Positions 1 to 64,000 of a DNA stretch of 64,000 nucleotides are shown here, piece by piece. The notes under the pieces are model-generated. The model did no database searches, was not told the origin of the DNA, and was given only the letters and a program-made list of their open reading frames with translations. The position numbers and the translations under genes are program-made. Source of the stretch: Bacteroides sp. (GTDB lineage Bacteria > Bacillota > Clostridia > Lachnospirales > Lachnospiraceae). The DNA is taken from assembly GCA_023666705.1 (NCBI GenBank), contig JAMPBO010000002.1:124001-188000 (forward strand), in the 5' to 3' direction. Position 1 is the first letter of the stretch. The number at the start of each line of letters is the position of its first letter.

Positions 1-124
1 TAAAAAGCAGAAAATATTATTATGTGAGAATGCGGGCATGCAAAAGGGTAGGCGGTATTAAATATTATTCCGCATGGAGCACGGTAAAGAAAGTGAAAAT
101 AAAGTAAAAATGGAGGGAAGAGCT

Positions 125-2110
125 ATGGATGTGAAAAGAAAGTACATAAAAAAACAAAGCGGAATGGCACGAGAACTAAAACGCATCATTAGTCTTGTGC
201 TTACCGCAGTAATGCTTGTTACACTTGCACCACCAACGATATTTGGGGTGTTGGATGTCAAAGCGGCAGGAACATATAATGCACAGGCAGCTGCTAATTA
301 TGCTTTGCAGTATACAGATGCAAGTGGCACGGATGATACAGGTTCATATAACAAAGCTTATTCCTATTACGCAGGAAATGACTGTGCAAATTTTGTTTCA
401 CAATGCTTAGTGGCAGGTGGTTTGCAAACAGATTCAACGTGGTATAAATATTCCCAAAGCTGGAATCGGGCAGATTATTTGTACGAATGGTTTAAAGGAA
501 AAGCGGAATACAAAAATCTCATTGTTAAAAATCCGTCTGCATCACAGGTGAAAATAGGAGACCCGATATTTTATGTATGGGGAACAGAGGATTTGTCCAA
601 GACAAATCCCAATGATATTGACCATGCAGGAATTTGTACGGGATATGACAGCAACGGTAACCCGCTTGTTTCTGCACATTCAAGTAATAGAAAAAATTTT
701 TCTTCATGGAAAATGGGAGCAGGTGCTGTTTATGTTGTAAGGTTAGATCAGGTAAATGTAAATATACCGCCGATAGGACATTTTGATTTGGCGGAATCAA
801 CGGAACCGCAAAAAATAAAAGTTGCGGGTTGGGCTTTTGACCCGGATGAACCATCGAAATCCATAGATGTCAAGATTTGCATAGGTGGTTTACAGGGAGA
901 AGCTGGTACGGAAGAAATTATATTACATACAAATCTACTTAGGTCGGATGCAAATAAAATGTATGGGATAAGTGGAAATCATGGATTTGAAACTACGATT
1001 TCGGTTAAAAAGACTGGCAGTCAGCCTATATATTTATATGCGATAAACCATCCATCCGGAAATAATCCAAAGCTGGGTGGAGACAAAACTGTAACAATAA
1101 TATCTGATGCAGTAGAAAGCCATACACATACATGGACAAAGCAGGTTGTATCACAGGCGACATGTGATAAGGCAGGAAGTAACTTATATACATGTAAGGG
1201 ATGCGGAAGTACATATACCGAAAATGTACAGGCACTTGGACATACTTACACAAATTATAGTTACAATAATGATGCAACATGTATAAATGACGGTACAGCA
1301 ACAGCAACATGTGCAACATGCAGAAAATTAAATACGGTTACTCTGAAAAATTCTGCAACGGGTGTACATACGTGGAATCAAGGAACGGTAACAAAAAATC
1401 CGACTACAACAGAAACTGGAAGTAAGTTATATGTTTGTTCGGTATGTGGTGAGACAAAAGAAGAAGTATTACCGGTAAAAATCAGTACAGAAACGCCGAA
1501 GGAACCGACACCGCAAAAACCAGCTATAACGGTTACTGTACCTAAGGTTGGTGAAACCTTCAAGGACGCCAAATCAAAGGCAAAGTATAAGATTACAGGC
1601 AAGCAGACTGTTTCACTAATAAAGACAACCGCAACATCAGGCAAAGTAACCATACCTGCAACGGTTACATATAAGGGCAAAACATTTAAGGTAACAGCTA
1701 TATACAAAGGGGCATTCAGAAATAAGACGGGTATTACCGCAGTTACCTTTGGGAAAAACATTACATCGGTTGGAAGTGAAGCATTTAGTGGATGCAAAAA
1801 GCTTAAGACGGTGACACTTAACAAAAATCTGATAAAGATAGGTAATAAGGCATTTTATAAGTGTACTGCTCTTACTGCTGTCGCAATTCCATCGAAAGTA
1901 AAGAGGATAGGCAAGCAGGCATTCTATGGCTGTAAGAAGCTAAAGAACATTACAATAAAGACAACCAAGCTGAAAAGCTCCAATGTCGGTTCCAATGCAT
2001 TCAAGGGAATCAATGCCAAGGCAACCATCAAGGTTCCAAGGAGTAAAAAAGCTGCATATAAGAAGCTGTTAAAGAGGAAAGGTGCAGGGAAGAATGCGAG
2101 GTATAAGTAA
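125..2110 (+). CDS. Secreted amidase-domain protein with C-terminal BspA-type leucine-rich repeats
   Basis: The 661-residue product has a basic N-terminus and hydrophobic signal segment ending near AAG (about residues 1-50). An Amidase_6-type domain follows (about 50-210), with the putative catalytic Cys in NDCANFVSQC and His in DIDHAGICTGYD. Next come a beta-rich module containing GWAFDPDEP (about 215-330), a stretch with paired CxxC motifs (YTCKGCGS, ATCATC), and LRR_5/BspA repeats to the end. The ATG at 125 is preferred because GGAGGG lies 7 nt upstream; an in-frame ATG at 74 has no such site. It is the first gene of a same-strand operon. Its first 210 residues are nearly duplicated in the next gene and its LRR tail in the fourth. 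It probably cleaves or binds cell-wall peptides outside the cell (inference). Confidence 0.85.
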   Translation: MDVKRKYIKKQSGMARELKRIISLVLTAVMLVTLAPPTIFGVLDVKAAGTYNAQAAANYALQYTDASGTDDTGSYNKAYSYYAGNDCANFVSQCLVAGGLQTDSTWYKYSQSWNRADYLYEWFKGKAEYKNLIVKNPSASQVKIGDPIFYVWGTEDLSKTNPNDIDHAGICTGYDSNGNPLVSAHSSNRKNFSSWKMGAGAVYVVRLDQVNVNIPPIGHFDLAESTEPQKIKVAGWAFDPDEPSKSIDVKICIGGLQGEAGTEEIILHTNLLRSDANKMYGISGNHGFETTISVKKTGSQPIYLYAINHPSGNNPKLGGDKTVTIISDAVESHTHTWTKQVVSQATCDKAGSNLYTCKGCGSTYTENVQALGHTYTNYSYNNDATCINDGTATATCATCRKLNTVTLKNSATGVHTWNQGTVTKNPTTTETGSKLYVCSVCGETKEEVLPVKISTETPKEPTPQKPAITVTVPKVGETFKDAKSKAKYKITGKQTVSLIKTTATSGKVTIPATVTYKGKTFKVTAIYKGAFRNKTGITAVTFGKNITSVGSEAFSGCKKLKTVTLNKNLIKIGNKAFYKCTALTAVAIPSKVKRIGKQAFYGCKKLKNITIKTTKLKSSNVGSNAFKGINAKATIKVPRSKKAAYKKLLKRKGAGKNARYK

Positions 2111-2122
2111 GGAGGTAGCAAG

Positions 2123-5100
2123 ATGGATAAAAAGCAAAAATCTAAAAAACGACAACATGGTTTAAGCAGGAGCTTAAAACGTTTCGTCAGCATGGCACTT
2201 ACTGCAGTGATGCTTGTGACACTTGCACCACCGACGATGTTTGGGGTGAAGGATGCAAAAGCGGCAGGAACATATAATGCACAAGCAGCGATTGAGTATG
2301 CCCATAAGTATACAAACGATAGCGGCAAAGACGATACGGGTTCATATAACAAAGCATATCCTATTTATTCTGGGAATGACTGTGCAAATTTTGTTTCGCA
2401 ATGCTTAGTGGCAGGTGGATTGCAAACAGATTCAACTTGGTATAAATATTCCCAAAGCTGGAATCGGGCAGATTATTTGTACGAATGGTTTAAAGGAAAA
2501 GCGGAATACAAAAATCTCATTGTTAAAAATCCGTCTGCATCACAGGTGAAAATAGGAGACCCGATATTTTATGTATGGGGAACAGAGGATTTGTCCAAGA
2601 CAAACCCTAATGATATTGACCATGCAGGAATTTGTACGGGATATGATAATGGAAATCCACTAGTTTCTGCACATACAAGTAATAGAAAAGACTATTCTCT
2701 TTGGAAGATGGGAGCAGGTGCTGTTTATGTTGTAAGGTTGGATTTATTAAATTCAAATCAGGCAAAACCGGCAGAATCAGGAACAAGAGGAAGACTGCTT
2801 ACAGTTGCTTTGCAGGAGATTTCCTTAAACGATAGAACTAAATATGGAACAAACAATGATTGGTGTGCAGCGTATGTTTTATGGTGCATGCAGCAGGCAG
2901 GCATAGATAAATCCCTTTATCCTAATTATTCTTCAGGATGTGGGAATCCGCTTTGGACGAGTATGAAGCATAATGATGGTAGTGGATATGATGGACTTGA
3001 AGCATGGTTCAGAAATAAAAATAAGTACCATGCCAGAAATTCAGGTTATACCCCTAAACCGGGAGATTATGTGTTATATGAGTGGGATGGTGGAAGTCAG
3101 TACGCTGACCATGTGGGGCTTGTTGTAAAAGTTAGTGGAAACAGCATAGTTACCATAGAGGGTAATACAACAATTGGTAATACATATAGTGAAGGTGTCC
3201 ATCACCGTAGTATAGATAATTATAAGACCTATCCATATCTTATGGGGTTTGGGGAAATTAGTTATCCGTCTAACGGAACCATGCCTAATGTTGATACTTG
3301 GATTAATAAGGATAAGAGTACATATTCTACGGTATCATCAGGAACAGCCGTGCCAACCCGTAATCTCAGCAGAAACAGCTCAGGCTCCGATGTGAGATGG
3401 GTTCAGCAAATGCTGAATTACCTCATGGGAGCAGGACTATCGGAAGATGGAATTTTCGGAACAAATACATACAATGCAGTTCGAAGCTTCCAAAGTAAAT
3501 TTGGATTGGCGGTTGACGGAATCGTCGGACCTGACACGAGAAATAAAATGCAGTCGGAATGGCAGAAAAGGCAGGTTGTAAATCCGTCCTCCGTTTCTAT
3601 CAGCAGTGGAACATTAAACCTTACAACAGGCGGTAAGCAACAGCTTTCAGCAAAGGTAGAACCGTCAAATGCTACAAACAAGAATGTAACATGGAGCAGC
3701 TCAAACAGCGGGGTTGCCACAGTAAGCAATGGCACAATTACAGGAGTAAGGGAAGGAACGGCACAGATAACTGCCAAAACCCATAACGGAAAAACTGCTA
3801 CCTGTACGGTAAATGTACATGATAAGAGAACCATAACATTTGTAAATGACGATGATACCGTAATCAGTGTTCAAAAGGTTGATTGGAACGGAAGTGCGAC
3901 AGCACCGCAGGCACCTGAAAAAGAGGGGTATTCATTTGCAGGCTGGAGTGGAACATATCAAAATGTTAAGGACAACGGAACGGTTAAGGCAACATACACA
4001 AAAAATCAGTATACGGTTACCTTTAAAGAGACAAATGGAAAGGTGATAGGAACTGCACAGAAGGTATACCATGGAGAAAATGCGTCCGCACCCGCAAACG
4101 ATGCACTTGACATACCTGAAGGCTATTCCTTTAAGGGCTGGAGTGAATCGACGAATAATGTTAAATCAGATATGACGATTTATCCTGTTTATGAGTGGGC
4201 GGACAGTGAGCTTCCTATGGCTGTTTCAGTAGGAAAAGATGCATGTACGGCAAATTATGCGGAAGAAATGTATTATTTACATTTTACGATTAAGAACCAT
4301 TCTGCAGAGACAAAAAATGCCCGTGTAATGATATACATGGTTACGGATGAAGGCAAGCTTGTGGCACAGGGAGAAACACGAACCGTTCGTGTTCCGGCAG
4401 CAGAAACGGACGATAACGGCAATGTTATAGCAGAGGGAACAAAGGAAGTTTCTGATATGTATATTGCCTGTAGTAATGCTGCAGACAAGGCTCGTATTCT
4501 TGTGCTGGATGATTATGAATCAGCAGTGCCGTTAGCGGAAATGGTAGATGTTCCTGTTGTTGTTGAGGGATACGGAGAATGGACAGATAAGAAGCCTGCA
4601 TCAGGCACGGAGTATCAGACAAGAACCTTGTACAGATACAAGAACGTAAATTACACAACATCCACCAGTACAAATTCGATTAGTGGATGGACATTATACA
4701 ATACGCAAAAATCCGTAAAGGATAACAACGATTCCCATTATTATGGACAGGGCAGAAGCAGCTCAGCACCTGCACCAAATGCGGCATATTACAGATGCTG
4801 GTCATCTGCGATATCATATACATACAATCCAAGTCCGTATTTGGTTCCGACATACAATATTTCTGTCAGCACAACAGGTGGGGACAGTTATAGAAGCATG
4901 GTAAGATGGATACAGACTGTCCTGAACAGATATGGATGCGGAACAGATATTGATGGAATATTTGGTTATAATACTGCCGCTGCAGTAAAGAATTTCCAAA
5001 GAGCAAATGGACTTACAGTTGATGGTATCGTTGGACCTGATACGAGAAACAAAATGCAGAGTAAGCTTAATTCGGATCCGTTATACCGCTATTATTACAG

Positions 5101-7555
5101 TACGGCAACAACTACATATACATACAGCTTTTATAAGGTTGATGATACTTGGTCAGGCTGGCAGGATACTGCCATTACAGGAGATACTGCCATAAAAGCA
5201 GGTACCACAAAGAAGCTTATAGAAACAAAAACACAGTACCGCATTAAGATTGACCCGAAGACGGCGACCACAACAGGTGAAGTGATGAATCCAAAATGTG
5301 TTCTTCCCGATGAGGCAAAGAGCCTTGCTGGTAAGGATGCGGTTGTCATTGTGTTTAAAAATAAGGTAAATCAAATTGCTGAGGATAATGTTGAATATAT
5401 CGGTGCAACAAAGATTGCGGCAGACGGAGGCTTAAATATTTCCTTTATACCACGTGAAGAACAATCGTATGAAGGAACAGGTGATTATACGGTAGTTCTT
5501 GGTGTGAAAGGAACATCAAATTATGTGAAGGTTGGAACGATAGAAGCACCAAAACCTGTATATACTGTAAGCTTTGTTGATGCAGATGGGAAAGAAATCA
5601 CTTCGCAAAAGGTGGAGGAAGGACATAATGCTACGGTGCCTGATGCACCGGAAAAAGCGGGATACCGGTTTACAGGTTGGGATACGGGAGTTACAAATAT
5701 TCATGCAAACCTTACCGTAAAGGCAAATTATGAGCCGGAGAAGTATGTTGTTTCATTTGTAGATTGGGAAAACCGGACATTTGCAAATGAGGAGTATAGC
5801 TACGGCGATATCATAACATTGCCTGAGGTTGAAAATGTGCCGGAGGGTCTTGAGCTTACAGGCTGGACAATTTCTGAAGGCACGGTTGTAGACAAAAATC
5901 TGTTATGTGAAGCAGTTTATAAGAAACCTGTATATACCGTAACATTTGTTGACTGGGAAGGAAATATAGTTGAGGAACAGGAGGTTGAGCATGGGGATGC
6001 GGCAATGTCGCCAGGAGTAACAGCACCTGATGAGGAAGAAAGAGAAAATACCGTTCCTGAGGTACTCGACAATATGAACTTTTTAAGCTGGGGTGAAAAT
6101 ATTGACCTTAGCTGTATTACAGGCAATTTGGTTGTAGGTGCCATTTATGAATTTGATGAAACGGTTGCAATGCCGATGGCATCTGTTCAGACAGGTGAAT
6201 TTGACAATTCACAAAAGGTTGCTCTTACATCACAAACAGAAGATGCATTGATTTATTATACATTGGATGGAAGTGATCCGACAGACAGTGAAAATGATAA
6301 TGTGAAAATATACAATGGAGCAATTACAATTTCCAAAACAAGCAAACTCCGATTTTATGCAACAAAGCTTGGCATGAATGACAGTGCGGCGGGAGAAGAA
6401 TGGTATGCAATTAATACCGCAGGAAATGTACCAATGCATATCATTAACATACAGGCAGTCAATTTCTTCAATGAAAGCAAAGTACAGTCATATCGTGATT
6501 TTGTCAAGGATAATACGATGGTGAATGTGTTGGAATTTGTAAATGAAGAATATGATGACGTGGAGTTGAAGGGTATATTCTATGACAGCGGCTGTACGGA
6601 GCCATGGCAGGAACAGGCAGAAACCATAACAAGCTCACTTACATTATATGCCATGTATGATGCAAAGCAATTTAATGTTACATATTTAGATGAAAATGGA
6701 GATGTAATTAAGACAGGCAAAGTATCCTATGGAAATTCAGCAGACGACACTGTGGCACCTGAAAAAAGCGGTTATCATTTTGTCGGATGGGATAGTGAGG
6801 ATGACGCATACTGTGTTGTGAAGGATATAACTGTGAAGGCAAAATATATCGAGGAAGCTGAGTATGCCGTGATTTCGTTCCCTAGAAATGAATATTCAAT
6901 TATGGAAGATACAATTTTTAAGGTTACGCCAAAAGTGACTTATGCCAGTGACGGAACAGTATGTAATGATGAGACGGAAGAGTGGATGAGTACAGATGAG
7001 AGCGTTGCAGTTGTAGATTCACAGGGAAATGTAACAGCACTCAAAAAGGGTAGTACAACAATAACTGCAAAGCTTAAATCATCCGGGGAAACTGCACAAT
7101 GTGTAATTACTGTGACAGGAAATCCAAACAATTCCATTTGTCTCTTTAGAAATTCTAAGTATGACCTTGATGAAGCGTTTTTAAGAAACATAGAGATTGG
7201 AAAGAATAAGGTTTCTGATGTCAGAAAGAACATTGATACGGACAGCTTGGAGTTTTACGATTGTGATAATGTCAAGCTTGAAGATAATGCGAATGTCGGA
7301 ACAAATACGATTATACGTATGTTGGACGGAGACGGAAATATTCTTGATATGATAACGGTTATAATTTTAGGAGATTACAATGGTGATGGAATTATAAACG
7401 GAAAGGATGTATCAGGAATAGCAAGGTGTCTGCTTGGAAAAGAGCAGGCGGATGCTGCCAAGCTTCGTGCAATGGATGTTAATGGTGACGGTAATGTAAA
7501 TAACCGTGATGCGGCAATGCTTGCAAGATACCTTGTTGGAAAAGAGGAGTTATGA
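2123..7555 (+). CDS. Giant secreted amidase/CHAP cell-wall hydrolase ending in a dockerin
   Basis: This 1810-residue multidomain protein has, in order: a signal peptide; an Amidase_6-type domain (about 48-205); a CHAP/NlpC-like domain (Cys in NDWCAAYVLWC near 249, His in YADHVGLVVK near 329); PG_binding_1 (about 421-476); Big_2 (about 489-566); InlB-type repeats; a second PG_binding_1 (about 920-980); more InlB-like repeats; a chitobiase-like C-terminal fold (YYTLDGSDPTD, about 1350-1430); another InlB repeat; a second Big_2 (about 1583-1665); and a type I dockerin (about 1749-1810) with two calcium-loop repeats, DYNGDGIINGKD and DVNGDGNVNNRD. AGGAGG precedes the ATG. The gene starts 12 nt after its upstream paralogue and overlaps the next start by 4 nt. 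It is probably a wall-binding peptidoglycan hydrolase docked onto a cohesin partner. Confidence 0.88.
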   Translation: MDKKQKSKKRQHGLSRSLKRFVSMALTAVMLVTLAPPTMFGVKDAKAAGTYNAQAAIEYAHKYTNDSGKDDTGSYNKAYPIYSGNDCANFVSQCLVAGGLQTDSTWYKYSQSWNRADYLYEWFKGKAEYKNLIVKNPSASQVKIGDPIFYVWGTEDLSKTNPNDIDHAGICTGYDNGNPLVSAHTSNRKDYSLWKMGAGAVYVVRLDLLNSNQAKPAESGTRGRLLTVALQEISLNDRTKYGTNNDWCAAYVLWCMQQAGIDKSLYPNYSSGCGNPLWTSMKHNDGSGYDGLEAWFRNKNKYHARNSGYTPKPGDYVLYEWDGGSQYADHVGLVVKVSGNSIVTIEGNTTIGNTYSEGVHHRSIDNYKTYPYLMGFGEISYPSNGTMPNVDTWINKDKSTYSTVSSGTAVPTRNLSRNSSGSDVRWVQQMLNYLMGAGLSEDGIFGTNTYNAVRSFQSKFGLAVDGIVGPDTRNKMQSEWQKRQVVNPSSVSISSGTLNLTTGGKQQLSAKVEPSNATNKNVTWSSSNSGVATVSNGTITGVREGTAQITAKTHNGKTATCTVNVHDKRTITFVNDDDTVISVQKVDWNGSATAPQAPEKEGYSFAGWSGTYQNVKDNGTVKATYTKNQYTVTFKETNGKVIGTAQKVYHGENASAPANDALDIPEGYSFKGWSESTNNVKSDMTIYPVYEWADSELPMAVSVGKDACTANYAEEMYYLHFTIKNHSAETKNARVMIYMVTDEGKLVAQGETRTVRVPAAETDDNGNVIAEGTKEVSDMYIACSNAADKARILVLDDYESAVPLAEMVDVPVVVEGYGEWTDKKPASGTEYQTRTLYRYKNVNYTTSTSTNSISGWTLYNTQKSVKDNNDSHYYGQGRSSSAPAPNAAYYRCWSSAISYTYNPSPYLVPTYNISVSTTGGDSYRSMVRWIQTVLNRYGCGTDIDGIFGYNTAAAVKNFQRANGLTVDGIVGPDTRNKMQSKLNSDPLYRYYYSTATTTYTYSFYKVDDTWSGWQDTAITGDTAIKAGTTKKLIETKTQYRIKIDPKTATTTGEVMNPKCVLPDEAKSLAGKDAVVIVFKNKVNQIAEDNVEYIGATKIAADGGLNISFIPREEQSYEGTGDYTVVLGVKGTSNYVKVGTIEAPKPVYTVSFVDADGKEITSQKVEEGHNATVPDAPEKAGYRFTGWDTGVTNIHANLTVKANYEPEKYVVSFVDWENRTFANEEYSYGDIITLPEVENVPEGLELTGWTISEGTVVDKNLLCEAVYKKPVYTVTFVDWEGNIVEEQEVEHGDAAMSPGVTAPDEEERENTVPEVLDNMNFLSWGENIDLSCITGNLVVGAIYEFDETVAMPMASVQTGEFDNSQKVALTSQTEDALIYYTLDGSDPTDSENDNVKIYNGAITISKTSKLRFYATKLGMNDSAAGEEWYAINTAGNVPMHIINIQAVNFFNESKVQSYRDFVKDNTMVNVLEFVNEEYDDVELKGIFYDSGCTEPWQEQAETITSSLTLYAMYDAKQFNVTYLDENGDVIKTGKVSYGNSADDTVAPEKSGYHFVGWDSEDDAYCVVKDITVKAKYIEEAEYAVISFPRNEYSIMEDTIFKVTPKVTYASDGTVCNDETEEWMSTDESVAVVDSQGNVTALKKGSTTITAKLKSSGETAQCVITVTGNPNNSICLFRNSKYDLDEAFLRNIEIGKNKVSDVRKNIDTDSLEFYDCDNVKLEDNANVGTNTIIRMLDGDGNILDMITVIILGDYNGDGIINGKDVSGIARCLLGKEQADAAKLRAMDVNGDGNVNNRDAAMLARYLVGKEEL

Positions 7556-8556
7556 TTCGAAAAAATAAGATAATACTCATAACACTTGTATGTATAGCTG
7601 CATTGCTTCGAAATGTGTACATAACCTCCTACGCTGTTGATGCTTATAGGGTATCAACAGCGGGGGAAGCTATACAGTGGTTAAATGAAACGCAATGCCT
7701 TATACCGTTATACATAACAGAAAATAAAGGTATTATGGGGTTTCGAATCTCCTTGGAATATGACAGCAGTATACTGCAAATAGATTCAGTTTCGAAAGGG
7801 CTGGTTACGGAAGCGGGCAGCTTTAATTATGGAAAGGATAGTGAGGCTGCAGGCAAAATAGATGTTATTTGGTATTCCACGGAAGATGTGACGATTGACG
7901 GAACCATTCTGTATATAGGCGTTACGGTGATAGATGAAAATGCTGATAATATTGAAATTAAGGTAAGTTATAGTGTTGCGGATACATTTAATGAGGCATG
8001 GGAGGACGTTGCGTTAAATTGTGACAATATTGTGGCGGGGACAAAACATAATACAAACAGTGGGAAAATAGAGGATATACCTCCGGATGTGAAAGCAGTA
8101 ATGTCAAATGAGGACGAAAAGGAATATTCTTTTCATGCAGCCGCAGATTTTAATTCCAATCTGTCCATAAATGATATTGGTGAGGACATAATAAAGGATG
8201 CGGTTGTAATAACGATGACAGGGTATAACATTGATTCCTTGTCAAAGCTTTCCGGCGAACAGGAAGAACAGTTTTGGAGCGATGTAAGGGAAACATTGGT
8301 ACAGGATTATGGAGTTGATATTATATCAGTGAATAATCTTAATTTTGAAAAAATATCTGAGCAAATTACGATAACAAATGACGATGTTGTAAGCATAAAA
8401 AACCATGACATAGCAAGCAGGGGTGATGCCCAAAAAGAGAAGGAATTACCGAAAAATAAGAGCTTGCTGATTGTTGTGATATGTTTTGTTACGGTTGTGC
8501 TTTTAGTCGTAATTATTGCAGTGTTGCTTTGCAGAAAACGAAAAGTCAGAAAGTAA
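7552..8556 (+). CDS. Membrane-anchored cohesin-domain protein
   Basis: The 334-residue product has a signal peptide (about 1-29), a cohesin-like domain (about 35-165; note the segments GIMGFRISLEYD and KIDVIWYS), a low-complexity linker region, and a C-terminal transmembrane helix followed by the basic tail CRKRKVRK. Cohesins bind dockerins; this topology would present one cohesin outside the membrane. The ATG overlaps the stop of the dockerin gene (ATGA), so the two are translationally coupled and probably bind each other. This gene would be the surface anchor for the hydrolase. The domain call is by eye from the characteristic 'GIMG..hxhxYD' start and the 'W' strand, so the fold is likely but not proven. 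Confidence 0.78.
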   Translation: MIRKNKIILITLVCIAALLRNVYITSYAVDAYRVSTAGEAIQWLNETQCLIPLYITENKGIMGFRISLEYDSSILQIDSVSKGLVTEAGSFNYGKDSEAAGKIDVIWYSTEDVTIDGTILYIGVTVIDENADNIEIKVSYSVADTFNEAWEDVALNCDNIVAGTKHNTNSGKIEDIPPDVKAVMSNEDEKEYSFHAAADFNSNLSINDIGEDIIKDAVVITMTGYNIDSLSKLSGEQEEQFWSDVRETLVQDYGVDIISVNNLNFEKISEQITITNDDVVSIKNHDIASRGDAQKEKELPKNKSLLIVVICFVTVVLLVVIIAVLLCRKRKVRK

Positions 8557-8574
8557 TAGGAGGTAGGATGCAGT

Positions 8575-10068
8575 ATGAAAAAAACAATAATTTCCAACAT
8601 ATTGATGCTGTCTATCATTGTTGCAGCAATATTTTCAGGTGCAAATGTTTATGCGGCAGAGGCAGCACCTGTGAGCATAGAAGTATTAAGTAACCCTAAG
8701 GTATTGGAATATTGTGTTGGAGATAGCTTTGATACACGTGGAATGAGGCTTACGGTAGAATATAGTGATGGAAATGTAAACATAATTTCAGACGGTTATG
8801 ATGTCAAGTATGATTTTACAACTGCAGGAACGAAGCAGGTAATGATTCAGTATTCTCAGGCAGGAAAAACAGTAAGTACACAAGTGGAGGTAAAGGTTTA
8901 TGATAAGCCTGTAATAAGTACGGAAGTAAAAAATGTCCGTCGGGGAGAAAATCTTGTTGTACCTATAGTTCTTAGCAAAAATTGCGGTATTATGGGAATG
9001 GAACTGAATGTCGTTTACGATAAGGAGCGTTTTGTACCTGTAAGTGTGGAGTATTCGGAAGTATTCGGTGCAGGAGAGAAAAATGACAATATAGATATTT
9101 CCAAAACAAATGAAATTAAAATTATATGGACAGGTACGGAAAAGACAACAAAAACAGGTAATGTCTGTACTATAACTTTCTATTGCAAATCCAATGCACC
9201 ACTGGGAGAAGGTTCAATAAAAATATCTGCAAATCCATCAGGCACATATACAGAAAGCTATGCGGGGATAAGCTGCGTTGCTGCGGAGATAAAGCCCGAG
9301 GTATTTACGGCTACTGCTGCAAACACAAAGAAAAAATTGAAAACATTGGCTGTAACGATGTCTGATTATAAATATGGACAAAAAGCATCCGTGCCTAAAC
9401 TGTATGGGAATACAGGAAAAGGTAAGGTCACATATACATATGCACAAAACCCGTCAGGACCATATACAACGAAAAAACCAGTGTATCAGGGAACATATTA
9501 CCTGAAGGCTACAGTTGCAGAAACGGGTTTGTATGACGAGGCAAGCACAACATGCAGCTTCCGCATCAGAGAACCTGAACAGGGAGATAAGTGTAAAGTA
9601 TCAGGTGTTACATACAAGGTTACGGGAAAAAACACAGTGACTTATATGAAGGCAAGCTCAAAGGCAACGTCAATCAAGGTTCCTGCAACGGTGAAGCTGG
9701 GAAAGACAACTTATAAAGTGACAGCAATAGGAACCAATGCTTTTAAAGGAAATAAGAAGCTTAAAAAAGTTACAATCGGGACAAATGTAACTGAGATAGG
9801 TAATGGTGCATTTAGCAAGTGTACGGCTTTAACAAGTGTTACAATACCTAAAAACGTAAAGAAAATAGGCAAGCAGGCATTCTATGGCTGTAAGAAGCTA
9901 AAGAGCATTACAATAAAGACAACCAAGCTGAAAAGCTCAAATATCGGTTCCAATGCGTTCAAGGGAATCAATGCCAAGGCTGCTATCAAGGTTCCAAAGA
10001 GCAAAAAAGCTGCATACAAGAAGCTGTTAAAGAGTAAAGGTGTAGGGAAAAACGTAAAATATAAGTAA
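8575..10068 (+). CDS. Secreted Big_3-cohesin-LRR_5 protein
   Basis: The 497-residue product has a signal peptide ending near VYAAEA, then a Big_3-like immunoglobulin domain (about 32-107, with CVGDSFDTRGM). A second cohesin-like domain follows (about 112-240; GIMGMELNVVYD, EIKIIWTG), then an MBG-like beta segment (about 258-332) and BspA-type LRR_5 repeats (about 345-497). AGGAGG lies upstream of the ATG, 18 nt after the preceding gene. The last ~60 residues are almost the same as the tail of the first gene of the operon. It could be a soluble or wall-associated scaffold binding the same dockerin as the membrane cohesin protein. It is the last gene before a strong terminator. Confidence 0.8.
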   Translation: MKKTIISNILMLSIIVAAIFSGANVYAAEAAPVSIEVLSNPKVLEYCVGDSFDTRGMRLTVEYSDGNVNIISDGYDVKYDFTTAGTKQVMIQYSQAGKTVSTQVEVKVYDKPVISTEVKNVRRGENLVVPIVLSKNCGIMGMELNVVYDKERFVPVSVEYSEVFGAGEKNDNIDISKTNEIKIIWTGTEKTTKTGNVCTITFYCKSNAPLGEGSIKISANPSGTYTESYAGISCVAAEIKPEVFTATAANTKKKLKTLAVTMSDYKYGQKASVPKLYGNTGKGKVTYTYAQNPSGPYTTKKPVYQGTYYLKATVAETGLYDEASTTCSFRIREPEQGDKCKVSGVTYKVTGKNTVTYMKASSKATSIKVPATVKLGKTTYKVTAIGTNAFKGNKKLKKVTIGTNVTEIGNGAFSKCTALTSVTIPKNVKKIGKQAFYGCKKLKSITIKTTKLKSSNIGSNAFKGINAKAAIKVPKSKKAAYKKLLKSKGVGKNVKYK

Positions 10069-10077
10069 TGAAAAACG

Positions 10078-10104
10078 GGCAGGCGGAAAATCGCCTGCCT
10101 TATT
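10078..10104. terminator. Bidirectional intrinsic terminator
   Basis: The stem GGCAGGCG (10078-10085) pairs perfectly with CGCCTGCC (10092-10099) around a 6-nt loop. It lies between the convergent cohesin-LRR gene and the Rpn-type gene and can serve both. Confidence 0.85.
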
Positions 10105-10124
10105 GTTTGTATTTGTAAATACTA

Positions 10125-10973
10125 TTATTTAGAAATTTCAGCTTTTAGTCCTGTTATCTGTTCGATGGTAAGCCCCGAGTATTCGGAAATTTCCGCAATA
10201 GACAATTTATCAGCTTTCAGCATTTTTATGGCTAACTGTTCTGCACACTGTTTGATACCTTGCTCTAAACCCTGCTCAATACCATCCTCTACGCCTTCTT
10301 CGTATTTTTCCTGATAATGCATTTCTAACGTCATATATTCCAGCCTCCATTTCTCATTGCTTCTAACGGATTTGACTGCCGTTTCCAGTTCTTTTGTAAA
10401 TTCATCCGATGCCGCCTGCCCGTCTATGTAATCAAGCAATCGTTTCATTTCAGGTGTTACATCGTCCATGGTTCCTTTTGTGTTTAATATGACTTTTGTC
10501 GTCTCATCGCCAAGACCGATTTCGTAATCCTGTAAACATCGGTTTTCAAATGTGTAAATATGCCTGCCCTTGCCGAATAAATCGAAGGTGCAGATAAAAA
10601 TGACAAAGCTCCGTTTTAAGTCTTGGTAGTCCTCACCTTTTTCCAGTACGTTAAGGTCTATCATTCCCTGATAATATCTTGAACGCTTTGGCAGATTTTT
10701 ATTTACGGATACCTGCATTTCTATATTATATACCGTACTTTTGTCATCTTCAACATAAACATCCAAACGGACAGACTTTGCATCTGCCGCAAGGGCTATG
10801 ATTGCCTGTGTTCTCGGATATTCTATGTCGGATATGCTTATGCCAAGTATTGTTTCCAGAAACGGCTTGCAGTACTTGGGTTCTCTCATAATAACCCCAA
10901 ACATGAAATCATCCTTTAGTTCCAGTTCCTCAAAGTTTTTGGCAGTTCTCTTTTTGTTTTCGTTTTTGTTCAT
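10125..10973 (-). CDS. Rpn-family recombination-promoting nuclease / PD-(D/E)XK transposase-like protein
   Basis: The 282-residue product opens with LKDDFMFGVIM, typical of the Rpn (YhgA-like) family. It carries the nuclease-core segments RLDVYVED and NIEMQV, and a C-terminal glutamate/glutamine/glycine-rich stretch (EEGVEDGIEQGLEQG) typical of the family. These proteins are PD-(D/E)XK nucleases, common and multicopy in gut Firmicutes; some promote RecA-independent recombination and some have been linked to phage defence. GGAGG precedes the ATG. The gene is monocistronic and convergent with the cohesin operon. No inverted-repeat ends suggesting a mobile unit are visible. Confidence 0.85.
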   Translation of the reverse strand: MNKNENKKRTAKNFEELELKDDFMFGVIMREPKYCKPFLETILGISISDIEYPRTQAIIALAADAKSVRLDVYVEDDKSTVYNIEMQVSVNKNLPKRSRYYQGMIDLNVLEKGEDYQDLKRSFVIFICTFDLFGKGRHIYTFENRCLQDYEIGLGDETTKVILNTKGTMDDVTPEMKRLLDYIDGQAASDEFTKELETAVKSVRSNEKWRLEYMTLEMHYQEKYEEGVEDGIEQGLEQGIKQCAEQLAIKMLKADKLSIAEISEYSGLTIEQITGLKAEISK

Positions 10974-11334
10974 TCAATTTCCTCCCTTGACAGTAATTAC
11001 ATCAGACAGAGAAGATTTTTGAACAAATACATTTTGTATCGAAAGTCAATATATACAAGACTGCTTTAAACTTCTGAATAAAGTGCGTTTACACTCTTTG
11101 AATCTGTGCATGTATTTTGGCGTAGGCTAACCTTTCAATCCAAATTTTATTCTCAAACAGCACTCCGCTGCCTAATTGTGAAATAAAGCATCGAAGTTTA
11201 TTTGATAACAGATTAGTCAAAGATTGGCTAAGCCACAATGTAAAATAGAATACAATGCTTTAAAATATACTAATACATGCGTGTAATATTTACAAGTGAT
11301 TTTTTTGTGAAATTAATGGATTCGAAGATTATCA
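10974..11334. other. Non-coding interval upstream of the Rpn-type gene
   Basis: I see no intact gene here. On the minus strand, about 11100-11205 encodes a short coherent-looking peptide (LFENKIWIERLAYAKIHAQ) ending in a stop and lacking a start codon. It may be a gene remnant, but I do not recognise the family. Confidence 0.4.
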
Positions 11335-11403
11335 AAAATAGTATTCATTATTGAAGACGATGAATCCTTGGCACTTGGGTTTTGTCGTGCATTAGGGCAG
11401 GGG
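11335..11403 (+). pseudogene. Response-regulator N-terminal remnant
   Basis: In frame from 11335 the sequence reads K-I-V-F-I-I-E-D-D-E-S-L-A-L-G-F-C-R-A-L, the canonical start of a receiver domain (hydrophobic strand, acidic EDDE pocket, first helix). No start codon or ribosome binding site precedes it. The similarity stops within about 25 codons, and the sequence runs into the 3' end of corA on the other strand. It is therefore a fragment, probably of an OmpR-type regulator. Moderate confidence, because the match is short. Confidence 0.5.
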
Positions 11404-11434
11404 AAGTGGAAACCGAGTGCTGCATCAGGAGTGA

Positions 11435-12376
11435 CTACAGCATCTTCCGCTTCCGCAACACAACAAGAACAATGGCACATATAAGTGCAGTAATTCCACA
11501 AATAATACCGAAGCCGTAAGGGGTAGTAGAAAAAGGCATCCATCTGCCATCTACATTCATACCGAACAGACCGGATATGATGGTAGGGATAGCCATAACA
11601 ATGGTAATACTTGCAAGATATTTCATTATGTTGTTAAGGCGGTTGTTGATAATTGTAGTCATCAGCTCTCTGGTACCCTTTAAAATATCACGGTAAATCT
11701 GGGTCATTTCGATTGCCTGTTGATTTTCGATGATGAGGTCATCCAAAAGCTCCTGGTCCTCCGGAAACTTTTTGACACCGCTGTATCTGGTCAGTCTGTC
11801 AACAATCAGACGGTTGGCACGCAGGGATGTATCAAAGTATACAAGGTTGGATTCCATTTCGTGGAGGTTTATGATGTCGGCATCCTCAGTGGCACCGCCC
11901 ATGCACTCCTCCATCTCAAGCCTGCGTCTGTCAATAATGCGAAGATAGGACTGATAAAGTGTGTTTGTCCTATACAAAATCTGATACGTAAATCTGACCT
12001 GTTTTTTTGTCGTGAAATCACGGATGGAATTGGTCAGGAAATGCTTCAGTACAGGTGTCTCGGCGGAGCAGACAGTAATGATTGCTTCCTCGGTCCATAT
12101 GATGCCGAGGGGGATTGTTGTATATGCCTCCTGATTGTGTCTGATTTCCACGGTTGGAATATCAAAGATAATCAGTACATAATTATCATTTACATCGACA
12201 CGTGATGACTCCTCCTCATCAAGTGCTGCCCTTACATCGGTAAGGTCAATGTCATACTGCTTTGAAATTTCAAGGGTTTCCTCTTGGGTGGGAGCAGTGA
12301 GGTTAATCCACATTCCGTTGATGTTTTCCGGTGTTTCTTTTAATGTTCCGTGTTCGGATATATATTTGCTAATCAT
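11435..12376 (-). CDS. corA: CorA-family divalent cation (magnesium) channel
   Basis: The 313-residue product has a large cytoplasmic alpha/beta and helical domain, then two C-terminal transmembrane helices. The CorA signature GMN is present between them (ISGLFGMNVDG), followed by the second helix and a short basic end (LRKRKML). CorA pentamers carry Mg2+ (sometimes Co2+/Ni2+) across the membrane. The ATG is preceded by AAAGGAG at good spacing. The gene lies 108 nt downstream of ylmH on the same strand, a gap too short for an M-box riboswitch. The length matches the family. Confidence 0.92.
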   Translation of the reverse strand: MISKYISEHGTLKETPENINGMWINLTAPTQEETLEISKQYDIDLTDVRAALDEEESSRVDVNDNYVLIIFDIPTVEIRHNQEAYTTIPLGIIWTEEAIITVCSAETPVLKHFLTNSIRDFTTKKQVRFTYQILYRTNTLYQSYLRIIDRRRLEMEECMGGATEDADIINLHEMESNLVYFDTSLRANRLIVDRLTRYSGVKKFPEDQELLDDLIIENQQAIEMTQIYRDILKGTRELMTTIINNRLNNIMKYLASITIVMAIPTIISGLFGMNVDGRWMPFSTTPYGFGIICGITALICAIVLVVLRKRKML

Positions 12377-12484
12377 ATTCTGCTCCTTTCCGCAGGGCTG
12401 ACCCCACTCTTGTTATTCTAACATAATATGTTTATTATTGTAAACTTAGAAATTATATTTATACACAATCTTTATGCAGATGCC

Positions 12485-13249
12485 TTACTTGTATTGCTTT
12501 AAGTGGACATAAATCCTTCCCTTTCGTGTTTCATGTCCGCAGCCTGCGTATTGGAATTTGCCATATCCCCGGATGGAAAATATATCTCCCTCCTTCAGAG
12601 CCATGCTGTTTCGTTCACATGGCATCCCGTTTAAGGTTACCTTGCCTGTAATAAACATGGCATGGGCTTCCTTCCGTGAGCATCGGATTGCACCTGCGAC
12701 AACGGCATCAAAGCGTGGAGCGGCAACGGTAATGTCAATATCAATAAGCGTTGGTTTCAGGGCATTTAAGTCCTCCTCACTGTTGACGGGAAGACACTGT
12801 ATGCTTGTATGCTTTACCTTTGTAAGGTTTTCGGTTATATATTCTGCCATGCTGTTCTGGCAAATAATAAAGGCATCCCTGTTTTCTTTTATGATAACGT
12901 CGCCAAGGACACTCCGCTCTATGCCAAGATTCATAAGGGCACCAAGAAAATCCCTATGGGATAATGTGTCGGCAAACTTTTCTACCAGTGGTGTTGCTTT
13001 TAATATTGTCAGCCGCCATGGCTCGTCATATCCGAACATTGCAGGTGAGCCAAAGCGGACCATCTGACGCTCTGCCATTTCGTACCCGCCATTTGCTTCA
13101 AAATCAATGCCGTCAAGCTCACTGCCAAGAGAGTAAAGAACCGCCAGTTCGCTGGTATTCAAAAAGCCTGTGTATGTATATATATTTTGTCTGTATGCTT
13201 TTTTGGCAAGGTCCAAAATATGCGCCTTTAATATTTGCAATTCGTCCAT
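12485..13249 (-). CDS. YlmH-family S4-domain RNA-binding protein
   Basis: The 254-residue product matches YlmH in layout. The N-terminal region has the characteristic segment YTGFLNTSELAVLYSL and GGYEMAERQMVRFG, a middle domain carries GDVIIKENRDAFIIC, and a C-terminal S4 RNA-binding domain (about 180-245) includes RCSRKEAHAMFITGKVTLNG. YlmH proteins act on ribosomes and nascent-chain quality control in Firmicutes (family knowledge). Outside its more usual cell-division cluster, here it precedes corA. GGAGG precedes the ATG at proper distance. Full length. Confidence 0.9.
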   Translation of the reverse strand: MDELQILKAHILDLAKKAYRQNIYTYTGFLNTSELAVLYSLGSELDGIDFEANGGYEMAERQMVRFGSPAMFGYDEPWRLTILKATPLVEKFADTLSHRDFLGALMNLGIERSVLGDVIIKENRDAFIICQNSMAEYITENLTKVKHTSIQCLPVNSEEDLNALKPTLIDIDITVAAPRFDAVVAGAIRCSRKEAHAMFITGKVTLNGMPCERNSMALKEGDIFSIRGYGKFQYAGCGHETRKGRIYVHLKQYK

Positions 13250-13341
13250 AATACCTCCAAGGAGCTTGTATTAACACACATTATCGCATAATTTACAAGG
13301 TTTTCAAGCCTATTTGCCAATTTTGTGTTATACTATAATAA

Positions 13342-13386
13342 TTGACAATTGCGAAACGTCTTATTATTAAAACTTAGTTTTGCAAT
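13342..13386 (+). promoter_or_regulatory. Candidate promoter and operator of the MATE gene
   Basis: TTGACA at 13342-13347 is followed about 17 nt later by a TATTAA-like -10. An imperfect inverted repeat (ATTGCGAAAC at 13348-13357, GTTTTGCAAT at 13377-13386, one mismatch) spans the -10 region and could be a repressor site. Confidence 0.45.
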
Positions 13387-13422
13387 CGCCCATTTCATTG
13401 TTTTAAAATTAGGAGAGGCAGT

Positions 13423-14793
13423 ATGCAGTCGAATCTTACAAAAGGGAGTGTACTGAAAAATCTTATATTATTTTCATTGCCGTATCTTCTGTCAAGCTTT
13501 CTGCAGACATTTTACGGATTGGCGGATTTATTTATTGTAGGGCAATACAATGGTGCGGACAGCAGCTCAGCGGTATCCGTAGGAAGTCAGGTCATGCACA
13601 TGGTTACGCTTGTCATTGTAGGGCTTGCCATGGGTTCAACTGTTATGATTAGCCAGTCTGTCGGTGCGGGAAATGAAAAACGTGCCGCCAGGGCAATCGG
13701 CAACACGGTGACAATATTCTTGCTTGTATCCATCATAATGACGGGAGTGCTGCTCCTTTGTTCGGACGGAATCGTGACCTTGATGTCAACACCTGACAAG
13801 GCGGTTGGTCAGACGAAAACATATCTTATGATTTGCTTTGCAGGAATTCCGTTTATTACGGCATACAATATTATAAGCTGTATTTTAAGAGGCTTGGGGG
13901 ACTCGAAAAGTCCGATGTATTTTGTTGCTGTCGCATGTGTGTTTAATGTTCTGATAGATGTTGTCCTGATTGGACAGCTTGATATGGGGGCAGCGGGTGC
14001 CGCACTTGGAACCGTGATATCCCAGACAATCAGTGTTATAGTGGCACTGATTGTGCTGCTAAAAAGGGATATTGGCATAAAACTTACACCGACAGATTTC
14101 ATGATAGATAAAGATGTTATAGCTTACATATTTAAAGTTGGGATACCTGTGTCGGTTCAGGATTTATTTATTCAGATATCGTTTATTATCATAACGATAA
14201 TTGCGAACAGGAGAGGGTTGATTGTCTCTGCGGCTGTTGGAATTGTGGAAAAAATAATTGGCTTTTTGTTTCTGATTCCGTCTGCAATGCTTGCGGCAAT
14301 CTCTGCAATTGCGGCACAAAACATAGGGGCAGGCTTACATAAAAGAGCAAGGGAAACACTCAGGTTTGGAATTATAATAACGGTTGCATTTGGGATTTTA
14401 TTCAGTATTATCTGCCAGTTTGCATCGCCTGCGATTGTTGATTTGTTTACGGATGACAGGGATGTAATCCGCATGGGTGTGCAGTATCTCAAGTCCTATG
14501 TATTTGACTGTGCTTTGGCGGCAATCCATTTTTGCTTCAGTGGATATTTTTGTGCGTGTGGCAGGTCGGTGTATTCCTTTATCCATAACATCATATCAGC
14601 CTTAGCAATAAGAATACCGGGGGCATATCTGGTATCGAAGTTGTTTCCCGATACTTTGTACCCGATGGGCTGGGCGGCACCTGCAGGCTCATTTGTATCG
14701 GCTTGTATATGCGTAGTGATGTATATTTATATGAGAAAGCAGGAAAAAACAGAGACAGTGGATGAAAAGATTTTTAATGTAATAGAGAAATAA
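13423..14793 (+). CDS. MATE-family multidrug/toxin efflux transporter
   Basis: The 456-residue polytopic membrane protein shows the two-fold six-plus-six helix pattern of MATE transporters. The N-terminal segment LPYLLSSFLQTFYGLADLFI is highly typical, and GLGDSKSPMYF follows in the first half. MATE proteins expel cationic drugs or metabolites using a Na+ or H+ gradient. GGAGAGG-like sequence precedes the ATG. It stands alone, divergent from ylmH. The substrate cannot be told from sequence. Confidence 0.93.
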   Translation: MQSNLTKGSVLKNLILFSLPYLLSSFLQTFYGLADLFIVGQYNGADSSSAVSVGSQVMHMVTLVIVGLAMGSTVMISQSVGAGNEKRAARAIGNTVTIFLLVSIIMTGVLLLCSDGIVTLMSTPDKAVGQTKTYLMICFAGIPFITAYNIISCILRGLGDSKSPMYFVAVACVFNVLIDVVLIGQLDMGAAGAALGTVISQTISVIVALIVLLKRDIGIKLTPTDFMIDKDVIAYIFKVGIPVSVQDLFIQISFIIITIIANRRGLIVSAAVGIVEKIIGFLFLIPSAMLAAISAIAAQNIGAGLHKRARETLRFGIIITVAFGILFSIICQFASPAIVDLFTDDRDVIRMGVQYLKSYVFDCALAAIHFCFSGYFCACGRSVYSFIHNIISALAIRIPGAYLVSKLFPDTLYPMGWAAPAGSFVSACICVVMYIYMRKQEKTETVDEKIFNVIEK

Positions 14794-14836
14794 TTGGTAT
14801 ATAATATATGAAAGAAGAAATGTAAGGAGGCACACA

Positions 14837-15691
14837 ATGGCATTTTCACTAAAGGGCTCAGGGAGCGGCAAAAAAATAAGTAGGGGCATAGCAAGTAAGG
14901 AAGATATCGAACGCTATGAGAGCATTGGATATACACATATTGTTTATGAGGGCAGTTCTCATTTTGTATATACTGATGATTTGACAGAAAGGGATGTATT
15001 TAAGCAGACAATCGGCTTAAATAATTATGAATGGTTTCAGGAAGGAACAGGAAATAAGAACTGGGTTCTCTATAATCCTGTGCAATTTCGTCCTGACAAA
15101 AACTGGAAGGGTAAGAAAATTCTCAAATTTAATAAGGATGATTACAAGGGCGGCAGGTTTGAGGTTCCGATAAATTCAAGTAGCTGCTGCGGTATGTTTT
15201 CCTGGACAACCCTGCCTGAAAATTTCAAGCTTGATACACTCTTCAACACGAAGGATATTGTTGATATGAACCTTATGTTTGCGGGAAGCATACTTCCTGA
15301 TGTGTTTACAATTAGTGAAAGATTTACGACAAACAATGTGCGTGATATGAGATACATGTTTTATGAGTGTGTACTTCCTGAAAAATTCACCTTAAATGAC
15401 AATTTTAATACAAGTAAGGTGGAGGAAATGGACTTCATGTTTTCGGAGTGCAGGGTTCCAAAAAACTTTAGGCTTCCCGATACCTTTGATACGTCATCAG
15501 TAAAGAGCATGGACCACATGTTTTATGAAACGGTATTTTCAGGAAAATTTGACTTTGGAAATGCGTTCAAGATAAATGAAGGCGTAAATACAAAGCTGAT
15601 GTTTACGGACAGTGTCATAAACAATGAAACCGTTGATCCTGAAAAATGTGAGGACTTTGCATACATGAAGAAGCTGCTTGCCGAACAGTAA
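14837..15691 (+). CDS. DUF285/BspA-type repeat protein without signal peptide
   Basis: The 284-residue product has a basic glycine/serine-rich start, then a segment with NYEWFQEGTGNKNW (about 60-85). About four repeats of the DUF285 pattern follow, in which Asn/Asp-Thr-x-x-V/I-x-x-M-x-x-MF recurs (NTKDIVDMNLMF, TNNVRDMRYMF, NTSKVEEMDFMF, DTSSVKSMDHMF). DUF285 repeats normally occur in surface lipoproteins, yet no signal peptide, lipobox or membrane segment is visible, so this copy looks cytoplasmic. AAGGAGG precedes the ATG. It lies 43 nt after the MATE gene. Function unknown. Confidence 0.75.
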   Translation: MAFSLKGSGSGKKISRGIASKEDIERYESIGYTHIVYEGSSHFVYTDDLTERDVFKQTIGLNNYEWFQEGTGNKNWVLYNPVQFRPDKNWKGKKILKFNKDDYKGGRFEVPINSSSCCGMFSWTTLPENFKLDTLFNTKDIVDMNLMFAGSILPDVFTISERFTTNNVRDMRYMFYECVLPEKFTLNDNFNTSKVEEMDFMFSECRVPKNFRLPDTFDTSSVKSMDHMFYETVFSGKFDFGNAFKINEGVNTKLMFTDSVINNETVDPEKCEDFAYMKKLLAEQ

Positions 15692-15698
15692 TTGTAAG

Positions 15699-16685
15699 TT
15701 AAATTACAATATCATGGCAGACTGGCGTGCCCATACAGTCAGAAATGGTTTCGCAGCTCATGGAAACGAGCAACCACAGCTTCATGTACATGGATACAGG
15801 GGATGCCTTTGGCAAAACTGATATAGACAAATCCTTATATATTCGGGTGCTTTCATAGCCGGTTCTATCTTCGGCACCTGTTAAAAATATAGGGATTTCT
15901 CTTTTTGCGGCATCAAGAAGCATGTTTTGAAAGCTTGCATCCCTTGTACATAATGTTCCTGAATGGAAGCTGTCCAAAAGAATGGCACGAACATAACCAG
16001 GAACGTCAGTGTACTGTTGCCCCGGGACAGGACGGATATACATAACAGGGGAAGCTTCCGTATAGCGGGGATGACCGCTTAAATAGTTGTATATGTCAAT
16101 TTGCTTGTTACATGAGTGGGAATTTTGCTCTATGCTGTATAATCTGTCACTGTATGGCATATGGGGCAGAAGCCTTGTTCCATAGTGAATAACGGCTGCT
16201 TCATTTTCATTTTTGTAAGCAACATAAACACCGTGATGCACTGTTTGCTGACAATTGGAACATTCCTTTATAAAGTCAACAGCGGCAGAAAAGTTTGCAA
16301 TACCATTTGCACGGTCATCGTCAAGGATGTAATTGCTGGATACAAGCACAACAGGTATTTGCAAATTCGGGAAAAGATAGGAGAGTGCAGCGGACATATA
16401 CTGCTGCGTGTCAGTACCATGTGTGACTATAATCCCATCATGTTCTGTACCCAGAACAGCCTTGTCAATGCAGTCTGCCAGCTTATTGATATGTGAACCA
16501 TTTAAATTTTCACTGAGAATATAATATGGCGTTTCCGTTGTAAAATAAATATGTTCCGTATCTGATGCGTGGAGCTTCTTATATTCCTGTATCAACCTGT
16601 CTTTTCCTGTCTCGTTTGTATTGATATATCCGTCATTGACGGATGAACATATTGTCCCGCCTGTAAATATCACAAGAATATTCAT
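15699..16685 (-). CDS. L-asparaginase family protein
   Basis: The 328-residue product carries both asparaginase signatures: the first catalytic Thr motif FTGGTICSS near the N-terminus and VTHGTDTQQYMSAAL about 90 residues in. The typical DDDRANGIANF segment follows. These enzymes hydrolyse asparagine to aspartate and ammonia. With no signal peptide, it should be a cytoplasmic type I-like enzyme. It is the last gene of a four-gene minus-strand run (SPFH, membrane protein, RHH protein, asparaginase). The C-terminal half is less typical, so the exact substrate is less certain. GGAGG precedes the ATG. Confidence 0.85.
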   Translation of the reverse strand: MNILVIFTGGTICSSVNDGYINTNETGKDRLIQEYKKLHASDTEHIYFTTETPYYILSENLNGSHINKLADCIDKAVLGTEHDGIIVTHGTDTQQYMSAALSYLFPNLQIPVVLVSSNYILDDDRANGIANFSAAVDFIKECSNCQQTVHHGVYVAYKNENEAAVIHYGTRLLPHMPYSDRLYSIEQNSHSCNKQIDIYNYLSGHPRYTEASPVMYIRPVPGQQYTDVPGYVRAILLDSFHSGTLCTRDASFQNMLLDAAKREIPIFLTGAEDRTGYESTRIYKDLSISVLPKASPVSMYMKLWLLVSMSCETISDCMGTPVCHDIVI

Positions 16686-16754
16686 GTCAACCTCCGTTTT
16701 TCGTATATATAATCAGTATGTCTAAAAAAATGTTTTATATAACAAGGCAGATAC

Positions 16755-17054
16755 TTAAATTTTTTTTCGCTTTCGCACACATTCAGATAAAAGAAATTCT
16801 ATCTGGCTGTTAATAGAGCGGTAATCCTCGTCCGCCCAGCTTGCAAGCTCTTGCCAAAGGGAGGGGGAGAGACGGAGGAGCACCTGCTTCTTGGCTTTTT
16901 CCTTTTCCTTGAGCAAACGCTCCCTGTCTTTCACATCCTGTTCCATCTCTTCAAGCTTTTTCAAACGTTCTGACAGGAGCTTTTCCCTTGATTTTATAGT
17001 TTCTTCTTCGCTTGTTTGTCCGTTTTGTGTCGCGGATTTGGACGGTTGATTCAT
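16755..17054 (-). CDS. Small ribbon-helix-helix (Arc-like) protein
   Basis: The 99-residue protein has a charged coiled-coil-like N-terminal half (SEEETIKSREKLLSERLKKL) and a C-terminal region VLLRLSPSLWQELASWADED resembling the Arc/MetJ ribbon-helix-helix fold that binds DNA as dimers. The start at 17054 is chosen because AGGAG sits 7 nt upstream; an in-frame upstream start lacks one. It lies between the small membrane protein and asparaginase, so it may regulate or form part of the SPFH membrane complex. Function not established. Confidence 0.7.
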   Translation of the reverse strand: MNQPSKSATQNGQTSEEETIKSREKLLSERLKKLEEMEQDVKDRERLLKEKEKAKKQVLLRLSPSLWQELASWADEDYRSINSQIEFLLSECVRKRKKI

Positions 17055-17096
17055 GCTATCACTCCTATCTTTGAATCTATTTGCCCGATGCTGCAT

Positions 17097-17582
17097 TTAT
17101 TCTACGAAAAACTTCAGCAAAAACAGAACAAGGGATATGATGGATGGTATTTCCGCTGCAGCCATAAGCAGCATTGTTATGCTGAGGCTTTTTTGCGATG
17201 TGTCATTGGCAATCCGAATGAGACTGTTACCTGCAATCACGCCCTTGATCAGTCCGGATATGGCACATAACAATCCGATAATTGCCATATATACAAATGA
17301 TGTTCCGTAAACCATTTCATATGAGATTGGACCTGCTACAATCAGCAGAATTTCTACTATTGTGTACATAAAACCTGTAATGCACATGGCAAGAAGCATG
17401 GAAACAAAAGATTTATATTGTTTTAGGTCAATGCTGATGCCTGTGCTTTTACATTGGCTGCTTTTTATGGATACATATACAACTTGAAATACAAGTACAA
17501 TCAGTGCAAAGGCACCAATAAATATAAGCTTGGACATGATATCGCTTAAGGCAACGGTTGTGGTTTGTACATTTTCTATCAT
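17097..17582 (-). CDS. Small polytopic membrane protein of the SPFH operon
   Basis: The 161-residue protein has about four hydrophobic helices and little else (LIFIGAFALIVLVFQVVYV, MLLAMCITGFMYTIVEILLI, FVYMAIIGLLCAISGLI, and a C-terminal helix). AAAGGAGG precedes the ATG at 17582. It follows the SPFH gene by 53 nt and probably acts with it in the membrane. I do not recognise a named family. Confidence 0.65.
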   Translation of the reverse strand: MIENVQTTTVALSDIMSKLIFIGAFALIVLVFQVVYVSIKSSQCKSTGISIDLKQYKSFVSMLLAMCITGFMYTIVEILLIVAGPISYEMVYGTSFVYMAIIGLLCAISGLIKGVIAGNSLIRIANDTSQKSLSITMLLMAAAEIPSIISLVLFLLKFFVE

Positions 17583-17635
17583 AAAATATCCTCCTTTGAA
17601 TATTAACCCATGCCATAAAAACTTGACACCCCTTG

Positions 17636-18700
17636 TTAATAAATGGAACTGCTGTTTACGACAGGCTGGGCATCTTTGTTTCCGCACAAAACAACAAGCA
17701 GGTTGCTGACCATTGCCGCTTTTCGTTCTTCGTCAAGGACAACAATTTCTTCCTCACCTAACTGGTCGATAGCCATTTTAACCATGCTGACAGCACCCTC
17801 GACGATTTTCTGTCTTGCGGCAATAATCGCTGTTGCCTGCTGTCTCTGGAGCATTGCAGCCGCAATTTCCTCAGAATATGCAAGATGGGTGATACGGACC
17901 TCCTTGATTTCGATTCCCGCTTCGTCAACTCTGCGTTGAAGCTCCTGTTTCATGTTGTCAGCTATTTCCTGACTGCTTCCCCGAAGTGTCTTTTCGTCAA
18001 CATCATTTTCCATGACATCATAAGGATATAGCCTTGCATTATTTCTTATGACAGCGTCGCATTGAATAGACAGAAAGCTTTTGTAGTTGTCCACGTTAAA
18101 TACAGCCTTTGTTGGGTTTACAACCTTCCATATTACAGCGGCACCGATAATAACAGGATTGCCAAGGGCGTCATTTACCTTTTGCCTGTGGTTGTTAAAC
18201 GTGAGTGTTTTTGTTGAGATTTTTTTGTCAAAGTTCATTGCCACCGCTGCCGCATTATTTTTTTCGCTTGTCTGGCTGTCCCCTGTAAAGGCAGCCTCTA
18301 AATTTGAGCCTAAACCTGCATTTGATGATGGATTGTATGCAGATGCAAATGGGTTAATGTAGTAATAGCCAGGACGTTTAATGGTTCCGTAATATTGACC
18401 AAACAATGTGAATACCACTGCTTCATTTGGGTGAACAACCTTAAGACCTGCAAACATAATACATGTCGTAATCAGGGCGATGCCTCCCAAAATAATGGCG
18501 ATGGCACCCATGGCTGTTGTTGCGGAGCCTGCCGCTGCTGCCAGTAATACGGCACCCAAAATTATAAGTGCAATGGATAAAATTAACCCAAACAACAACG
18601 TAAACAGCATGGAAAAACCATTTGTCTTTGTGATTTCCTTTTCTGTTACATCTTTGTTTGTAACTGTAGTTGATTGATTTTTTTCTGCTTCATTACTCAT
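17636..18700 (-). CDS. SPFH (band 7 / stomatin-like) domain membrane protein
   Basis: The 354-residue product has two adjacent hydrophobic helices near the N-terminus (about 30-85). An SPFH domain follows, starting around [14 protein letters not shown], with the typical [19 protein letters not shown] segment and alanine-rich coiled coil ([20 protein letters not shown]). SPFH proteins form large membrane rings that organise microdomains and protease access. The ATG at 18700 is chosen because GGAGG is 9 nt upstream; the upstream in-frame ATG would abut it. First gene of the minus-strand operon. Confidence 0.88.
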
Positions 18701-18729
18701 AAGTATCATCCTCCCTTGATTATTAAGTT

Positions 18730-18746
18730 GATATCATTTTGATATC
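18730..18746 (-). promoter_or_regulatory. Repeated GATATC operator-like site upstream of the SPFH operon
   Basis: GATATC occurs twice, separated by ATTTT, giving a 17-bp near-palindrome 30 nt upstream of the SPFH start. It is a plausible repressor site; no matching regulator was identified. Confidence 0.3.
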
Positions 18747-18834
18747 GTTATAATAACACTGCATAATTGTATGTGTCAAGGAAAAAATTTCTAAAGTATG
18801 TCTCTATATAATATTGCCCGCCTTGCGACGGGTA

Positions 18835-18848
18835 TGAACGGTCGTTCA
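18835..18848. promoter_or_regulatory. TetR-type palindromic operator
   Basis: TGAACGGTCGTTCA has perfect 6-bp arms (TGAACG / CGTTCA) around two central bases, the usual look of a TetR-family operator. It sits 14 nt upstream of the -35 box of the flavodiiron gene and also within the divergent SPFH control region. Confidence 0.5.
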
Positions 18849-18862
18849 GCAAAATTACCCCT

Positions 18863-18891
18863 TTTACACTTAATGGTAAATATGATATAAT
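18863..18891 (+). promoter_or_regulatory. Strong sigma-A promoter of the flavodiiron gene
   Basis: TTTACA (18863-18868), a 17-nt spacer, and a perfect TATAAT (18886-18891), 30 nt before the start codon. Confidence 0.8.
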
Positions 18892-18921
18892 TAACTATTA
18901 TTTTAATCGGAGGTAATACAA

Positions 18922-20091
18922 ATGAAAATTACGATTTCTGATACCGTAAAATACATAGGAGTTGACGATAAGGATATTGATTTATTTGAGAGCCAGTATG
19001 AGGTCCCGAACGGAATTGCATACAACTCATATCTGATTATGGATGAGAAAATTGCTATTATGGATACAGTTGATGCAAGAGGACAAAAGGAGTGGGAGCA
19101 AAATCTGATGAATGAATTGGGCGGAAAAACGCCTGATTATCTTGTTATATCACATTTGGAGCCTGACCATGCAGGAAGTATTGCGAGAACCATTGAACTT
19201 TTCCCAGATATTAAATTGGTGGGAAATGCAAAGACATTTTCAATGTTCCCGCAATTTTTTGCAGAAAACATAGAGAATAAAACCGTTGTTGTGAAAGAGG
19301 GGGAAACGCTTTCACTTGGTGGTCACAGCCTCAAATTTTTTATGGCACCAATGGTGCACTGGCCTGAGGTTATGGTTACATACGAGGAAAGCGAAAAGAT
19401 ACTGTTTTCGGCAGACGGATTTGGAAAGTTCGGTGCACTCGATACGGAGGAAGACTGGGCGTGCGAGGCAAGAAGATATTATTTCAACATATGCGGTAAA
19501 TATGGTGCACCTGTGCAGGCATTGCTGAAGAAGGCGGCTGCCCTGGATATTCAGATAGTATGTCCGCTGCATGGACCAATTCTTTCGGAAAATCTTTCTT
19601 ATTACATAGACCTTTATGACAAATGGAGCAGCTACACACCTGAAAATAAGGGTGTTCTTATCGCATATGCATCTATTCACGGAAATACTGCGAAGGCGGC
19701 GGAGAAGCTGGCTGAGCTTATCAGGGCAAAGGGTGAGGAAAAGGTTGTGGTAAGTGACCTTGCAAGAGAAGATATGGCGGAGGTCATCGAGGATGCTTTC
19801 CGTTATGACAGAATGATTCTTGCGGCGGCAAGCTACGATGGTTCCGTGTTCCCTTGCATGCAGACCTTCCTGTCCAAGCTACAGGTTAAGGCATATCAAA
19901 AGCGTACGGTGGGCATACTTGAAAATGGTTCGTGGGCACCGACGGCGGCAAGGACAATGAAGACGATGCTTGAGCCGATGAAGGATGTAACGGTGCTTGA
20001 ACCTGTCGTGACGATAAAGTCAACGATGAAGCAGGAAAATATGGCGGATATGGAAGCACTGGCTACTGCGGTATATGAGGCAGGAAAGTAA
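18922..20091 (+). CDS. FprA-family A-type flavoprotein (flavodiiron protein)
   Basis: The 389-residue protein has an N-terminal metallo-beta-lactamase-like diiron domain with the HxExDH signature (SHLEPDHAGS) and further metal ligands (MVHWPEVMVTYE, CPLHGPILSE). A C-terminal flavodoxin domain (about 250-389) binds FMN (IAYASIHGNTAKAAEKLAE). Flavodiiron proteins reduce O2 to water or NO to N2O, protecting anaerobes. GGAGG precedes the ATG, and a consensus promoter and TetR-type operator lie upstream. Full length. Confidence 0.93.
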   Translation: MKITISDTVKYIGVDDKDIDLFESQYEVPNGIAYNSYLIMDEKIAIMDTVDARGQKEWEQNLMNELGGKTPDYLVISHLEPDHAGSIARTIELFPDIKLVGNAKTFSMFPQFFAENIENKTVVVKEGETLSLGGHSLKFFMAPMVHWPEVMVTYEESEKILFSADGFGKFGALDTEEDWACEARRYYFNICGKYGAPVQALLKKAAALDIQIVCPLHGPILSENLSYYIDLYDKWSSYTPENKGVLIAYASIHGNTAKAAEKLAELIRAKGEEKVVVSDLAREDMAEVIEDAFRYDRMILAAASYDGSVFPCMQTFLSKLQVKAYQKRTVGILENGSWAPTAARTMKTMLEPMKDVTVLEPVVTIKSTMKQENMADMEALATAVYEAGK

Positions 20092-20127
20092 AATATTCAT
20101 TAGGGAAACTTGTAAGGAGATATGGCA

Positions 20128-20964
20128 ATGAGTGAAAATTGTTCACACGACTGCGGAAATTGTGCCAAGGATTGCAGTGAAAGAACGGAGCAAAGCTTTT
20201 TGGCACCTGAAAATAAGGCATCACATGTAAAAAAAGTGATTGCGGTAATCAGCGGAAAGGGTGGTGTAGGGAAATCATTGGTAACATCCCTCTTGGCTGT
20301 CATGTCACAGCGGGCGGACAAAAAAACTGCGATTTTGGATGCGGATATTACGGGACCATCTATACCGAAAACCTTCCATCTGGAGGACAAAACGGCACAT
20401 GCCGAGCAGGATATGATAGTACCGGTTGTCACGGAAACAGGCATAAAGCTTATGTCAATTAATTTACTGCTGGATGATGCAGGTGCACCCGTGATATGGC
20501 GTGGACCGATTATAGCAGGAACGGTAAAGCAATTTTGGAGTGACGTGATGTGGGGCGACATGGACTGTATGTTTGTAGACTGTCCTCCCGGAACGGGGGA
20601 CGTTCCCCTCACTGTATTCCAGTCACTTCCGATAGACGGAATCATTGTTGTCACATCTCCACAGGATTTGGTTTCGATGATTGTGGAAAAGGCTGTCCGC
20701 ATGGCTGACATGATGAACATACCGATTATCGGAATCGTGGAAAATATGTCATATTTTGAATGTGACACATGTGGAAAACGGCATTATATCTTTGGTGAAA
20801 GCAATTTAGAGCATACCGCAGATAAATTTGACGTAAAAAATATTGCAAAAATTCCTCTTTGTCCTGACCTTAGAAGGCAGGTGGATGAGGGACATATAGA
20901 AGACTTTAAAGGAACATGGCTGGATGATATCTATAATGTAATTGAACAGATACCTGAGAGATAA
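20128..20964 (+). CDS. Mrp/NBP35-type ATP-binding iron-sulfur carrier
   Basis: The 278-residue P-loop protein has a deviant Walker A motif SGKGGVGKS near residue 37, the ILDADITGPSIPK signature, and CPPGTGD. The N-terminus carries clustered cysteines (CSHDCGNCAKDC), as in NBP35-like members that bind a cluster there, plus CDTCGK later. It likely assembles or transfers Fe-S clusters. The ATG at 20128 is preferred, 8 nt from AAGGAG; the alternative at 20122 is only 2 nt away. It lies 36 nt after the flavodiiron gene. Confidence 0.9.
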   Translation: MSENCSHDCGNCAKDCSERTEQSFLAPENKASHVKKVIAVISGKGGVGKSLVTSLLAVMSQRADKKTAILDADITGPSIPKTFHLEDKTAHAEQDMIVPVVTETGIKLMSINLLLDDAGAPVIWRGPIIAGTVKQFWSDVMWGDMDCMFVDCPPGTGDVPLTVFQSLPIDGIIVVTSPQDLVSMIVEKAVRMADMMNIPIIGIVENMSYFECDTCGKRHYIFGESNLEHTADKFDVKNIAKIPLCPDLRRQVDEGHIEDFKGTWLDDIYNVIEQIPER

Positions 20965-20989
20965 AAAATATTATGTGTGGAGGCACGGT

Positions 20990-23692
20990 ATGAATATTAA
21001 CAGAGTATTAATGGAATATGACAGCATGTTTGGGAAAAATTCTCTGGCAGATATAGAGAATTATCTCGTGACCAATATAGAGATGGCATATGAGGAGACA
21101 GATTATTATGCCGCAATAACACTTTTAAATGAATTTATGGGCTTTTGCCGTGACACAAGCCAAAATGAAAAAGGCAAGGAATGTTGTCGTCAGACAATAG
21201 AGCTTATGGACAAAATGGAACTTGCGGGTACGGTCGAGTATGCTACCAGCCTGCTGAATGTTGCCAATGCATACCGTGCCTACGGAATGCTGGAGGAGTC
21301 CTTGGAGTTGTATCATATTGTGGAGGAAAACTATCAAAATAATTTATCTCCAAACGAATTTAACTATGCCAGTCTGTACAATAATTGGAGCCTTTTATAT
21401 CAGGAAATGAATGATTTTGACAGTGCGGAGACGATGCTGAAAAAGGCACTCCGCATTGTTGACCGGTATCCGAATGCTGTTGTTGAGCAGGCAACCACAC
21501 GGACAAATCTGGCAGTAACAATGTTTCAGGTGAGCCAGAATGAGAAAAACGGAGTATATGGCGAGGAGCGGATTGCTGAGGCGGAGCACACATACAAGGA
21601 AGCCATGAGCTATCTGAATCATGCACTTAAAATATACGAGAAGGATGGTGGCAGGGATTTTCATTACAGTGCAGCACTTTCTGCAATGGGTGATGCACTT
21701 TATATGGTGGAGGATTACGCAGGTGCCGCCAAGTATTACGACAGGGCAATGGTTGAGCTGGAAAAGCATGTGGGACGCACTGAGGCATATGACAGGATAC
21801 AGGAAAAATATGAGAGTGCATTCCGACGTTCGGAAATGGATGTCAATGTGTTAAAGGACACGTTATTCAGGGATGTGCCTGAACAGGCTGAGGAAACGGA
21901 AGAAGCTGGTGATGCCGAAGAAGATGAGGAAGTGCCTGGGGACGAAGAAGCGGAAGAAAAGAAATATTTCAAAAATAATATGCAGCGGTGCAGGACATTT
22001 TACAGGGAGCAGGGAGTGCCGATGATACAGAGGCTGTTTCCACAGTATGAAGAGCGGATAGCCGTTGGTCTTGTAGGTGAAGGTTCGGACTGCTTTGGTT
22101 TTGATGATGCGATATCCATGGATCATGATTATGGGGTCGGCTTTTGCATGTGGCTTACGGATGAGGATTACGATGCAATTTCAGGCAAGCTTCAGATGGA
22201 GTATGAGGCACTTATTACAAAATACGGAGATAATTACCGGATGCTTGATGAGAAGGATGACGAGGTTGTCAGGCAGGAGCAGGATGGTATCAACCGGTTT
22301 ATTGACGCAAGACGCGGGGTATTTAAAATATCTGAATTTTATAATAAGCTTTTGCTTCCAGACAATGATTTGGGGACGGTGGATTTGTCGGATTACTCAG
22401 ATATACCAGAGGAGTTTTGGTATAAGATTCGGGACGAGGAGCTTGCTGCAGCGGTAAACGGACAGATTTTCAGGGATGACTTGGGCGAGTTTACAAAGAT
22501 AAGGGAACGTCTTCTCGGATATTATCCACGAAAGGTGTGGATGCTCAAGCTGGCGGAGCAGCTACATTATTTTTCGCAGTACGCACAGAGCAACTACGAA
22601 AGAATGATGGCGAGGGAGGATTACACCACAGCCATGATGTGCGTTTCAAAGGCAGCTGAGTGTGCCATGAGAATTGCTTATATTTTGGATAAGACCTATG
22701 CACCGTATTATAAATGGATGCGTAAGGGAATGGATAATCTGCATAAGCTTAAGGATGTTGGAATTATGCTCGATGATATTTCAAGGCAGGCTTGCCAGAT
22801 GGATGCATGGACAGATAAGGAATATAATCCGTATAGCATCAATGAAGATGATGTGGTTATCCTTTCGTTTGAGTCCATTGCAAAAAGAATTCACGGAGAG
22901 CTGGTTGCGGCAGGTCTTATAACGGGGGACAGTACCTTTTTGGATCATTACTGCCAGATGCTTGTGGATAGTGCAACGGGGCATACGAGAACCTTTGTGG
23001 TAACAGATGAAAGCACGGAGGATATTACGGAGGATACACCTGTGGATGAACCGACGGAAACGATAGCCCAGGAGCCTGTCAAGACAAAAAAGGATGAGCT
23101 TGTGGATGACATTGTCATGCATGAGTGGCAGCAGTTTGATAAGGTGGAAAATGAGGGCGGTCGTGCTGACTGTCAGGATGACTGGAATACATTTTCGCTG
23201 ATGCGGCGAAGCCAGTATATGGCATGGAACGAGGACCTTTTGGAAAGTTACAGAGGCGATTTGCTTGATGCAGAGGAACGGGGCTGGAATCTGATAACGG
23301 AAAAATATGCACGTATGATGAAGTCTACGTCGCCTGAACAGTATGCTGAACTTGCGGACACCCTTCCTGTAAGGGACGAGGAACGAACTGCCATTCAGGA
23401 GGAAATTATTAAAATACAGGTTGAGTGGATGGAGGAATTTGCTGCAAAATATCCGAAGATGGCAGGAAATGCAAGAAAAATCCACACATATGAGGATAAT
23501 CCCGTAGATACCTCCTACGAGACATATTTACGTGGAGAGCTTGGAACCTATTCAGATGAAACCTTGGTGCGGTATGGTCAGTTTATTGTAGATACCAAAA
23601 AGGGTGGAAGAAATCTGGCGTACATTATTATGAATAATACTGCAAAGGGATACGGATATAATTCCGTGGCGGATGCAGAAATGAAAATGTAG
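20990..23692 (+). CDS. TPR protein with DUF4037 nucleotidyltransferase-like and DUF4125 domains
   Basis: The 900-residue cytoplasmic protein has an N-terminal set of tetratricopeptide repeats (about 40-270). An acidic linker (about 300-325) and a DUF4037 region (about 330-650) follow. The DUF4037 region starts with GEGSDCFGFDDAISMDHDYG, which resembles a nucleotidyltransferase GS...DxD core. A DUF4125 region (about 700-890; MHEWQQFDKVENEGG) ends the protein. The start at 20990 has TGGAGG upstream. These domains often occur together in gut Firmicutes; their substrate is unknown. It follows the Mrp gene by 25 nt. It may transfer a nucleotide to a protein or small molecule (inference). Confidence 0.82.
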   Translation: MNINRVLMEYDSMFGKNSLADIENYLVTNIEMAYEETDYYAAITLLNEFMGFCRDTSQNEKGKECCRQTIELMDKMELAGTVEYATSLLNVANAYRAYGMLEESLELYHIVEENYQNNLSPNEFNYASLYNNWSLLYQEMNDFDSAETMLKKALRIVDRYPNAVVEQATTRTNLAVTMFQVSQNEKNGVYGEERIAEAEHTYKEAMSYLNHALKIYEKDGGRDFHYSAALSAMGDALYMVEDYAGAAKYYDRAMVELEKHVGRTEAYDRIQEKYESAFRRSEMDVNVLKDTLFRDVPEQAEETEEAGDAEEDEEVPGDEEAEEKKYFKNNMQRCRTFYREQGVPMIQRLFPQYEERIAVGLVGEGSDCFGFDDAISMDHDYGVGFCMWLTDEDYDAISGKLQMEYEALITKYGDNYRMLDEKDDEVVRQEQDGINRFIDARRGVFKISEFYNKLLLPDNDLGTVDLSDYSDIPEEFWYKIRDEELAAAVNGQIFRDDLGEFTKIRERLLGYYPRKVWMLKLAEQLHYFSQYAQSNYERMMAREDYTTAMMCVSKAAECAMRIAYILDKTYAPYYKWMRKGMDNLHKLKDVGIMLDDISRQACQMDAWTDKEYNPYSINEDDVVILSFESIAKRIHGELVAAGLITGDSTFLDHYCQMLVDSATGHTRTFVVTDESTEDITEDTPVDEPTETIAQEPVKTKKDELVDDIVMHEWQQFDKVENEGGRADCQDDWNTFSLMRRSQYMAWNEDLLESYRGDLLDAEERGWNLITEKYARMMKSTSPEQYAELADTLPVRDEERTAIQEEIIKIQVEWMEEFAAKYPKMAGNARKIHTYEDNPVDTSYETYLRGELGTYSDETLVRYGQFIVDTKKGGRNLAYIIMNNTAKGYGYNSVADAEMKM

Positions 23693-23724
23693 CGGAAACA
23701 GCTGCATGAGTGGAGGAAAATCAC

Positions 23725-24945
23725 GTGGAATATAAACAGTATGAGGCAAGGGCTGTGGCGGTTCTCAAAAAGGGGGAGGGAAGAACTCTAAAAGCAGGCG
23801 GGCTTTGGATATACGACAACGAGATAGAGAGTGTCATGGGAAGCTTTGACGATGGGGACATTGTGCTTGTGCGGGATTTTGACGGATACCCTATGGGGAA
23901 GGGTTTTATAAACCGGAAGTCGAAACTATCAATACGGATGCTGACTAGAAATGTGAATCAGGAAATTGACAGTGACTTTTTATATTTACGTGTTAAAAAT
24001 GCATGGGAATACAGAAAAAAGACTGTGGATACAAGTAGCTGCAGGGTCATATTTGGTGAGGCGGATTTTTTTCCTGGACTTGTGGTAGATAAGTTTAGCG
24101 ATGTTTTGGTTGTTGAGTCGCTTGCACTTGGAATAGACAGGCTCAAGCAGGATATCATTGACATTTTAAAGGAAGTGCTTGCGGCTGACGGAATCAATAT
24201 TCGCGGGGTTTATGAGAGAAGCGATGCCAAGGTGCGTGAAAAAGAAGGCATGGTACGAAGCAAGGGCTTTATCGGTGAATCCTTTGACACAAAGGTGCCA
24301 ATCGTGGAAAATGGCGTCAAGTATATTGTGGATGTAGAGGATGGACAAAAAACAGGGTTTTTCCTTGACCAGAAATATAACAGAAAAGCCATACAGACAC
24401 TTTGTAAGGATGCAGATGTGCTTGACTGCTTTACCCATACCGGCTCATTTGCATTAAATGCAGGTATTGCAGGTGCGAGGAACGTAGTGGGTGTTGATGC
24501 ATCGGAGCTTGCAATAAAATGTGCAAGGGAAAACGCACGATTGAACTTTCTCGAGGAGAAGGTTCATTTTGTATGTGAAAATGTATTTGATTTTTTGCCG
24601 AGAATGGAGGCGGAGGGAAAAAGCTACGATGTTGTAATTCTTGACCCGCCTGCATTTACGAAATCAAGAAGCTCTGTAAAAAATGCCATAAAGGGATACA
24701 GGGAGATTAACCTAAGGGGTATGAAGCTTGTGCGTGACGGTGGATTTCTTGCGACCTGCTCCTGCTCCCATTTTATGGATTATGAGCTGTTCACAAAGAC
24801 CATTCATCAGGCGGCAAATAATGCCCACAAGCGGTTAAGACAGGTGGAGTTTAAAACGCAGGCACCCGACCATCCGATACTTTGGGCGGCTGATGAGTCG
24901 TACTATTTGAAATTCTATATTTTTCAGGTTTGTAGTGAGTTGTAG
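23725..24945 (+). CDS. Class I SAM-dependent rRNA methyltransferase, RlmI-like
   Basis: The 406-residue product has an N-terminal PUA-like domain (about 5-90; GGLWIYDNEI), a middle domain, and a C-terminal Rossmann methyltransferase domain. The SAM motif DCFTHTGSFALNAG and the catalytic/substrate motif ILDPPAFTKS are present, with CSCSHFM later, as in the RlmI (YccW) family that makes 5-methylcytosine in 23S rRNA. The GTG at 23725 is preferred, 8 nt from GGAGG; an upstream GTG at 23710 overlaps that site. Specific target inferred only. Confidence 0.88.
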   Translation: MEYKQYEARAVAVLKKGEGRTLKAGGLWIYDNEIESVMGSFDDGDIVLVRDFDGYPMGKGFINRKSKLSIRMLTRNVNQEIDSDFLYLRVKNAWEYRKKTVDTSSCRVIFGEADFFPGLVVDKFSDVLVVESLALGIDRLKQDIIDILKEVLAADGINIRGVYERSDAKVREKEGMVRSKGFIGESFDTKVPIVENGVKYIVDVEDGQKTGFFLDQKYNRKAIQTLCKDADVLDCFTHTGSFALNAGIAGARNVVGVDASELAIKCARENARLNFLEEKVHFVCENVFDFLPRMEAEGKSYDVVILDPPAFTKSRSSVKNAIKGYREINLRGMKLVRDGGFLATCSCSHFMDYELFTKTIHQAANNAHKRLRQVEFKTQAPDHPILWAADESYYLKFYIFQVCSEL

Positions 24946-25041
24946 GTTTTGGGAGGCGGCTGATTGTAAAATGCTGTAATAAATGTCAAAGTGGGAAAGA
25001 TAGTTGATATATAAGAAATAGATTTGAGGGAGAGATGTTAT

Positions 25042-25518
25042 ATGCGCAAATTAAAGGTATATTTAGATACATCGGTTATTAGTTATTTGTCTCAGGACGA
25101 TGCACCGGAACGTATGAAAGATACGTTAGAACTCTGGAAAGAATTCGTAAATGGAAAATATGATATATACCTTTCACAGGTGACGATAGATGAGATTGGG
25201 AAGTGTTCGGAGCCAAAGAAAAATGTGCTATTTGATTATTTGAGTGATATTGAGTATACAAAGTTGGAAATAAATGCTGAGATTGTGGAACTTGCACAAA
25301 AGATTATTGATATGGGTATATTAAGACCAAAAAGTTTTGATGATTGCCAGCATATAGCCGCAGCAGTTGTGAATAACTGTGATTGTATCATATCATGGAA
25401 TTTTAGACATATTGTAAATATTAAAACCATTAGAGGTATAAGAGCAATTACTGATTTAGAAAGTTATAAAGGAATAGATATTATTAATCCATCTGTATTA
25501 TTGGAAAGTGAGGGATGA
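25042..25518 (+). CDS. PIN-domain ribonuclease toxin (VapC-like)
   Basis: The 158-residue product has the PIN acidic residues in order: YLDTSVISYL at the start, VTIDEIGK, DDCQHIAAAV and CIISWNFRHI near the end. PIN toxins cut RNA in toxin-antitoxin pairs. The ATG at 25042 is preferred over an upstream TTG. The next small gene overlaps or abuts the stop and is the likely antitoxin; toxin-first order is less usual. Confidence 0.82.
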   Translation: MRKLKVYLDTSVISYLSQDDAPERMKDTLELWKEFVNGKYDIYLSQVTIDEIGKCSEPKKNVLFDYLSDIEYTKLEINAEIVELAQKIIDMGILRPKSFDDCQHIAAAVVNNCDCIISWNFRHIVNIKTIRGIRAITDLESYKGIDIINPSVLLESEG

Positions 25519-25520
25519 TT

Positions 25521-25706
25521 ATGGAATCATTAGTTATTAGTCCAAATTTTACGATTGAAGATATTCATAAAATTCGTGAATGGAATTATGAACGGACAAA
25601 AGATATGACAATAGAGCAAAAAGTAGAATATTATAATAATTGTGGGAAAGATGCAGAAATGGAAATTGAAAGACGTAGAGCCTTGAAACAAAAAGCTGGT
25701 GTATGA
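25521..25706 (+). CDS. Putative antitoxin of the PIN toxin
   Basis: The 61-residue charged, helical protein (IREWNYERTKDMTIEQ) is typical in size for an antitoxin and sits immediately after the PIN gene. An ATG at 25515 overlaps the toxin stop; the ATG at 25521 is better spaced from AGGG. No DNA-binding fold is evident by eye. Role assigned by context. Confidence 0.6.
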   Translation: MESLVISPNFTIEDIHKIREWNYERTKDMTIEQKVEYYNNCGKDAEMEIERRRALKQKAGV

Positions 25707-25733
25707 TGAGAAGTAGTTAGGAGGAGAGATGTA

Positions 25734-26207
25734 ATGGAAGCCAAAACCCCATTTAAAACAGAGACATATCAGTTTATTTTTTCAAAATTCATGGTTGATG
25801 GAGAACGAACATGTGGGGATGAAGTGTTGGCTGATATGGAGGAACCAAGAGGGGCTAAAATTTCCTTACTGCCTGCAAAGCATTCTCATTATGTGGCTAC
25901 ATGTAAGGCATTTGCGGCAACAACGACGGCAGGAAGACTTTTGGTTGCCGTGTTTGATTTGTATGGGAAATTTCACGAATGTTACCAGATGCAGTTACAT
26001 GAGCTTTCAAATATAATGGTGAAGAAAGCATTTGGCGGGATGAATTTTTCTTTTTATGGCAAAACACAGCATGGCGGATTTATTATGAAAATGTATATTC
26101 CAAGTCATCAATTTGGAACGGATTTAAAGGAGCAGAAAAACCATTTGAAGCTATTTGTAGACCATATTTCAAATAAAACTGTGCCAATTGAAATGACAGA
26201 ACTTTAG
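25734..26207 (+). CDS. Hypothetical protein, 157 aa
   Basis: This is a cytoplasmic-looking alpha/beta protein with no recognised motif. Its middle has alternating hydrophobic strands (RLLVAVFDLYGKFHECYQM) and a later strand pair (GGFIMKMYIPSH), vaguely like a PH-type barrel, but I would not assign it. AGGAGGAG is well placed before the ATG. It follows the toxin pair by 27 nt. Function unknown. Confidence 0.6.
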   Translation: MEAKTPFKTETYQFIFSKFMVDGERTCGDEVLADMEEPRGAKISLLPAKHSHYVATCKAFAATTTAGRLLVAVFDLYGKFHECYQMQLHELSNIMVKKAFGGMNFSFYGKTQHGGFIMKMYIPSHQFGTDLKEQKNHLKLFVDHISNKTVPIEMTEL

Positions 26208-26225
26208 TGTCTTGATTTTGAAAAA

Positions 26226-26299
26226 TCATTTACGCCAAAAAACTGTCCATTGACGCTATTTGGGTAAGGATATGACAGGTTGGTGACGATAGTTATTAT
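26226..26299 (+). promoter_or_regulatory. Candidate LytTR-type direct repeats and promoter of the FliD-like gene
   Basis: Two related half sites (CATTTACGCCAAAAA near 26228 and CCATTGACGCTATTT near 26248) repeat at a 21-bp period and lie upstream of TATTAT at 26294-26299. LytTR regulators bind paired direct repeats spaced one to two helical turns apart. A similar pair lies in front of the LytTR gene. Confidence 0.45.
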
Positions 26300-26344
26300 A
26301 GAGCGAAAATATTTTGGCACTAAAAAGGAAAAGGAGATGGCTAT

Positions 26345-27007
26345 ATGAGAATTACATCACAAATGCTGAATGAAAACATGAAAAAAGCAGGTGTGGGCGG
26401 TCAGAGACATACATTGCTCGACTACATAAAAACAGGTAAAAATTCCAATCTGTTTAATGTTATGAATACGAAAGCAGGAGCTGCCGTAAACTCAGCAGGC
26501 ATGGCGAGATATGAAAAGCTGGATAAGGCGGCGGATAACCTGGTGAGCCAGTTAGAGAAGCTTACAAGTGACAAGGAAGACAGCGTTATGAATAAAGCTA
26601 AGGAAAGCGGTGACAGGTCGCAGCTTTATAAGGATGTTGAGGCTATGGCTGACAGCTTTAATGAGATGCTTTCCACAATGAAGTTTACCACGGGCAATTT
26701 AAATTCGTTTTACCGCAAGAGCGTAAAAGAACTTGTTGAGGAAAATAAGGAGGCACTTGCCGAGATAGGAATAAGCGTAGGTTCTGATGGAAGCCTTGAC
26801 GTCGACAAGACGAAATTTAACGATGCTGCCTTTGAAAAGGTGGAGGAAATATTAGGAGAAAAAAGTGCATTTATCTCCAAGCTTGCATTTGTTTCCCAGC
26901 ATATAGGTGAGAATGCGGAGGCGAATATAGAGACTGCCACGAGCAGTTATCTGCCAAGTGGGGTGTCATCAAGCGGACGTCAAAACAGATATGACGTTAG
27001 AGGGTAA
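26345..27007 (+). CDS. FliD-like helical protein (flagellar cap/hook-associated resemblance)
   Basis: The 220-residue, mostly helical protein begins MRITSQMLNENMKKAG, a start seen in flagellar hook/flagellin-type proteins. Its C-terminal half (EENKEALAEIGISVGSDGSL, then VDKTKF) closely resembles the end of FliD, where 'LxxIGIxxxxdGxLxvDxxKF' occurs. No signal peptide is present, as expected for flagellar export substrates. A 137-nt upstream region carries candidate LytTR repeats. No flagellar operon is nearby, so it could be a repurposed helical coil protein. Confidence 0.55.
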   Translation: MRITSQMLNENMKKAGVGGQRHTLLDYIKTGKNSNLFNVMNTKAGAAVNSAGMARYEKLDKAADNLVSQLEKLTSDKEDSVMNKAKESGDRSQLYKDVEAMADSFNEMLSTMKFTTGNLNSFYRKSVKELVEENKEALAEIGISVGSDGSLDVDKTKFNDAAFEKVEEILGEKSAFISKLAFVSQHIGENAEANIETATSSYLPSGVSSSGRQNRYDVRG

Positions 27008-27036
27008 GGGTGATGTACCTTGTTAAATATCATAAG

Positions 27037-27108
27037 CTGTCCACTTACGTTAAAAACTGTCCAGTTGCGTCAAAACAGCTTCCAAGAATGATTTTATGCC
27101 GATAAAAT
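27037..27108 (+). promoter_or_regulatory. Candidate LytTR-type direct repeats upstream of the LytTR gene
   Basis: CTGTCCACTTACGTTAAAAA (27037-27056) is followed at once by CTGTCCAGTTGCGTCAAAAC (27057-27076), a 20-bp tandem direct repeat. A TAAAAT -10 box lies at 27103-27108. The arrangement suggests autoregulation by the encoded LytTR protein. Confidence 0.55.
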
Positions 27109-27144
27109 AATTGAGGATTAAGAATTACTTGGAGGTGGATACAG

Positions 27145-27495
27145 TTGCTTATAATAGTGGGTGACGATGACAAGAAGAGCATTACAGTAGGAAAGGGAGA
27201 AAGCACTCAAACAATTCAGGTGGAAGATATATATTATATTGAGAGCAACGACCATAAGGTTTCCATATCATTAGGGGATAAATGTATGGAGTTTTACGGA
27301 AGACTTACAGACCTTGAGGAGGCACTGAAGCCTGACTTTTTCAGAGTACATAAAGGCTATTTGGTCAATTTGAATTTTATCGAGCGGTACAACCGCACGG
27401 ATATATATATGAAAAATGGAGATATGCTTTCAATATCAAAATATAAGTATCAGGACTTTGTAAAAGCATATACGGAATATTTCTCCAAGCATTAG
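27145..27495 (+). CDS. Stand-alone LytTR-domain DNA-binding regulator
   Basis: The 116-residue product is a single LytTR domain. Telltale segments are DIYYIESNDHKVSI, FFRVHKGYLVNLNFI and KNGDMLSISK. No receiver or membrane domain is attached. The start is TTG at 27145, preceded by GGAGGTGG at good spacing. LytTR proteins activate genes from direct repeats; two matching repeat pairs lie upstream of this gene and of the FliD-like gene, so both are probable targets. Confidence 0.88.
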   Translation: MLIIVGDDDKKSITVGKGESTQTIQVEDIYYIESNDHKVSISLGDKCMEFYGRLTDLEEALKPDFFRVHKGYLVNLNFIERYNRTDIYMKNGDMLSISKYKYQDFVKAYTEYFSKH

Positions 27496-27573
27496 CAGAT
27501 GATAGCTGCAGAGATTCTTAGAGTGGGATTTCACCTAAGTAAATATGCGTTTAAGACTGCATGAAATAGATAA

Positions 27574-27607
27574 GGCTGTCGTTCTAAGATATCTTAGGGC
27601 GACAGCC
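27574..27607 (+). terminator. Long hairpin after the LytTR gene
   Basis: GGCTGTCG (27574-27581) pairs with CGACAGCC (27600-27607), and the loop itself contains the palindrome CTAAGATATCTTAG. The following run is T-rich but not a clean T-tract. Confidence 0.6.
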
Positions 27608-27627
27608 GTTGTATTTGTTATTGACGT

Positions 27628-27690
27628 GTTCCTATGGAATCTTCCAGTTGTAGGTACGCTCCTGCGGAACCTGCTATTTATAGGTACGCT
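27628..27690. repeat. Possible member of a dispersed structured repeat
   Basis: GTACGCTCCTGCGGAACCTG here resembles GCACGTTCCTTACGGAGCCT in the repeat at 35941. Part of the unit (TAGGTACGCTCCTGC) occurs twice within 60 nt. Weakest of the four copies. Confidence 0.35.
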
Positions 27691-27698
27691 CCTGCTAG

Positions 27699-28940
27699 TT
27701 ATTGCATGGATGCAATTAAAGCAGCAATTTCGTCCGGTGACATTTGCTTATTCGGGTCATCACTGATAGGAGCAGGTGCAACAGGTTCCGGCTCCGGTTC
27801 TGGCTCGCTTGCAGGTGTGGAAGCGGCAGCAAACAAAGCAGCAATTTCATCTGGCGACATCTTTTTATTCATATCATCATTGGCAGGTGCAGTAATGACT
27901 GCTGGTTCGGGTGCCTTCACAGGCTCAGACATAGCTTCAAGGGACCTGTTCATTGCCTCCTCCTCTGAGGAAACTGCAATCGAAGGTGTTGTAACCGGCT
28001 CTATCTCTGGCTCTGCAACCTCGTCAAATAAAGAATCAATGTCAATATCAGAAGCTTCAGGAACAACATTTGCCTCAGGTATTTCGCTTATGAACTGGCT
28101 TTCATCGGCAATACTTTCATCCGTGAGGTCTTCCTCTGTGCTGTTCGGTAAATCAAAGTCATCAGGTAAATCATCGGTTGCAAGTACAAGGCCGTCATCT
28201 TCTTCCTCATCAGGAATATCCGCAGGAAGCTCATCCGGTTCACCGTCAAATATTTCCAGACTGTCCTTTGGAACCTCAGGTGCAGGGGCTGGTGAAAGGG
28301 AGAATTCTGAAATTTTTCCTGACATGGAAACCACACGGTTTTTAATGGAAGTAATGCCATCGGAAAGTGAATTGATTGAGCTTGCAAATGCAGCCTTCTC
28401 ACTTTCGGAGCACTGTTCAATCAACTCTGACAAAACATCCAAATCGCTATCCAGCTTGTCAACTGATGCAATTAATTTATCTGTGCTTACGGCATTATAT
28501 TTGATAAGCACCTTTACTGCTTTGTTAATGGTCTGTACCGTGGTATGGTTTGAAACGTCAGCCGCCTCTTTGATTAGGGCTTCCTGACGTGCCGCAAGCA
28601 CGGCATTTTCTTCATCCATTTTTTTAAGGGTCGTGGCAATTTTACGGATTTGTACATAGGTTGCCTTGTTGAGACGTTCGGCATCTTCACTTCCGCTTGC
28701 CAGTGCCTTGAAGCCGGTTATTACCGTCTGGTCTATGTATTCCTTTAGGTTTGCTTCCTTTGCGTTGTTAAGTCCTGTAACCGTACTTAAAAATGCAAAT
28801 ACGGAAACAACCAAAGCAAGTGAAACAACTATAATATAAATAGGCTGGCTTCGGTATTCCATAATGCAGTAAATCCAGCCAAGCACACATGTAATGCTTA
28901 TCATACCTACCGTTATAAGCCTTTTGTATAATACATCCAT
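27699..28940 (-). CDS. Membrane protein with acidic linker and two FliM-like C-terminal peptides
   Basis: The 413-residue product has two N-terminal transmembrane helices (about 7-25 and 33-55), then a helical, coiled-coil-like region (about 60-210). A long acidic, proline-rich low-complexity linker follows (about 210-370). The C-terminal end carries the same short motif twice: MNKKMSPDEIAALFAA and PNKQMSPDEIAALIAS. This motif resembles the N-terminal peptide of FliM/FliN (LSQDEIDALL) that binds CheY or CheC. GGAGG precedes the ATG. A flexible arm presenting two docking peptides is the likeliest design. Function not established. Confidence 0.75.
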   Translation of the reverse strand: MDVLYKRLITVGMISITCVLGWIYCIMEYRSQPIYIIVVSLALVVSVFAFLSTVTGLNNAKEANLKEYIDQTVITGFKALASGSEDAERLNKATYVQIRKIATTLKKMDEENAVLAARQEALIKEAADVSNHTTVQTINKAVKVLIKYNAVSTDKLIASVDKLDSDLDVLSELIEQCSESEKAAFASSINSLSDGITSIKNRVVSMSGKISEFSLSPAPAPEVPKDSLEIFDGEPDELPADIPDEEEDDGLVLATDDLPDDFDLPNSTEEDLTDESIADESQFISEIPEANVVPEASDIDIDSLFDEVAEPEIEPVTTPSIAVSSEEEAMNRSLEAMSEPVKAPEPAVITAPANDDMNKKMSPDEIAALFAAASTPASEPEPEPEPVAPAPISDDPNKQMSPDEIAALIASMQ

Positions 28941-29126
28941 GAAGGTATCCTCCGAATATAGTTAAAATTAAATTACAAACATATTTATTTTATCATATCA
29001 TAAAAAATTATTCCAGTGTTTTGAGGTGATATTTTAATGTATTTCCCTGCCAGAAATTCCATGCTCTGATTTTTGATATAAAACTGCAAATGGGAGCAGG
29101 ATTTTTCTGATGATGCAGGCTCTATA

Positions 29127-29155
29127 TTGACTTTTAATACGCACAACGATAAAAT
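29127..29155 (+). promoter_or_regulatory. Promoter of the DUF1887 gene
   Basis: TTGACT (29127-29132), a 17-nt spacer and TAAAAT (29150-29155), 31 nt before the start codon. Confidence 0.65.
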
Positions 29156-29185
29156 ATTAGTGTCATGACAAGGGGGTGGCTTTCT

Positions 29186-30373
29186 ATGGGGCGAACAAAG
29201 GTTATAGTTGAATTTTATTCTGAGGAGCCATTGGAAAATATAATGGCGATGATAAAATACAGACCTGAAAAAATCATATTTCTGGGACACAAGGATAATA
29301 TGATTACAAAGCGGATTAATGATATAAAGCAGTTCCGTGACAGAAAGTGCAGTGACACGGAGCTTACGTTTATTGAGGTTCCGAAGGACGATTTGGACGG
29401 AGCCATCTCTCTTATGACAACGATAATAAGAGAAAATCCTGGCGTGCGGTTTGAGCTGACGGGCGGAAGTGAGCTTATACTGATTGCACTTGGATGTATC
29501 GCTGCAAGAATGGACATAAGCAAGCTTAGAATTGACCCTTTTACGGGAACGGAAATTGATATCAGGGGGTCAGAGGTTGTTACCTCCGATTATCATTACA
29601 ATTTAAGCATCGCCGATGACATTATTCTGCATGGTGGCTTACTTACAAAGCAGACGGGAAATTATTCTGTGTGGAATTTTACGGAGGAGTTTCGGCAGGA
29701 TATCAGGGCGGCATGGAAAATATGCCAGAAGCACAAGGGGAACTGGAACCGCTATTGTGCGAGAATAGACGAGCTGAAAAAGAATATGCCTGACCAGTTC
29801 GAGGGCTGGATTGAGCTGTTTCGCAATCCTTTGGGGGAAGCAATACAGCTTTTGAGGGATTTGTACCAAAGCGGACTGATCCGGGATTACAGCGAGGCGG
29901 GAAAAAGGGTTATTTTCCGGTATAAGAACAACATGATAAAGCGGATTATCGGCAAGGCGGGAAATATATTGGAGCTGCATGTGTACGAGGTTGCAACCAG
30001 AGACGGCTATGCATTTTCCGATGCACTTATCGGTGCCCATATAGACTGGGATGGGGAAATACATGATATGGAAAATCCGGGGTATGATACTATCAATGAA
30101 ATAGACATTATTCTGATGAAAAAGGTCTGCCCGATATTTATATCCTGTAAGAGCGGAAAAGCAGGAGGTGCGGCACTTCACGAGCTGGAGACGGTGTCGA
30201 GGAAGTTTGGCGGAAAATATGCCAGAAAAGCACTCGTGCTTGCAAGAGGATGTGATGACACCACGGGTACACAATTTTTTAAACAGAGAGCAAAGGATAT
30301 GCACATTTGGATTATAGACAATGTATTTAAGATGAGCGATGATGAGCTTTTGGACCGCTTAAAGAAAATATAA
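29186..30373 (+). CDS. DUF1887 protein, Card1/Can2-like CARF-nuclease
   Basis: The 395-residue product has an N-terminal Rossmann-like CARF-type region (about 1-130; KIIFLGHKDNM, FELTGGSELILIALG) and a C-terminal PD-(D/E)XK-like nuclease core (INEIDIILMKK followed by PIFISCKSGK). This is the order of DUF1887 proteins, including the type III CRISPR ancillary nucleases Card1/Can2, which are switched on by cyclic oligoadenylate. No CRISPR array or cas gene is in the window. The ATG at 29186 is chosen for its spacing to AGGGGGTGG; an upstream ATG at 29165 is possible. Confidence 0.8.
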   Translation: MGRTKVIVEFYSEEPLENIMAMIKYRPEKIIFLGHKDNMITKRINDIKQFRDRKCSDTELTFIEVPKDDLDGAISLMTTIIRENPGVRFELTGGSELILIALGCIAARMDISKLRIDPFTGTEIDIRGSEVVTSDYHYNLSIADDIILHGGLLTKQTGNYSVWNFTEEFRQDIRAAWKICQKHKGNWNRYCARIDELKKNMPDQFEGWIELFRNPLGEAIQLLRDLYQSGLIRDYSEAGKRVIFRYKNNMIKRIIGKAGNILELHVYEVATRDGYAFSDALIGAHIDWDGEIHDMENPGYDTINEIDIILMKKVCPIFISCKSGKAGGAALHELETVSRKFGGKYARKALVLARGCDDTTGTQFFKQRAKDMHIWIIDNVFKMSDDELLDRLKKI

Positions 30374-30397
30374 AATTTTAACGAGGAAATACATGGT

Positions 30398-31150
30398 ATG
30401 AAGGTCAGTGGATGTATTGTAACCTACAATAATATAGATGTGATAGAGGACTGTATAAAAAGCATTTTACAGTACACAAGAGGCGTAGATTTTAAGCTGT
30501 ATATCGTTGATAACGGCTCCACTGACGGTACAAAGGAGCTTATACGGAAAAAGTACGGCAGTGTAACGCTGATTGAAAATGACAAAAATATGGGGTTCGG
30601 TGAGGGACACAACAGGGTGCTTCCCCTTATTGACTCAAAATATCACGTTATTATCAACCCTGATATCAGGCTGGATTCGGATACTGTTTCGGCACTGTGC
30701 AGATTTATGGAGCAGAATGAGACTGTCGCCATGGTCACACCGAGGATTTTAAATGAGGATAAGACGGAGCAGTATCTGCCTAAGTATTGTCCGACCATAA
30801 GATATGTAATCATAAGCAAAATCAAGCCGTTCCGGTATCTGAGGAGACGCTATACAAGGCAGGAGGAATGTCTTGAAAAGCCTACAAAAATAGAGTTTGC
30901 CACAGGCTGTTTTTCTGTTGTGAGGACAAAGCTGTTTCAGGAGCTTGCGGGCTTTGACGACAGATTTTTTATGTACTGTGAGGATGCGGATTTATCGAGA
31001 CGCATAAGAAAAAAAGGATATATTGTTTTTTACCCGCAGGTTAGTGTCATTCACAGATGGGAAAGGGAAAATACGCGAAGCCTGAAAGGGGTCTTTCGGT
31101 TTATGTCTTCGCTCACCAAATATTTTTTTAAGTGGGGAATCAAATTTTAG
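30398..31150 (+). CDS. Family 2 glycosyltransferase (rhamnosyltransferase-like)
   Basis: The 250-residue GT-A enzyme has the nucleotide-binding start GCIVTYNNIDVIEDC, the VDNGSTDGTK and NPDIRLDSDT motifs, and the MYCEDADLSRRIRKKG acceptor/catalytic segment characteristic of WbbL-like rhamnosyltransferases. It is the first of three consecutive GT2 genes, probably building a surface polysaccharide. The gene lies 24 nt after the DUF1887 gene. Soluble, no membrane segment. Confidence 0.88.
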   Translation: MKVSGCIVTYNNIDVIEDCIKSILQYTRGVDFKLYIVDNGSTDGTKELIRKKYGSVTLIENDKNMGFGEGHNRVLPLIDSKYHVIINPDIRLDSDTVSALCRFMEQNETVAMVTPRILNEDKTEQYLPKYCPTIRYVIISKIKPFRYLRRRYTRQEECLEKPTKIEFATGCFSVVRTKLFQELAGFDDRFFMYCEDADLSRRIRKKGYIVFYPQVSVIHRWERENTRSLKGVFRFMSSLTKYFFKWGIKF

Positions 31151-31164
31151 GGGTATGATAATTC

Positions 31165-31932
31165 ATGTCAATTTACGGAATTGTTGTTTTGTATAACAGG
31201 ACTTTTGATAAAATTGCATATAAGAAGCTTATGGAAAATGGTGTGACTCTTATTGTATGCGATAACAGTACAAAAACCATGGGCAATGGGGATGCAGCTG
31301 CCGATATTGGTGCTTATTATATTTCCATGGGTGGAAATAAAGGACTTGCATGTGCATACAATAAGGCACTTGATATGATAAGGGATGAATTGTCACCAAA
31401 TAAGCTTGATTATGTATGCCTGTTTGATGATGATACTGAAATACCATCTAAATATCCAAGTCAGATAAAAGCAAGGCATGAGCAAATACTGCTTCCCATC
31501 GTCAGTGATGGCACGAAAATCATGTCGCCATGCCGTATGAAAAACAAGATTGTGAAAGGTTTTGGCAGTGTCAGGGCTGCAATGGAAGCGGACAAAAAAC
31601 AACTTACGGGAATCAACAGTTGTATGGCGGTGCGGTGGGACTGCTATGACAATTACAGGTATGATGAAGCCCTGTTTTTGGACTATATTGACCATTCCTT
31701 TCTATATGATATGAGGAAAAAGGGGATTTATCCGACGGTTTTAAATTTTAAAATACGTCAGCATTTTTCTGCTGTGGAGGATGGCAAAAAAAAGGCGGCA
31801 AAAAGATTTGCGGGGCAAAAATCAGACCTTAGGATTTTTTATGGGGACAGAAAGTTGATATATCATTATATCATTCTAAAAAAGAAGTTTAAGCTTGCAT
31901 TTCAGTACAGGGATATACGATTTTTAAAGTGA
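31165..31932 (+). CDS. Family 2 glycosyltransferase
   Basis: The 255-residue product has a GT2 layout with GIVVLYNRTFDKIAY at the start, CDNST, GGNKGLACAYNKALD and LFDDDTEIP (the DxD-type metal site). A short basic C-terminal tail follows. The RBS AGGGG lies 11 nt upstream of the ATG. Middle gene of the three-gene glycosyltransferase run. Donor sugar unknown. Confidence 0.85.
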   Translation: MSIYGIVVLYNRTFDKIAYKKLMENGVTLIVCDNSTKTMGNGDAAADIGAYYISMGGNKGLACAYNKALDMIRDELSPNKLDYVCLFDDDTEIPSKYPSQIKARHEQILLPIVSDGTKIMSPCRMKNKIVKGFGSVRAAMEADKKQLTGINSCMAVRWDCYDNYRYDEALFLDYIDHSFLYDMRKKGIYPTVLNFKIRQHFSAVEDGKKKAAKRFAGQKSDLRIFYGDRKLIYHYIILKKKFKLAFQYRDIRFLK

Positions 31933-31946
31933 TGGGGGAACGGCAT

Positions 31947-32645
31947 ATGGTGTCTGTAGCTATGGCAGTTTACAATGGAAGCAGGTATGTGAAAGAGCAG
32001 CTTGACTCCATTTTAAAACAACTGGATAAAGAGGATGAAATCTGTATTTCAGTGGACCCGTCAAATGACGGAAGCGAGGAGCTGCTTCGGCAGGCTGCAG
32101 AGGCAGAGGGTAGAATTCGTCTGTCGCAGGGACCGGGCAATGGCATTATTGCAAATTTTGAGCATGCCATTTCCATGTGTAAGGGAGATATCATTTTCCT
32201 TTCGGATCAGGATGACGTCTGGGAAGCGGACAAGGTGAGCTTTGTAAAAAAATGCTTTGAAAAGACAGGGGCAATTCTTGTCATGCATGACGTCCGTATC
32301 ATGGATGAACAGCTTGAAACGGTTATTCATGAGTCCTTTTACCGATTGAAAAACAGTCGTAAGGGTTTTATCAAAAATATAATCAAAAATTCTTATATGG
32401 GTTCTGCCATGGCATTTAAAAAAGAACTGGTTCCGCACATTTTACCCATTCCGAGGAATATATCGATGCATGACCAGTGGATTGGGCTGGTTGCTGAAAA
32501 AAAGGGAACGGTTATTTTTACATCCAGAAAGCTTATGCAGTACAGACGGCATGGGACAAACGCAAGTGAGCTTTATCATGCAGATATAAAATCAATGCTT
32601 CTGTGGAGAATTCAAATGATTAAAGCCATAGTCAGGGCAAAATAG
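31947..32645 (+). CDS. Family 2 glycosyltransferase
   Basis: The 232-residue product begins with the standard VSVAMAVYNGSRYVKEQLDS and has SVDPSNDGS and LSDQDDVWEADKV, the metal-binding motif of rhamnosyltransferase-type GT2 enzymes. The ATG at 31947 is preferred (GGGGG about 7 nt upstream, domain starts directly); upstream GTG/ATG codons overlap the previous gene by a few bases. It is shorter than many relatives, lacking the usual C-terminal helices, but no break is visible. Confidence 0.85.
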   Translation: MVSVAMAVYNGSRYVKEQLDSILKQLDKEDEICISVDPSNDGSEELLRQAAEAEGRIRLSQGPGNGIIANFEHAISMCKGDIIFLSDQDDVWEADKVSFVKKCFEKTGAILVMHDVRIMDEQLETVIHESFYRLKNSRKGFIKNIIKNSYMGSAMAFKKELVPHILPIPRNISMHDQWIGLVAEKKGTVIFTSRKLMQYRRHGTNASELYHADIKSMLLWRIQMIKAIVRAK

Positions 32646-32686
32646 GCATATATTTATCTATATACTGTTAGATTTAGAGGTAATAT

Positions 32687-34390
32687 ATGGATAACGGGTG
32701 TGCGGAATATGTTTATTCAGAGGACTATATTTCGTTTCTGGTCAGGTATGACAATGATATTCAGGGTGTGTATGAAAATTTTGAGCCGGATTGTGTTACC
32801 ATCATCAATAACCAATTTTTGGTTGTATACAAAAAACGGACATATGAGGATGAGGGAGATATTTTTAAATATGGATATCAGGTATTGCCAAAATGTTATG
32901 GGCTGATGGATGAGGATGTGGTGCGGGTTACAGGTGCGGAGCGGCTTCGTAGTTTTCCGGGGCTTGGACTTAATGGAACCGGCGTGCTTATCGGTTTTGT
33001 GGATACGGGTATAGATATAGGTACACCGATATTCCGGAGAACGGATGGGACTACAAGAATAGCGGCGATTTGGGACCAAAATGAAGCGGTCTATGGCATG
33101 AGCGAGGCATTTTCGGGCTATGGGGCAGTCTTTACAAGAACGCAGATTAATGATGCTCTGCAGACAGAAAATCCGTATGAACAAATTCCTTCCATTGATG
33201 AGGACGGACACGGAACATTTATGGCTTCTGTAGCTGCAGGAAACGACGGCATGGCACCAGACTCGGAAATTATAATGGTGAAGCTTCGTCAGGTGAAGGA
33301 TACACTCCGCAAGGTTAATCTGATTCCTGAGGACGTCAAGTGTTTTAGCGAGGATGATGTGATGCTGGGTGTTAAATTCCTTATGAGGCAGGCGGCAGAG
33401 CTTGGGCGTCCCATTGTGATTTGTATGGGAATTGGGACGAATCAAGGTGATCATGCAGGAAATACCTATTTGGAGATGTATTTGAATTCTTTTATCGGGC
33501 TTCGGGGTGCAGCTATTATAGCGGCGGCAGGAAATGAGACAGGGTATGGCACCCACTATGAGGAAATGACCATAGAGGAGAGTTACCGGAATGTGGAGAT
33601 AGCGGTAGGCAGTAACGATAAGGGCTTTGTTTTGGAGCTTTGGGGGAAATCACCAGGTTTTTTGGATATCGAGATTGTATCACCTACGGGGGAAGTCTTT
33701 TCGAATATACCGGTTACAAGGTCAGGCGAGGCATCCAGAACATTTTTGTATGAGGGAACTACGGTGGATGTGCAGACCTTATCAGCAGGGAGAGAGACGG
33801 GGGATCCTTGTGTTTTTATGCGGTTTATGGATCCGACGGAGGGTATATGGGTTATAAGGATAAGCGGACAGGGTTCAACAGGTGAAAATGGATTTAATAT
33901 GTGGCTTCCAATACATAATTTTTTAAATTCGGATACAAGATTTGCAATACCCGAACCGAATATAACAATTTGTGCACCAGGAAATACGCAAGGAGTAATC
34001 ACGGCAGCGGGATATGATTATAACACCAATGCCATATATGTAAATTCAAGCCGCGGATACACGAGAAACGGCAGGATAAAGCCGGATATGGCTGCACCTG
34101 CAGTGGATATTGAAGGAGTATTTGCAGGGAGGGGCACAGGCAGTACCCAAACTGTACTTTACACCAGAAGAAGCGGAACAAGCATTGCGTCCGCAGTTGT
34201 GGCAGGAGGCTCTGCGTTGATTATACAGTGGGGCGTTGTGAACGGAAACAGTCCACTGATGACCAGCTCCAACGTAAAGCAAATGTTAATACGTGGTGCA
34301 AATAGGGTAAATCCGTTAAGTTACCCAAACAGAATCTGGGGTTATGGCGTGTTGGATTTGTTCGGTGCATTTGAAGCATTGAGAGATTGA
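32687..34390 (+). CDS. S8 family subtilisin-like serine protease (Csp-like)
   Basis: The 567-residue product has all three catalytic residues in subtilase motifs: Asp105 in GFVDTGID, His175 in DEDGHGTFMASVAAG and Ser499 in SGTSIASAVVAG. An insertion of about 200 residues between His and Ser motifs forms a jelly-roll-like domain, as in the Csp/cell-envelope S8 proteases of clostridia. There is no signal peptide, so export or intracellular action is uncertain. It lies 41 nt after the glycosyltransferases. Intact active site suggests a working protease. Confidence 0.9.
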   Translation: MDNGCAEYVYSEDYISFLVRYDNDIQGVYENFEPDCVTIINNQFLVVYKKRTYEDEGDIFKYGYQVLPKCYGLMDEDVVRVTGAERLRSFPGLGLNGTGVLIGFVDTGIDIGTPIFRRTDGTTRIAAIWDQNEAVYGMSEAFSGYGAVFTRTQINDALQTENPYEQIPSIDEDGHGTFMASVAAGNDGMAPDSEIIMVKLRQVKDTLRKVNLIPEDVKCFSEDDVMLGVKFLMRQAAELGRPIVICMGIGTNQGDHAGNTYLEMYLNSFIGLRGAAIIAAAGNETGYGTHYEEMTIEESYRNVEIAVGSNDKGFVLELWGKSPGFLDIEIVSPTGEVFSNIPVTRSGEASRTFLYEGTTVDVQTLSAGRETGDPCVFMRFMDPTEGIWVIRISGQGSTGENGFNMWLPIHNFLNSDTRFAIPEPNITICAPGNTQGVITAAGYDYNTNAIYVNSSRGYTRNGRIKPDMAAPAVDIEGVFAGRGTGSTQTVLYTRRSGTSIASAVVAGGSALIIQWGVVNGNSPLMTSSNVKQMLIRGANRVNPLSYPNRIWGYGVLDLFGAFEALRD

Positions 34391-34489
34391 TTTTTTTCTT
34401 GATATATCTACGGTTATCAAGTATAGTTATATTAGGTAATTCTGAAAAAATGTAACAGGTTTCTATTAGAGACAAGGTGGTAAGGACTT

Positions 34490-35893
34490 ATGGAGAACGA
34501 CTGGGTTGTACTGAAAATTGATGATGAACGTATGATCGTATCCTTAACGGTTCAACAGCCGGAAGGGGCGGAGCAGTCATGCCCTCCTGACGGGTTTATA
34601 GAAGGCTACTTAAAGGAGCACGGCGTTACTGCAGGACTTGACAAAGAGGCGATTGCAATGTTATATCAGCCTGAAAACTATGGACAAGATATTGTGGTGG
34701 CAAAGGGAAAGGAGCCGGTCAATGGCCGTGACGGCTTTTTTGAATATACGATGGCATTGGAGGATGACAGGGCAAAGCCGGTAGTCAAGGAGGATGGTTC
34801 TGTCGATTACGTAAATTCTTTAAAGCTTGCCATGATAAACAAAGGTGATTTATTTGCCGTTTATATTCCACCTACGCCGGGGGAATATGGGTATACGGTC
34901 TGTGCGGAAATGCTTCCGCCTGTAAAGGGAAAGGATTTACGCAAGCTGAGAGGAAAGGGCTTTTATGTAAATGAGGAAGGAACCGAGTACAGGGCGGCAC
35001 TTGATGGACGCATACGGAGAAATGACGACCAAATTATAATTGAAAGTGTATATGAGGTGCGTGGAGACCTTGATATCCAGCAGGGAAACATCAAATTTAA
35101 CGGTGATGTTGAGGTAAAGGGCGATGTGAGGAGCGGTCTTACCATAGAGACGGATGGAAACATATACATTCATGGACATGTGGGTGGCTGTCGTTTGATT
35201 GCAGGCGGAACCATAACAATCCGAAAAGGAATTCAGGGTAAAAATAAATGCACAATGGTTTCCAAGGGGGATGTTGCATGCAGCTTTATGGAACGCTGTA
35301 TTGTCAGTACAGGAGGGGATCTTTATGCAAATTACATATTGGACAGTGATGTTGCGGTAAGAGGAAAAATTTATGCAAATTCCAGACAGGGCATTATCAT
35401 TGGCGGAAATGTTTCCGCCATGCAGGGAATTATCGTAAAAGAAGTTGGAAATACACTTGGAACTGCCACTACCCTGCAGTCAGGTGTTTCCCAGGACCAC
35501 GTGAGAGACGCCATAATATACGAGGATCAGCTTAAGAAGCTCTCAAAGGATATTGAGCTGCTTGACAGAAACTTAAAAAAATTTGATGCAATACCGGGAA
35601 ATATGCGGACAAAGGAAAATGAGGAGCTGCGGATGCGGATACTTCGGGCAAAGGTAATCGTAAGTACAGACTATAAAAAGCTGGAGAGTATGCTTGATGC
35701 ATTGAAGGAGGAGATGGAAACAGCACGGCAGCAGGCGGTTATCAAGATAACAGGTTACGCCTATAACGGAACCAAAATTGTTATGGGGCAGGATATTTTT
35801 CCGCTTATGGATGATGTGCGGGATGTAGAATTCCGCTACGAAGATAACAAGGTAGTACAGGCGGCAGGCGTATACAGAAGTGGAGATTATTAA
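34490..35893 (+). CDS. FapA / DUF342 family protein
   Basis: The 467-residue product has an N-terminal region of the DUF342 type (about 1-170). A right-handed beta-helix of short glycine-rich turns follows (about 180-330; DGNIYIHGHVGGCRLIAGG, GKIYANSRQGIIIGGN), then a C-terminal coiled coil (about 345-410). FapA proteins are widespread in Firmicutes and have been linked to polymer-forming or flagellar/cell-envelope roles. GGTGGTAAGG precedes the ATG. Function only roughly known. Confidence 0.85.
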   Translation: MENDWVVLKIDDERMIVSLTVQQPEGAEQSCPPDGFIEGYLKEHGVTAGLDKEAIAMLYQPENYGQDIVVAKGKEPVNGRDGFFEYTMALEDDRAKPVVKEDGSVDYVNSLKLAMINKGDLFAVYIPPTPGEYGYTVCAEMLPPVKGKDLRKLRGKGFYVNEEGTEYRAALDGRIRRNDDQIIIESVYEVRGDLDIQQGNIKFNGDVEVKGDVRSGLTIETDGNIYIHGHVGGCRLIAGGTITIRKGIQGKNKCTMVSKGDVACSFMERCIVSTGGDLYANYILDSDVAVRGKIYANSRQGIIIGGNVSAMQGIIVKEVGNTLGTATTLQSGVSQDHVRDAIIYEDQLKKLSKDIELLDRNLKKFDAIPGNMRTKENEELRMRILRAKVIVSTDYKKLESMLDALKEEMETARQQAVIKITGYAYNGTKIVMGQDIFPLMDDVRDVEFRYEDNKVVQAAGVYRSGDY

Positions 35894-35906
35894 AGAAAAT
35901 AAAAAA

Positions 35907-35938
35907 GACATCCCTTTTGAGAGATGCCTTTTTTATTT
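35907..35938 (+). terminator. Intrinsic terminator after the FapA gene
   Basis: GACATCCC (35907-35914) and GAGATGCC (35921-35928) form an 8-bp stem with two G-U pairs, followed by TTTTTTATTT. Confidence 0.8.
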
Positions 35939-35940
35939 GA

Positions 35941-36029
35941 TAGGAAAATCTTTTGGACTTCCTATAGGCACGTTCCTTACGGAGCCTGTTAAGACTAGAA
36001 TTTCAGTGCCGAAAGCACGTTGTTCCCTG
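35941..36029. repeat. Dispersed structured repeat, copy A
   Basis: The unit runs from a TTTTGGACTTCCTATAGG segment through a hairpin-forming GTGCCGAAAGCAC to TTGTT. It shares TTxGGACTTxCT(T)ATAxGG and the stem-then-TTGTT layout with copies near 46778 and 49004. It lies between the fapA terminator and the 3' end of the cold-shock gene. Confidence 0.55.
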
Positions 36030-36031
36030 AA

Positions 36032-36244
36032 TTAAACTGCAACTACGTTGACAGCACGTGACTTTGTGGCATCCTTTGGATCTGCCTCAGTATCAAATGA
36101 AACCTTCTGACCCTCGTTTAAGGTTTTAAATCCATCAACTTGAATGGCTGAGAAATGCACGAATACATCATCACCTGTTGCATCATTTGTAATAAATCCG
36201 TAACCCTTCTCAGAATTAAACCATTTTACTGTACCATTATTCAT
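36032..36244 (-). CDS. Cold-shock protein, CspA family
   Basis: The 70-residue product is a single cold-shock domain with RNP1-like KGYGFITND and RNP2-like DVFVHFSAI. It starts [10 protein letters not shown]. Csp proteins bind single-stranded RNA and act as RNA chaperones. AGGAGG precedes the ATG. A consensus promoter lies about 120 nt upstream, so the mRNA has a long structured leader, as usual for cold-shock genes. Confidence 0.96.
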
Positions 36245-36285
36245 TGTGGTACCTCCTAAATATTTATTGTACCAAAATTAAAAAG

Positions 36286-36335
36286 TCTCACACTATCTGC
36301 ACATCACCGAATACCATAACATGCATCATGTGAGA
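36286..36335 (-). promoter_or_regulatory. Hairpin in the cold-shock mRNA leader
   Basis: TCTCACA (36286-36292) and TGTGAGA (36329-36335) can pair across a 36-nt loop that has further pairing (GCACAT/ATGTG). It lies inside the ~110-nt leader and could act as a temperature-sensitive RNA switch. Confidence 0.45.
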
Positions 36336-36360
36336 ACTAGAAAGTATTGAATACGTAAAG

Positions 36361-36389
36361 AGTGTAACATAAATACGCAATTGTGTCAA
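36361..36389 (-). promoter_or_regulatory. Promoter of the cold-shock gene
   Basis: On the minus strand: TTGACA (36389-36384), a 17-nt spacer and TACACT (36366-36361). The start codon is at 36244, giving a leader of about 110 nt. Confidence 0.75.
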
Positions 36390-36445
36390 CAAAATTTATC
36401 AGACGAATTATCTACTATTTTTTAAAAATAAAAATAACATTAAAA

Positions 36446-36474
36446 TTGACACATAATAAGAAAAATAATATACT
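36446..36474 (+). promoter_or_regulatory. Consensus promoter pointing to pucR
   Basis: TTGACA (36446-36451), a 17-nt spacer and TATACT (36469-36474). Transcription should begin near 36481. Confidence 0.75.
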
Positions 36475-36493
36475 TAATCTTGTGAAGAAGACA

Positions 36494-36526
36494 AAGGCGT
36501 TTTGCAATAAGCAAGGCGCCTTTTTT
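36494..36526 (+). terminator. Intrinsic terminator only ~15 nt after a promoter
   Basis: AAGGCG (36494-36499) pairs with CGCCTT (36517-36522), with inner pairing TTGC/GCAA, followed by TTTTTT. With the promoter just upstream it would yield a ~45-nt RNA or attenuate pucR. Confidence 0.75.
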
Positions 36527-36602
36527 GTTTAACAACAAACGAACTGGAGTGTCGGAACACTTGATGCTTTTTGGTGGAATACATTGATAGGAGGTAATAT
36601 AT

Positions 36603-37799
36603 ATGGTGACTTGCAGAGATGTTTTGAATCTTAAATTAGATGGTATGGAGCTTATAGCGGGTGAAGCGGGATTGGATAAAATGGTATCATGGACATACCT
36701 GGTTCAGACAAGACCATATTCCGACCATATGAATCAGGGGAATTTTGCATTGATTGTAGTGGATTATGTGCGCTTTGATTTTGATGAGGTAGGACGCAGC
36801 ATGGAGGAATTATATGAACTGGGTATTTCAGGATTGGCAATTTCAGTGGCGGAAGACAAGGAAGCAATTCCAAAAAAAATAATACAAAGGGCAGAAGAAT
36901 TGAAGCTGCCATTGTTTTATGTCCGTTGGGAAGGTGCACCCTTTGTTGATATCTCACAAAGCATAGGCACGCTCATTCTTGAGACGAATGTGCAAAATAA
37001 GAGGACTGGTGACTACCTCTATAACTTATTATTTGGTTACGAAATTAACAAAAACTATGTAGAAAAAATATCAGGACAATTTGGATTGGATTTCACCAAG
37101 CCATACAGAGTTGGGGTTATTGTAGTGGACAGAAAATATGGGATTAATCTTGAACAGGATGAACACACATATGAGCATTATGCGGATTGTCTTAACAGGG
37201 AGGTAATAAACATGAAAGGAAAACCAATGTTTATGCGTTTTTTGAATAAGTTTGTCCTGTTATTTGAAGCAAAGAAAAACAAGGAAATAGAAAGGGAAGT
37301 GGAGGAAGTGCTACGTGCACTGGATGATAATCCACGCTTTGGAGGTAATATTAAATCTACATGTATACTTGGAAAAGCGTATAATAATCCAAGAGATTTT
37401 TCAAAGAGCTATCAGGAAGCAAAAAGCCTGATTCCCAAGAAGGATTTGTTACCACATGCCAAGAATAAGAAAGTTATCAGTATAAGCTCAATGGGAATTT
37501 ATAAATATTTATTTGATGGTAACAACCATGAGGAAATATTGGAATATTGCAATGATAAGCTGAGGAAGCTGGAGGAGTATGACCATGCAAATGGTACTTT
37601 TTTATGTGAAACGCTTGTATCCTTTTATATGAATGGATTTAGCATGGTGAGGACGGCAGAAGCATTATATATTCACCGTAATTCGTTGCAGTATAGGTTG
37701 AAAAAAATAGAAGAATTACTGGGGATTGAATTAGATGATTCTGTTGAATATCTTGATTTGATTAATTGTATTTTTGTAAAAAAATGGATATTTTCATAA
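36603..37799 (+). CDS. PucR-family transcriptional regulator
   Basis: The 398-residue product has an N-terminal PucR sensory domain (about 5-125; LKLDGMELIAGEAGLDKMVS), a middle GGDEF-related region (about 160-300), and a C-terminal HTH_30 domain (about 335-395) with the segment NGFSMVRTAEALYIHRNSLQ. PucR-type regulators respond to purine or amino compounds. AGGAGG precedes the ATG. The gene directly precedes an amino-acid ABC transporter, aminotransferase and dehydrogenase, which it most likely controls. Confidence 0.9.
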   Translation: MVTCRDVLNLKLDGMELIAGEAGLDKMVSWTYLVQTRPYSDHMNQGNFALIVVDYVRFDFDEVGRSMEELYELGISGLAISVAEDKEAIPKKIIQRAEELKLPLFYVRWEGAPFVDISQSIGTLILETNVQNKRTGDYLYNLLFGYEINKNYVEKISGQFGLDFTKPYRVGVIVVDRKYGINLEQDEHTYEHYADCLNREVINMKGKPMFMRFLNKFVLLFEAKKNKEIEREVEEVLRALDDNPRFGGNIKSTCILGKAYNNPRDFSKSYQEAKSLIPKKDLLPHAKNKKVISISSMGIYKYLFDGNNHEEILEYCNDKLRKLEEYDHANGTFLCETLVSFYMNGFSMVRTAEALYIHRNSLQYRLKKIEELLGIELDDSVEYLDLINCIFVKKWIFS

Positions 37800-37806
37800 T
37801 ATGACT

Positions 37807-37841
37807 GTGCAAAACACAAAATATAATTGTGCGTTTTGCAC
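37807..37841. promoter_or_regulatory. Inverted-repeat operator between pucR and the transporter operon
   Basis: GTGCAAAAC (37807-37815) and GTTTTGCAC (37833-37841) are perfect 9-bp inverted arms; each arm also forms part of its own small palindrome. A TATAAT-like ATATAAT lies between them. A good candidate PucR binding site. Confidence 0.55.
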
Positions 37842-37884
37842 GTTGAAAAATAATATAGAAATCCCTACAATACGTGTTGTTGGC

Positions 37885-37926
37885 AAGGGTGCCGGGTAAA
37901 TTTTTAAAATTATCCGACACCCTTTT
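37885..37926 (+). terminator. Hairpin with T-tract upstream of the ABC transporter operon
   Basis: AAGGGTG (37885-37891) pairs with CACCCTT (37918-37924), with inner pairing GGGTAA/TTATCC, followed by TTTAAATTTT. It ends pucR transcripts or attenuates the downstream operon. Confidence 0.7.
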
Positions 37927-37968
37927 AAATTTTACGATTGGATGTACGACAATCAGAAGGAGGACATT

Positions 37969-38838
37969 ATGAAAAAAGGGCGATTCATTAAAGCTGTATT
38001 GGCAGTGCTCATGGTAGCGGTAATGCTTACAGGCTGCAGCTCATCTAAGAAAGATGCAGATACGGACAAAAAGGTTTTAAAAGTAGGTATGGAATGTGCG
38101 TATGCACCATTCAACTGGACACAGGATACTGATACAACACCAGATGGCAGTAAAGCCGTACCGATTTATGATTCAAGCTATTACACATATGGTTATGATG
38201 TGGCAATTGCACAGAAATTAGCTGAACAGATGGGAATGGAGCTTGAAATACATAAGGTAGAGTGGTCATCGATTGGAATTTCAATGGATGCAGGCGACTA
38301 TGATTGTATTATTGCAGGCATGGGCTGTACGGCTGAAAGACAGATGGCATATGCATTTACAACACCTTATTATTACAGGGATAATTGCATTGTGGTAAAG
38401 AAAGGCGGTCCTTACGAAAATGTAAAAAAATTGTCTGACCTTGCGGGAACGGGATGTAAGGTAACGACGCAGTTAGGAACAGGCTGGGTACCGCTTCTTG
38501 ACCAGGTTGAGGGTGCAGTAATAGGAACAAATTACGAAACCACATCAGAATGTTTTATGGCAATTTCTAATGGAGTTGCGGATGTGTGTATTGTAGATCT
38601 TCCTACGGCACAGTCGGCATTATTGACAAATGATGATTTGGCAATCATTACCTTTGATGAGAGTGATACATTTACCGGTGATGATGAAATGGTCAATATA
38701 TGTATTGCAACAAGAAAGGATGACACTGAGCTTCACGATAAAATTCAGGAGGCACTTGATGCAATTGGTTGGAATGATAAGGAAAAAATGGATGAACTTA
38801 TGAGCCATGTTATTATACAGCAGCCTGCAGCAAACTGA
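37969..38838 (+). CDS. Amino-acid ABC transporter substrate-binding lipoprotein
   Basis: The 289-residue product has a lipoprotein signal peptide with lipobox LTGCSS (Cys about 24) and a periplasmic-binding-protein type 3 fold (GMECAYAPFNW, AGMGCTAERQMAYAFTTPYY). This is the fold of polar amino-acid binding proteins (SBP_bac_3). GGAGG precedes the ATG at 37969. First gene of the transporter operon, followed by permease and ATPase. The ligand is unknown; context suggests an amino compound with an omega-amino group. Confidence 0.93.
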   Translation: MKKGRFIKAVLAVLMVAVMLTGCSSSKKDADTDKKVLKVGMECAYAPFNWTQDTDTTPDGSKAVPIYDSSYYTYGYDVAIAQKLAEQMGMELEIHKVEWSSIGISMDAGDYDCIIAGMGCTAERQMAYAFTTPYYYRDNCIVVKKGGPYENVKKLSDLAGTGCKVTTQLGTGWVPLLDQVEGAVIGTNYETTSECFMAISNGVADVCIVDLPTAQSALLTNDDLAIITFDESDTFTGDDEMVNICIATRKDDTELHDKIQEALDAIGWNDKEKMDELMSHVIIQQPAAN

Positions 38839-38877
38839 TAATAAGGCGGGCTATAAAAGAGATACGAGGTGAGGAAT

Positions 38878-39648
38878 ATGGGAGTTATTTTGTCGTCGGT
38901 TGATAATCCGGGTAATTCTTTTGAGTGGATGATTTTTCTGGCAAAAAAATATATGAGTATGTTTTTAGAAGGAACATGGCTTACATTGTATATTGCGGTA
39001 ATTGGCACACTGTTAGGGTTTTTATTGGGATATGTGATTGGAATTATACAGGATGCCAAAATCAGGCGGGGTGATATGGCAGTCAAAAAGTTTTTCTTAA
39101 ACTTACTTAAGCTTGTATCAGCCGTTTATGTTGAAATATTCCGTGATACACCAATGATTGTTCAGGCAATGGTAGTTTATTATGGAATACGGCAGCTCGG
39201 TGTTGATATGACTCCCGTATTTGCCGGTATCATGGTAACGGTGCTTAACACAGGCGCTTATATGGCAGAAACTGTCAGAGGCGGTATCGGTTCAATTGAA
39301 ATAGGGCAGAGGGAAGGTGCATGGGCACTTGGCATGTCACCGATGAAGACCATGTTATATATCGTTCTTCCACAGGCATTTAAGAATATTGTCCCGGAAA
39401 TGGCGAATACATTTTTGACAAATTTAAAGATGACGTCGGTGTTGAATGTTATTGCGGTACAGGAGCTTTTCATGGCTGCAAAAACCGCAGGAGGAAACTA
39501 TTATAAATATTTTGAAGCTTATATGGTAATTGCGGTTATATATTTTGTGTTGTGCTTTGTATTTAATAAAATATTTATACTAATGGAAAAGAAACTTGCA
39601 GGCAAATCAGATTATGCACTTGCTGTCGAATACATGGATAATCAGTAG
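38878..39648 (+). CDS. Amino-acid ABC transporter permease
   Basis: The 256-residue polytopic membrane protein is of the HisM/GlnP type. The hallmark loop [18 protein letters not shown] and EAA-motif region [20 protein letters not shown] are present. The ATG at 38878 follows GAGGTGAGG closely; the GTG at 38869 is an alternative. It sits between the binding protein and the ATPase. Confidence 0.94.
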
Positions 39649-39658
39649 GAGGAATTGT

Positions 39659-40399
39659 ATGAGTGAAGCAATTATTTCGATACAGAATTTAAGTAAATCA
39701 TTTGGGGAACATGAGGTACTGAGAAAAATAGATATTGATGTGAAGGCAGGAGAAATAATATGTATTGTAGGTTCCTCCGGTTCAGGGAAATCAACCCTTC
39801 TTAGATGTATTAATAAGCTGGAAAAGCAGACTTCAGGGAAGATTATGTATCATGGTAAGGAAATTCGGGATGTGCAAAGAGAAATTAATGAGTATAGGTC
39901 AAAGGTAGGAATGGTATTCCAGTCATTTAATTTATTTAATAACATGACTGTATTGGAAAATTGCTGCCTCTGCACAAGAAAGGTGCTCCACCTGTCAAAG
40001 GAAGATGCCTTTGACAGGGCAATTTCACATTTAAAGGCAGTTGGAATGGCTATGTATATCCATGCAAAACCAGCACAACTGTCCGGTGGACAGAAACAGA
40101 GAGTTGCTATTGCCAGATCCCTTTGCATGAATCCTGAGGTACTCTTGTTTGATGAACCTACATCTGCACTTGATCCGGAAATGGTCGGAGAGGTCTTGGG
40201 CGTAATGAAGAAACTTGCAACAACTGGTTTGACAATGATGATTGTAACCCATGAAATGGCATTTGCGAGAGATGTGTCCACAAGGACAATTTTTATGGAT
40301 AGAGGCTATGTGGCTGAAGATGCGGCACCATCCGAGCTGTTTAGCAATCCTAAAAATCCCCGTACCAGAGAGTTTCTTAGCAGATATCTGGCAGGATAA
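39659..40399 (+). CDS. Amino-acid ABC transporter ATP-binding protein
   Basis: The 246-residue ABC ATPase has Walker [10 protein letters not shown], signature [12 protein letters not shown], Walker [16 protein letters not shown] and H-loop [10 protein letters not shown]. It is of the GlnQ/HisP class. AGGAGG precedes the ATG at 39659, 10 nt after the permease stop. It energises the transporter. Confidence 0.96.
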
Positions 40400-40446
40400 A
40401 GGGAAAGCTGTTTAGGGCTTGTGTTCAAGATGGGAGGAATAATAGT

Positions 40447-41103
40447 ATGAAAACATATGTTGTCACTTTTGCAAGAGGGTTTGGTTCCGGTGGGAAAGAA
40501 ATAGCATCAACTTTGGCGAAAAGACTTGGAATTCACTGTTATGAGAACAGAATTTTGACTCTTGCCAGTCAAATGAGCGGACTTGATGAAAAATTATTTC
40601 AGGAGGTTAATGAGAAAATAAGAAATAATGGTGGATTTTCTAATTTTATGCGGGGACTTCCAAAGTCAAGAAATTATATTGCCAGAAATGAAAAATTTGT
40701 ATCGGATGATAAATTGTTCGAATATCAGAGCAAAATAATAAGAAATCTGGCAGAACAGGAATCCTGTGTGATTGTAGGAAAATGTGCAGATTATATACTT
40801 AGGGATAAACAAAACGTAGTGAGTGTATATATAGAAGCACCAAGAGCTTTTTGTGTGGAGCGTACCGTGGAGCACATGAAGGTGACAGAAGAAGTTGCTA
40901 ACGCAACAATTACGCAGACAGATAAATTTAGGGCAAATTATTATCAGTATTATACACATGGAAATTATTGGACGAATCCTGTCAATTATGATATGACGCT
41001 GAATAGTGAAAAGGTTGGAATTAATAACTGCGTAAAGGTTATTGAACAATACCTGATTATAAAAGGCTTCATAACAGCAGATATGATTAAGGAGACAGAG
41101 TAG
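40447..41103 (+). CDS. Cytidylate kinase-like family protein
   Basis: The 218-residue product is of the Cytidylate_kin2 (AAA_26-like) family. It has a P-loop-like FARGFGSGGKEIASTLAKRL near the start, a bound-nucleotide segment VIVGKCADYILRD, and YYQYYTHGNYW near the end, all seen in this family of putative small-molecule kinases. The real substrate is unknown. GGAGG precedes the ATG. The gene lies within the transporter-aminotransferase run. Confidence 0.82.
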   Translation: MKTYVVTFARGFGSGGKEIASTLAKRLGIHCYENRILTLASQMSGLDEKLFQEVNEKIRNNGGFSNFMRGLPKSRNYIARNEKFVSDDKLFEYQSKIIRNLAEQESCVIVGKCADYILRDKQNVVSVYIEAPRAFCVERTVEHMKVTEEVANATITQTDKFRANYYQYYTHGNYWTNPVNYDMTLNSEKVGINNCVKVIEQYLIIKGFITADMIKETE

Positions 41104-41114
41104 GAGGAAAAATT

Positions 41115-42329
41115 ATGAAATTGGCAGATACAGGTTTAACAGCTCAGGATATTAAGGATAAGGTAAATCAGTATATGATTGAAACCTATGAGCGGTTTGA
41201 TTTTCTTGCGGAGACAGCAAAAAATCAATATATATATGATGAAGAAGGAAATGAATATTTGGATTTTTATGCAGGAATTGCTGTTAATTCAACCGGTAAC
41301 TGTAATGAAAAGGTAGTTGAAGCGGTGGTAGAACAGGCACAGACGCTTATGCATACCTTTAATTATCCATACACGATTCCACAGGCATTATTGGCAGAAA
41401 AGATTTGTACAACAATCGGAATGGATAAAATTTTTTATCAGAATTCAGGTACGGAAGCGAATGAAGCAATGATTAAAATGGCAAGAAAATATGGCATCGA
41501 AAAGTATGGACCGAATCGTTATCATATCGTAACAGCGAAGATGGGATTTCATGGTAGAACATTCGGTTCCATGTCTGCAACGGGTCAGCCGGGAAATGGC
41601 TGTCAGGTTGGTTTTGGACCGATGACCTACGGTTTTTCATATGCACCCTATAATGACCTTCAGGCATTTAAAGATGCATGTACGGAAAATACAATTGCAA
41701 TTATGATTGAACCTGTTCAGGGAGAGGGCGGTGTTCATCCTGCAACCATGGAATTTATGAAGGGGTTGCGGGAGTTTTGTGACGATAATAACATGCTTCT
41801 TCTTATTGATGAAGTTCAAACGGGATGGTGCAGAACAGGTAAGGTGATGAGTTTCATGCATTATGGAATTAAACCAGATATTGTGTCAATGGCAAAGGCA
41901 CTTGGCGGTGGTATGCCGATTGGGGCAATTTGTGCAAGCACCGAAGTAGCAAAGGCATTTTCAGCAGGTTCCCATGGAACAACCTTTGGCGGACATCCTG
42001 TATCCTGTGCAGCTGCACTTGCAGAAGTGAATGAGCTTCTTGACCGTAATCTTGCACAGCAAGCAGATGAGATTGGTACATATTTTATGAATCAATTAAA
42101 AACGCTGCCGCATGTAAAGGAAGTAAGGGGACAAGGGCTGCTGGTTGGTGTGGAGTTTGATAATACAGTCAGCGGTGTCGATGTTAAGCATGAATGCTTT
42201 AACAGACGTTTGTTAATTACGGCAATTGGCTCACACATTATTCGTATGGTGCCGCCTCTCATTATTGATAAAACGGATTGTGATAAAGCCTGTGAAATTA
42301 TTAGAGCTTCCGTGGAAGCATTAAGCTAG
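41115..42329 (+). CDS. Class III PLP aminotransferase (acetylornithine/GABA/taurine type)
   Basis: The 404-residue product is a fold-type I aminotransferase with QNSGTEANEAMIKMARKYG, FHGRTFGSMSATG, the PLP-binding Asp in LLLIDEVQTGW and the lysine in VSMAKALGGGMPIGA. Class III enzymes remove the terminal amino group of omega-amino acids or of ornithine, GABA, beta-alanine or taurine. Here the product aldehyde would go to the next gene's dehydrogenase. AGGAGG precedes the ATG, 11 nt after the kinase-like gene. Substrate unresolved. Confidence 0.9.
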   Translation: MKLADTGLTAQDIKDKVNQYMIETYERFDFLAETAKNQYIYDEEGNEYLDFYAGIAVNSTGNCNEKVVEAVVEQAQTLMHTFNYPYTIPQALLAEKICTTIGMDKIFYQNSGTEANEAMIKMARKYGIEKYGPNRYHIVTAKMGFHGRTFGSMSATGQPGNGCQVGFGPMTYGFSYAPYNDLQAFKDACTENTIAIMIEPVQGEGGVHPATMEFMKGLREFCDDNNMLLLIDEVQTGWCRTGKVMSFMHYGIKPDIVSMAKALGGGMPIGAICASTEVAKAFSAGSHGTTFGGHPVSCAAALAEVNELLDRNLAQQADEIGTYFMNQLKTLPHVKEVRGQGLLVGVEFDNTVSGVDVKHECFNRRLLITAIGSHIIRMVPPLIIDKTDCDKACEIIRASVEALS

Positions 42330-42340
42330 GTGGTGGGAAT

Positions 42341-43486
42341 ATGGCATTTTCTTTTTCAATACCGCAACAGGTTACTTTTGGCAATGGGAGCTTAGGAAAA
42401 CTGGCGGAGGTTTCAAAAAAGCTGAATAAAAGGAAAGCGTTTATTATTTCAGGACCGCATTTGAATAAAATCGGACTTGTGGAAGCATGCCGAAATTCGT
42501 TGACCGCAGAAAAAATTGAATGTGATGTTTTTACGGAAACAGAGGGGAACCCAAGTACGGAAACCGTTAATAAGGCTGTGGAAAGCTACAGGAACAGTGG
42601 TGCAGATTTTATTGTAGCAATTGGAGGAGGGTCGCCAATAGATGTTGCTAAAGCGGTAGCTGTATTGGCAGTATTTGGTGGACAAATTACAGATTATGAG
42701 GGTTCAGGTAAAATTTCAGGTCCAGTTGTTCCGGTTATTGCAATTCCAACGACGGCAGGTACAGGTTCTGAGGTGACAGCCTTTTCTGTTATTACCGATC
42801 ACAACCGAAATTATAAGCTGACGGTGGCAAGTAATTATTTGTTGCCTGCTTATGTTATTCTTGATCCGATGCTGATAAAAAGTGTACCGGAACAAATAGC
42901 GGCGGCGTGTGGTGTAGATGCCTTAGTGCATGCATTGGAAGCGTATATATCCAAAGCTGCATCCCCGTTTTCAGATTTGTTTGCAAAAAGGGCACTGGAG
43001 CTTATAGGTGAAAATATCCGGACTTATGTGGCAGACCGAAATGATGAAACGGCTGCCGAGTCCATGCTGCTTGGCTCACTTTTTGCAGGAATTGCTTTTT
43101 CGCATGCCCGTTTGGGCAACGTGCATGCGATGAGCCATCCCGTCAGTGCATTTTTCAATGTGGCACATGGTGTTGCAAACGCAATTTTATTACCGGTTGT
43201 TGTGGAATTTAATGCGGTGACAGATAACGGTAAATACTATGAGATTTATCAGTGTGTTTCAGAAAATCCTGTAATGAGGCAGGATTTTTGCACCAAAATG
43301 TTGGTGGAAGAACTTTGCAAGTTAAATATGCAGTTGGGAATTCCGTCAGGGTTACGGGAAGTTGGAGTCACTGAAGCACTCTTCCACACTATGGCGGAGG
43401 ATGCAATGAAAAGTGGCAATATTGCAGTAAATCCGAGAAGTACCACATTGGATGATTTGTTGCAGTTGTATGCGAAAGCATTTTAA
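42341..43486 (+). CDS. Iron-containing (type III) alcohol dehydrogenase
   Basis: The 381-residue product has the group III alcohol dehydrogenase start FSFSIPQQVTFG. It carries the NAD(P) motif IGGGSPIDVAKAVAV, the PTTAGTGSEVTAF signature and the metal-binding His cluster around GNVHAMSHPVSAFFNVAHG. Such enzymes reduce aldehydes to alcohols, e.g. succinic semialdehyde or sulfoacetaldehyde to the hydroxy acid. Last gene of the run, followed by a hairpin with T-tract. GGTGGTGGGAAT precedes the ATG. Confidence 0.92.
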   Translation: MAFSFSIPQQVTFGNGSLGKLAEVSKKLNKRKAFIISGPHLNKIGLVEACRNSLTAEKIECDVFTETEGNPSTETVNKAVESYRNSGADFIVAIGGGSPIDVAKAVAVLAVFGGQITDYEGSGKISGPVVPVIAIPTTAGTGSEVTAFSVITDHNRNYKLTVASNYLLPAYVILDPMLIKSVPEQIAAACGVDALVHALEAYISKAASPFSDLFAKRALELIGENIRTYVADRNDETAAESMLLGSLFAGIAFSHARLGNVHAMSHPVSAFFNVAHGVANAILLPVVVEFNAVTDNGKYYEIYQCVSENPVMRQDFCTKMLVEELCKLNMQLGIPSGLREVGVTEALFHTMAEDAMKSGNIAVNPRSTTLDDLLQLYAKAF

Positions 43487-43505
43487 GAAAATATATTATT
43501 TTATT

Positions 43506-43568
43506 GGGATTGTCGTGTCTGGAAATATTTATTCCATAAATATTTTTAATGCGGCAATTCCATTTTTT
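43506..43568 (+). terminator. Long imperfect hairpin terminator after the dehydrogenase gene
   Basis: An inner perfect 10-bp stem AAATATTTAT / ATAAATATTT (43523-43532 and 43536-43545) is flanked by an outer arm GGGATTGTCG (43506-43515) pairing with CGGCAATTCC (43552-43561). TTTTTT follows at 43563. Confidence 0.6.
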
Positions 43569-43689
43569 ACTGTTTAAACAAACGCTGCCATATGTTATAA
43601 TAAAAATATATTAGAGCCTTGTTTTGACCGGTATATAAAATGTTCAATTCTGATTAGAAAGGAACATATAAATAAATGGAGGGATGAGT

Positions 43690-45993
43690 ATGAACACAGG
43701 CAAACATACAAGACTTGTTGCCATCGTCACGGTACTGATTATGGTTTTTGGTATCGTGGCATTTCAAGGTGATAGTACGGCTTTTGCTGCTTCAACGGTA
43801 ACGATTAACGCCACAAATGTTACACTTTATGGTCTGGATGACTGGGCAAAGGAATATATTTCCATCCCGTCAAATCTTAACACAACATATCAGTTAAGTG
43901 TAAGTGGAGCAACGACGGCTTCTTACAGTGTTATTGAAGGCAATTCCGTGGTGGTATCAAAAACAGGTAAGCTCGAGCCAAATGTAACGACATGGTACTG
44001 GTACGGAAATGTGGGATATTCCAGTCCGGTTTCGGGTCAGGAGCCTACGAGTGTAACCAATGAGATACAATACGGAAAAAGTGTCATATCGGTTACTGCA
44101 GGAGGAAAAACCTTTACCGTAAACGTGGAGGTAAAGGATTATGCGGATGTCTATGCCGATGAAATCATGGATGCATACATAGCTGAAAATATAACGGCTG
44201 ACATGGAAACTTATGAAAAGCTTGAACAAGTTGCAAAATTTGTTGCAGACAGGGAGTACAGCGTCTATTATCAATCAGCGGCAGGGCTTATTGTAAGCGG
44301 CGGCGGAGATTGCTGGGCATCGACAAATACAATTATTGCAATGGCAAAGAAGCTTGGGCTTAAGGCATGGGCAAGAAACGGGAACCGTGATTTAGGTGCA
44401 GGCTCAGGACATATGAATGCAATGGTTTCAGACGGCAGGGAATATTTTGAGGTGGAAGCAGGATATTCGTCGGCTGCACCGAGACCATATAATGTGACAA
44501 AGAGGGAAAATCTTTACAGTACAAAATATAATTCAACCTATGGCGGTATTGAAATTTACCAGTATGATGGAGAAACAGTGCCTGAGGTGCTGAATATTCC
44601 TGGGGAAATAGACGGTCAGCCGGTGGTTGGTATCGGTGAGAAGTTCCTGTCAATGGAACGAGGCGTTACAAAGGTCGTATTGCCGTCAACCATAAAATAT
44701 ATAGGTAACAGTGCATTTAATTCCTGTTTAAAGCTTACGACGATTAATATTCCGGCTTCGGTGGAGAGCCTTGGAGACTTTGTATTTACAGGCTGTAGCT
44801 CGCTCAAGAATGTAAGTGCAAGCGGGGTATACACGTATGATGCGGGTGCTTTGTACAAAAATAAGGAAATACTGGTGTATGCACCATGTGCCGCAAACAT
44901 TACTATCCCTGAGGGAATAACGGAAATTGCAGACTACGCATTTTACTATAATGCAAATGTTAAATCATTAACGGTTCCGTCATCGGTAACGAAAATAGGA
45001 GAGGGCGCATTTGGAAATTGTACTTCCCTTGAGACGGTTACATTTCAGGGAAGCAATTTAAAAGAGATTGGAAATTTTGCATTTGCGTATACAGACCTGA
45101 CGTATCTTACTATTCCGAGCTCGGTCGTTACCATTGGTGAAAATATGATGGTGTATGCCAATGATGTCAAGCTGATTGTGACAAAAGGCTCTGCCGCTGA
45201 AACATATGCAAAAAATAACAACGTGACATGTTATAACCCTGATAATGTACCTGCAGAGACGGTTAAATTAAGTAAAAATCAGGTAACGCTGTATGTAGGG
45301 CAGACGGATACCTTAAAAGGAACGGTTACACCGACGTTTGCCTCAAATAAGCTTACATGGAAAACCTCAAACGCAAAGGTAGCTTCTGTTGCAAACGGCA
45401 AAATTACTGCAAAGGCAGCAGGAACGGCAACGATTACGGTTACGGCGGCAGGCGGGGAAACGGCAACCTGCAAGGTAACGGTAAAGACAGGAGCCAGTAG
45501 CATTAAGCTTAAAACGAAGAGTGTTACACTTGGGGTCAAGGAAACCTATAAGCTTGATACAACAATTAAGCCGTCCAATTTAAAAATTGGATGTACATGG
45601 AGTTCGTCCAATACAAAGGTAGCAGCAGTCAGCAAAACAGGTAAGGTTACGGCTAAAAAGGTTGGAACGGCAACGATTACGGTTAAGACAGCCAATGGCA
45701 AAAAAGCAACCTGCAAAATTGTTGTCAAAAAGGCACCAACCACGGTTAAGCTTAATAAGAAAACCTTAAAGCTTGCAAAGGGAAAGAGTTATACGCTTGT
45801 GCCGAAGTTTTCGAAGTATGCTGCTGCAAACGCCGTAAATGTTAAATGGACAACATCAAATTCAAAGGTTGTCTCCATTAAGAAGCTTTCGGGCGGCAAA
45901 TGTAAAATTACGGCTAAGAAAAAGGGAACGGCAACCATTACTTATAAGACATACAATAACAAGAAAGCGAAATGCAAGGTTACAGTTAAGTAA
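43690..45993 (+). CDS. Secreted transglutaminase-like / LRR_5 / Big_2 surface protein
   Basis: The 767-residue product has a signal peptide (cleavage near STAFAAS), an N-terminal beta domain and a transglutaminase-like region (about 150-280) with catalytic-type Cys in GGDCWASTNTIIAMAKKLG and His in GSGHMNAMVSDG. BspA-type LRR_5 repeats (about 300-510) and three Big_2-like domains rich in lysine and threonine (about 520-767) follow. It is probably a cell-wall protein that cross-links or cleaves peptides. GGAGGG lies 6 nt before the ATG at 43690; the ATG at 43684 abuts it. Related in style to the operon at the window's left end. Confidence 0.85.
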   Translation: MNTGKHTRLVAIVTVLIMVFGIVAFQGDSTAFAASTVTINATNVTLYGLDDWAKEYISIPSNLNTTYQLSVSGATTASYSVIEGNSVVVSKTGKLEPNVTTWYWYGNVGYSSPVSGQEPTSVTNEIQYGKSVISVTAGGKTFTVNVEVKDYADVYADEIMDAYIAENITADMETYEKLEQVAKFVADREYSVYYQSAAGLIVSGGGDCWASTNTIIAMAKKLGLKAWARNGNRDLGAGSGHMNAMVSDGREYFEVEAGYSSAAPRPYNVTKRENLYSTKYNSTYGGIEIYQYDGETVPEVLNIPGEIDGQPVVGIGEKFLSMERGVTKVVLPSTIKYIGNSAFNSCLKLTTINIPASVESLGDFVFTGCSSLKNVSASGVYTYDAGALYKNKEILVYAPCAANITIPEGITEIADYAFYYNANVKSLTVPSSVTKIGEGAFGNCTSLETVTFQGSNLKEIGNFAFAYTDLTYLTIPSSVVTIGENMMVYANDVKLIVTKGSAAETYAKNNNVTCYNPDNVPAETVKLSKNQVTLYVGQTDTLKGTVTPTFASNKLTWKTSNAKVASVANGKITAKAAGTATITVTAAGGETATCKVTVKTGASSIKLKTKSVTLGVKETYKLDTTIKPSNLKIGCTWSSSNTKVAAVSKTGKVTAKKVGTATITVKTANGKKATCKIVVKKAPTTVKLNKKTLKLAKGKSYTLVPKFSKYAAANAVNVKWTTSNSKVVSIKKLSGGKCKITAKKKGTATITYKTYNNKKAKCKVTVK

Positions 45994-46033
45994 TTGAAAT
46001 ATAACCGTGAAATTTATTTGATGCTGCCTTTGG

Positions 46034-46051
46034 CTTGGAATATTTTCCAAG
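46034..46051 (+). terminator. Weak hairpin after the transglutaminase-like gene
   Basis: CTTGGAA (46034-46040) and TTCCAAG (46045-46051) pair perfectly around TATT; there is no clear T-tract. Confidence 0.4.
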
Positions 46052-46116
46052 TAGCCTTAATATACATGAAATCAGGAAATTTTAAATGAGTATGGTATGT
46101 CAGGAGGAAAGTGGAA

Positions 46117-46734
46117 ATGAAAGTGCTGATTATAAACGGAAGCCCAAGAGTGGGCGGAAATACGGCAGTTGCCATTGATGCAATGGTGCAGGTTTTTAAG
46201 GAAGAGGGAATTGAAACGGACGTTGTACAGGTTGGTAATCAGGATGTCCGCGGATGTATCGCATGTAATACATGCTTTGAAAATGGGAAATGCGTGTTCG
46301 ATGATGTTGTAAATGAGACGATGCCAAAGTTTGAGGCGTGCGACGGTCTTGTGATTGCATCACCTGTTTATTACGGTTCTGCTAACGGTACGTTGGTTTC
46401 GTTTTTAGACCGATTGTTCTACAGTGCCCAGTTTGATAAGTCAATGAAGGTGGGAGCGTGTGTCGTTACGGCAAGACGAGGCGGCATGTCGGCAACCTTT
46501 GATGAGCTGAACAAATACTTTACTATTTCCAATATGCCGGTTGCATCCAGTCAATATTGGAATGGTGTCCACGGCAGGGACAAGGGCGAGGCATCACAGG
46601 ATGCAGAGGGTCTTCAGGTCATGCGTGTACTTGCACGAAATATGGCTTTTTTGATAAAGAGTATTGCACTTGGTAAGGAAAAGTACGGATTGCCAAAAAA
46701 GGAAGAGCCTGTGAGGACGAATTTTATAAGATAA
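46117..46734 (+). CDS. NADPH-dependent FMN reductase / flavodoxin-fold protein
   Basis: The 205-residue product has the FMN-binding start LIINGSPRVGGNTA and the ASPVYYGSANGTLVSFLDR segment of iron-sulfur flavoproteins and NADPH-dependent FMN reductases. A cysteine pair GCIACNTCFENGKC suggests a cluster-binding or redox site, as in the IsF subfamily. AGGAGG precedes the ATG at 46117. Cytoplasmic. Electron-acceptor role inferred. Confidence 0.9.
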   Translation: MKVLIINGSPRVGGNTAVAIDAMVQVFKEEGIETDVVQVGNQDVRGCIACNTCFENGKCVFDDVVNETMPKFEACDGLVIASPVYYGSANGTLVSFLDRLFYSAQFDKSMKVGACVVTARRGGMSATFDELNKYFTISNMPVASSQYWNGVHGRDKGEASQDAEGLQVMRVLARNMAFLIKSIALGKEKYGLPKKEEPVRTNFIR

Positions 46735-46740
46735 ATAAGG

Positions 46741-46779
46741 TGCAGCACTGTGGGGTAATCCGCAGAGCTGCATTTTTTT
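46741..46779 (+). terminator. Intrinsic terminator after the FMN reductase gene
   Basis: TGCAGCACTGTGG (46741-46753) pairs with CCGCAGAGCTGCA (46760-46772), followed by TTTTTTT. Confidence 0.9.
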
Positions 46780-46840
46780 CTTATAAGGCAGGATTGCCCT
46801 GCAGCGTCGAAGACGCTTTGTTCTTAAAATACACCTGCAA
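46778..46840. repeat. Dispersed structured repeat, copy B
   Basis: The unit starts TTCTTATAAGGCAGGATT and includes the hairpin AGCGTCGAAGACGCT followed by TTGTT. The first segment matches copy C (49021) in 17 of 18 bases, and GACGCTTTGTT is also shared. Confidence 0.6.
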
Positions 46841-46855
46841 CTAGGACAAGTAGCT

Positions 46856-46889
46856 AATCACTAGGACAATGAGCCTAGTGATTTTTTTT
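46856..46889 (+). terminator. Strong intrinsic terminator carrying CTAGGACAA motif
   Basis: AATCACTAGG (46856-46865) pairs perfectly with CCTAGTGATT (46874-46883), followed by TTTTTT. CTAGGACAA occurs in the stem-loop, again just upstream at 46841, and again near 62619. Confidence 0.85.
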
Positions 46890-47023
46890 GGTATATCAGG
46901 TATAATGAGATTACAGTTTAACAAAATGAAAATAATCAGGCAGGTGGAGCTGGAATATGTTTTACATTCAAATTATTGTGACAGCGAAAGGTATATTTGG
47001 ACGGGCAATTGTGGGAGGTACTT

Positions 47024-48934
47024 ATGGGAAAGGTTTTGATTGTTAAAAATAATAATATAGATAGTGGAATTCATTACCATGCGGAGCAAAGCTATAAAAA
47101 AAGGGGAAAGCGTTATTATAATTCAACAAATGGAACCATAGACCAAATAGAATTAAGCAAGTTGAAAGATTGGTTTGAAGATAACGGAATTATTTTAATG
47201 ATTTCATATGAGAATTTGGATTCGCAGAATATACAGGATATTTTTATTGGTTCAGATGTGAGTATTAATGAGAGTGATAATATCGAGTATATTATGAAAA
47301 TTCATTTAACAAGTACATGTCACCGACGGACGATTAACAGTATCATTGATAAGATTGACTTAGACCTTTCCTCCGATTTTGTGGAGGGTAACTATGTAAT
47401 CATGAGTGAGATGGAAAGCTTGTATCAGGAGCTTCATGAAAGAATACTGGCGGGAAATAAAGAACTGCCAGTGTCAGATGTTTTACCAAAGGAGCAGCAT
47501 AAAGAGCTGCATGAAATGAGTGTATTGGCACAATCGGACGAGCAATCTATCCGTGTATATCCAAGTGGAAGCACAGGCGAATTCCGGACAGAATTTCAAA
47601 GGGACAGGGAACGGGTTGTCAATTGTAAGGCATTCAGGCGTATGGTAGACAAGGCACAAATATTTGGCTCTGAGAAAGGTGATTATTACAGAACAAGAAT
47701 GACACATTCTTTGGAGGTAAATCAAATAGCGAAAGCGATTGCCTATGCCTTAAGACTCAATCTGGACCTGACGGAAGCAATTGCACTGGGTCATGATTTG
47801 GGACATACACCGTTTGGACATCAGGGAGAGCGGACCCTGGATGAGATTTTATGTGGTAAAATAGATGTGGGTATCAATGCTACAGCGGCTATGTTTGAGG
47901 CAAGGTGCTATGGTGGATTCAAGCACAATTACCAAAGTGCACGGGTTTTGACGGAGCTAGAGGAGAAATATAAGGAATTTCCAGGCTTGAATGTAAGCGT
48001 GCAGGTGATTGAGGGCGTTTTAAAGCATACAAGATTAAAACCGGAAAAAATTGATATCAGGGATTTTGTTTCGGAAGATTATTTAAACAAAATGCAGATT
48101 GATAAGGATAATGAAATGCAGGTTTGCTCCAGTTTAGAGGGGCAGGTGGTAGCTGTCGCCGATGAAATCGCACAGAGGGGACATGATGTTGACGATGCAC
48201 TGACGTCAGGCGTGATGACGATTGATGAATTTGAAGACAGACTTAAGATTAGTAAATGCGAGGAATTATATGGCAGGATTTTTGATGAAATTAAAAAGGT
48301 AGATAATTCCGGGCGGCTGATTGTAGATTCGAAGGAGCTTAAAATTGCAACGATTGTATCAAAAATTGTAAATTATTTTATTGAGACAACCATTCATTAT
48401 TCACTGGGTCAAATCAGGAAAAATGAACAGCTTGGCAAGGTTACGTTAGAGAATCAGATTTGCATGGTGGGATTTTCTCCTGAAGTAAAAAAGGTAAATG
48501 ATTATCTGGAAAAGGTGGTACAGAAAAAGGTTATATGTAACAGTGAGGTCGCACGGGCTGATTATAATGCAAGCATGATTGTCCAAAAGCTGTTTGAAAA
48601 ATATTATAAAAATCCGAGGCTGCTTCATTCGGGCACCATACATAAGATTTTTATCGAGACCCTGTATCATAAAAATAAAGAGGTCTCCAGCAGTGCAATT
48701 AATTTAAGTGATGCAGGTATAGAATTGGTAAATGAAGAGATTCGGGAAATTACGGCAAAGGATTTGAATGAGGAATTAATTCTTGACTATATAAGGAAAC
48801 CTGTGAATTTTTCCCGCAAGGAGGAGGACATTATTATTTTTGAAAAGAGAAAAATTCTAATCAGGGCCATTACAGATTATATTGCGGGCATGACAGACGG
48901 TTATGCCATGGAGGAATATGAGAAACTAAAATAA
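47024..48934 (+). CDS. Deoxyguanosinetriphosphate triphosphohydrolase-like protein with N-terminal extension
   Basis: The 636-residue product contains an HD-domain dNTP triphosphohydrolase from about residue 190, with FRRMVDKAQIF, the first metal His in RTRMTHSLEVNQIAK (about 228) and the HD pair in ALGHDLGHTPFGHQGE (about 257). These enzymes turn dNTPs into nucleosides and triphosphate. The first ~180 residues form an extra alpha/beta region that I do not recognise. AGGAGG-like GGGAGG precedes the ATG at 47024. A dNTPase at the edge of an accessory region may be defensive, since some deplete dNTPs during phage attack; that is inference. Confidence 0.85.
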   Translation: MGKVLIVKNNNIDSGIHYHAEQSYKKRGKRYYNSTNGTIDQIELSKLKDWFEDNGIILMISYENLDSQNIQDIFIGSDVSINESDNIEYIMKIHLTSTCHRRTINSIIDKIDLDLSSDFVEGNYVIMSEMESLYQELHERILAGNKELPVSDVLPKEQHKELHEMSVLAQSDEQSIRVYPSGSTGEFRTEFQRDRERVVNCKAFRRMVDKAQIFGSEKGDYYRTRMTHSLEVNQIAKAIAYALRLNLDLTEAIALGHDLGHTPFGHQGERTLDEILCGKIDVGINATAAMFEARCYGGFKHNYQSARVLTELEEKYKEFPGLNVSVQVIEGVLKHTRLKPEKIDIRDFVSEDYLNKMQIDKDNEMQVCSSLEGQVVAVADEIAQRGHDVDDALTSGVMTIDEFEDRLKISKCEELYGRIFDEIKKVDNSGRLIVDSKELKIATIVSKIVNYFIETTIHYSLGQIRKNEQLGKVTLENQICMVGFSPEVKKVNDYLEKVVQKKVICNSEVARADYNASMIVQKLFEKYYKNPRLLHSGTIHKIFIETLYHKNKEVSSSAINLSDAGIELVNEEIREITAKDLNEELILDYIRKPVNFSRKEEDIIIFEKRKILIRAITDYIAGMTDGYAMEEYEKLK

Positions 48935-48959
48935 TTGCAAATATCCATCCTTTCCATAA

Positions 48960-48996
48960 AAGGCTGCGGGCATAAAGAACCGTAGCCTTGTTTTTT
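48960..48996 (+). terminator. Intrinsic terminator after the dGTPase gene
   Basis: AAGGCTGCGG (48960-48969) pairs with CCGTAGCCTT (48980-48989), followed by TTTTTT. Confidence 0.88.
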
Positions 48997-49003
48997 ATGT
49001 ATA

Positions 49004-49090
49004 AGGAAGTTCTTCGGACTTTCTTATAAGGTAGGATTATAAATCCTGCTAGGATTCCAACTGCAACATCGGAGACGCTTTGTTGCTTTT
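49004..49090. repeat. Dispersed structured repeat, copy C
   Basis: The unit starts with AAGTTCTTCGGACTT, which forms a small hairpin. It continues with TTCTTATAAGGTAGGATT and ends ACATCGGAGACGCTTTGTTG. It is the most complete of the copies seen in this window. Confidence 0.65.
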
Positions 49091-49357
49091 GTCTTTTCAG
49101 TGGGGTACAGGTTGTAAAAATACCAACTAAAAAATGAAAAAGGAAACCAAAAAAGTTTGATTATAAACCAAAACCGAGCGGTTATACGCATTTTTCTGCA
49201 AGTTTTACCAAAAATCGAGCAAATTTTGGCAACTTGAAAAATTGGCACCATAAATGTGGTACACTTGGCATTGCAGGATTGTATGCACAAAAGCGATACT
49301 GCAAAAATGCATGGAGCCGATAGGTGACATGCTACACTAAATGTGGAGGTGAGAGGT

Positions 49358-49507
49358 ATGAAGTTAAAGTCCAAGATAGTAAATGTGATGTACAACATGG
49401 CAAAAGAGACAGCAGTTGCGTCTGTTAATTCCACATGTCATTTTCATTTTTATCAGGAAAAGCTGAATCCAAAATTAGATGCGTTAAAAAAGTATAACGA
49501 GAAATAA
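49358..49507 (+). CDS. Orphan AgrD-like cyclic-peptide precursor, 49 aa
   Basis: The 49-residue product has a basic amphipathic N-terminal helix (KLKSKIVNVMYNMAKE), a small central segment with a single Cys in NSTCHFHF, and a charged C-terminal recognition tail (EKLNPKLDALKKYNEK). This matches AgrD layout, e.g. staphylococcal 'STC....' followed by an acidic/basic tail; here Cys plus four residues would form the ring. GGAGGTGAGAGG precedes the ATG. No AgrB protease or AgrC/AgrA is in the window. Not in the usual length range of annotated ORFs. Confidence 0.6.
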   Translation: MKLKSKIVNVMYNMAKETAVASVNSTCHFHFYQEKLNPKLDALKKYNEK

Positions 49508-49529
49508 AAATTGGACAGCTAATCTGTTT

Positions 49530-49575
49530 AAAGGGTAAAAATATCCATGTGGTATTTTGCCCTTTATGTCTTTTT
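49530..49575 (+). terminator. Intrinsic terminator after the AgrD-like gene
   Basis: AAAGGGTAAAAATA (49530-49543) pairs with TATTTTGCCCTTT (49553-49565), with a T-rich tail (TTTTTT at 49571). Confidence 0.85.
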
Positions 49576-49667
49576 TGAGGGAAAAGAGAGAGTGGGAGCA
49601 AAAGATACTTATTTGAGGGAAAATAAAAATACGACGGTATTAATCGAATATAGGAGGGAATCGTTGT

Positions 49668-49976
49668 ATGTATGATAAGAAAGAATGCGGAAATAGAATA
49701 AGGCGGCTTCGTGAGGCAACGGGAAAAACACAAAAAGAGGTTGCCAAAGAAGCACAGATTTCGGTGGATACAATTTGCAAAATTGAACAGGGAAAGCGGT
49801 GCCCATCTATTATGGTCGTGGATGTTCTGCGAAAATATTATAATACTACATCTGATTATATTATATATGGGGACATGGATATTATGGAACTATGTAAATC
49901 CATATTAAAAAATGTACCTGCAGAAAAGCGGGCAGATGTAGAGCATCTTATGGAGAATATTAAAGATATAATATAG
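49668..49976 (+). CDS. XRE-family HTH regulator
   Basis: The 102-residue product is a Cro/CI-type helix-turn-helix (about 8-62; RIRRLREATGKTQKEVAKEA) followed by a short helical tail. AGGAGGGAAT precedes the ATG. It is paralogous to the next gene (shared CGNRxRRLREAxxKTQxEVA start), suggesting tandem duplication in an accessory region. Target unknown. Confidence 0.88.
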   Translation: MYDKKECGNRIRRLREATGKTQKEVAKEAQISVDTICKIEQGKRCPSIMVVDVLRKYYNTTSDYIIYGDMDIMELCKSILKNVPAEKRADVEHLMENIKDII

Positions 49977-50000
49977 AAGAGTTCGTAAAGAGATTTTGAA

Positions 50001-50067
50001 GTAAAAGTTACATGAAAATCGGTAAAAATTACATGGTTCTGTTTAGGCAGATAAAATGTGATATACT
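50001..50067 (+). promoter_or_regulatory. Direct-repeat element and -10 box upstream of the second XRE gene
   Basis: GTAAAAGTTACATG (50001-50014) and GTAAAAATTACATG (50022-50035) differ by one base and repeat at exactly 21 bp, i.e. on the same face of the helix. TATACT lies at 50062-50067. This suggests an activator site; the first-gene regulator or a LytTR protein are candidates. Confidence 0.5.
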
Positions 50068-50235
50068 TCGACAAAAAGAATATGGTGAAAATTGTGTTAA
50101 TAATCTGATACGGTGAAAATGGCATATGTCAACAGTAAATTTTGATATTTGCAAAAATGTGAAATTCTGGGTATGTCCTGCAATGATCCCATCATTATAA
50201 GGCAGTTTAGAATTATTTAGTAAGGAGACAAATAT

Positions 50236-50547
50236 ATGTACAGCAAAATAGACTGTGGAAATCGGTTAAGGCGACTTCGGGAAGCAAAAAATAAGACACA
50301 GCAGGAGGTGGCAAGCGAGATAGGAATATCTGTAGATACCATATGCAAGGTGGAGCAGGGGAAAAGAAGTCCGTCTGTAGGGATAGTGGATTTATTGAGT
50401 GCTTATTATAAAACAACTGCCGATTACATTATAGGAGGGTATATCTATAGCGAGAAGGAAATGCAATTACGGTCAAAGTCCACACTGGAGCCTAAATGGG
50501 ATGTGGTTGAGCAGCTTATGGATGAGCTTAAGAGGCTGACGACGTAA
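50236..50547 (+). CDS. XRE-family HTH regulator, paralogue
   Basis: The 103-residue product starts CGNRLRRLREAKNKTQQEVA and has an HTH region ending near DYIIGG, close to the gene at 49668. Its C-terminal tail differs (EPKWDVVEQLMDELKRL). TAAGGAG precedes the ATG. The 259-nt upstream interval holds a 21-bp-period direct repeat. Confidence 0.88.
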   Translation: MYSKIDCGNRLRRLREAKNKTQQEVASEIGISVDTICKVEQGKRSPSVGIVDLLSAYYKTTADYIIGGYIYSEKEMQLRSKSTLEPKWDVVEQLMDELKRLTT

Positions 50548-50659
50548 ATAAATATGTAATTTAAAAGGGTTGTAGTTAGCTGTAAGTTTTTGCATAGATT
50601 TGGTTAGATGCTTGGTAACGGCATAGTATCCTTTTGATTTGTATATATTTTAAAAATGA

Positions 50660-50870
50660 ATATTTTGAGGTTTATACAGTTAGAGATTATATTGGAAAGC
50701 GTGCCATAAGTGTGGCTAGGTTTATGCCGCGGCAAGATAGGTTGCTAAAATGGAGAGGTGGTAAATGGGGACATAATAATTCAGACCGATTTGCGTTGAC
50801 AGTAGAAGGGAGTGTGAAATCGAAAACAGTAACAAGAAATTTATATAGATGTGAGTACTACAAAATTTAT
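50660..50870 (+). pseudogene. spoIIID-like remnant, degraded copy
   Basis: The segment starting VRDYIGKRAISVARF matches the first ~14 residues of SpoIIID-type regulators. The frame then departs after an internal deletion relative to the copy at 53222. Downstream DNA up to about 50820 also resembles that copy's flank. An 80-residue ORF spans it but shows no coherent domain beyond the first part and has no ribosome binding site. Confidence 0.55.
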
Positions 50871-51009
50871 TAAATAGGGATACCATTAGTATTAAATCAG
50901 ATAGTATAAAACATTCTATGCATAGGGATGATAAATGTAAGTGAAATACAAATTAAAAACTATAATCAGGATATATGCTAAATTGTACTGAGATACGGAG
51001 GAATAATAA

Positions 51010-51531
51010 ATGAGTAAGGTTAATATTGCTGATGTCACATATCCATATATTAATATTAGGTTAGAGGATGATGAGACGGCTGAAAATGTAGGAGAAAAAT
51101 TGAGTCGTTTGTACTTGTATATTGACGAACATAAAAATATGGGGAGATTTTTTACATATGGCAATGCCTATAAAGCAATTAAACAATATGCTAATAAATT
51201 AATAGGGAAACGTGATATTAAAATATCTAAGCGGCAAGTTGCGTCTTTGAGAAAATGCTATACTATTTTAGGAACTAATAGATATATAAAAATACCATTT
51301 AGTTTACATTATATATTTAAAGCTATTTTTGAAATAGTGGATAAGTTAAAAGCGGAATATCCTCTGCCACATGACCTAGAAATCTTTGTTGGAGAGATCA
51401 GGAGAGAAATTTTTTATTATGAGCAAAGTGAACTTTTTGATGATTGGTATGATGGTAATAAGGATGAGTTGCTCAGAGAGTTGCATGATGATATATTTGC
51501 AGGAAATGCTATTTTAAGTAAAAAGTTTTAG
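51010..51531 (+). CDS. Hypothetical protein, 173 aa
   Basis: The AT-rich gene encodes a soluble, charged, helical protein (e.g. KLSRLYLYIDEHKN, EIVDKLKAEYPLPHD). No motif is recognised. GGAGG precedes the ATG. It lies 10 nt before the next gene and so is probably co-transcribed with it. Both sit between two spoIIID remnants, in a low-GC stretch unlike the left half of the window, which suggests horizontal transfer. Function unknown. Confidence 0.65.
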   Translation: MSKVNIADVTYPYINIRLEDDETAENVGEKLSRLYLYIDEHKNMGRFFTYGNAYKAIKQYANKLIGKRDIKISKRQVASLRKCYTILGTNRYIKIPFSLHYIFKAIFEIVDKLKAEYPLPHDLEIFVGEIRREIFYYEQSELFDDWYDGNKDELLRELHDDIFAGNAILSKKF

Positions 51532-51541
51532 GAGAGTTTTT

Positions 51542-52285
51542 ATGATAAATTCATTTAAAAATTTTGAACGTTTAAGATATAGAATATCTAATGATATAAG
51601 GGAATTGGCTGCAGATAATAAAAGTAGTAATGATTGTATGGGAGAAGAAATTTCTGATACAATTTTTGCAACTGTTTTTTCGGCTTTTGTTACAGAAGTT
51701 GCATTTAATGGTAATGCTGAAACAATGAAGTGGTGTGCTGTTTTTGAAAAAGTTCTAATATTTATTTTAGTTTATATTAGTTCATATGTAGTATATAATT
51801 TACTGCATGGTAAATGGGTTGATTGTCTGGAAAAAAGAAAGATTAAGACAGTAGATAAAAGTATGAATGCTATGATTCAAATACAAAAAGACTTTGATAA
51901 TATTGCATGTGATAGCATTTTGGTTGCAAGAGATTTTAAGTCAGCATATGAAAATTTAAAGCGGCTTGAAGAAAATGGTAATATTGAAGAAGATAAAAAT
52001 CTAAAAGCATTTTATTTATTTGAAATAATGCATTATTTAGGGACGGCTTGTGAAAAGACAAAGAACTTAGTTGGTAATAAGGAGAAGTGTATAAGGACCT
52101 TGAATGAATCAGAAGGTGTAGATATTTTTAGAGTTAAAAATATCATAGAAATAATGCAAGAATTGTATATTTTTTTAGACAGCAATTTATCAATGTTAAA
52201 TGATTATACAGACCAAAAAGAGACCATTGAATATCAACATGGTATAGTAAAAAGTTTGCTTAACAAGATAAACGATAATTTGTAA
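51542..52285 (+). CDS. Hypothetical membrane protein, 247 aa
   Basis: The product has one or two hydrophobic helices in its first third (FATVFSAFVTEVAF and VLIFILVYISSYVVYNLL), then a long helical cytoplasmic or extracellular region. No family recognised. AGGAG precedes the ATG. Paired with the gene at 51010. A membrane protein adjacent to a soluble partner in an accessory region could be an abortive-infection or immunity pair, but this is speculation. Confidence 0.6.
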   Translation: MINSFKNFERLRYRISNDIRELAADNKSSNDCMGEEISDTIFATVFSAFVTEVAFNGNAETMKWCAVFEKVLIFILVYISSYVVYNLLHGKWVDCLEKRKIKTVDKSMNAMIQIQKDFDNIACDSILVARDFKSAYENLKRLEENGNIEEDKNLKAFYLFEIMHYLGTACEKTKNLVGNKEKCIRTLNESEGVDIFRVKNIIEIMQELYIFLDSNLSMLNDYTDQKETIEYQHGIVKSLLNKINDNL

Positions 52286-52445
52286 TCTATGTTACTAATA
52301 TAAAGCATGTACATAACAAGCTATTACCCTCTTCTTTACTGCCTATCAAAATAAAAATGATGAATGGGATACCATAGCCTGATATGCACATTTCCACAAT
52401 GCTTGTCTTTTGGTCTTTGGCTCTGAATAGTGTCGTGTTGGCGAT

Positions 52446-52856
52446 TTATTTCTTATTCTGTTTGTATATTTTTTCTTTCACAAAAATTCTTGCTTCATAA
52501 AATAGCATGAACAAGGTTGCAATTAAGAATCCTATCATTAGAATTCTATGGCAAATTGCAAAATAAGCGATATATGCCACGATTGCCACCAGATAGACGA
52601 CAACCAGTATGTGCCATTTTTTAGAAGAGCTATCTGCAATAATTTTGTTTTTTATTGCAATATCGTCTTTAATCAATTCATCAAGACTTAAATTAAATTC
52701 TTCGCTGATAGCAATCAGATTCGAAATGTCGGGAATACCTTTTCCTGTTTCCCATTTTGTGACCGCTTGTCTTGATACATTTAGTTTTTCCGCAAGTTGC
52801 TCTTGCGAAAGGGCGGCTTGATGCCGCATGGTTTTAATTTTTTTGCTTAAACTCAT
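52446..52856 (-). CDS. XRE-family HTH regulator with two C-terminal membrane helices
   Basis: The 136-residue product has a Cro/CI-type HTH (about 5-60; MRHQAALSQEQLAEKLNVSR), a linker (LDELIKDDIAIKNK), then two transmembrane helices (about 83-100 and 105-120) and a basic tail. Membrane-tethered XRE regulators of this kind occur widely in Firmicutes. GGAGG lies 8 nt before the ATG; an upstream TTG is less likely. Monocistronic on the minus strand. Confidence 0.82.
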   Translation of the reverse strand: MSLSKKIKTMRHQAALSQEQLAEKLNVSRQAVTKWETGKGIPDISNLIAISEEFNLSLDELIKDDIAIKNKIIADSSSKKWHILVVVYLVAIVAYIAYFAICHRILMIGFLIATLFMLFYEARIFVKEKIYKQNKK

Positions 52857-53221
52857 ATGCAAGTCCTCCTTTTATTTTTTGCAGGTTTATCATAGCAATT
52901 TTCTAATAGATTTACGAGAAAAAGCCTATTACATTTATGCTACTTAGCGTAGCAAATAGTATTTTATTAGGTTTTGGGCTGCTTTACTCTGATTTTGGAA
53001 TAGTGCGGTGCTGGTGGTCTATCTATTGTTTTCGGTTGTTTGCTTCTTTGCTGTACATGAGTATTATCTCATGGTTTATGCAGCAGAACCCGAAAATTCA
53101 TCGGTAACGAAAGCAGATGCAGTCACGTATTAATTCCCAAAGGATTTTGCCAATCTACACTGGCATAGTGCACTTTCTCTCTGCATACACTGTATAAACA
53201 AACATTCTGAGGTTCATACAG

Positions 53222-53353
53222 TTGAGAGATTATATTGGGGAGCGTGCCATAAGTGTGGCTCAGTTTATTGTAGATCATGGAGCCACGGTAAGACAGGCTG
53301 CCAAAAAATTTGGAGTGAGCAAATCAACGGTACATGCGGATGTAATAAATTAG
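53222..53353 (+). pseudogene. spoIIID remnant, truncated after the helix-turn-helix
   Basis: From a TTG at 53222 (GAGG about 10 nt upstream) the frame reads RDYIGERAISVAQFIV, then TVRQAAKKFGVSKSTVHADV and a stop. That is the start and complete HTH of SpoIIID, which is about 85-93 residues in sporulating clostridia; here only 43 remain. The C-terminal half is missing. A second, more damaged copy lies at 50660. SpoIIID is a mother-cell sporulation regulator, so loss points to a non- or poorly-sporulating lineage, unless an intact copy lies elsewhere. Confidence 0.65.
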
Positions 53354-53494
53354 AACGGTTTGTGTGGATAGTGAAATAGGAAAGAATATGAAAAGACATT
53401 TGGAAGTGATAGGACATCCGAATGTCTTTCTAAAATATTTGATTGTGCAGGATTTTGATTTAGGGTATAATGACAATAAAGGAAGTGGCTGCAT
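53354..53494. promoter_or_regulatory. Hairpin and promoter upstream of the MNT gene
   Basis: AAAGACATT and AATGTCTTT (about 53394-53430) form a hairpin. Downstream, TTGTGC (53443-53448), a 17-nt spacer and TATAAT (53466-53471) form a promoter 24 nt before the MNT start. Confidence 0.5.
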
Positions 53495-53788
53495 ATGAGA
53501 TACACGATTAATGAAATAAAGGATAGAACAGTTCCTATTGCAAAAGCATATGGAATTGGAAAAATGAGTTTATTTGGTTCTTATGCCAGAGGTGAAGCAA
53601 AAGACAATAGTGATGTTGATTTATATATTGAACGTGGAAGATTGAAAAGTCTGTTGCAATATTTTGCATTTGTTGATGAACTGGAAAATGTCTTGAATTG
53701 TCATGTTGATGTTGTTACTACGGGAATTGAGGATAAACAATTTCTATCACTGATTATGAAAGAGGGGGTGCTTCTATATGAGGACTGA
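53495..53788 (+). CDS. MNT-type minimal nucleotidyltransferase, possible antitoxin
   Basis: The 97-residue product has the nucleotidyltransferase core GSYARGEAKDNSDVDLYIE (GSxxxG...DxD). Such proteins act as MntA antitoxins that AMPylate a HEPN toxin. An in-frame-start 20-codon ORF follows at once (ATG 53778, MRTEDVLIVTEINHE) and could be what is left of a HEPN partner, then a terminator. No intact HEPN gene is present. AAGGAAG precedes the ATG. Confidence 0.85.
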   Translation: MRYTINEIKDRTVPIAKAYGIGKMSLFGSYARGEAKDNSDVDLYIERGRLKSLLQYFAFVDELENVLNCHVDVVTTGIEDKQFLSLIMKEGVLLYED

Positions 53789-53891
53789 AGATGTCCTGAT
53801 TGTTACGGAAATAAATCATGAGAAAGTTAAAGTCTGGTAAACGGAGATGTGACATTTGCCGAACTAAAAAAGTATGCAATCGATATAAAGT

Positions 53892-53928
53892 TAAAGCCCG
53901 GTCGGAGGTAGCGTTGCTCCGGCTTTTT
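53892..53928 (+). terminator. Intrinsic terminator after the MNT remnant
   Basis: AAGCCCGGTCGGAG pairs imperfectly with CTCCGGCTT, followed by TTTT. Confidence 0.65.
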
Positions 53929-53964
53929 AATTTGTGAATAGAAATAACCTGCTTAGGCTAAAAT

Positions 53965-54033
53965 TTGACAGTAATATAAAATAGCCGACATGTATTTCGG
54001 CTAAAATCTAATTGAATTTAAAATTAGCCGAAA
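53965..54033 (+). promoter_or_regulatory. Promoter region with three TTAGCCGAAA-type half sites
   Basis: TTGACA lies at 53965-53970. TAGCCGA (53982-53988), TTTCGGCTAA (53995-54004) and TTAGCCGAAA (54024-54033) make a hairpin and a perfect 10-bp inverted repeat around the start of the ATPase pseudogene. Looks like an autoregulatory operator or an RNA structure masking translation. Confidence 0.5.
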
Positions 54034-54037
54034 GAGG

Positions 54038-54996
54038 ATGGCATATACGAATTATATAACAAGGAAATTGGAGAAGGTTGTAAGCCAAGTCACAAAAGAA
54101 TATTCGGTAATTCTCGTTACCGGACCAAGACAGGTTGGGAAGACTACAATGCTTCAAAAGCTGATGGAAGGAACAAATAGGGGATATGTTACATTAGATA
54201 ATTTGAATGAAAGAAGCCTTGCGAAGACAGAACCCGAACTGTTTCTGTACCTTCATAAACCACCTGTGTTAATTGACGAAGCTCAATATGCACCGGAATT
54301 GTCTACTTACATCAAAATGCACGTAGATAGAAATCATGAGCCGGGAGCATTTTGGCTTGCAGGTTCTCAAATGTTTAAGCTAATGCAGGGAGTGCAGGAA
54401 TCCTTGGTTGGGCGGGTAGCAGTACTGTCACTTACTTCTTTGTCACAGGCAGAAATTTCAGGAGGCGAGACAGAACCTTTTACCATAGATTTGGAGACAT
54501 TATCAGCCAGAAAAGCTAATAGGAATGTAGCTGAAATTGCGAGGGATGCGGATATCAACCAAACGCAGGCAAAGAATTGGTTAGGGATTTTGGAGACGCT
54601 GAGGATTATTTTTTACCTGAATCCATATTCCGACAATTTGTTAAAGCGGCTTGTAAAAACACCGAAGTTATATTTTTATGATACAGGGCTGGTATGTTAT
54701 CTGACGAAGTGGAGCAGTCCGGAAACACTGGAAAGCGGTGCAATGAATGGGCTGTCCTTGAGAATTATGTGGTTGCTGAAATAAGGAAAACCTATTTGAA
54801 TTGCAGAAAGGAATCTTATTTATATTACTATCGTGATAAGGATGCGAAAGAGATAGATTTGGTGATTGAACATGACGGTGTGCTAAATCCGATTGAGATA
54901 AAAAAGACCTCCAATCCGGGAACGGAGCTTATCAAAGTATTTGAACTGTTAGATAAATCATCAACACCACGTTCAAAGGGGCGGCGCTTTGTATGA
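54038..54996 (+). pseudogene. DUF4143/AAA_14 ATPase pseudogene (frameshift and internal deletion)
   Basis: The first frame has Walker A GPRQVGKTT (about residue 29) and Walker B VLIDEAQYAPEL. It then runs into an out-of-frame end near 54750: the next frame continues with GAMNG ... VLENYVVAEIRKTYL, the start of the DUF4143 nuclease-like domain, and later EIDLVIEHDGV. One missing G in a GGG run at about 54750 explains the shift. The segment between ATPase and DUF4143 is also shorter than in intact relatives. An intact paralogue lies at 55633. Confidence 0.75.
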
Positions 54997-55114
54997 AACC
55001 GGACCTTAGTGCAATTATAGGGATAATTATATTGTTCCGATTTGGATGATATAGAGGGGTAAGAAGGGATTTTCCGTTTATTTGCTAAGGAAAATGATTA
55101 AAGAGGAGGTAACT

Positions 55115-55438
55115 ATGCAGACGATTATTATTGTGTTAAATCCGACAAAGCTTGAGAATCCGGATTTGGATTTACGCTATTGTATTCCGGACCGGATTGA
55201 GGAAGTGTCAAATGGCACTGTACAAGATAATGGGTACGATTTCATAGATAGCGAAGAAGGGGAACTGATGGGCATTTGGCTGGCAACGGAATCGGCAAGT
55301 GAAAATTGGTCTCTGATTGTTAAATTATTTCAAGAGGAAAAATTCAAGGAAAATGATTTATCTGCATCCGCACAAATTTTCATTTCTGAAAATGATACAG
55401 ATGATATAGAAAATTGTACGTTGGTTTTTCCAAAATGA
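55115..55438 (+). CDS. Hypothetical protein, 107 aa
   Basis: The small acidic alpha/beta protein begins MQTIIIVLNPTKLENPD and has no recognised motif. GAGGAGG precedes the ATG at 55115. It may be a small immunity-like protein; its compact alternating pattern and acidic character are compatible with that, but nothing more can be said. An AT-rich hairpin follows. Confidence 0.6.
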   Translation: MQTIIIVLNPTKLENPDLDLRYCIPDRIEEVSNGTVQDNGYDFIDSEEGELMGIWLATESASENWSLIVKLFQEEKFKENDLSASAQIFISENDTDDIENCTLVFPK

Positions 55439-55494
55439 CAATAAAAGTCAATTTAACAATTTAAAATGGAACCAATAAAGATTTAAAAAGCAGA

Positions 55495-55521
55495 AGTTTT
55501 TACTTATTATGAGTAAAAACT
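55495..55521 (+). terminator. Hairpin upstream of the intact ATPase gene
   Basis: AGTTTTTACT (55495-55504) pairs perfectly with AGTAAAAACT (55512-55521); downstream is T-rich. It may end the small hypothetical gene. Confidence 0.5.
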
Positions 55522-55632
55522 GTTGAATTTTTATACTATTTTGGCTATACTCATTAGAGATGAGAAAAACATCTTATTTCTAAAGTGTAATTTTGCACAT
55601 GGCTATATACGCATAATAAAGGAGGCGATAAT

Positions 55633-56832
55633 ATGGTTGTCAGAGCACATTATTTGAATATACTGAAAACATACCGTGATGTGCCATTAGTGAAAATACT
55701 GGCAGGGATTCGCCGCTGTGGTAAGTCCACAATTCTAAATATGCTGCAGGAAGACTTAATCGCAAGCGGAATTGATGCTGTTCATATTATCAGCATGTGT
55801 TATACTTCAGAGGATTTTGACGACAATATGACCGACAAGGATATGTACAATGGCATCAGAGAAAAAATGACGGATGGTGAGCGTTACTACATCCTGCTTG
55901 ATGAGGTTCAGGAAATTGTCGGCTGGGAGAAGGCTGTCAACAGTCTGCTCGAAAATGCCAACACGGATATCTATGTTACGGGTTCCAATTCTAAGCTGAT
56001 GTCAAGTGAAATATCTACTTATCTGACGGGGAGGTATGTTTCCATTCCCGTATTTCCGTTGTCCTTTGCCGAGTATATGGATTTCAAAAAGCAGACGGAA
56101 CGAGCACCGAAGGAGTTGTTAAATGAGTACATTCGGCTGGGTGGATTTCCAGTTGTTGCGATAAGTGATTTTGACGAGAACACTGCCTATCAGATTGTCG
56201 AGGGCATCTATCATTCCGTTATCACCAGTGATATTACAAAACGTCATAACATTAAGAATTTTGATCTCTTTAACCGTGTTGTAAAGTATGTGGTGGAGAA
56301 TGTTGGTAAGACATTTTCGGCGAATGCCATTGTAAAGTTTCTGAAAAACGAAGGGCGTTCTCTTTCTGTGGAGGCTGTCTATAATTATTTGGAATGGCTG
56401 GAAAAGGCTTTTGTGATTTATCGCTGTCAACGATATGATTTGCAGGGAAAATCGGTGCTGAAAACACAGGAGAAATTTTATCTTGCGGATGTATCCCTCA
56501 AATATTGCATGATGGGATTTAATCCGAAAGCTGTTGCCGCAATGCTTGAAAATATCGTGTATTTTGAGCTTCGCAGAAAGGGCTATGAGGTTTACATCGG
56601 AAAGAACGAAACGAAAGAAATAGACTTTGTCGCAGTACGGCGTGACGAACGTATTTATGTGCAGGTGTGCCGGAACCTACCGAAGGAATCTGACCGTGAG
56701 GTTGCCAATCTGCTTGAGCTTAAGGACCATTATCCGAAATACGTGGTAACGCTTGATGAGTTTGCAGGGGGGAATATTAATGGTGTTAGGATTGTGTATT
56801 TGGCGGATTTCTTGTTGAGAGGAGAGTATTAG
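55633..56832 (+). CDS. DUF4143/AAA_14 family ATPase, intact
   Basis: The 399-residue product has Walker A GIRRCGKST (about residue 26), Walker B YILLDEVQEI, a sensor-like TGSNSKLM and a winged-helix region (about 230-290). It ends with a DUF4143 nuclease-like domain (NETKEIDFVAVRRDERIYVQV). This is a large family common in anaerobes; the role is unclear, perhaps DNA or stress-related. AAAGGAGGCG precedes the ATG. Paralogue of the broken gene at 54038. Confidence 0.88.
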   Translation: MVVRAHYLNILKTYRDVPLVKILAGIRRCGKSTILNMLQEDLIASGIDAVHIISMCYTSEDFDDNMTDKDMYNGIREKMTDGERYYILLDEVQEIVGWEKAVNSLLENANTDIYVTGSNSKLMSSEISTYLTGRYVSIPVFPLSFAEYMDFKKQTERAPKELLNEYIRLGGFPVVAISDFDENTAYQIVEGIYHSVITSDITKRHNIKNFDLFNRVVKYVVENVGKTFSANAIVKFLKNEGRSLSVEAVYNYLEWLEKAFVIYRCQRYDLQGKSVLKTQEKFYLADVSLKYCMMGFNPKAVAAMLENIVYFELRRKGYEVYIGKNETKEIDFVAVRRDERIYVQVCRNLPKESDREVANLLELKDHYPKYVVTLDEFAGGNINGVRIVYLADFLLRGEY

Positions 56833-57151
56833 GAGGGTGAAGGCAGGTTGTAAATGCATACTAAATAGTATATAACAATGCAAAAAGATATAATTAAAAG
56901 AGATTAGACTAAGTTCTTTAATTATACATAAAGGGCGGATATAGAATTTAATGATGGCTTGCTATATTTTGATTTTGTATTCAAATATGAAAATCTCGAA
57001 TAAATGAAGAATAAAGTTATTAATGAAATATTTTTGGTTCTATGTTATTATTTGAGTGGTATAATGAAGAAAACCACGATGTAATACAAATAGTATCTTT
57101 CGAATATGATTTAACTATTGAGAAAAAGACATAGGATCAAAGAGGTAATTT
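56833..57151. other. AT-rich intergenic region upstream of the defence-like operon
   Basis: No gene is visible. It carries an extended -10 promoter: TG-n-TATAAT with TATAAT at 57060-57065, 87 nt before the methyltransferase start. The -35 region is poor. Confidence 0.6.
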
Positions 57152-58567
57152 ATGAATGTGAAATGCCAAGTATTTACGCCTAATGATTATGTGAGAGAAT
57201 TGTTAGATAGCGTAGGTTATACTGAAAGTTTGTATGGAAAAAGAATACTGGAGAATTCATGCGGCGACGGAAATATTCTGGTAAGTATTGTGGAAAGATA
57301 TATTGAAGATTGCAGAATACAGGGATTGACAGATACCGAGATTTGTAAAGGTATAACAAGAGATATTTATGGTATTGAAATCGATCCCATACAGTACAAA
57401 AAGTGCATTCAAAACTTGGACAAATTAGCAGGAAATAAAAGAATTGGTAAAGTCAAATGGAATGTGATTAATGAGGATTATTTAAAGTGGAAATGCACAA
57501 AGAAGTTTCAATTTGTTGTTGGCAATCCACCGTATATTACATATCAGGAATTGAGCGAAGAAGAGAGAGAGTTTGTAAGAAAAAATTTTGAAACTTGTGA
57601 AAAAGGGAAGTTTGATTATTGCTATGCATTTATAGAAAAAAGTGTGAAATATCTGGATAGGAAAGGGAAAATGTCATATTTAATTCCTAGCAGCATATTT
57701 AAAACTGTATTTGGTGAAAGGCTACGAGAATTTGTTAAACCGTATATACGAGAGATACATGATTATACGAGGGATAAGATGTTTGATAATGCATTAGTAA
57801 AGTCGGCAATAATGGTACTTGATAAAACAAAGGGAAATAAAAATTTCTTATATTATGATATGGCCAATAAAGAAAGGATTAATATTCCGCTTACTAATTT
57901 ATCAAAGAAATGGTTTTTTATAGAAAATAGTGAAATTGGAACAAGACGCTTTGGAGATTATTTTCAGGTGGCTCATGTAGTAGCAACATTATTGAATGAT
58001 GCTTTTGTAATAAAAAAAGAAAATTATGAAGAAATGGATGACTTTTATCAATGCAATGGTAGAAATATTGAAAAGGCAATAGTAAGAGAAACAGCTACCC
58101 CGCGTTCGTTGCGATATAAGAAAGAGGAGAAGATTATTTTTCCGTATGATTATGTAAATGGTAAACTAATTAGGTATACGGAAAATCAATTTAAAATGTT
58201 ATTTCCGGGAGCAGATGCTTACCTTAATGATTTTAGAGAACAATTGGATAAGCGTGAAAGTGATAAGAGTGCGTTATGGTTCGAGTATGGACGTTCGCAG
58301 GCTTTGACAGGATTAAATAGAAGAAAGCTTCTTATATCAACAGTAATCACAGAAAAAGTAGCTGTGTATATATTAAAAAAGAAGTGTATTCCTTATGCAG
58401 GGATGTATATTGTGCCTAAAGCCGGAAATAGAACATACAAACTTGAGGATGCAAAAGATATACTGGAAAGTGATGAGTTTATGAGGTATGTAAAAACTGT
58501 TGGAATACATATCAGCGGGGCTTCGTTAAGAATAACATCGAAGGATATTGAAGAATTTAGATTTTAA
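57152..58567 (+). CDS. N6-adenine DNA methyltransferase (Eco57I-like)
   Basis: The 471-residue product has SAM motif I in ILENSCGDGNILV (about 32-44) and the catalytic NPPY motif (residues 125-128, FVVGNPPYITYQEL), which marks N6-adenine methyltransferases. The C-terminal half is a likely target-recognition region. No endonuclease domain is fused. AGAGGTAAT precedes the ATG. It is the first gene of a closely packed operon with an ATPase, a receiver protein and an HNH endonuclease, and would mark self DNA. Confidence 0.88.
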   Translation: MNVKCQVFTPNDYVRELLDSVGYTESLYGKRILENSCGDGNILVSIVERYIEDCRIQGLTDTEICKGITRDIYGIEIDPIQYKKCIQNLDKLAGNKRIGKVKWNVINEDYLKWKCTKKFQFVVGNPPYITYQELSEEEREFVRKNFETCEKGKFDYCYAFIEKSVKYLDRKGKMSYLIPSSIFKTVFGERLREFVKPYIREIHDYTRDKMFDNALVKSAIMVLDKTKGNKNFLYYDMANKERINIPLTNLSKKWFFIENSEIGTRRFGDYFQVAHVVATLLNDAFVIKKENYEEMDDFYQCNGRNIEKAIVRETATPRSLRYKKEEKIIFPYDYVNGKLIRYTENQFKMLFPGADAYLNDFREQLDKRESDKSALWFEYGRSQALTGLNRRKLLISTVITEKVAVYILKKKCIPYAGMYIVPKAGNRTYKLEDAKDILESDEFMRYVKTVGIHISGASLRITSKDIEEFRF

Positions 58568-58583
58568 TTAAGGAGAAAAGCAT

Positions 58584-61103
58584 ATGCAATCTATGGTATT
58601 CCAAGTGAGTGCAAAAACAGCAAGGCTTATTGGCAGAGAGAATATTTCTGATGTAGACGGTGCTATAGTTGAATTGGTAAAAAATGGATACGATGCAGAT
58701 GCAGAGTGTGTTTATGTAAAGTACATAAATCCATATAATGAAGTACCAAAATCTTTAACCCGTTCGGAAGTAAATAGATATTTTAAAGAGAATATGAATC
58801 TTATTTTAGATAATTATAGTGTTAAAGATGGAGTTTATGTGTTGAATGAGAGTGAAAAAGTTAATTTGACAGAAATGGAACAATATTTGCACTCAATTTC
58901 TAAAATAATTGTAATAGATAACGGTTCAGGAATGAGTAGGGAAATATTAGAATCGGCATGGATGAATATTGGTACAGATAATAAAGAAGTAAATATTTAC
59001 AGCCCCAAAAAAAAGAGAATTAAAACAGGGGCGAAAGGAATTGGGAGATTTGCTCTCGATAAACTTTCATTTTGCACACGGGTATTTACAAAGTGTGAAA
59101 CGGAACAATTATATAAATGGGAAATAGACTGGCGGCAGTTTGATGATGCAAAATTATTAAATCAAGTTGAGGCGAGTTTTGAAGAATGTGGAGAAAATTT
59201 TGAGGAATTAGTTAAAAAGCATTTGGATGATGATTATGTTTTAGTTAAAGATTTTGGTTGGACAACAGGAACTATGATTATTTTGAGTCCTGTTCGAGAC
59301 CTTTGGGATGAAAAATTATATACAAAGGTAAATAACAATCTTAAAAATATTAATCCACTTGGTAGTGTTGATCGATTTGATGTTTTTGTTAGAAATGAGA
59401 AATATCCGAATTTAAATTATGAAACAGAAAGTGAAGGAATAACACGTGAAAATTATGACTATTTGATTGAGGCTAATTTTGATGGGAAAGGAAATGTATC
59501 AGTTACTTTAGATAGAAATGAAATAGATATTACTAAAAAAGTAATTCGAAGGGAGTACTCACCTACTGATATAGAAGAATATGATTTAAATGAATTTTGG
59601 AGTAGAGAAGCTTTTGAATTAAAGAAATATACTCGAAATGATTTTGATGGAAAACAAGAGTTTCATTATTCCCTGAAGGAAATCTTGGAAAATCCTAAGG
59701 AAAGAATTGATAGATATAATGACGTTGGTCCGTTTTGTGTAAAAATGTATTATTTAAAGAATCAGAAAAGCACAGTTGGAATAGTAAAAGATTTTAAGGG
59801 CAAAAAAAGAAAGCAGTTATTAAAAGATTTTTCTGGTATCAAAATATACCGAGATAGTTTTAAGGTAAGACCATATGGTGATGAAGGGCAGTTTTTCGAT
59901 TGGATTGATTTAGGTGGCAGAGTTCAAAGAAGTCCTGCCGCGGCATCACATGAAAGTGGTAATTGGCGTGTGTCGTCAAATCAGCTGATAGGTAGTGTTT
60001 CTATTGGCAGAGTGAATAACCCTAAGTTAGAAGATAATGCAAATCGTGAGGGGATGAGCTCTAATAGAGAGTACGATTGTTTTATTGAGATTATACAAGG
60101 TATTTTAGGGAAGTTTGAATATGACAGACAATATGCATTAAGGGAATATGCAGCGTGGGAAAGAGCGAAGAAAAAAGCACATGAGGATAAGGTTCAACAA
60201 ATATATGAGCAAGTACTGAAAGAAAGGGAACAGGAAAGTAAAAAAGAACAAAAGACGCACAAGGATAATGCAGAACAAAGTGTTGATAATGCAGAACAAA
60301 ATAATTATGATAATAATCAATTTTCGGAAGATGATTTAAAAGACGCAATTGTATCATTGGGAAAGGAAAAAGAAGATAAGACATCTACGGAACAATTAAT
60401 GATGATTCTTAGTTCAGCAGGTGTGATGGCTCAGACATTTTCACATGAAATTACACGAATAGGAACCCAATTAGGTAGCAGAGGTCAGCATTTAAAAGAG
60501 GCGATTAATAGAATGCTAAATTATCAACCTTTTTGTGGAGATGAGGATTTTAATCCATATGTATTATTGGGGGAACTTAACGAAACAGATGAATTATTGT
60601 CTGAATGGGTAAATTTGATTATGGATTCGATAAAGCAGGAGAAGTTCGAATCTAAATCTGTACAATTAAAGGATTTTCTTATTCATATTACTGAAATATG
60701 GCAGCCTCTTCTTGACAGAAAATTTATTACCATAAACTCTGTAAGTGTTGAAGGAGAGATAGAACTAAGACTACCAGAGGTAGATTTACATTTGATTTTG
60801 AATAATTTCATTTTGAATTCTGCATACTATTTAGAAGAGGCTGATGGTATACGATTAATAGATTTTTCAGTGTATGAAGATGAAAAGAAAGTGTATTTGG
60901 AAATGTCAAACAATGGACCGGAACTAGATGAGAGGTATCGGCAGAATCCGGACGCAACATTAAATGCCAGAGAAAGTAGTAAAGAGGATGGAACTGGATT
61001 GGGATTATGGATTGCACGTGAGGCTGTAATTCGTAATGCGGGTGAATTGCATGTAATACCAATTAAAAATGGATATATGTTAAAAGCTGCATGGGCAAAA
61101 TAG
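58584..61103 (+). CDS. Double-GHKL ATPase: Hsp90/MORC-like module plus histidine-kinase-like module
   Basis: The 839-residue product has two ATPase modules. The N-terminal one has a GHKL/Hsp90-type N-box (ELVKNGYDADA, Glu30), G1 DNGSGM (112-117) and G2 GAKGIGR (149-155), as in MORC-like proteins of restriction systems. A coiled coil rich in Glu/Gln/Asn (about 535-600) follows. The C-terminal part looks like a histidine kinase: TFSHEITRIG with His621 as possible phosphoacceptor, N-box LNNFILNSAYYL and G-box DGTGLGLWIARE. The gene starts 16 nt after the methyltransferase, with AAGGAG. The fusion of both types in one polypeptide is unusual. Confidence 0.82.
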   Translation: MQSMVFQVSAKTARLIGRENISDVDGAIVELVKNGYDADAECVYVKYINPYNEVPKSLTRSEVNRYFKENMNLILDNYSVKDGVYVLNESEKVNLTEMEQYLHSISKIIVIDNGSGMSREILESAWMNIGTDNKEVNIYSPKKKRIKTGAKGIGRFALDKLSFCTRVFTKCETEQLYKWEIDWRQFDDAKLLNQVEASFEECGENFEELVKKHLDDDYVLVKDFGWTTGTMIILSPVRDLWDEKLYTKVNNNLKNINPLGSVDRFDVFVRNEKYPNLNYETESEGITRENYDYLIEANFDGKGNVSVTLDRNEIDITKKVIRREYSPTDIEEYDLNEFWSREAFELKKYTRNDFDGKQEFHYSLKEILENPKERIDRYNDVGPFCVKMYYLKNQKSTVGIVKDFKGKKRKQLLKDFSGIKIYRDSFKVRPYGDEGQFFDWIDLGGRVQRSPAAASHESGNWRVSSNQLIGSVSIGRVNNPKLEDNANREGMSSNREYDCFIEIIQGILGKFEYDRQYALREYAAWERAKKKAHEDKVQQIYEQVLKEREQESKKEQKTHKDNAEQSVDNAEQNNYDNNQFSEDDLKDAIVSLGKEKEDKTSTEQLMMILSSAGVMAQTFSHEITRIGTQLGSRGQHLKEAINRMLNYQPFCGDEDFNPYVLLGELNETDELLSEWVNLIMDSIKQEKFESKSVQLKDFLIHITEIWQPLLDRKFITINSVSVEGEIELRLPEVDLHLILNNFILNSAYYLEEADGIRLIDFSVYEDEKKVYLEMSNNGPELDERYRQNPDATLNARESSKEDGTGLGLWIAREAVIRNAGELHVIPIKNGYMLKAAWAK

Positions 61104-61116
61104 AAGGAGGCCATCT

Positions 61117-61773
61117 ATGTATATTATTGGATTGATAGATGATGAAGAAAGTCAGTTAAGGATGATTAGGAGAACAATCAAAACAAATGCAACAAGCGAT
61201 GAACAGTATGATTTTAAATCCTACTTAGTATCTGATAATGCAAATGATTTTGTTACAGATGTATTTGAAGAAGTGATTGGCGATATAAAGGAACTAAAAT
61301 TATCTTCATTAATAGTTGACTATAAAATAATCGTTAAAACTTCTAAAATTAAAGGAACAGATATATTTAAAAGAATAAAAGAAGAGGTTCCTAAATTTCC
61401 GATAATTATATTGACTGAAGTTGTTGAAGAGAGTACTGAACCTGAGTTTATTGATGCAGATAAGGTTTATAAGAAGAAAGATTTCTATAAAATAGAGAGC
61501 GAGTATTCCAAAGAAAAAGTATTCAATATTTTTGATAGCATGCGAAAGTATATTGATCAAAGGGATAGATTGCAGTTGACAATAGATGATTTAAAACAAA
61601 AATTAACAGAAGGGAGCTTGGGGCGGGAAGCAATAAGTAGTATATTGGCATTGGAAACTCAATTAGATGATTTTGTACCTACTGAACAATCACAGATTGA
61701 TAAAGTGTTTGATAAAGATAAAGCTAAGGAGATTGTTGCGCTGCTTGAAAAAGCAAATACACTATTGGGGTAA
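61117..61773 (+). CDS. Receiver-domain (response-regulator-like) protein without DNA-binding domain
   Basis: The 218-residue product has a receiver domain with the acidic pocket D8-D9 (GLIDDEESQ), probable phosphoacceptor D68 (SLIVDYKI), T100 (IIILTEV) and a conserved Lys near 119-120 (KVYKKKDF). A helical C-terminal region (about 140-218) follows with no HTH. It lies 13 nt after the GHKL gene, which supplies a histidine-kinase-like module, and 5 nt before the HNH gene, so it is a natural phosphorelay partner that might control the nuclease. Confidence 0.8.
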   Translation: MYIIGLIDDEESQLRMIRRTIKTNATSDEQYDFKSYLVSDNANDFVTDVFEEVIGDIKELKLSSLIVDYKIIVKTSKIKGTDIFKRIKEEVPKFPIIILTEVVEESTEPEFIDADKVYKKKDFYKIESEYSKEKVFNIFDSMRKYIDQRDRLQLTIDDLKQKLTEGSLGREAISSILALETQLDDFVPTEQSQIDKVFDKDKAKEIVALLEKANTLLG

Positions 61774-61778
61774 TACTT

Positions 61779-62402
61779 ATGAAAAGAAAATTCAGAGATT
61801 ATAAAATCACAAGAACTTGTGAAAAGGAATATAGCGACTACCATTTATATAAGAAATATTTAAAAGAAGATTTTAAACATCGATGTGCTTATTGTAATTT
61901 ATTGGATACACAAATCACAACACCATATGAAGTTGATCATTTTGTACCAATGACTGTATTTAAAAAGGATTGGCCAGAATTAGAAACTACATATGCAAAT
62001 TTAGTATATTCATGTAAGAAATGTAATGGTGCAAAAAGTGATTATTATAAAGGTGATATTAAAAAGAGAGAAATAAAAAATGAATATTTTTATGAGCCGG
62101 AGGAAACGGATTATGGAACTATTTTTTATCGTGGAGATGATGGGGGTATTTATTCAGACGATGAAAAAGGACGTGATATGATTACGAAATTGAAATTATA
62201 TCGACCAATACATAATCTTGCTTGGATTTGTGAAATTACTAAAACAACTTTGGATAGGCTTTCTGCTCAAATTAAAGAAGTAGGCATAGATAGTATTAGG
62301 GGGAGGGTTTTACAAGAAGCGAGAGAGGAATTGCGTGAGTACTATGACGATTGTGTAGCAGTTTTTATGGCAAATTATAACAATAATAAATTTACACTTT
62401 AA
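61779..62402 (+). CDS. HNH endonuclease
   Basis: The 207-residue product has a zinc-stabilised HNH core: CAYC (Cys36, Cys39), VDHFVP (Asp53, His54), Asn74 in YANLVYSC, Cys79, Cys82 and Asn83 (CKKCNGAKSDY). These residues are those of active HNH nucleases. A C-terminal helical part follows. It is the last gene of the operon and the obvious effector. No SD is obvious beyond GGGGTAAT; coupling to the preceding stop (5 nt away) is likely. Confidence 0.9.
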   Translation: MKRKFRDYKITRTCEKEYSDYHLYKKYLKEDFKHRCAYCNLLDTQITTPYEVDHFVPMTVFKKDWPELETTYANLVYSCKKCNGAKSDYYKGDIKKREIKNEYFYEPEETDYGTIFYRGDDGGIYSDDEKGRDMITKLKLYRPIHNLAWICEITKTTLDRLSAQIKEVGIDSIRGRVLQEAREELREYYDDCVAVFMANYNNNKFTL

Positions 62403-62514
62403 AAAATGAGATATAATGAGCAATAATTATGATTGACTTTTTAGCGAGACCAATCGAGAAATGAAAATGAATAAAAAGCGGAAATTTGATAAAATGATTG
62501 TGATAAAGAAATTT

Positions 62515-62550
62515 AAAACCGTTGGAAACAAACATGTTTCCAGCGGTTTT
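62515..62550 (+). terminator. Strong 15-bp hairpin terminator after the defence-like operon
   Basis: AAAACCGTTGGAAAC (62515-62529) pairs with GTTTCCAGCGGTTTT (62536-62550) with one G-U pair. The arm's T-run and A-run allow termination in both directions. Confidence 0.88.
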
Positions 62551-62890
62551 GGCGTATATGGAGTGGTCTATATGTTCACTTTGACTTTTTAGTTTTGATT
62601 GATTAGGCTAAATTGTCTACAACTAGGACAATGAACTAAGTGAAATTTACATTTTGATGTGTTAAAATATATTGCATTATAAAAGAATATAATAAGATAA
62701 AGCAAACCGATAAAATATTTGAACAATAAAGTAAAAAGAATATATTGATGAAATACATAGATGGAGTTGGAAGATATGTGGATGGAGAGACGAGTAAAAG
62801 GATTCTATAAGTGATTATTTTTAAACCTGAATTTTAAGACTAAATCTGGTATGCAACAGTAAATTCTAAATACTCTTTGAAAGTTTTGCC
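62551..62890. other. AT-rich spacer between the operon and the mobile-element fragment
   Basis: No gene is visible in this AT-rich stretch. It holds a third copy of CTAGGACAA (about 62619), also found at 46841 and 46861. Confidence 0.5.
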
Positions 62891-63895
62891 TTGCTGGGTA
62901 ATAAAAAGGCATTAAAGACAGTCTGTGGAATCATGCTTGGTATTATCATTGTTATTGTCACGCCGATAGCGGTACTGCTTGCCATGTTTACGGGTGAACT
63001 GAATATGGAGACTCAGAGCCTGAAGGATAAGATAGAGATTGCGTGCGGAGAGGAAATGCAGTGCATGGAGGATATGGCGGGGCAGATAAAAACAGCCATA
63101 CTGAATGCGGGTTTTACGGCGGAACGGGCGGATGAGGCACAGATGCTTTATTTTATGTCATTATATGATGCGGCGGAGGAAGACGGCTTTTTGGAAAAGC
63201 TGGTCGGATGCTTTGCCAACGGACAGTCCGATGCGGAGCTGATTGCAAATGTCAATGCAACATTCGGAACGGACATATCGGCAGAAATGTTTACAAAAGT
63301 AATGGATGGAATACGAATGACGTATATTGACATTTCTGATTATGCGTCTCCTTCCGTAAAAAACAATATTGACCTGGCAAAATGGGCAGTGCATGCGGAA
63401 CAGTCCGGCTGGGGTTATGTATGGGGAACTTACGGTGAGGTGCTGGATGGAAGGCTGTTTGATTACAAGAAGGAACAGTATCCGAAAGAAGTAGGCGGTT
63501 ATGCGGACTTTATCAGTGCCAACTGGTATGGCAAAAGAACAGCGGACTGTGTGGGACTGATAAAGGGATACAGATGGCTGAATACCGAAACAAGACAGGT
63601 AGAATACGGGACAAACGGCATGCCGGATATCGGAGCGGATGCCATGTATGAAAATGCTGCAGAAAAAGGGACAATTGGCACGATGCCTGAGATACCGGGG
63701 CTTGCGGTATGGCATGAAGGACATATCGGCATCTATATCGGCAACGGAGAGGTCGTGGAAGCGATGGGAACAAAATATGGCGTGGTGCGGACACAGCTGG
63801 CAGGGAGCAGATGGACACACTGGCTGAAGGTGCCGTATATCACTTATGGGGAGGAAAGGTCAGAAGGTGATAATGCGGGAGAGGTTGAAGATTGA
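62891..63895 (+). CDS. NlpC/P60 cell-wall hydrolase of a conjugative element, probably truncated at the 5' end
   Basis: The ~334-residue frame has a transmembrane segment near its start (GIMLGIIIVIVTPIAVLLAMF), a helical domain (about 40-165) and a C-terminal NlpC/P60 domain with Cys in RTADCVGLIKGYRWL and His in WHEGHIGIYIGNGEV. This architecture is typical of the peptidoglycan hydrolase of Tn916/Tn1549-like conjugative elements. The frame opens at a TTG with no ribosome binding site, and the nucleotide composition changes abruptly at 62890 (richer in G and C), so the N-terminus is likely cut off. No other conjugation gene is visible within the window. Confidence 0.75.
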   Translation: MLGNKKALKTVCGIMLGIIIVIVTPIAVLLAMFTGELNMETQSLKDKIEIACGEEMQCMEDMAGQIKTAILNAGFTAERADEAQMLYFMSLYDAAEEDGFLEKLVGCFANGQSDAELIANVNATFGTDISAEMFTKVMDGIRMTYIDISDYASPSVKNNIDLAKWAVHAEQSGWGYVWGTYGEVLDGRLFDYKKEQYPKEVGGYADFISANWYGKRTADCVGLIKGYRWLNTETRQVEYGTNGMPDIGADAMYENAAEKGTIGTMPEIPGLAVWHEGHIGIYIGNGEVVEAMGTKYGVVRTQLAGSRWTHWLKVPYITYGEERSEGDNAGEVED

Positions 63896-64000
63896 ATATC
63901 TGCCAGGTCCATGATAAGATGACTTAAAAGCTATTATAAGCAGAATATTTATTTAGAAATGAAAGCTGTAATATAATGGAATACCCGTCGAATGGCGGGT
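63896..64000. other. Sequence after the NlpC/P60 gene, cut by the window edge
   Basis: No gene is visible. The last bases, CCCGTCGAATGGCGGGT, may be the start of a hairpin terminator. Confidence 0.3.

Follow-up and report, generated by a model that had tools for sequence, protein, structure and literature searches.

A candidate mobile restriction-modification cassette in which a two-component relay may gate DNA cutting

Two-component signalling usually controls transcription or motility. In the 64,000-nucleotide stretch of DNA analysed here (the window), a kinase gene and a receiver gene are flanked by genes for a DNA methyltransferase and an HNH nuclease. Here, two-component signalling seems to be wired directly to DNA restriction. 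We see an even chance that the four genes form a mobile restriction-modification (R-M) cassette in which a cytoplasmic two-component relay acts as the gate for cutting. The four-gene unit would function in phage defence, with the relay gating a generic nuclease and the methyltransferase setting specificity. Its predicted features are as follows.

57152-58567, plus strand: N6-adenine DNA methyltransferase, 471 aa (ORF list and Pfam)
58584-61103, plus strand: kinase, 839 aa (ORF list and Pfam)
Kinase residues ~1-490: N-terminal MORC-like GHKL ATPase and middle domain
Kinase residues 495-562: long helix
Kinase residues 582-682: DHp-like helices with H621
Kinase residues 690-838: C-terminal histidine-kinase catalytic domain
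61117-61773, plus strand: receiver (response regulator), 218 aa (ORF list and Pfam/profile)
61779-62402, plus strand: HNH nuclease, 207 aa (ORF list and Pfam)
62513-62552, plus strand: hairpin, possible transcription terminator (fold energy against shuffles)

The four genes and their products

The initial annotation had described four same-strand genes separated by gaps of 16, 13 and 5 nt, and the coordinates of the open reading frames agree with this. Its assignment of a restriction-like unit, composed of a methyltransferase, a protein with GHKL/MORC-type as well as histidine-kinase-type ATPase motifs, a receiver and an HNH nuclease, was borne out by Pfam and profile matches. The block had also been called AT-rich. 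Its GC content is indeed low (0.31-0.33, compared with 0.37-0.45 in much of the window), but this is not peculiar to the block because the stretch at 50-54 kb is equally AT-rich (0.30-0.34). Of the strong terminator with which the block was said to end, a stable hairpin remains at about 62513-62552 (-24 kcal/mol; z -6.36; 0 of 200 shuffles equally stable), but it is located about 110 nt past the last stop codon, its stem is not followed by a separate T-run, and a consensus pattern scan for terminators does not list it. For the DNA directly past the stop (62400-62520), the fold is no more stable than in shuffled sequences (z 0.05).

The first product is a clear member of the Eco57I/TaqI class of type II methyltransferases. 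It matches the Pfam families Eco57I (5.5e-23) and N6_Mtase (4.8e-13), a PADLOC model of type II methyltransferases (8.5e-53) and, in the PDB, adenine methyltransferases (8cxz/7lni, 1e-13) and TaqI (4e-6). N125, P126 and P127 of its NPPY motif (residues 125-128) are kept in all 31 methyltransferases compared, and Y128 in 25, with F in the remaining six. What would set it apart from this class is its partner, which we infer to be a gated module and not a stand-alone restriction enzyme.

In the kinase, Pfam detects HATPase_c_3 at residues 99-200 (2.4e-13) and HATPase_c at residues 732-824 (2.4e-9). Compared with other sequences, the profile of the kinase family matches the sensor kinase ThkA (3.4e-23) and MORC3 (3.5e-6), and the structure model matches the kinase chains of the HK853-RR468 complex and MORC2 with DNA. 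The MORC likeness rests on this MORC3 profile match and the MORC2 fold match; in one structure search all 50 matches listed were kinase-type and C-terminal, and the N-terminal half was barely tested there. Model confidence around H621 is low (pLDDT <50 at 598-622). Not one PADLOC 2023 family matches the kinase or the receiver at E values up to 1.

H621, N741, N745, G803, G805 and G807 are invariant in 33 of 33 kinases, and the residue following H621 is E in 29, D in three and H in one of them. The G1 box of the window kinase is altered, N776 replacing D and E780 replacing G. The same Asp-to-Asn replacement is found in seven of the 33 kinases (window, L003, L005, L006, L022, L084 and L077; L-numbers designate fetched loci), all of which also lack Gly at position 780 and have E, Q, T or S instead. 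Judged from the alignment, the substitutions at 776 and 780 are a linked change in the kinase ATP site, and given this change the kinase domain of the window protein may bind ATP weakly or differently. L018 adjoins an IS66 element, and its odd residues at positions 30 and 34 may be due to a start that is wrong or disrupted.

The receiver has a REC domain followed by a helical C-terminal tail. Its match to Response_reg (5.3e-5) is under the Pfam cut-off; in the PDB, a profile of 22 receivers matches response regulators (positions 1-103; best 2.7e-6). Pfam reveals no DNA-binding output domain in the window receiver, its structure model is poor (pLDDT 48), and a plasmid search with the window receiver as query gave no match at E 0.01. 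Receivers beyond close kin were first assigned by position and afterwards by profile. Among 32 of them, D68 and T100 are invariant and K120 is present in 28; position 8 is D in 29 and E in three, position 9 D in 22 and E in ten. H621 of the kinase and D8/D9, D68, T100 and the lysine (K120) of the receiver stand where they had been placed in the initial annotation and are conserved among relatives. Measured against a canonical two-component system, the receiver has the REC Asp, the acidic pair, the Thr and the Lys, and the kinase has N741, N745, G803, G805 and G807, the G1 Asp being Asn.

The fourth product matches Pfam HNH (3.9e-6) and PADLOC PtuB (1.8e-15). Searched alone against the PDB it has no match at 0.1, but the profile of its family matches the HNH protein of retron Ec78 (retron/Septu PtuB; 1.6e-6). 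H54, N74, C36 and C79 are conserved in 31 of 31 HNH proteins, and C39 and C82, which complete the cysteine pairs C36/C39 and C79/C82, in 30. It shares its HNH family and a similar size with PtuB of Septu and retron Ec78; the difference is that the window protein is paired with a kinase, a receiver and a methyltransferase instead of a PtuA ATPase or a reverse transcriptase. Pfam finds no PtuA-type ABC/SMC ATPase among the four products, and the one PADLOC PtuA model that matches does so with the HNH protein only (1.3e-9).

Conservation and distribution of the unit

The search for relatives covered contig collections, plasmids, viral contigs and 392 genomes from the host's order. A kinase match is present in 114 fetched loci (near copies included), and 36 of these have this HNH within 1.5 kb. 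Conserved synteny, a check proposed in the initial annotation, is evident in them: a receiver is present in 36/36 and a methyltransferase in 35/36, the lone exception ending with its contig. The 36 loci include one broken locus and three near copies, and many of them helped to build the profiles. An independent check is provided by 19 HNH loci on viral contigs fetched after the profiles had been built, of which 18 have the receiver and 16 the methyltransferase; in the nineteenth (L112) the HNH gene is at the start of the contig with no kinase adjoining.

The unit is spread over four phyla and the viral-contig collection, and the records name Lachnospiraceae, Bacteroides, Ensifer, Salipiger and Deinococcus among the hosts. 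Within the host order the kinase is rare. It was detected in eight of 392 genomes, the own genome included, with a single-protein query at E 1e-30, and in 15 of 392 with a profile query, which also picks up sibling kinases; among 398 genomes of the same phylum only the own genome has it at E 1e-30. Direct DNA relatives were not found in phages at 'distant' sensitivity. The DNA similarity of L003, L005 and L006 to the window (E 1e-10) is limited to positions ~57138-62404, that is, to the four genes, which therefore travel as a single piece. The HNH is likewise found with the kinase: a query of 72,556 plasmids returned five records, all five of them kinase loci, and the HNH profile gave 14 matches in 216 genomes, of which the four strong ones are all kinase loci (three were already in the profile; the other ten, in nine genomes, score 59 bits or less).

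Some loci were omitted from the residue counts and the co-divergence analysis: L004 is partial, L016 has a broken kinase gene, L085 runs into a contig end, and L096-L098 are near copies of a single type. Both L020 and L021 are without this HNH; they are included in the kinase residue counts and L020 also in those of the receiver, but neither belongs to the co-divergence set; L100 (no methyltransferase row) is outside that set too. Over the 30 systems retained, the most distant receivers are 10% identical and the most distant kinases 20%, which argues that the invariant residues have been selected and not merely inherited.

Some sibling systems differ in the receiver. L020, L036 and L039 encode larger receivers with a fused C-terminal part, and two of the three adjoin a cytosine methylase. 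A common [TN]PxCD motif marks the C-terminal part of these receivers and of genes in their place (L020:8150-9172, L036:8096-9169, L039:4339-5496, L034:8394-10304 and L038:8334-10376), and in L020, L036 and L039 this part closes with a YY(A/S)RQGxP tail. It has no Pfam match in any of the five proteins and is possibly an unnamed effector domain. In the sibling locus L129, the second gene past the kinase (9731-10753) encodes a protein of the metallo-beta-lactamase fold (3.6e-10), which suggests that the effector slot may hold other enzymes.

Co-divergence and exchange of the methyltransferase

In a set of 30 complete systems, kinase, receiver and HNH vary together in pairwise identity (Pearson 0.92, 0.93 and 0.88), and the methyltransferase goes along with them less closely (0.54, 0.54 and 0.51). 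Removal of close kin, which leaves 26 systems, gives 0.84, 0.86 and 0.74 as against 0.47, 0.44 and 0.42. This contrast is not clear by rank, the Spearman coefficient of receiver and HNH (0.44) being about that of kinase and methyltransferase (0.43) or HNH and methyltransferase (0.43). All six correlations beat 2000 permutations in the 30 systems, so the methyltransferase is in part co-inherited; in the first 15 systems its correlations were reached by 94, 18 and 260 of 2000 permutations.

Stronger evidence of exchange comes from discordant pairs than from the correlations. Methyltransferase identity is at least 40% while kinase identity is below 35% in 51 of 435 pairs, and the kinase is at least 40% identical while the methyltransferase is below 25% in four. 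The clearest example is L024 versus L027, with a methyltransferase identity of 97% but identities of 27%, 15% and 18% for kinase, receiver and HNH; their DNA matches at 97.2% over 1833 bases, and the match ends at the methyltransferase/kinase junction, where the methyltransferase gene ends. The opposite situation is seen in L023/L024, L023/L025 and L027/L028, where the HNH proteins are 41-53% identical and the methyltransferases only 14-15%. Trees give a similar picture: the kinase clades L023+L024+L025+L026 and L027+L028 contain methyltransferases of two distant groups (in a quick methyltransferase tree). For kinase and HNH, by contrast, no pair has a kinase identity of at least 40% and an HNH identity below 30%, and a single pair is discordant in the reverse direction (L015/L090; 40% and 34%). 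These comparisons suggest that the DNA-marking methyltransferase is exchangeable as a separate module, and the joint divergence of kinase, receiver and HNH points to one nuclease per relay. Read most simply, specificity and self-marking lie with the methyltransferase, whose outcome the kinase-receiver-HNH part would read; alternatively, two nucleases may recognise the same site.

The methyltransferase also occurs apart from the relay. L007, a metagenome assembly, has a near-identical methyltransferase (98% DNA identity) followed by a kinase gene that is cut after codon 76, with unrelated sequence beyond (L007:6387-8229). As the locus reads, the restriction part has been lost and the methyltransferase retained, which is as expected if the methyltransferase alone is harmless. 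Furthermore, four of 11 genomes with a relative of the window methyltransferase have no kinase nearby (L072, L074, L075 and L076; 41-47% identity to the window methyltransferase). A GmrSD_N/DUF262 gene is present in all four and a HEPN gene in the three that were scanned; the methyltransferase family therefore serves more than one kind of effector. A HEPN family, MAE_28990, is described in PMC3710099 in an operon with genes for a ParB nuclease and a DNA methylase.

The exchange of the methyltransferase bears on whether the unit is an ordinary type II R-M system, which likewise has separate genes for methyltransferase and endonuclease. The HNH would then have a site of its own, matched to that of the methyltransferase, and the kinase and receiver would only tune the timing or amount of restriction, for example during establishment or stress. 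Such a system would account for the methyltransferase that adjoins kinase and HNH in 35 of 36 loci and for the correlation that still links its divergence to that of the other three proteins. It also accords with the speculation of Bellieny-Rabelo et al. (2021; PMC8011034), voiced there for similar domains, that R-M is controlled directly or indirectly through signalling. A matched site, however, fits poorly with methyltransferases that are 97% identical beside HNH proteins that are 18% identical (L024/L027) and with the three pairs that are discordant in the other direction, and Pfam shows no DNA-binding output domain in the receiver. We regard this explanation as rather unlikely.

We would also not expect the unit to act by abortive infection, where a phage signal would pass through the relay to an HNH that degrades DNA without site choice, so that the cell dies, and where the methyltransferase would protect or inhibit at rest. 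PtuB effectors of Septu and retron systems, to which the window HNH is closest, are activated by partner proteins, as this explanation would have it, but the near-constant methyltransferase partner (35/36) points to self/non-self marking.

Proposed mechanism and relation to known systems

Returning to an R-M cassette gated by a relay, we propose that the methyltransferase would mark the host's own sites and set the sequence specificity of the system. Unmarked DNA, or some other hint that DNA is foreign, would be sensed by the MORC-like ATPase of the kinase, probably through a clamp on the DNA and possibly jointly with the methyltransferase. The signal would run down the long helix to the DHp/catalytic core, where H621 would be phosphorylated; the phosphate would then pass to D68 of the receiver, which would bind and then release or activate the PtuB-like HNH nuclease. 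It is tempting to speculate, with less than even confidence, that this defines a distinct class of restriction system, in which an interchangeable methyltransferase is plugged into a conserved kinase-receiver-HNH engine and a generic nuclease is turned on when a MORC-like clamp reports unmethylated DNA via a His-Asp phosphorelay. The relay-gated cassette as such is the best explanation of those considered; its weak points are the change in the G1 box, a methyltransferase that is partly co-inherited and the possibility of nucleases that share a site. Finally, it is quite improbable that there is no real phosphorelay and that the GHKL ATPase is a MORC/MutL-like clamp activating the HNH by contact, with the kinase core and receiver as relics used for dimerisation or docking: the G1-box change in 7/33 kinases, the MORC2 structural match and the MORC/paraMORC ATPases of predicted R-M operons (PMC2292703) would suit such a clamp, but H621, D68 and T100 are invariant in 32-33 sequences with identities down to 20% (kinase) and 10% (receiver), and a relic is unlikely to keep such residues at so low an identity.

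If the relay reading is true, restriction would be a regulated signalling event and not a property of a nuclease. A nuclease gated in this way could be delayed, thresholded or reset, which would also explain how the cassette can move safely into a new host whose DNA is unmethylated. The four genes make up a small, apparently cytoplasmic system that occurs in several phyla, and the exchangeable methyltransferase would supply natural material for altering restriction specificity by the swap of one gene.

The initial annotation could not match the locus to any named system. This no longer holds in full since a similar kinase/receiver pair tied to R-M has been predicted in PMC8011034. That paper describes HEF_HK kinases (PF19191) and Response_reg_2 receivers (PF19192), a pair that is linked in 91.6% of 644 regions and enriched in the vicinity of R-M genes; conspicuous among the neighbours are cytosine methylases and Vsr, and the nucleases include HNH. 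The likeness to the window lies in a kinase with HATPase_c_3, His-bearing DHp-like helices and HATPase_c, encoded beside a REC-type receiver and R-M genes, and in a core His followed by an acidic residue in the DHp-like helix (H621 in 33/33 kinases of the window family). The profile of 33 kinases matches L041, which passes the HEF_HK cut-off (26.4 bits), with an E value of 6.4e-96, and hhalign aligns it over 735 columns (probability 100) with an alignment of seven relatives, of which L041 alone passes that cut-off. By these profile comparisons the window kinase family is a full-length homologue of the HEF_HK kinases. Membership in the two Pfam families themselves, examined for the window proteins and for relatives, was rejected. 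The window has no match to PF19191 up to E 10 with a model that works (26.4 bits in the L041 record) and none to PF19192 up to E 10, the latter being the weaker result as the model was silent in 12 records and 14 control genomes. Further differences are the 218-aa receiver of the window versus the 600-aa query receiver of PMC8011034, the four-gene set with a separate HNH, and an adenine methyltransferase versus the mostly cytosine methylases reported there. A kinase/receiver pair resembling a two-component system and tied to R-M is already in print (PMC8011034), and the window kinase is a variant outside both Pfam domains; new here are the co-divergence of kinase, receiver and HNH, the weaker coupling of the methyltransferase and its exchange.

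The N-terminal half of the kinase relates the unit to a second group of predicted systems. Iyer et al. (2008; PMC2292703), in the text on these ATPases, place MORC/paraMORC ATPases in predicted R-M operons, some of them with HNH. Common to both are an N-terminal GHKL ATPase and the R-M operon, in line with the MORC3 sequence and MORC2 fold matches. The window kinase, by contrast, adds a histidine-kinase core and a receiver partner, and there is no helicase among the four genes; the word 'receiver' was not found in that text. According to the legend of its Fig. 6F, PMC13092281 has predicted systems whose domains include HATPase and REC, with the genes unspecified, and overlap with the present unit is possible. 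We found no experimental study of the four-gene set in the literature covered, which excludes non-open papers and preprints. Detocs is a defence system that is also built on two-component-like phosphotransfer, but with other genes: adenine nucleotides are the target of its effector, a phosphatase, and it is not known to have a methyltransferase or an HNH.

Several genes near the block, outside the shared four-gene unit, deserve mention. Just upstream, window positions 55633-56832 encode an AAA_14/DUF4143 ATPase that matches the PADLOC candidate PDC-S01 (2.7e-149), and the overlapping frames 54038-54784 and 54694-54996 look by eye like a single interrupted gene for an ATPase of that general kind. 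A small open reading frame at 53495-53788 contains a GSYARGEA...SDVDL stretch, which we take to resemble that of a minimal nucleotidyltransferase. Just beyond the end of the window, L029:9173-13608 encodes a 943-aa helicase with DUF2726 and a Schlafen/AlbA_2 protein, suggesting that the region downstream of the window is a defence-rich variable region. Further upstream, the 769-aa product of 43684-45993, which has BspA-type leucine-rich repeats and Big_2 domains, is probably a surface protein.
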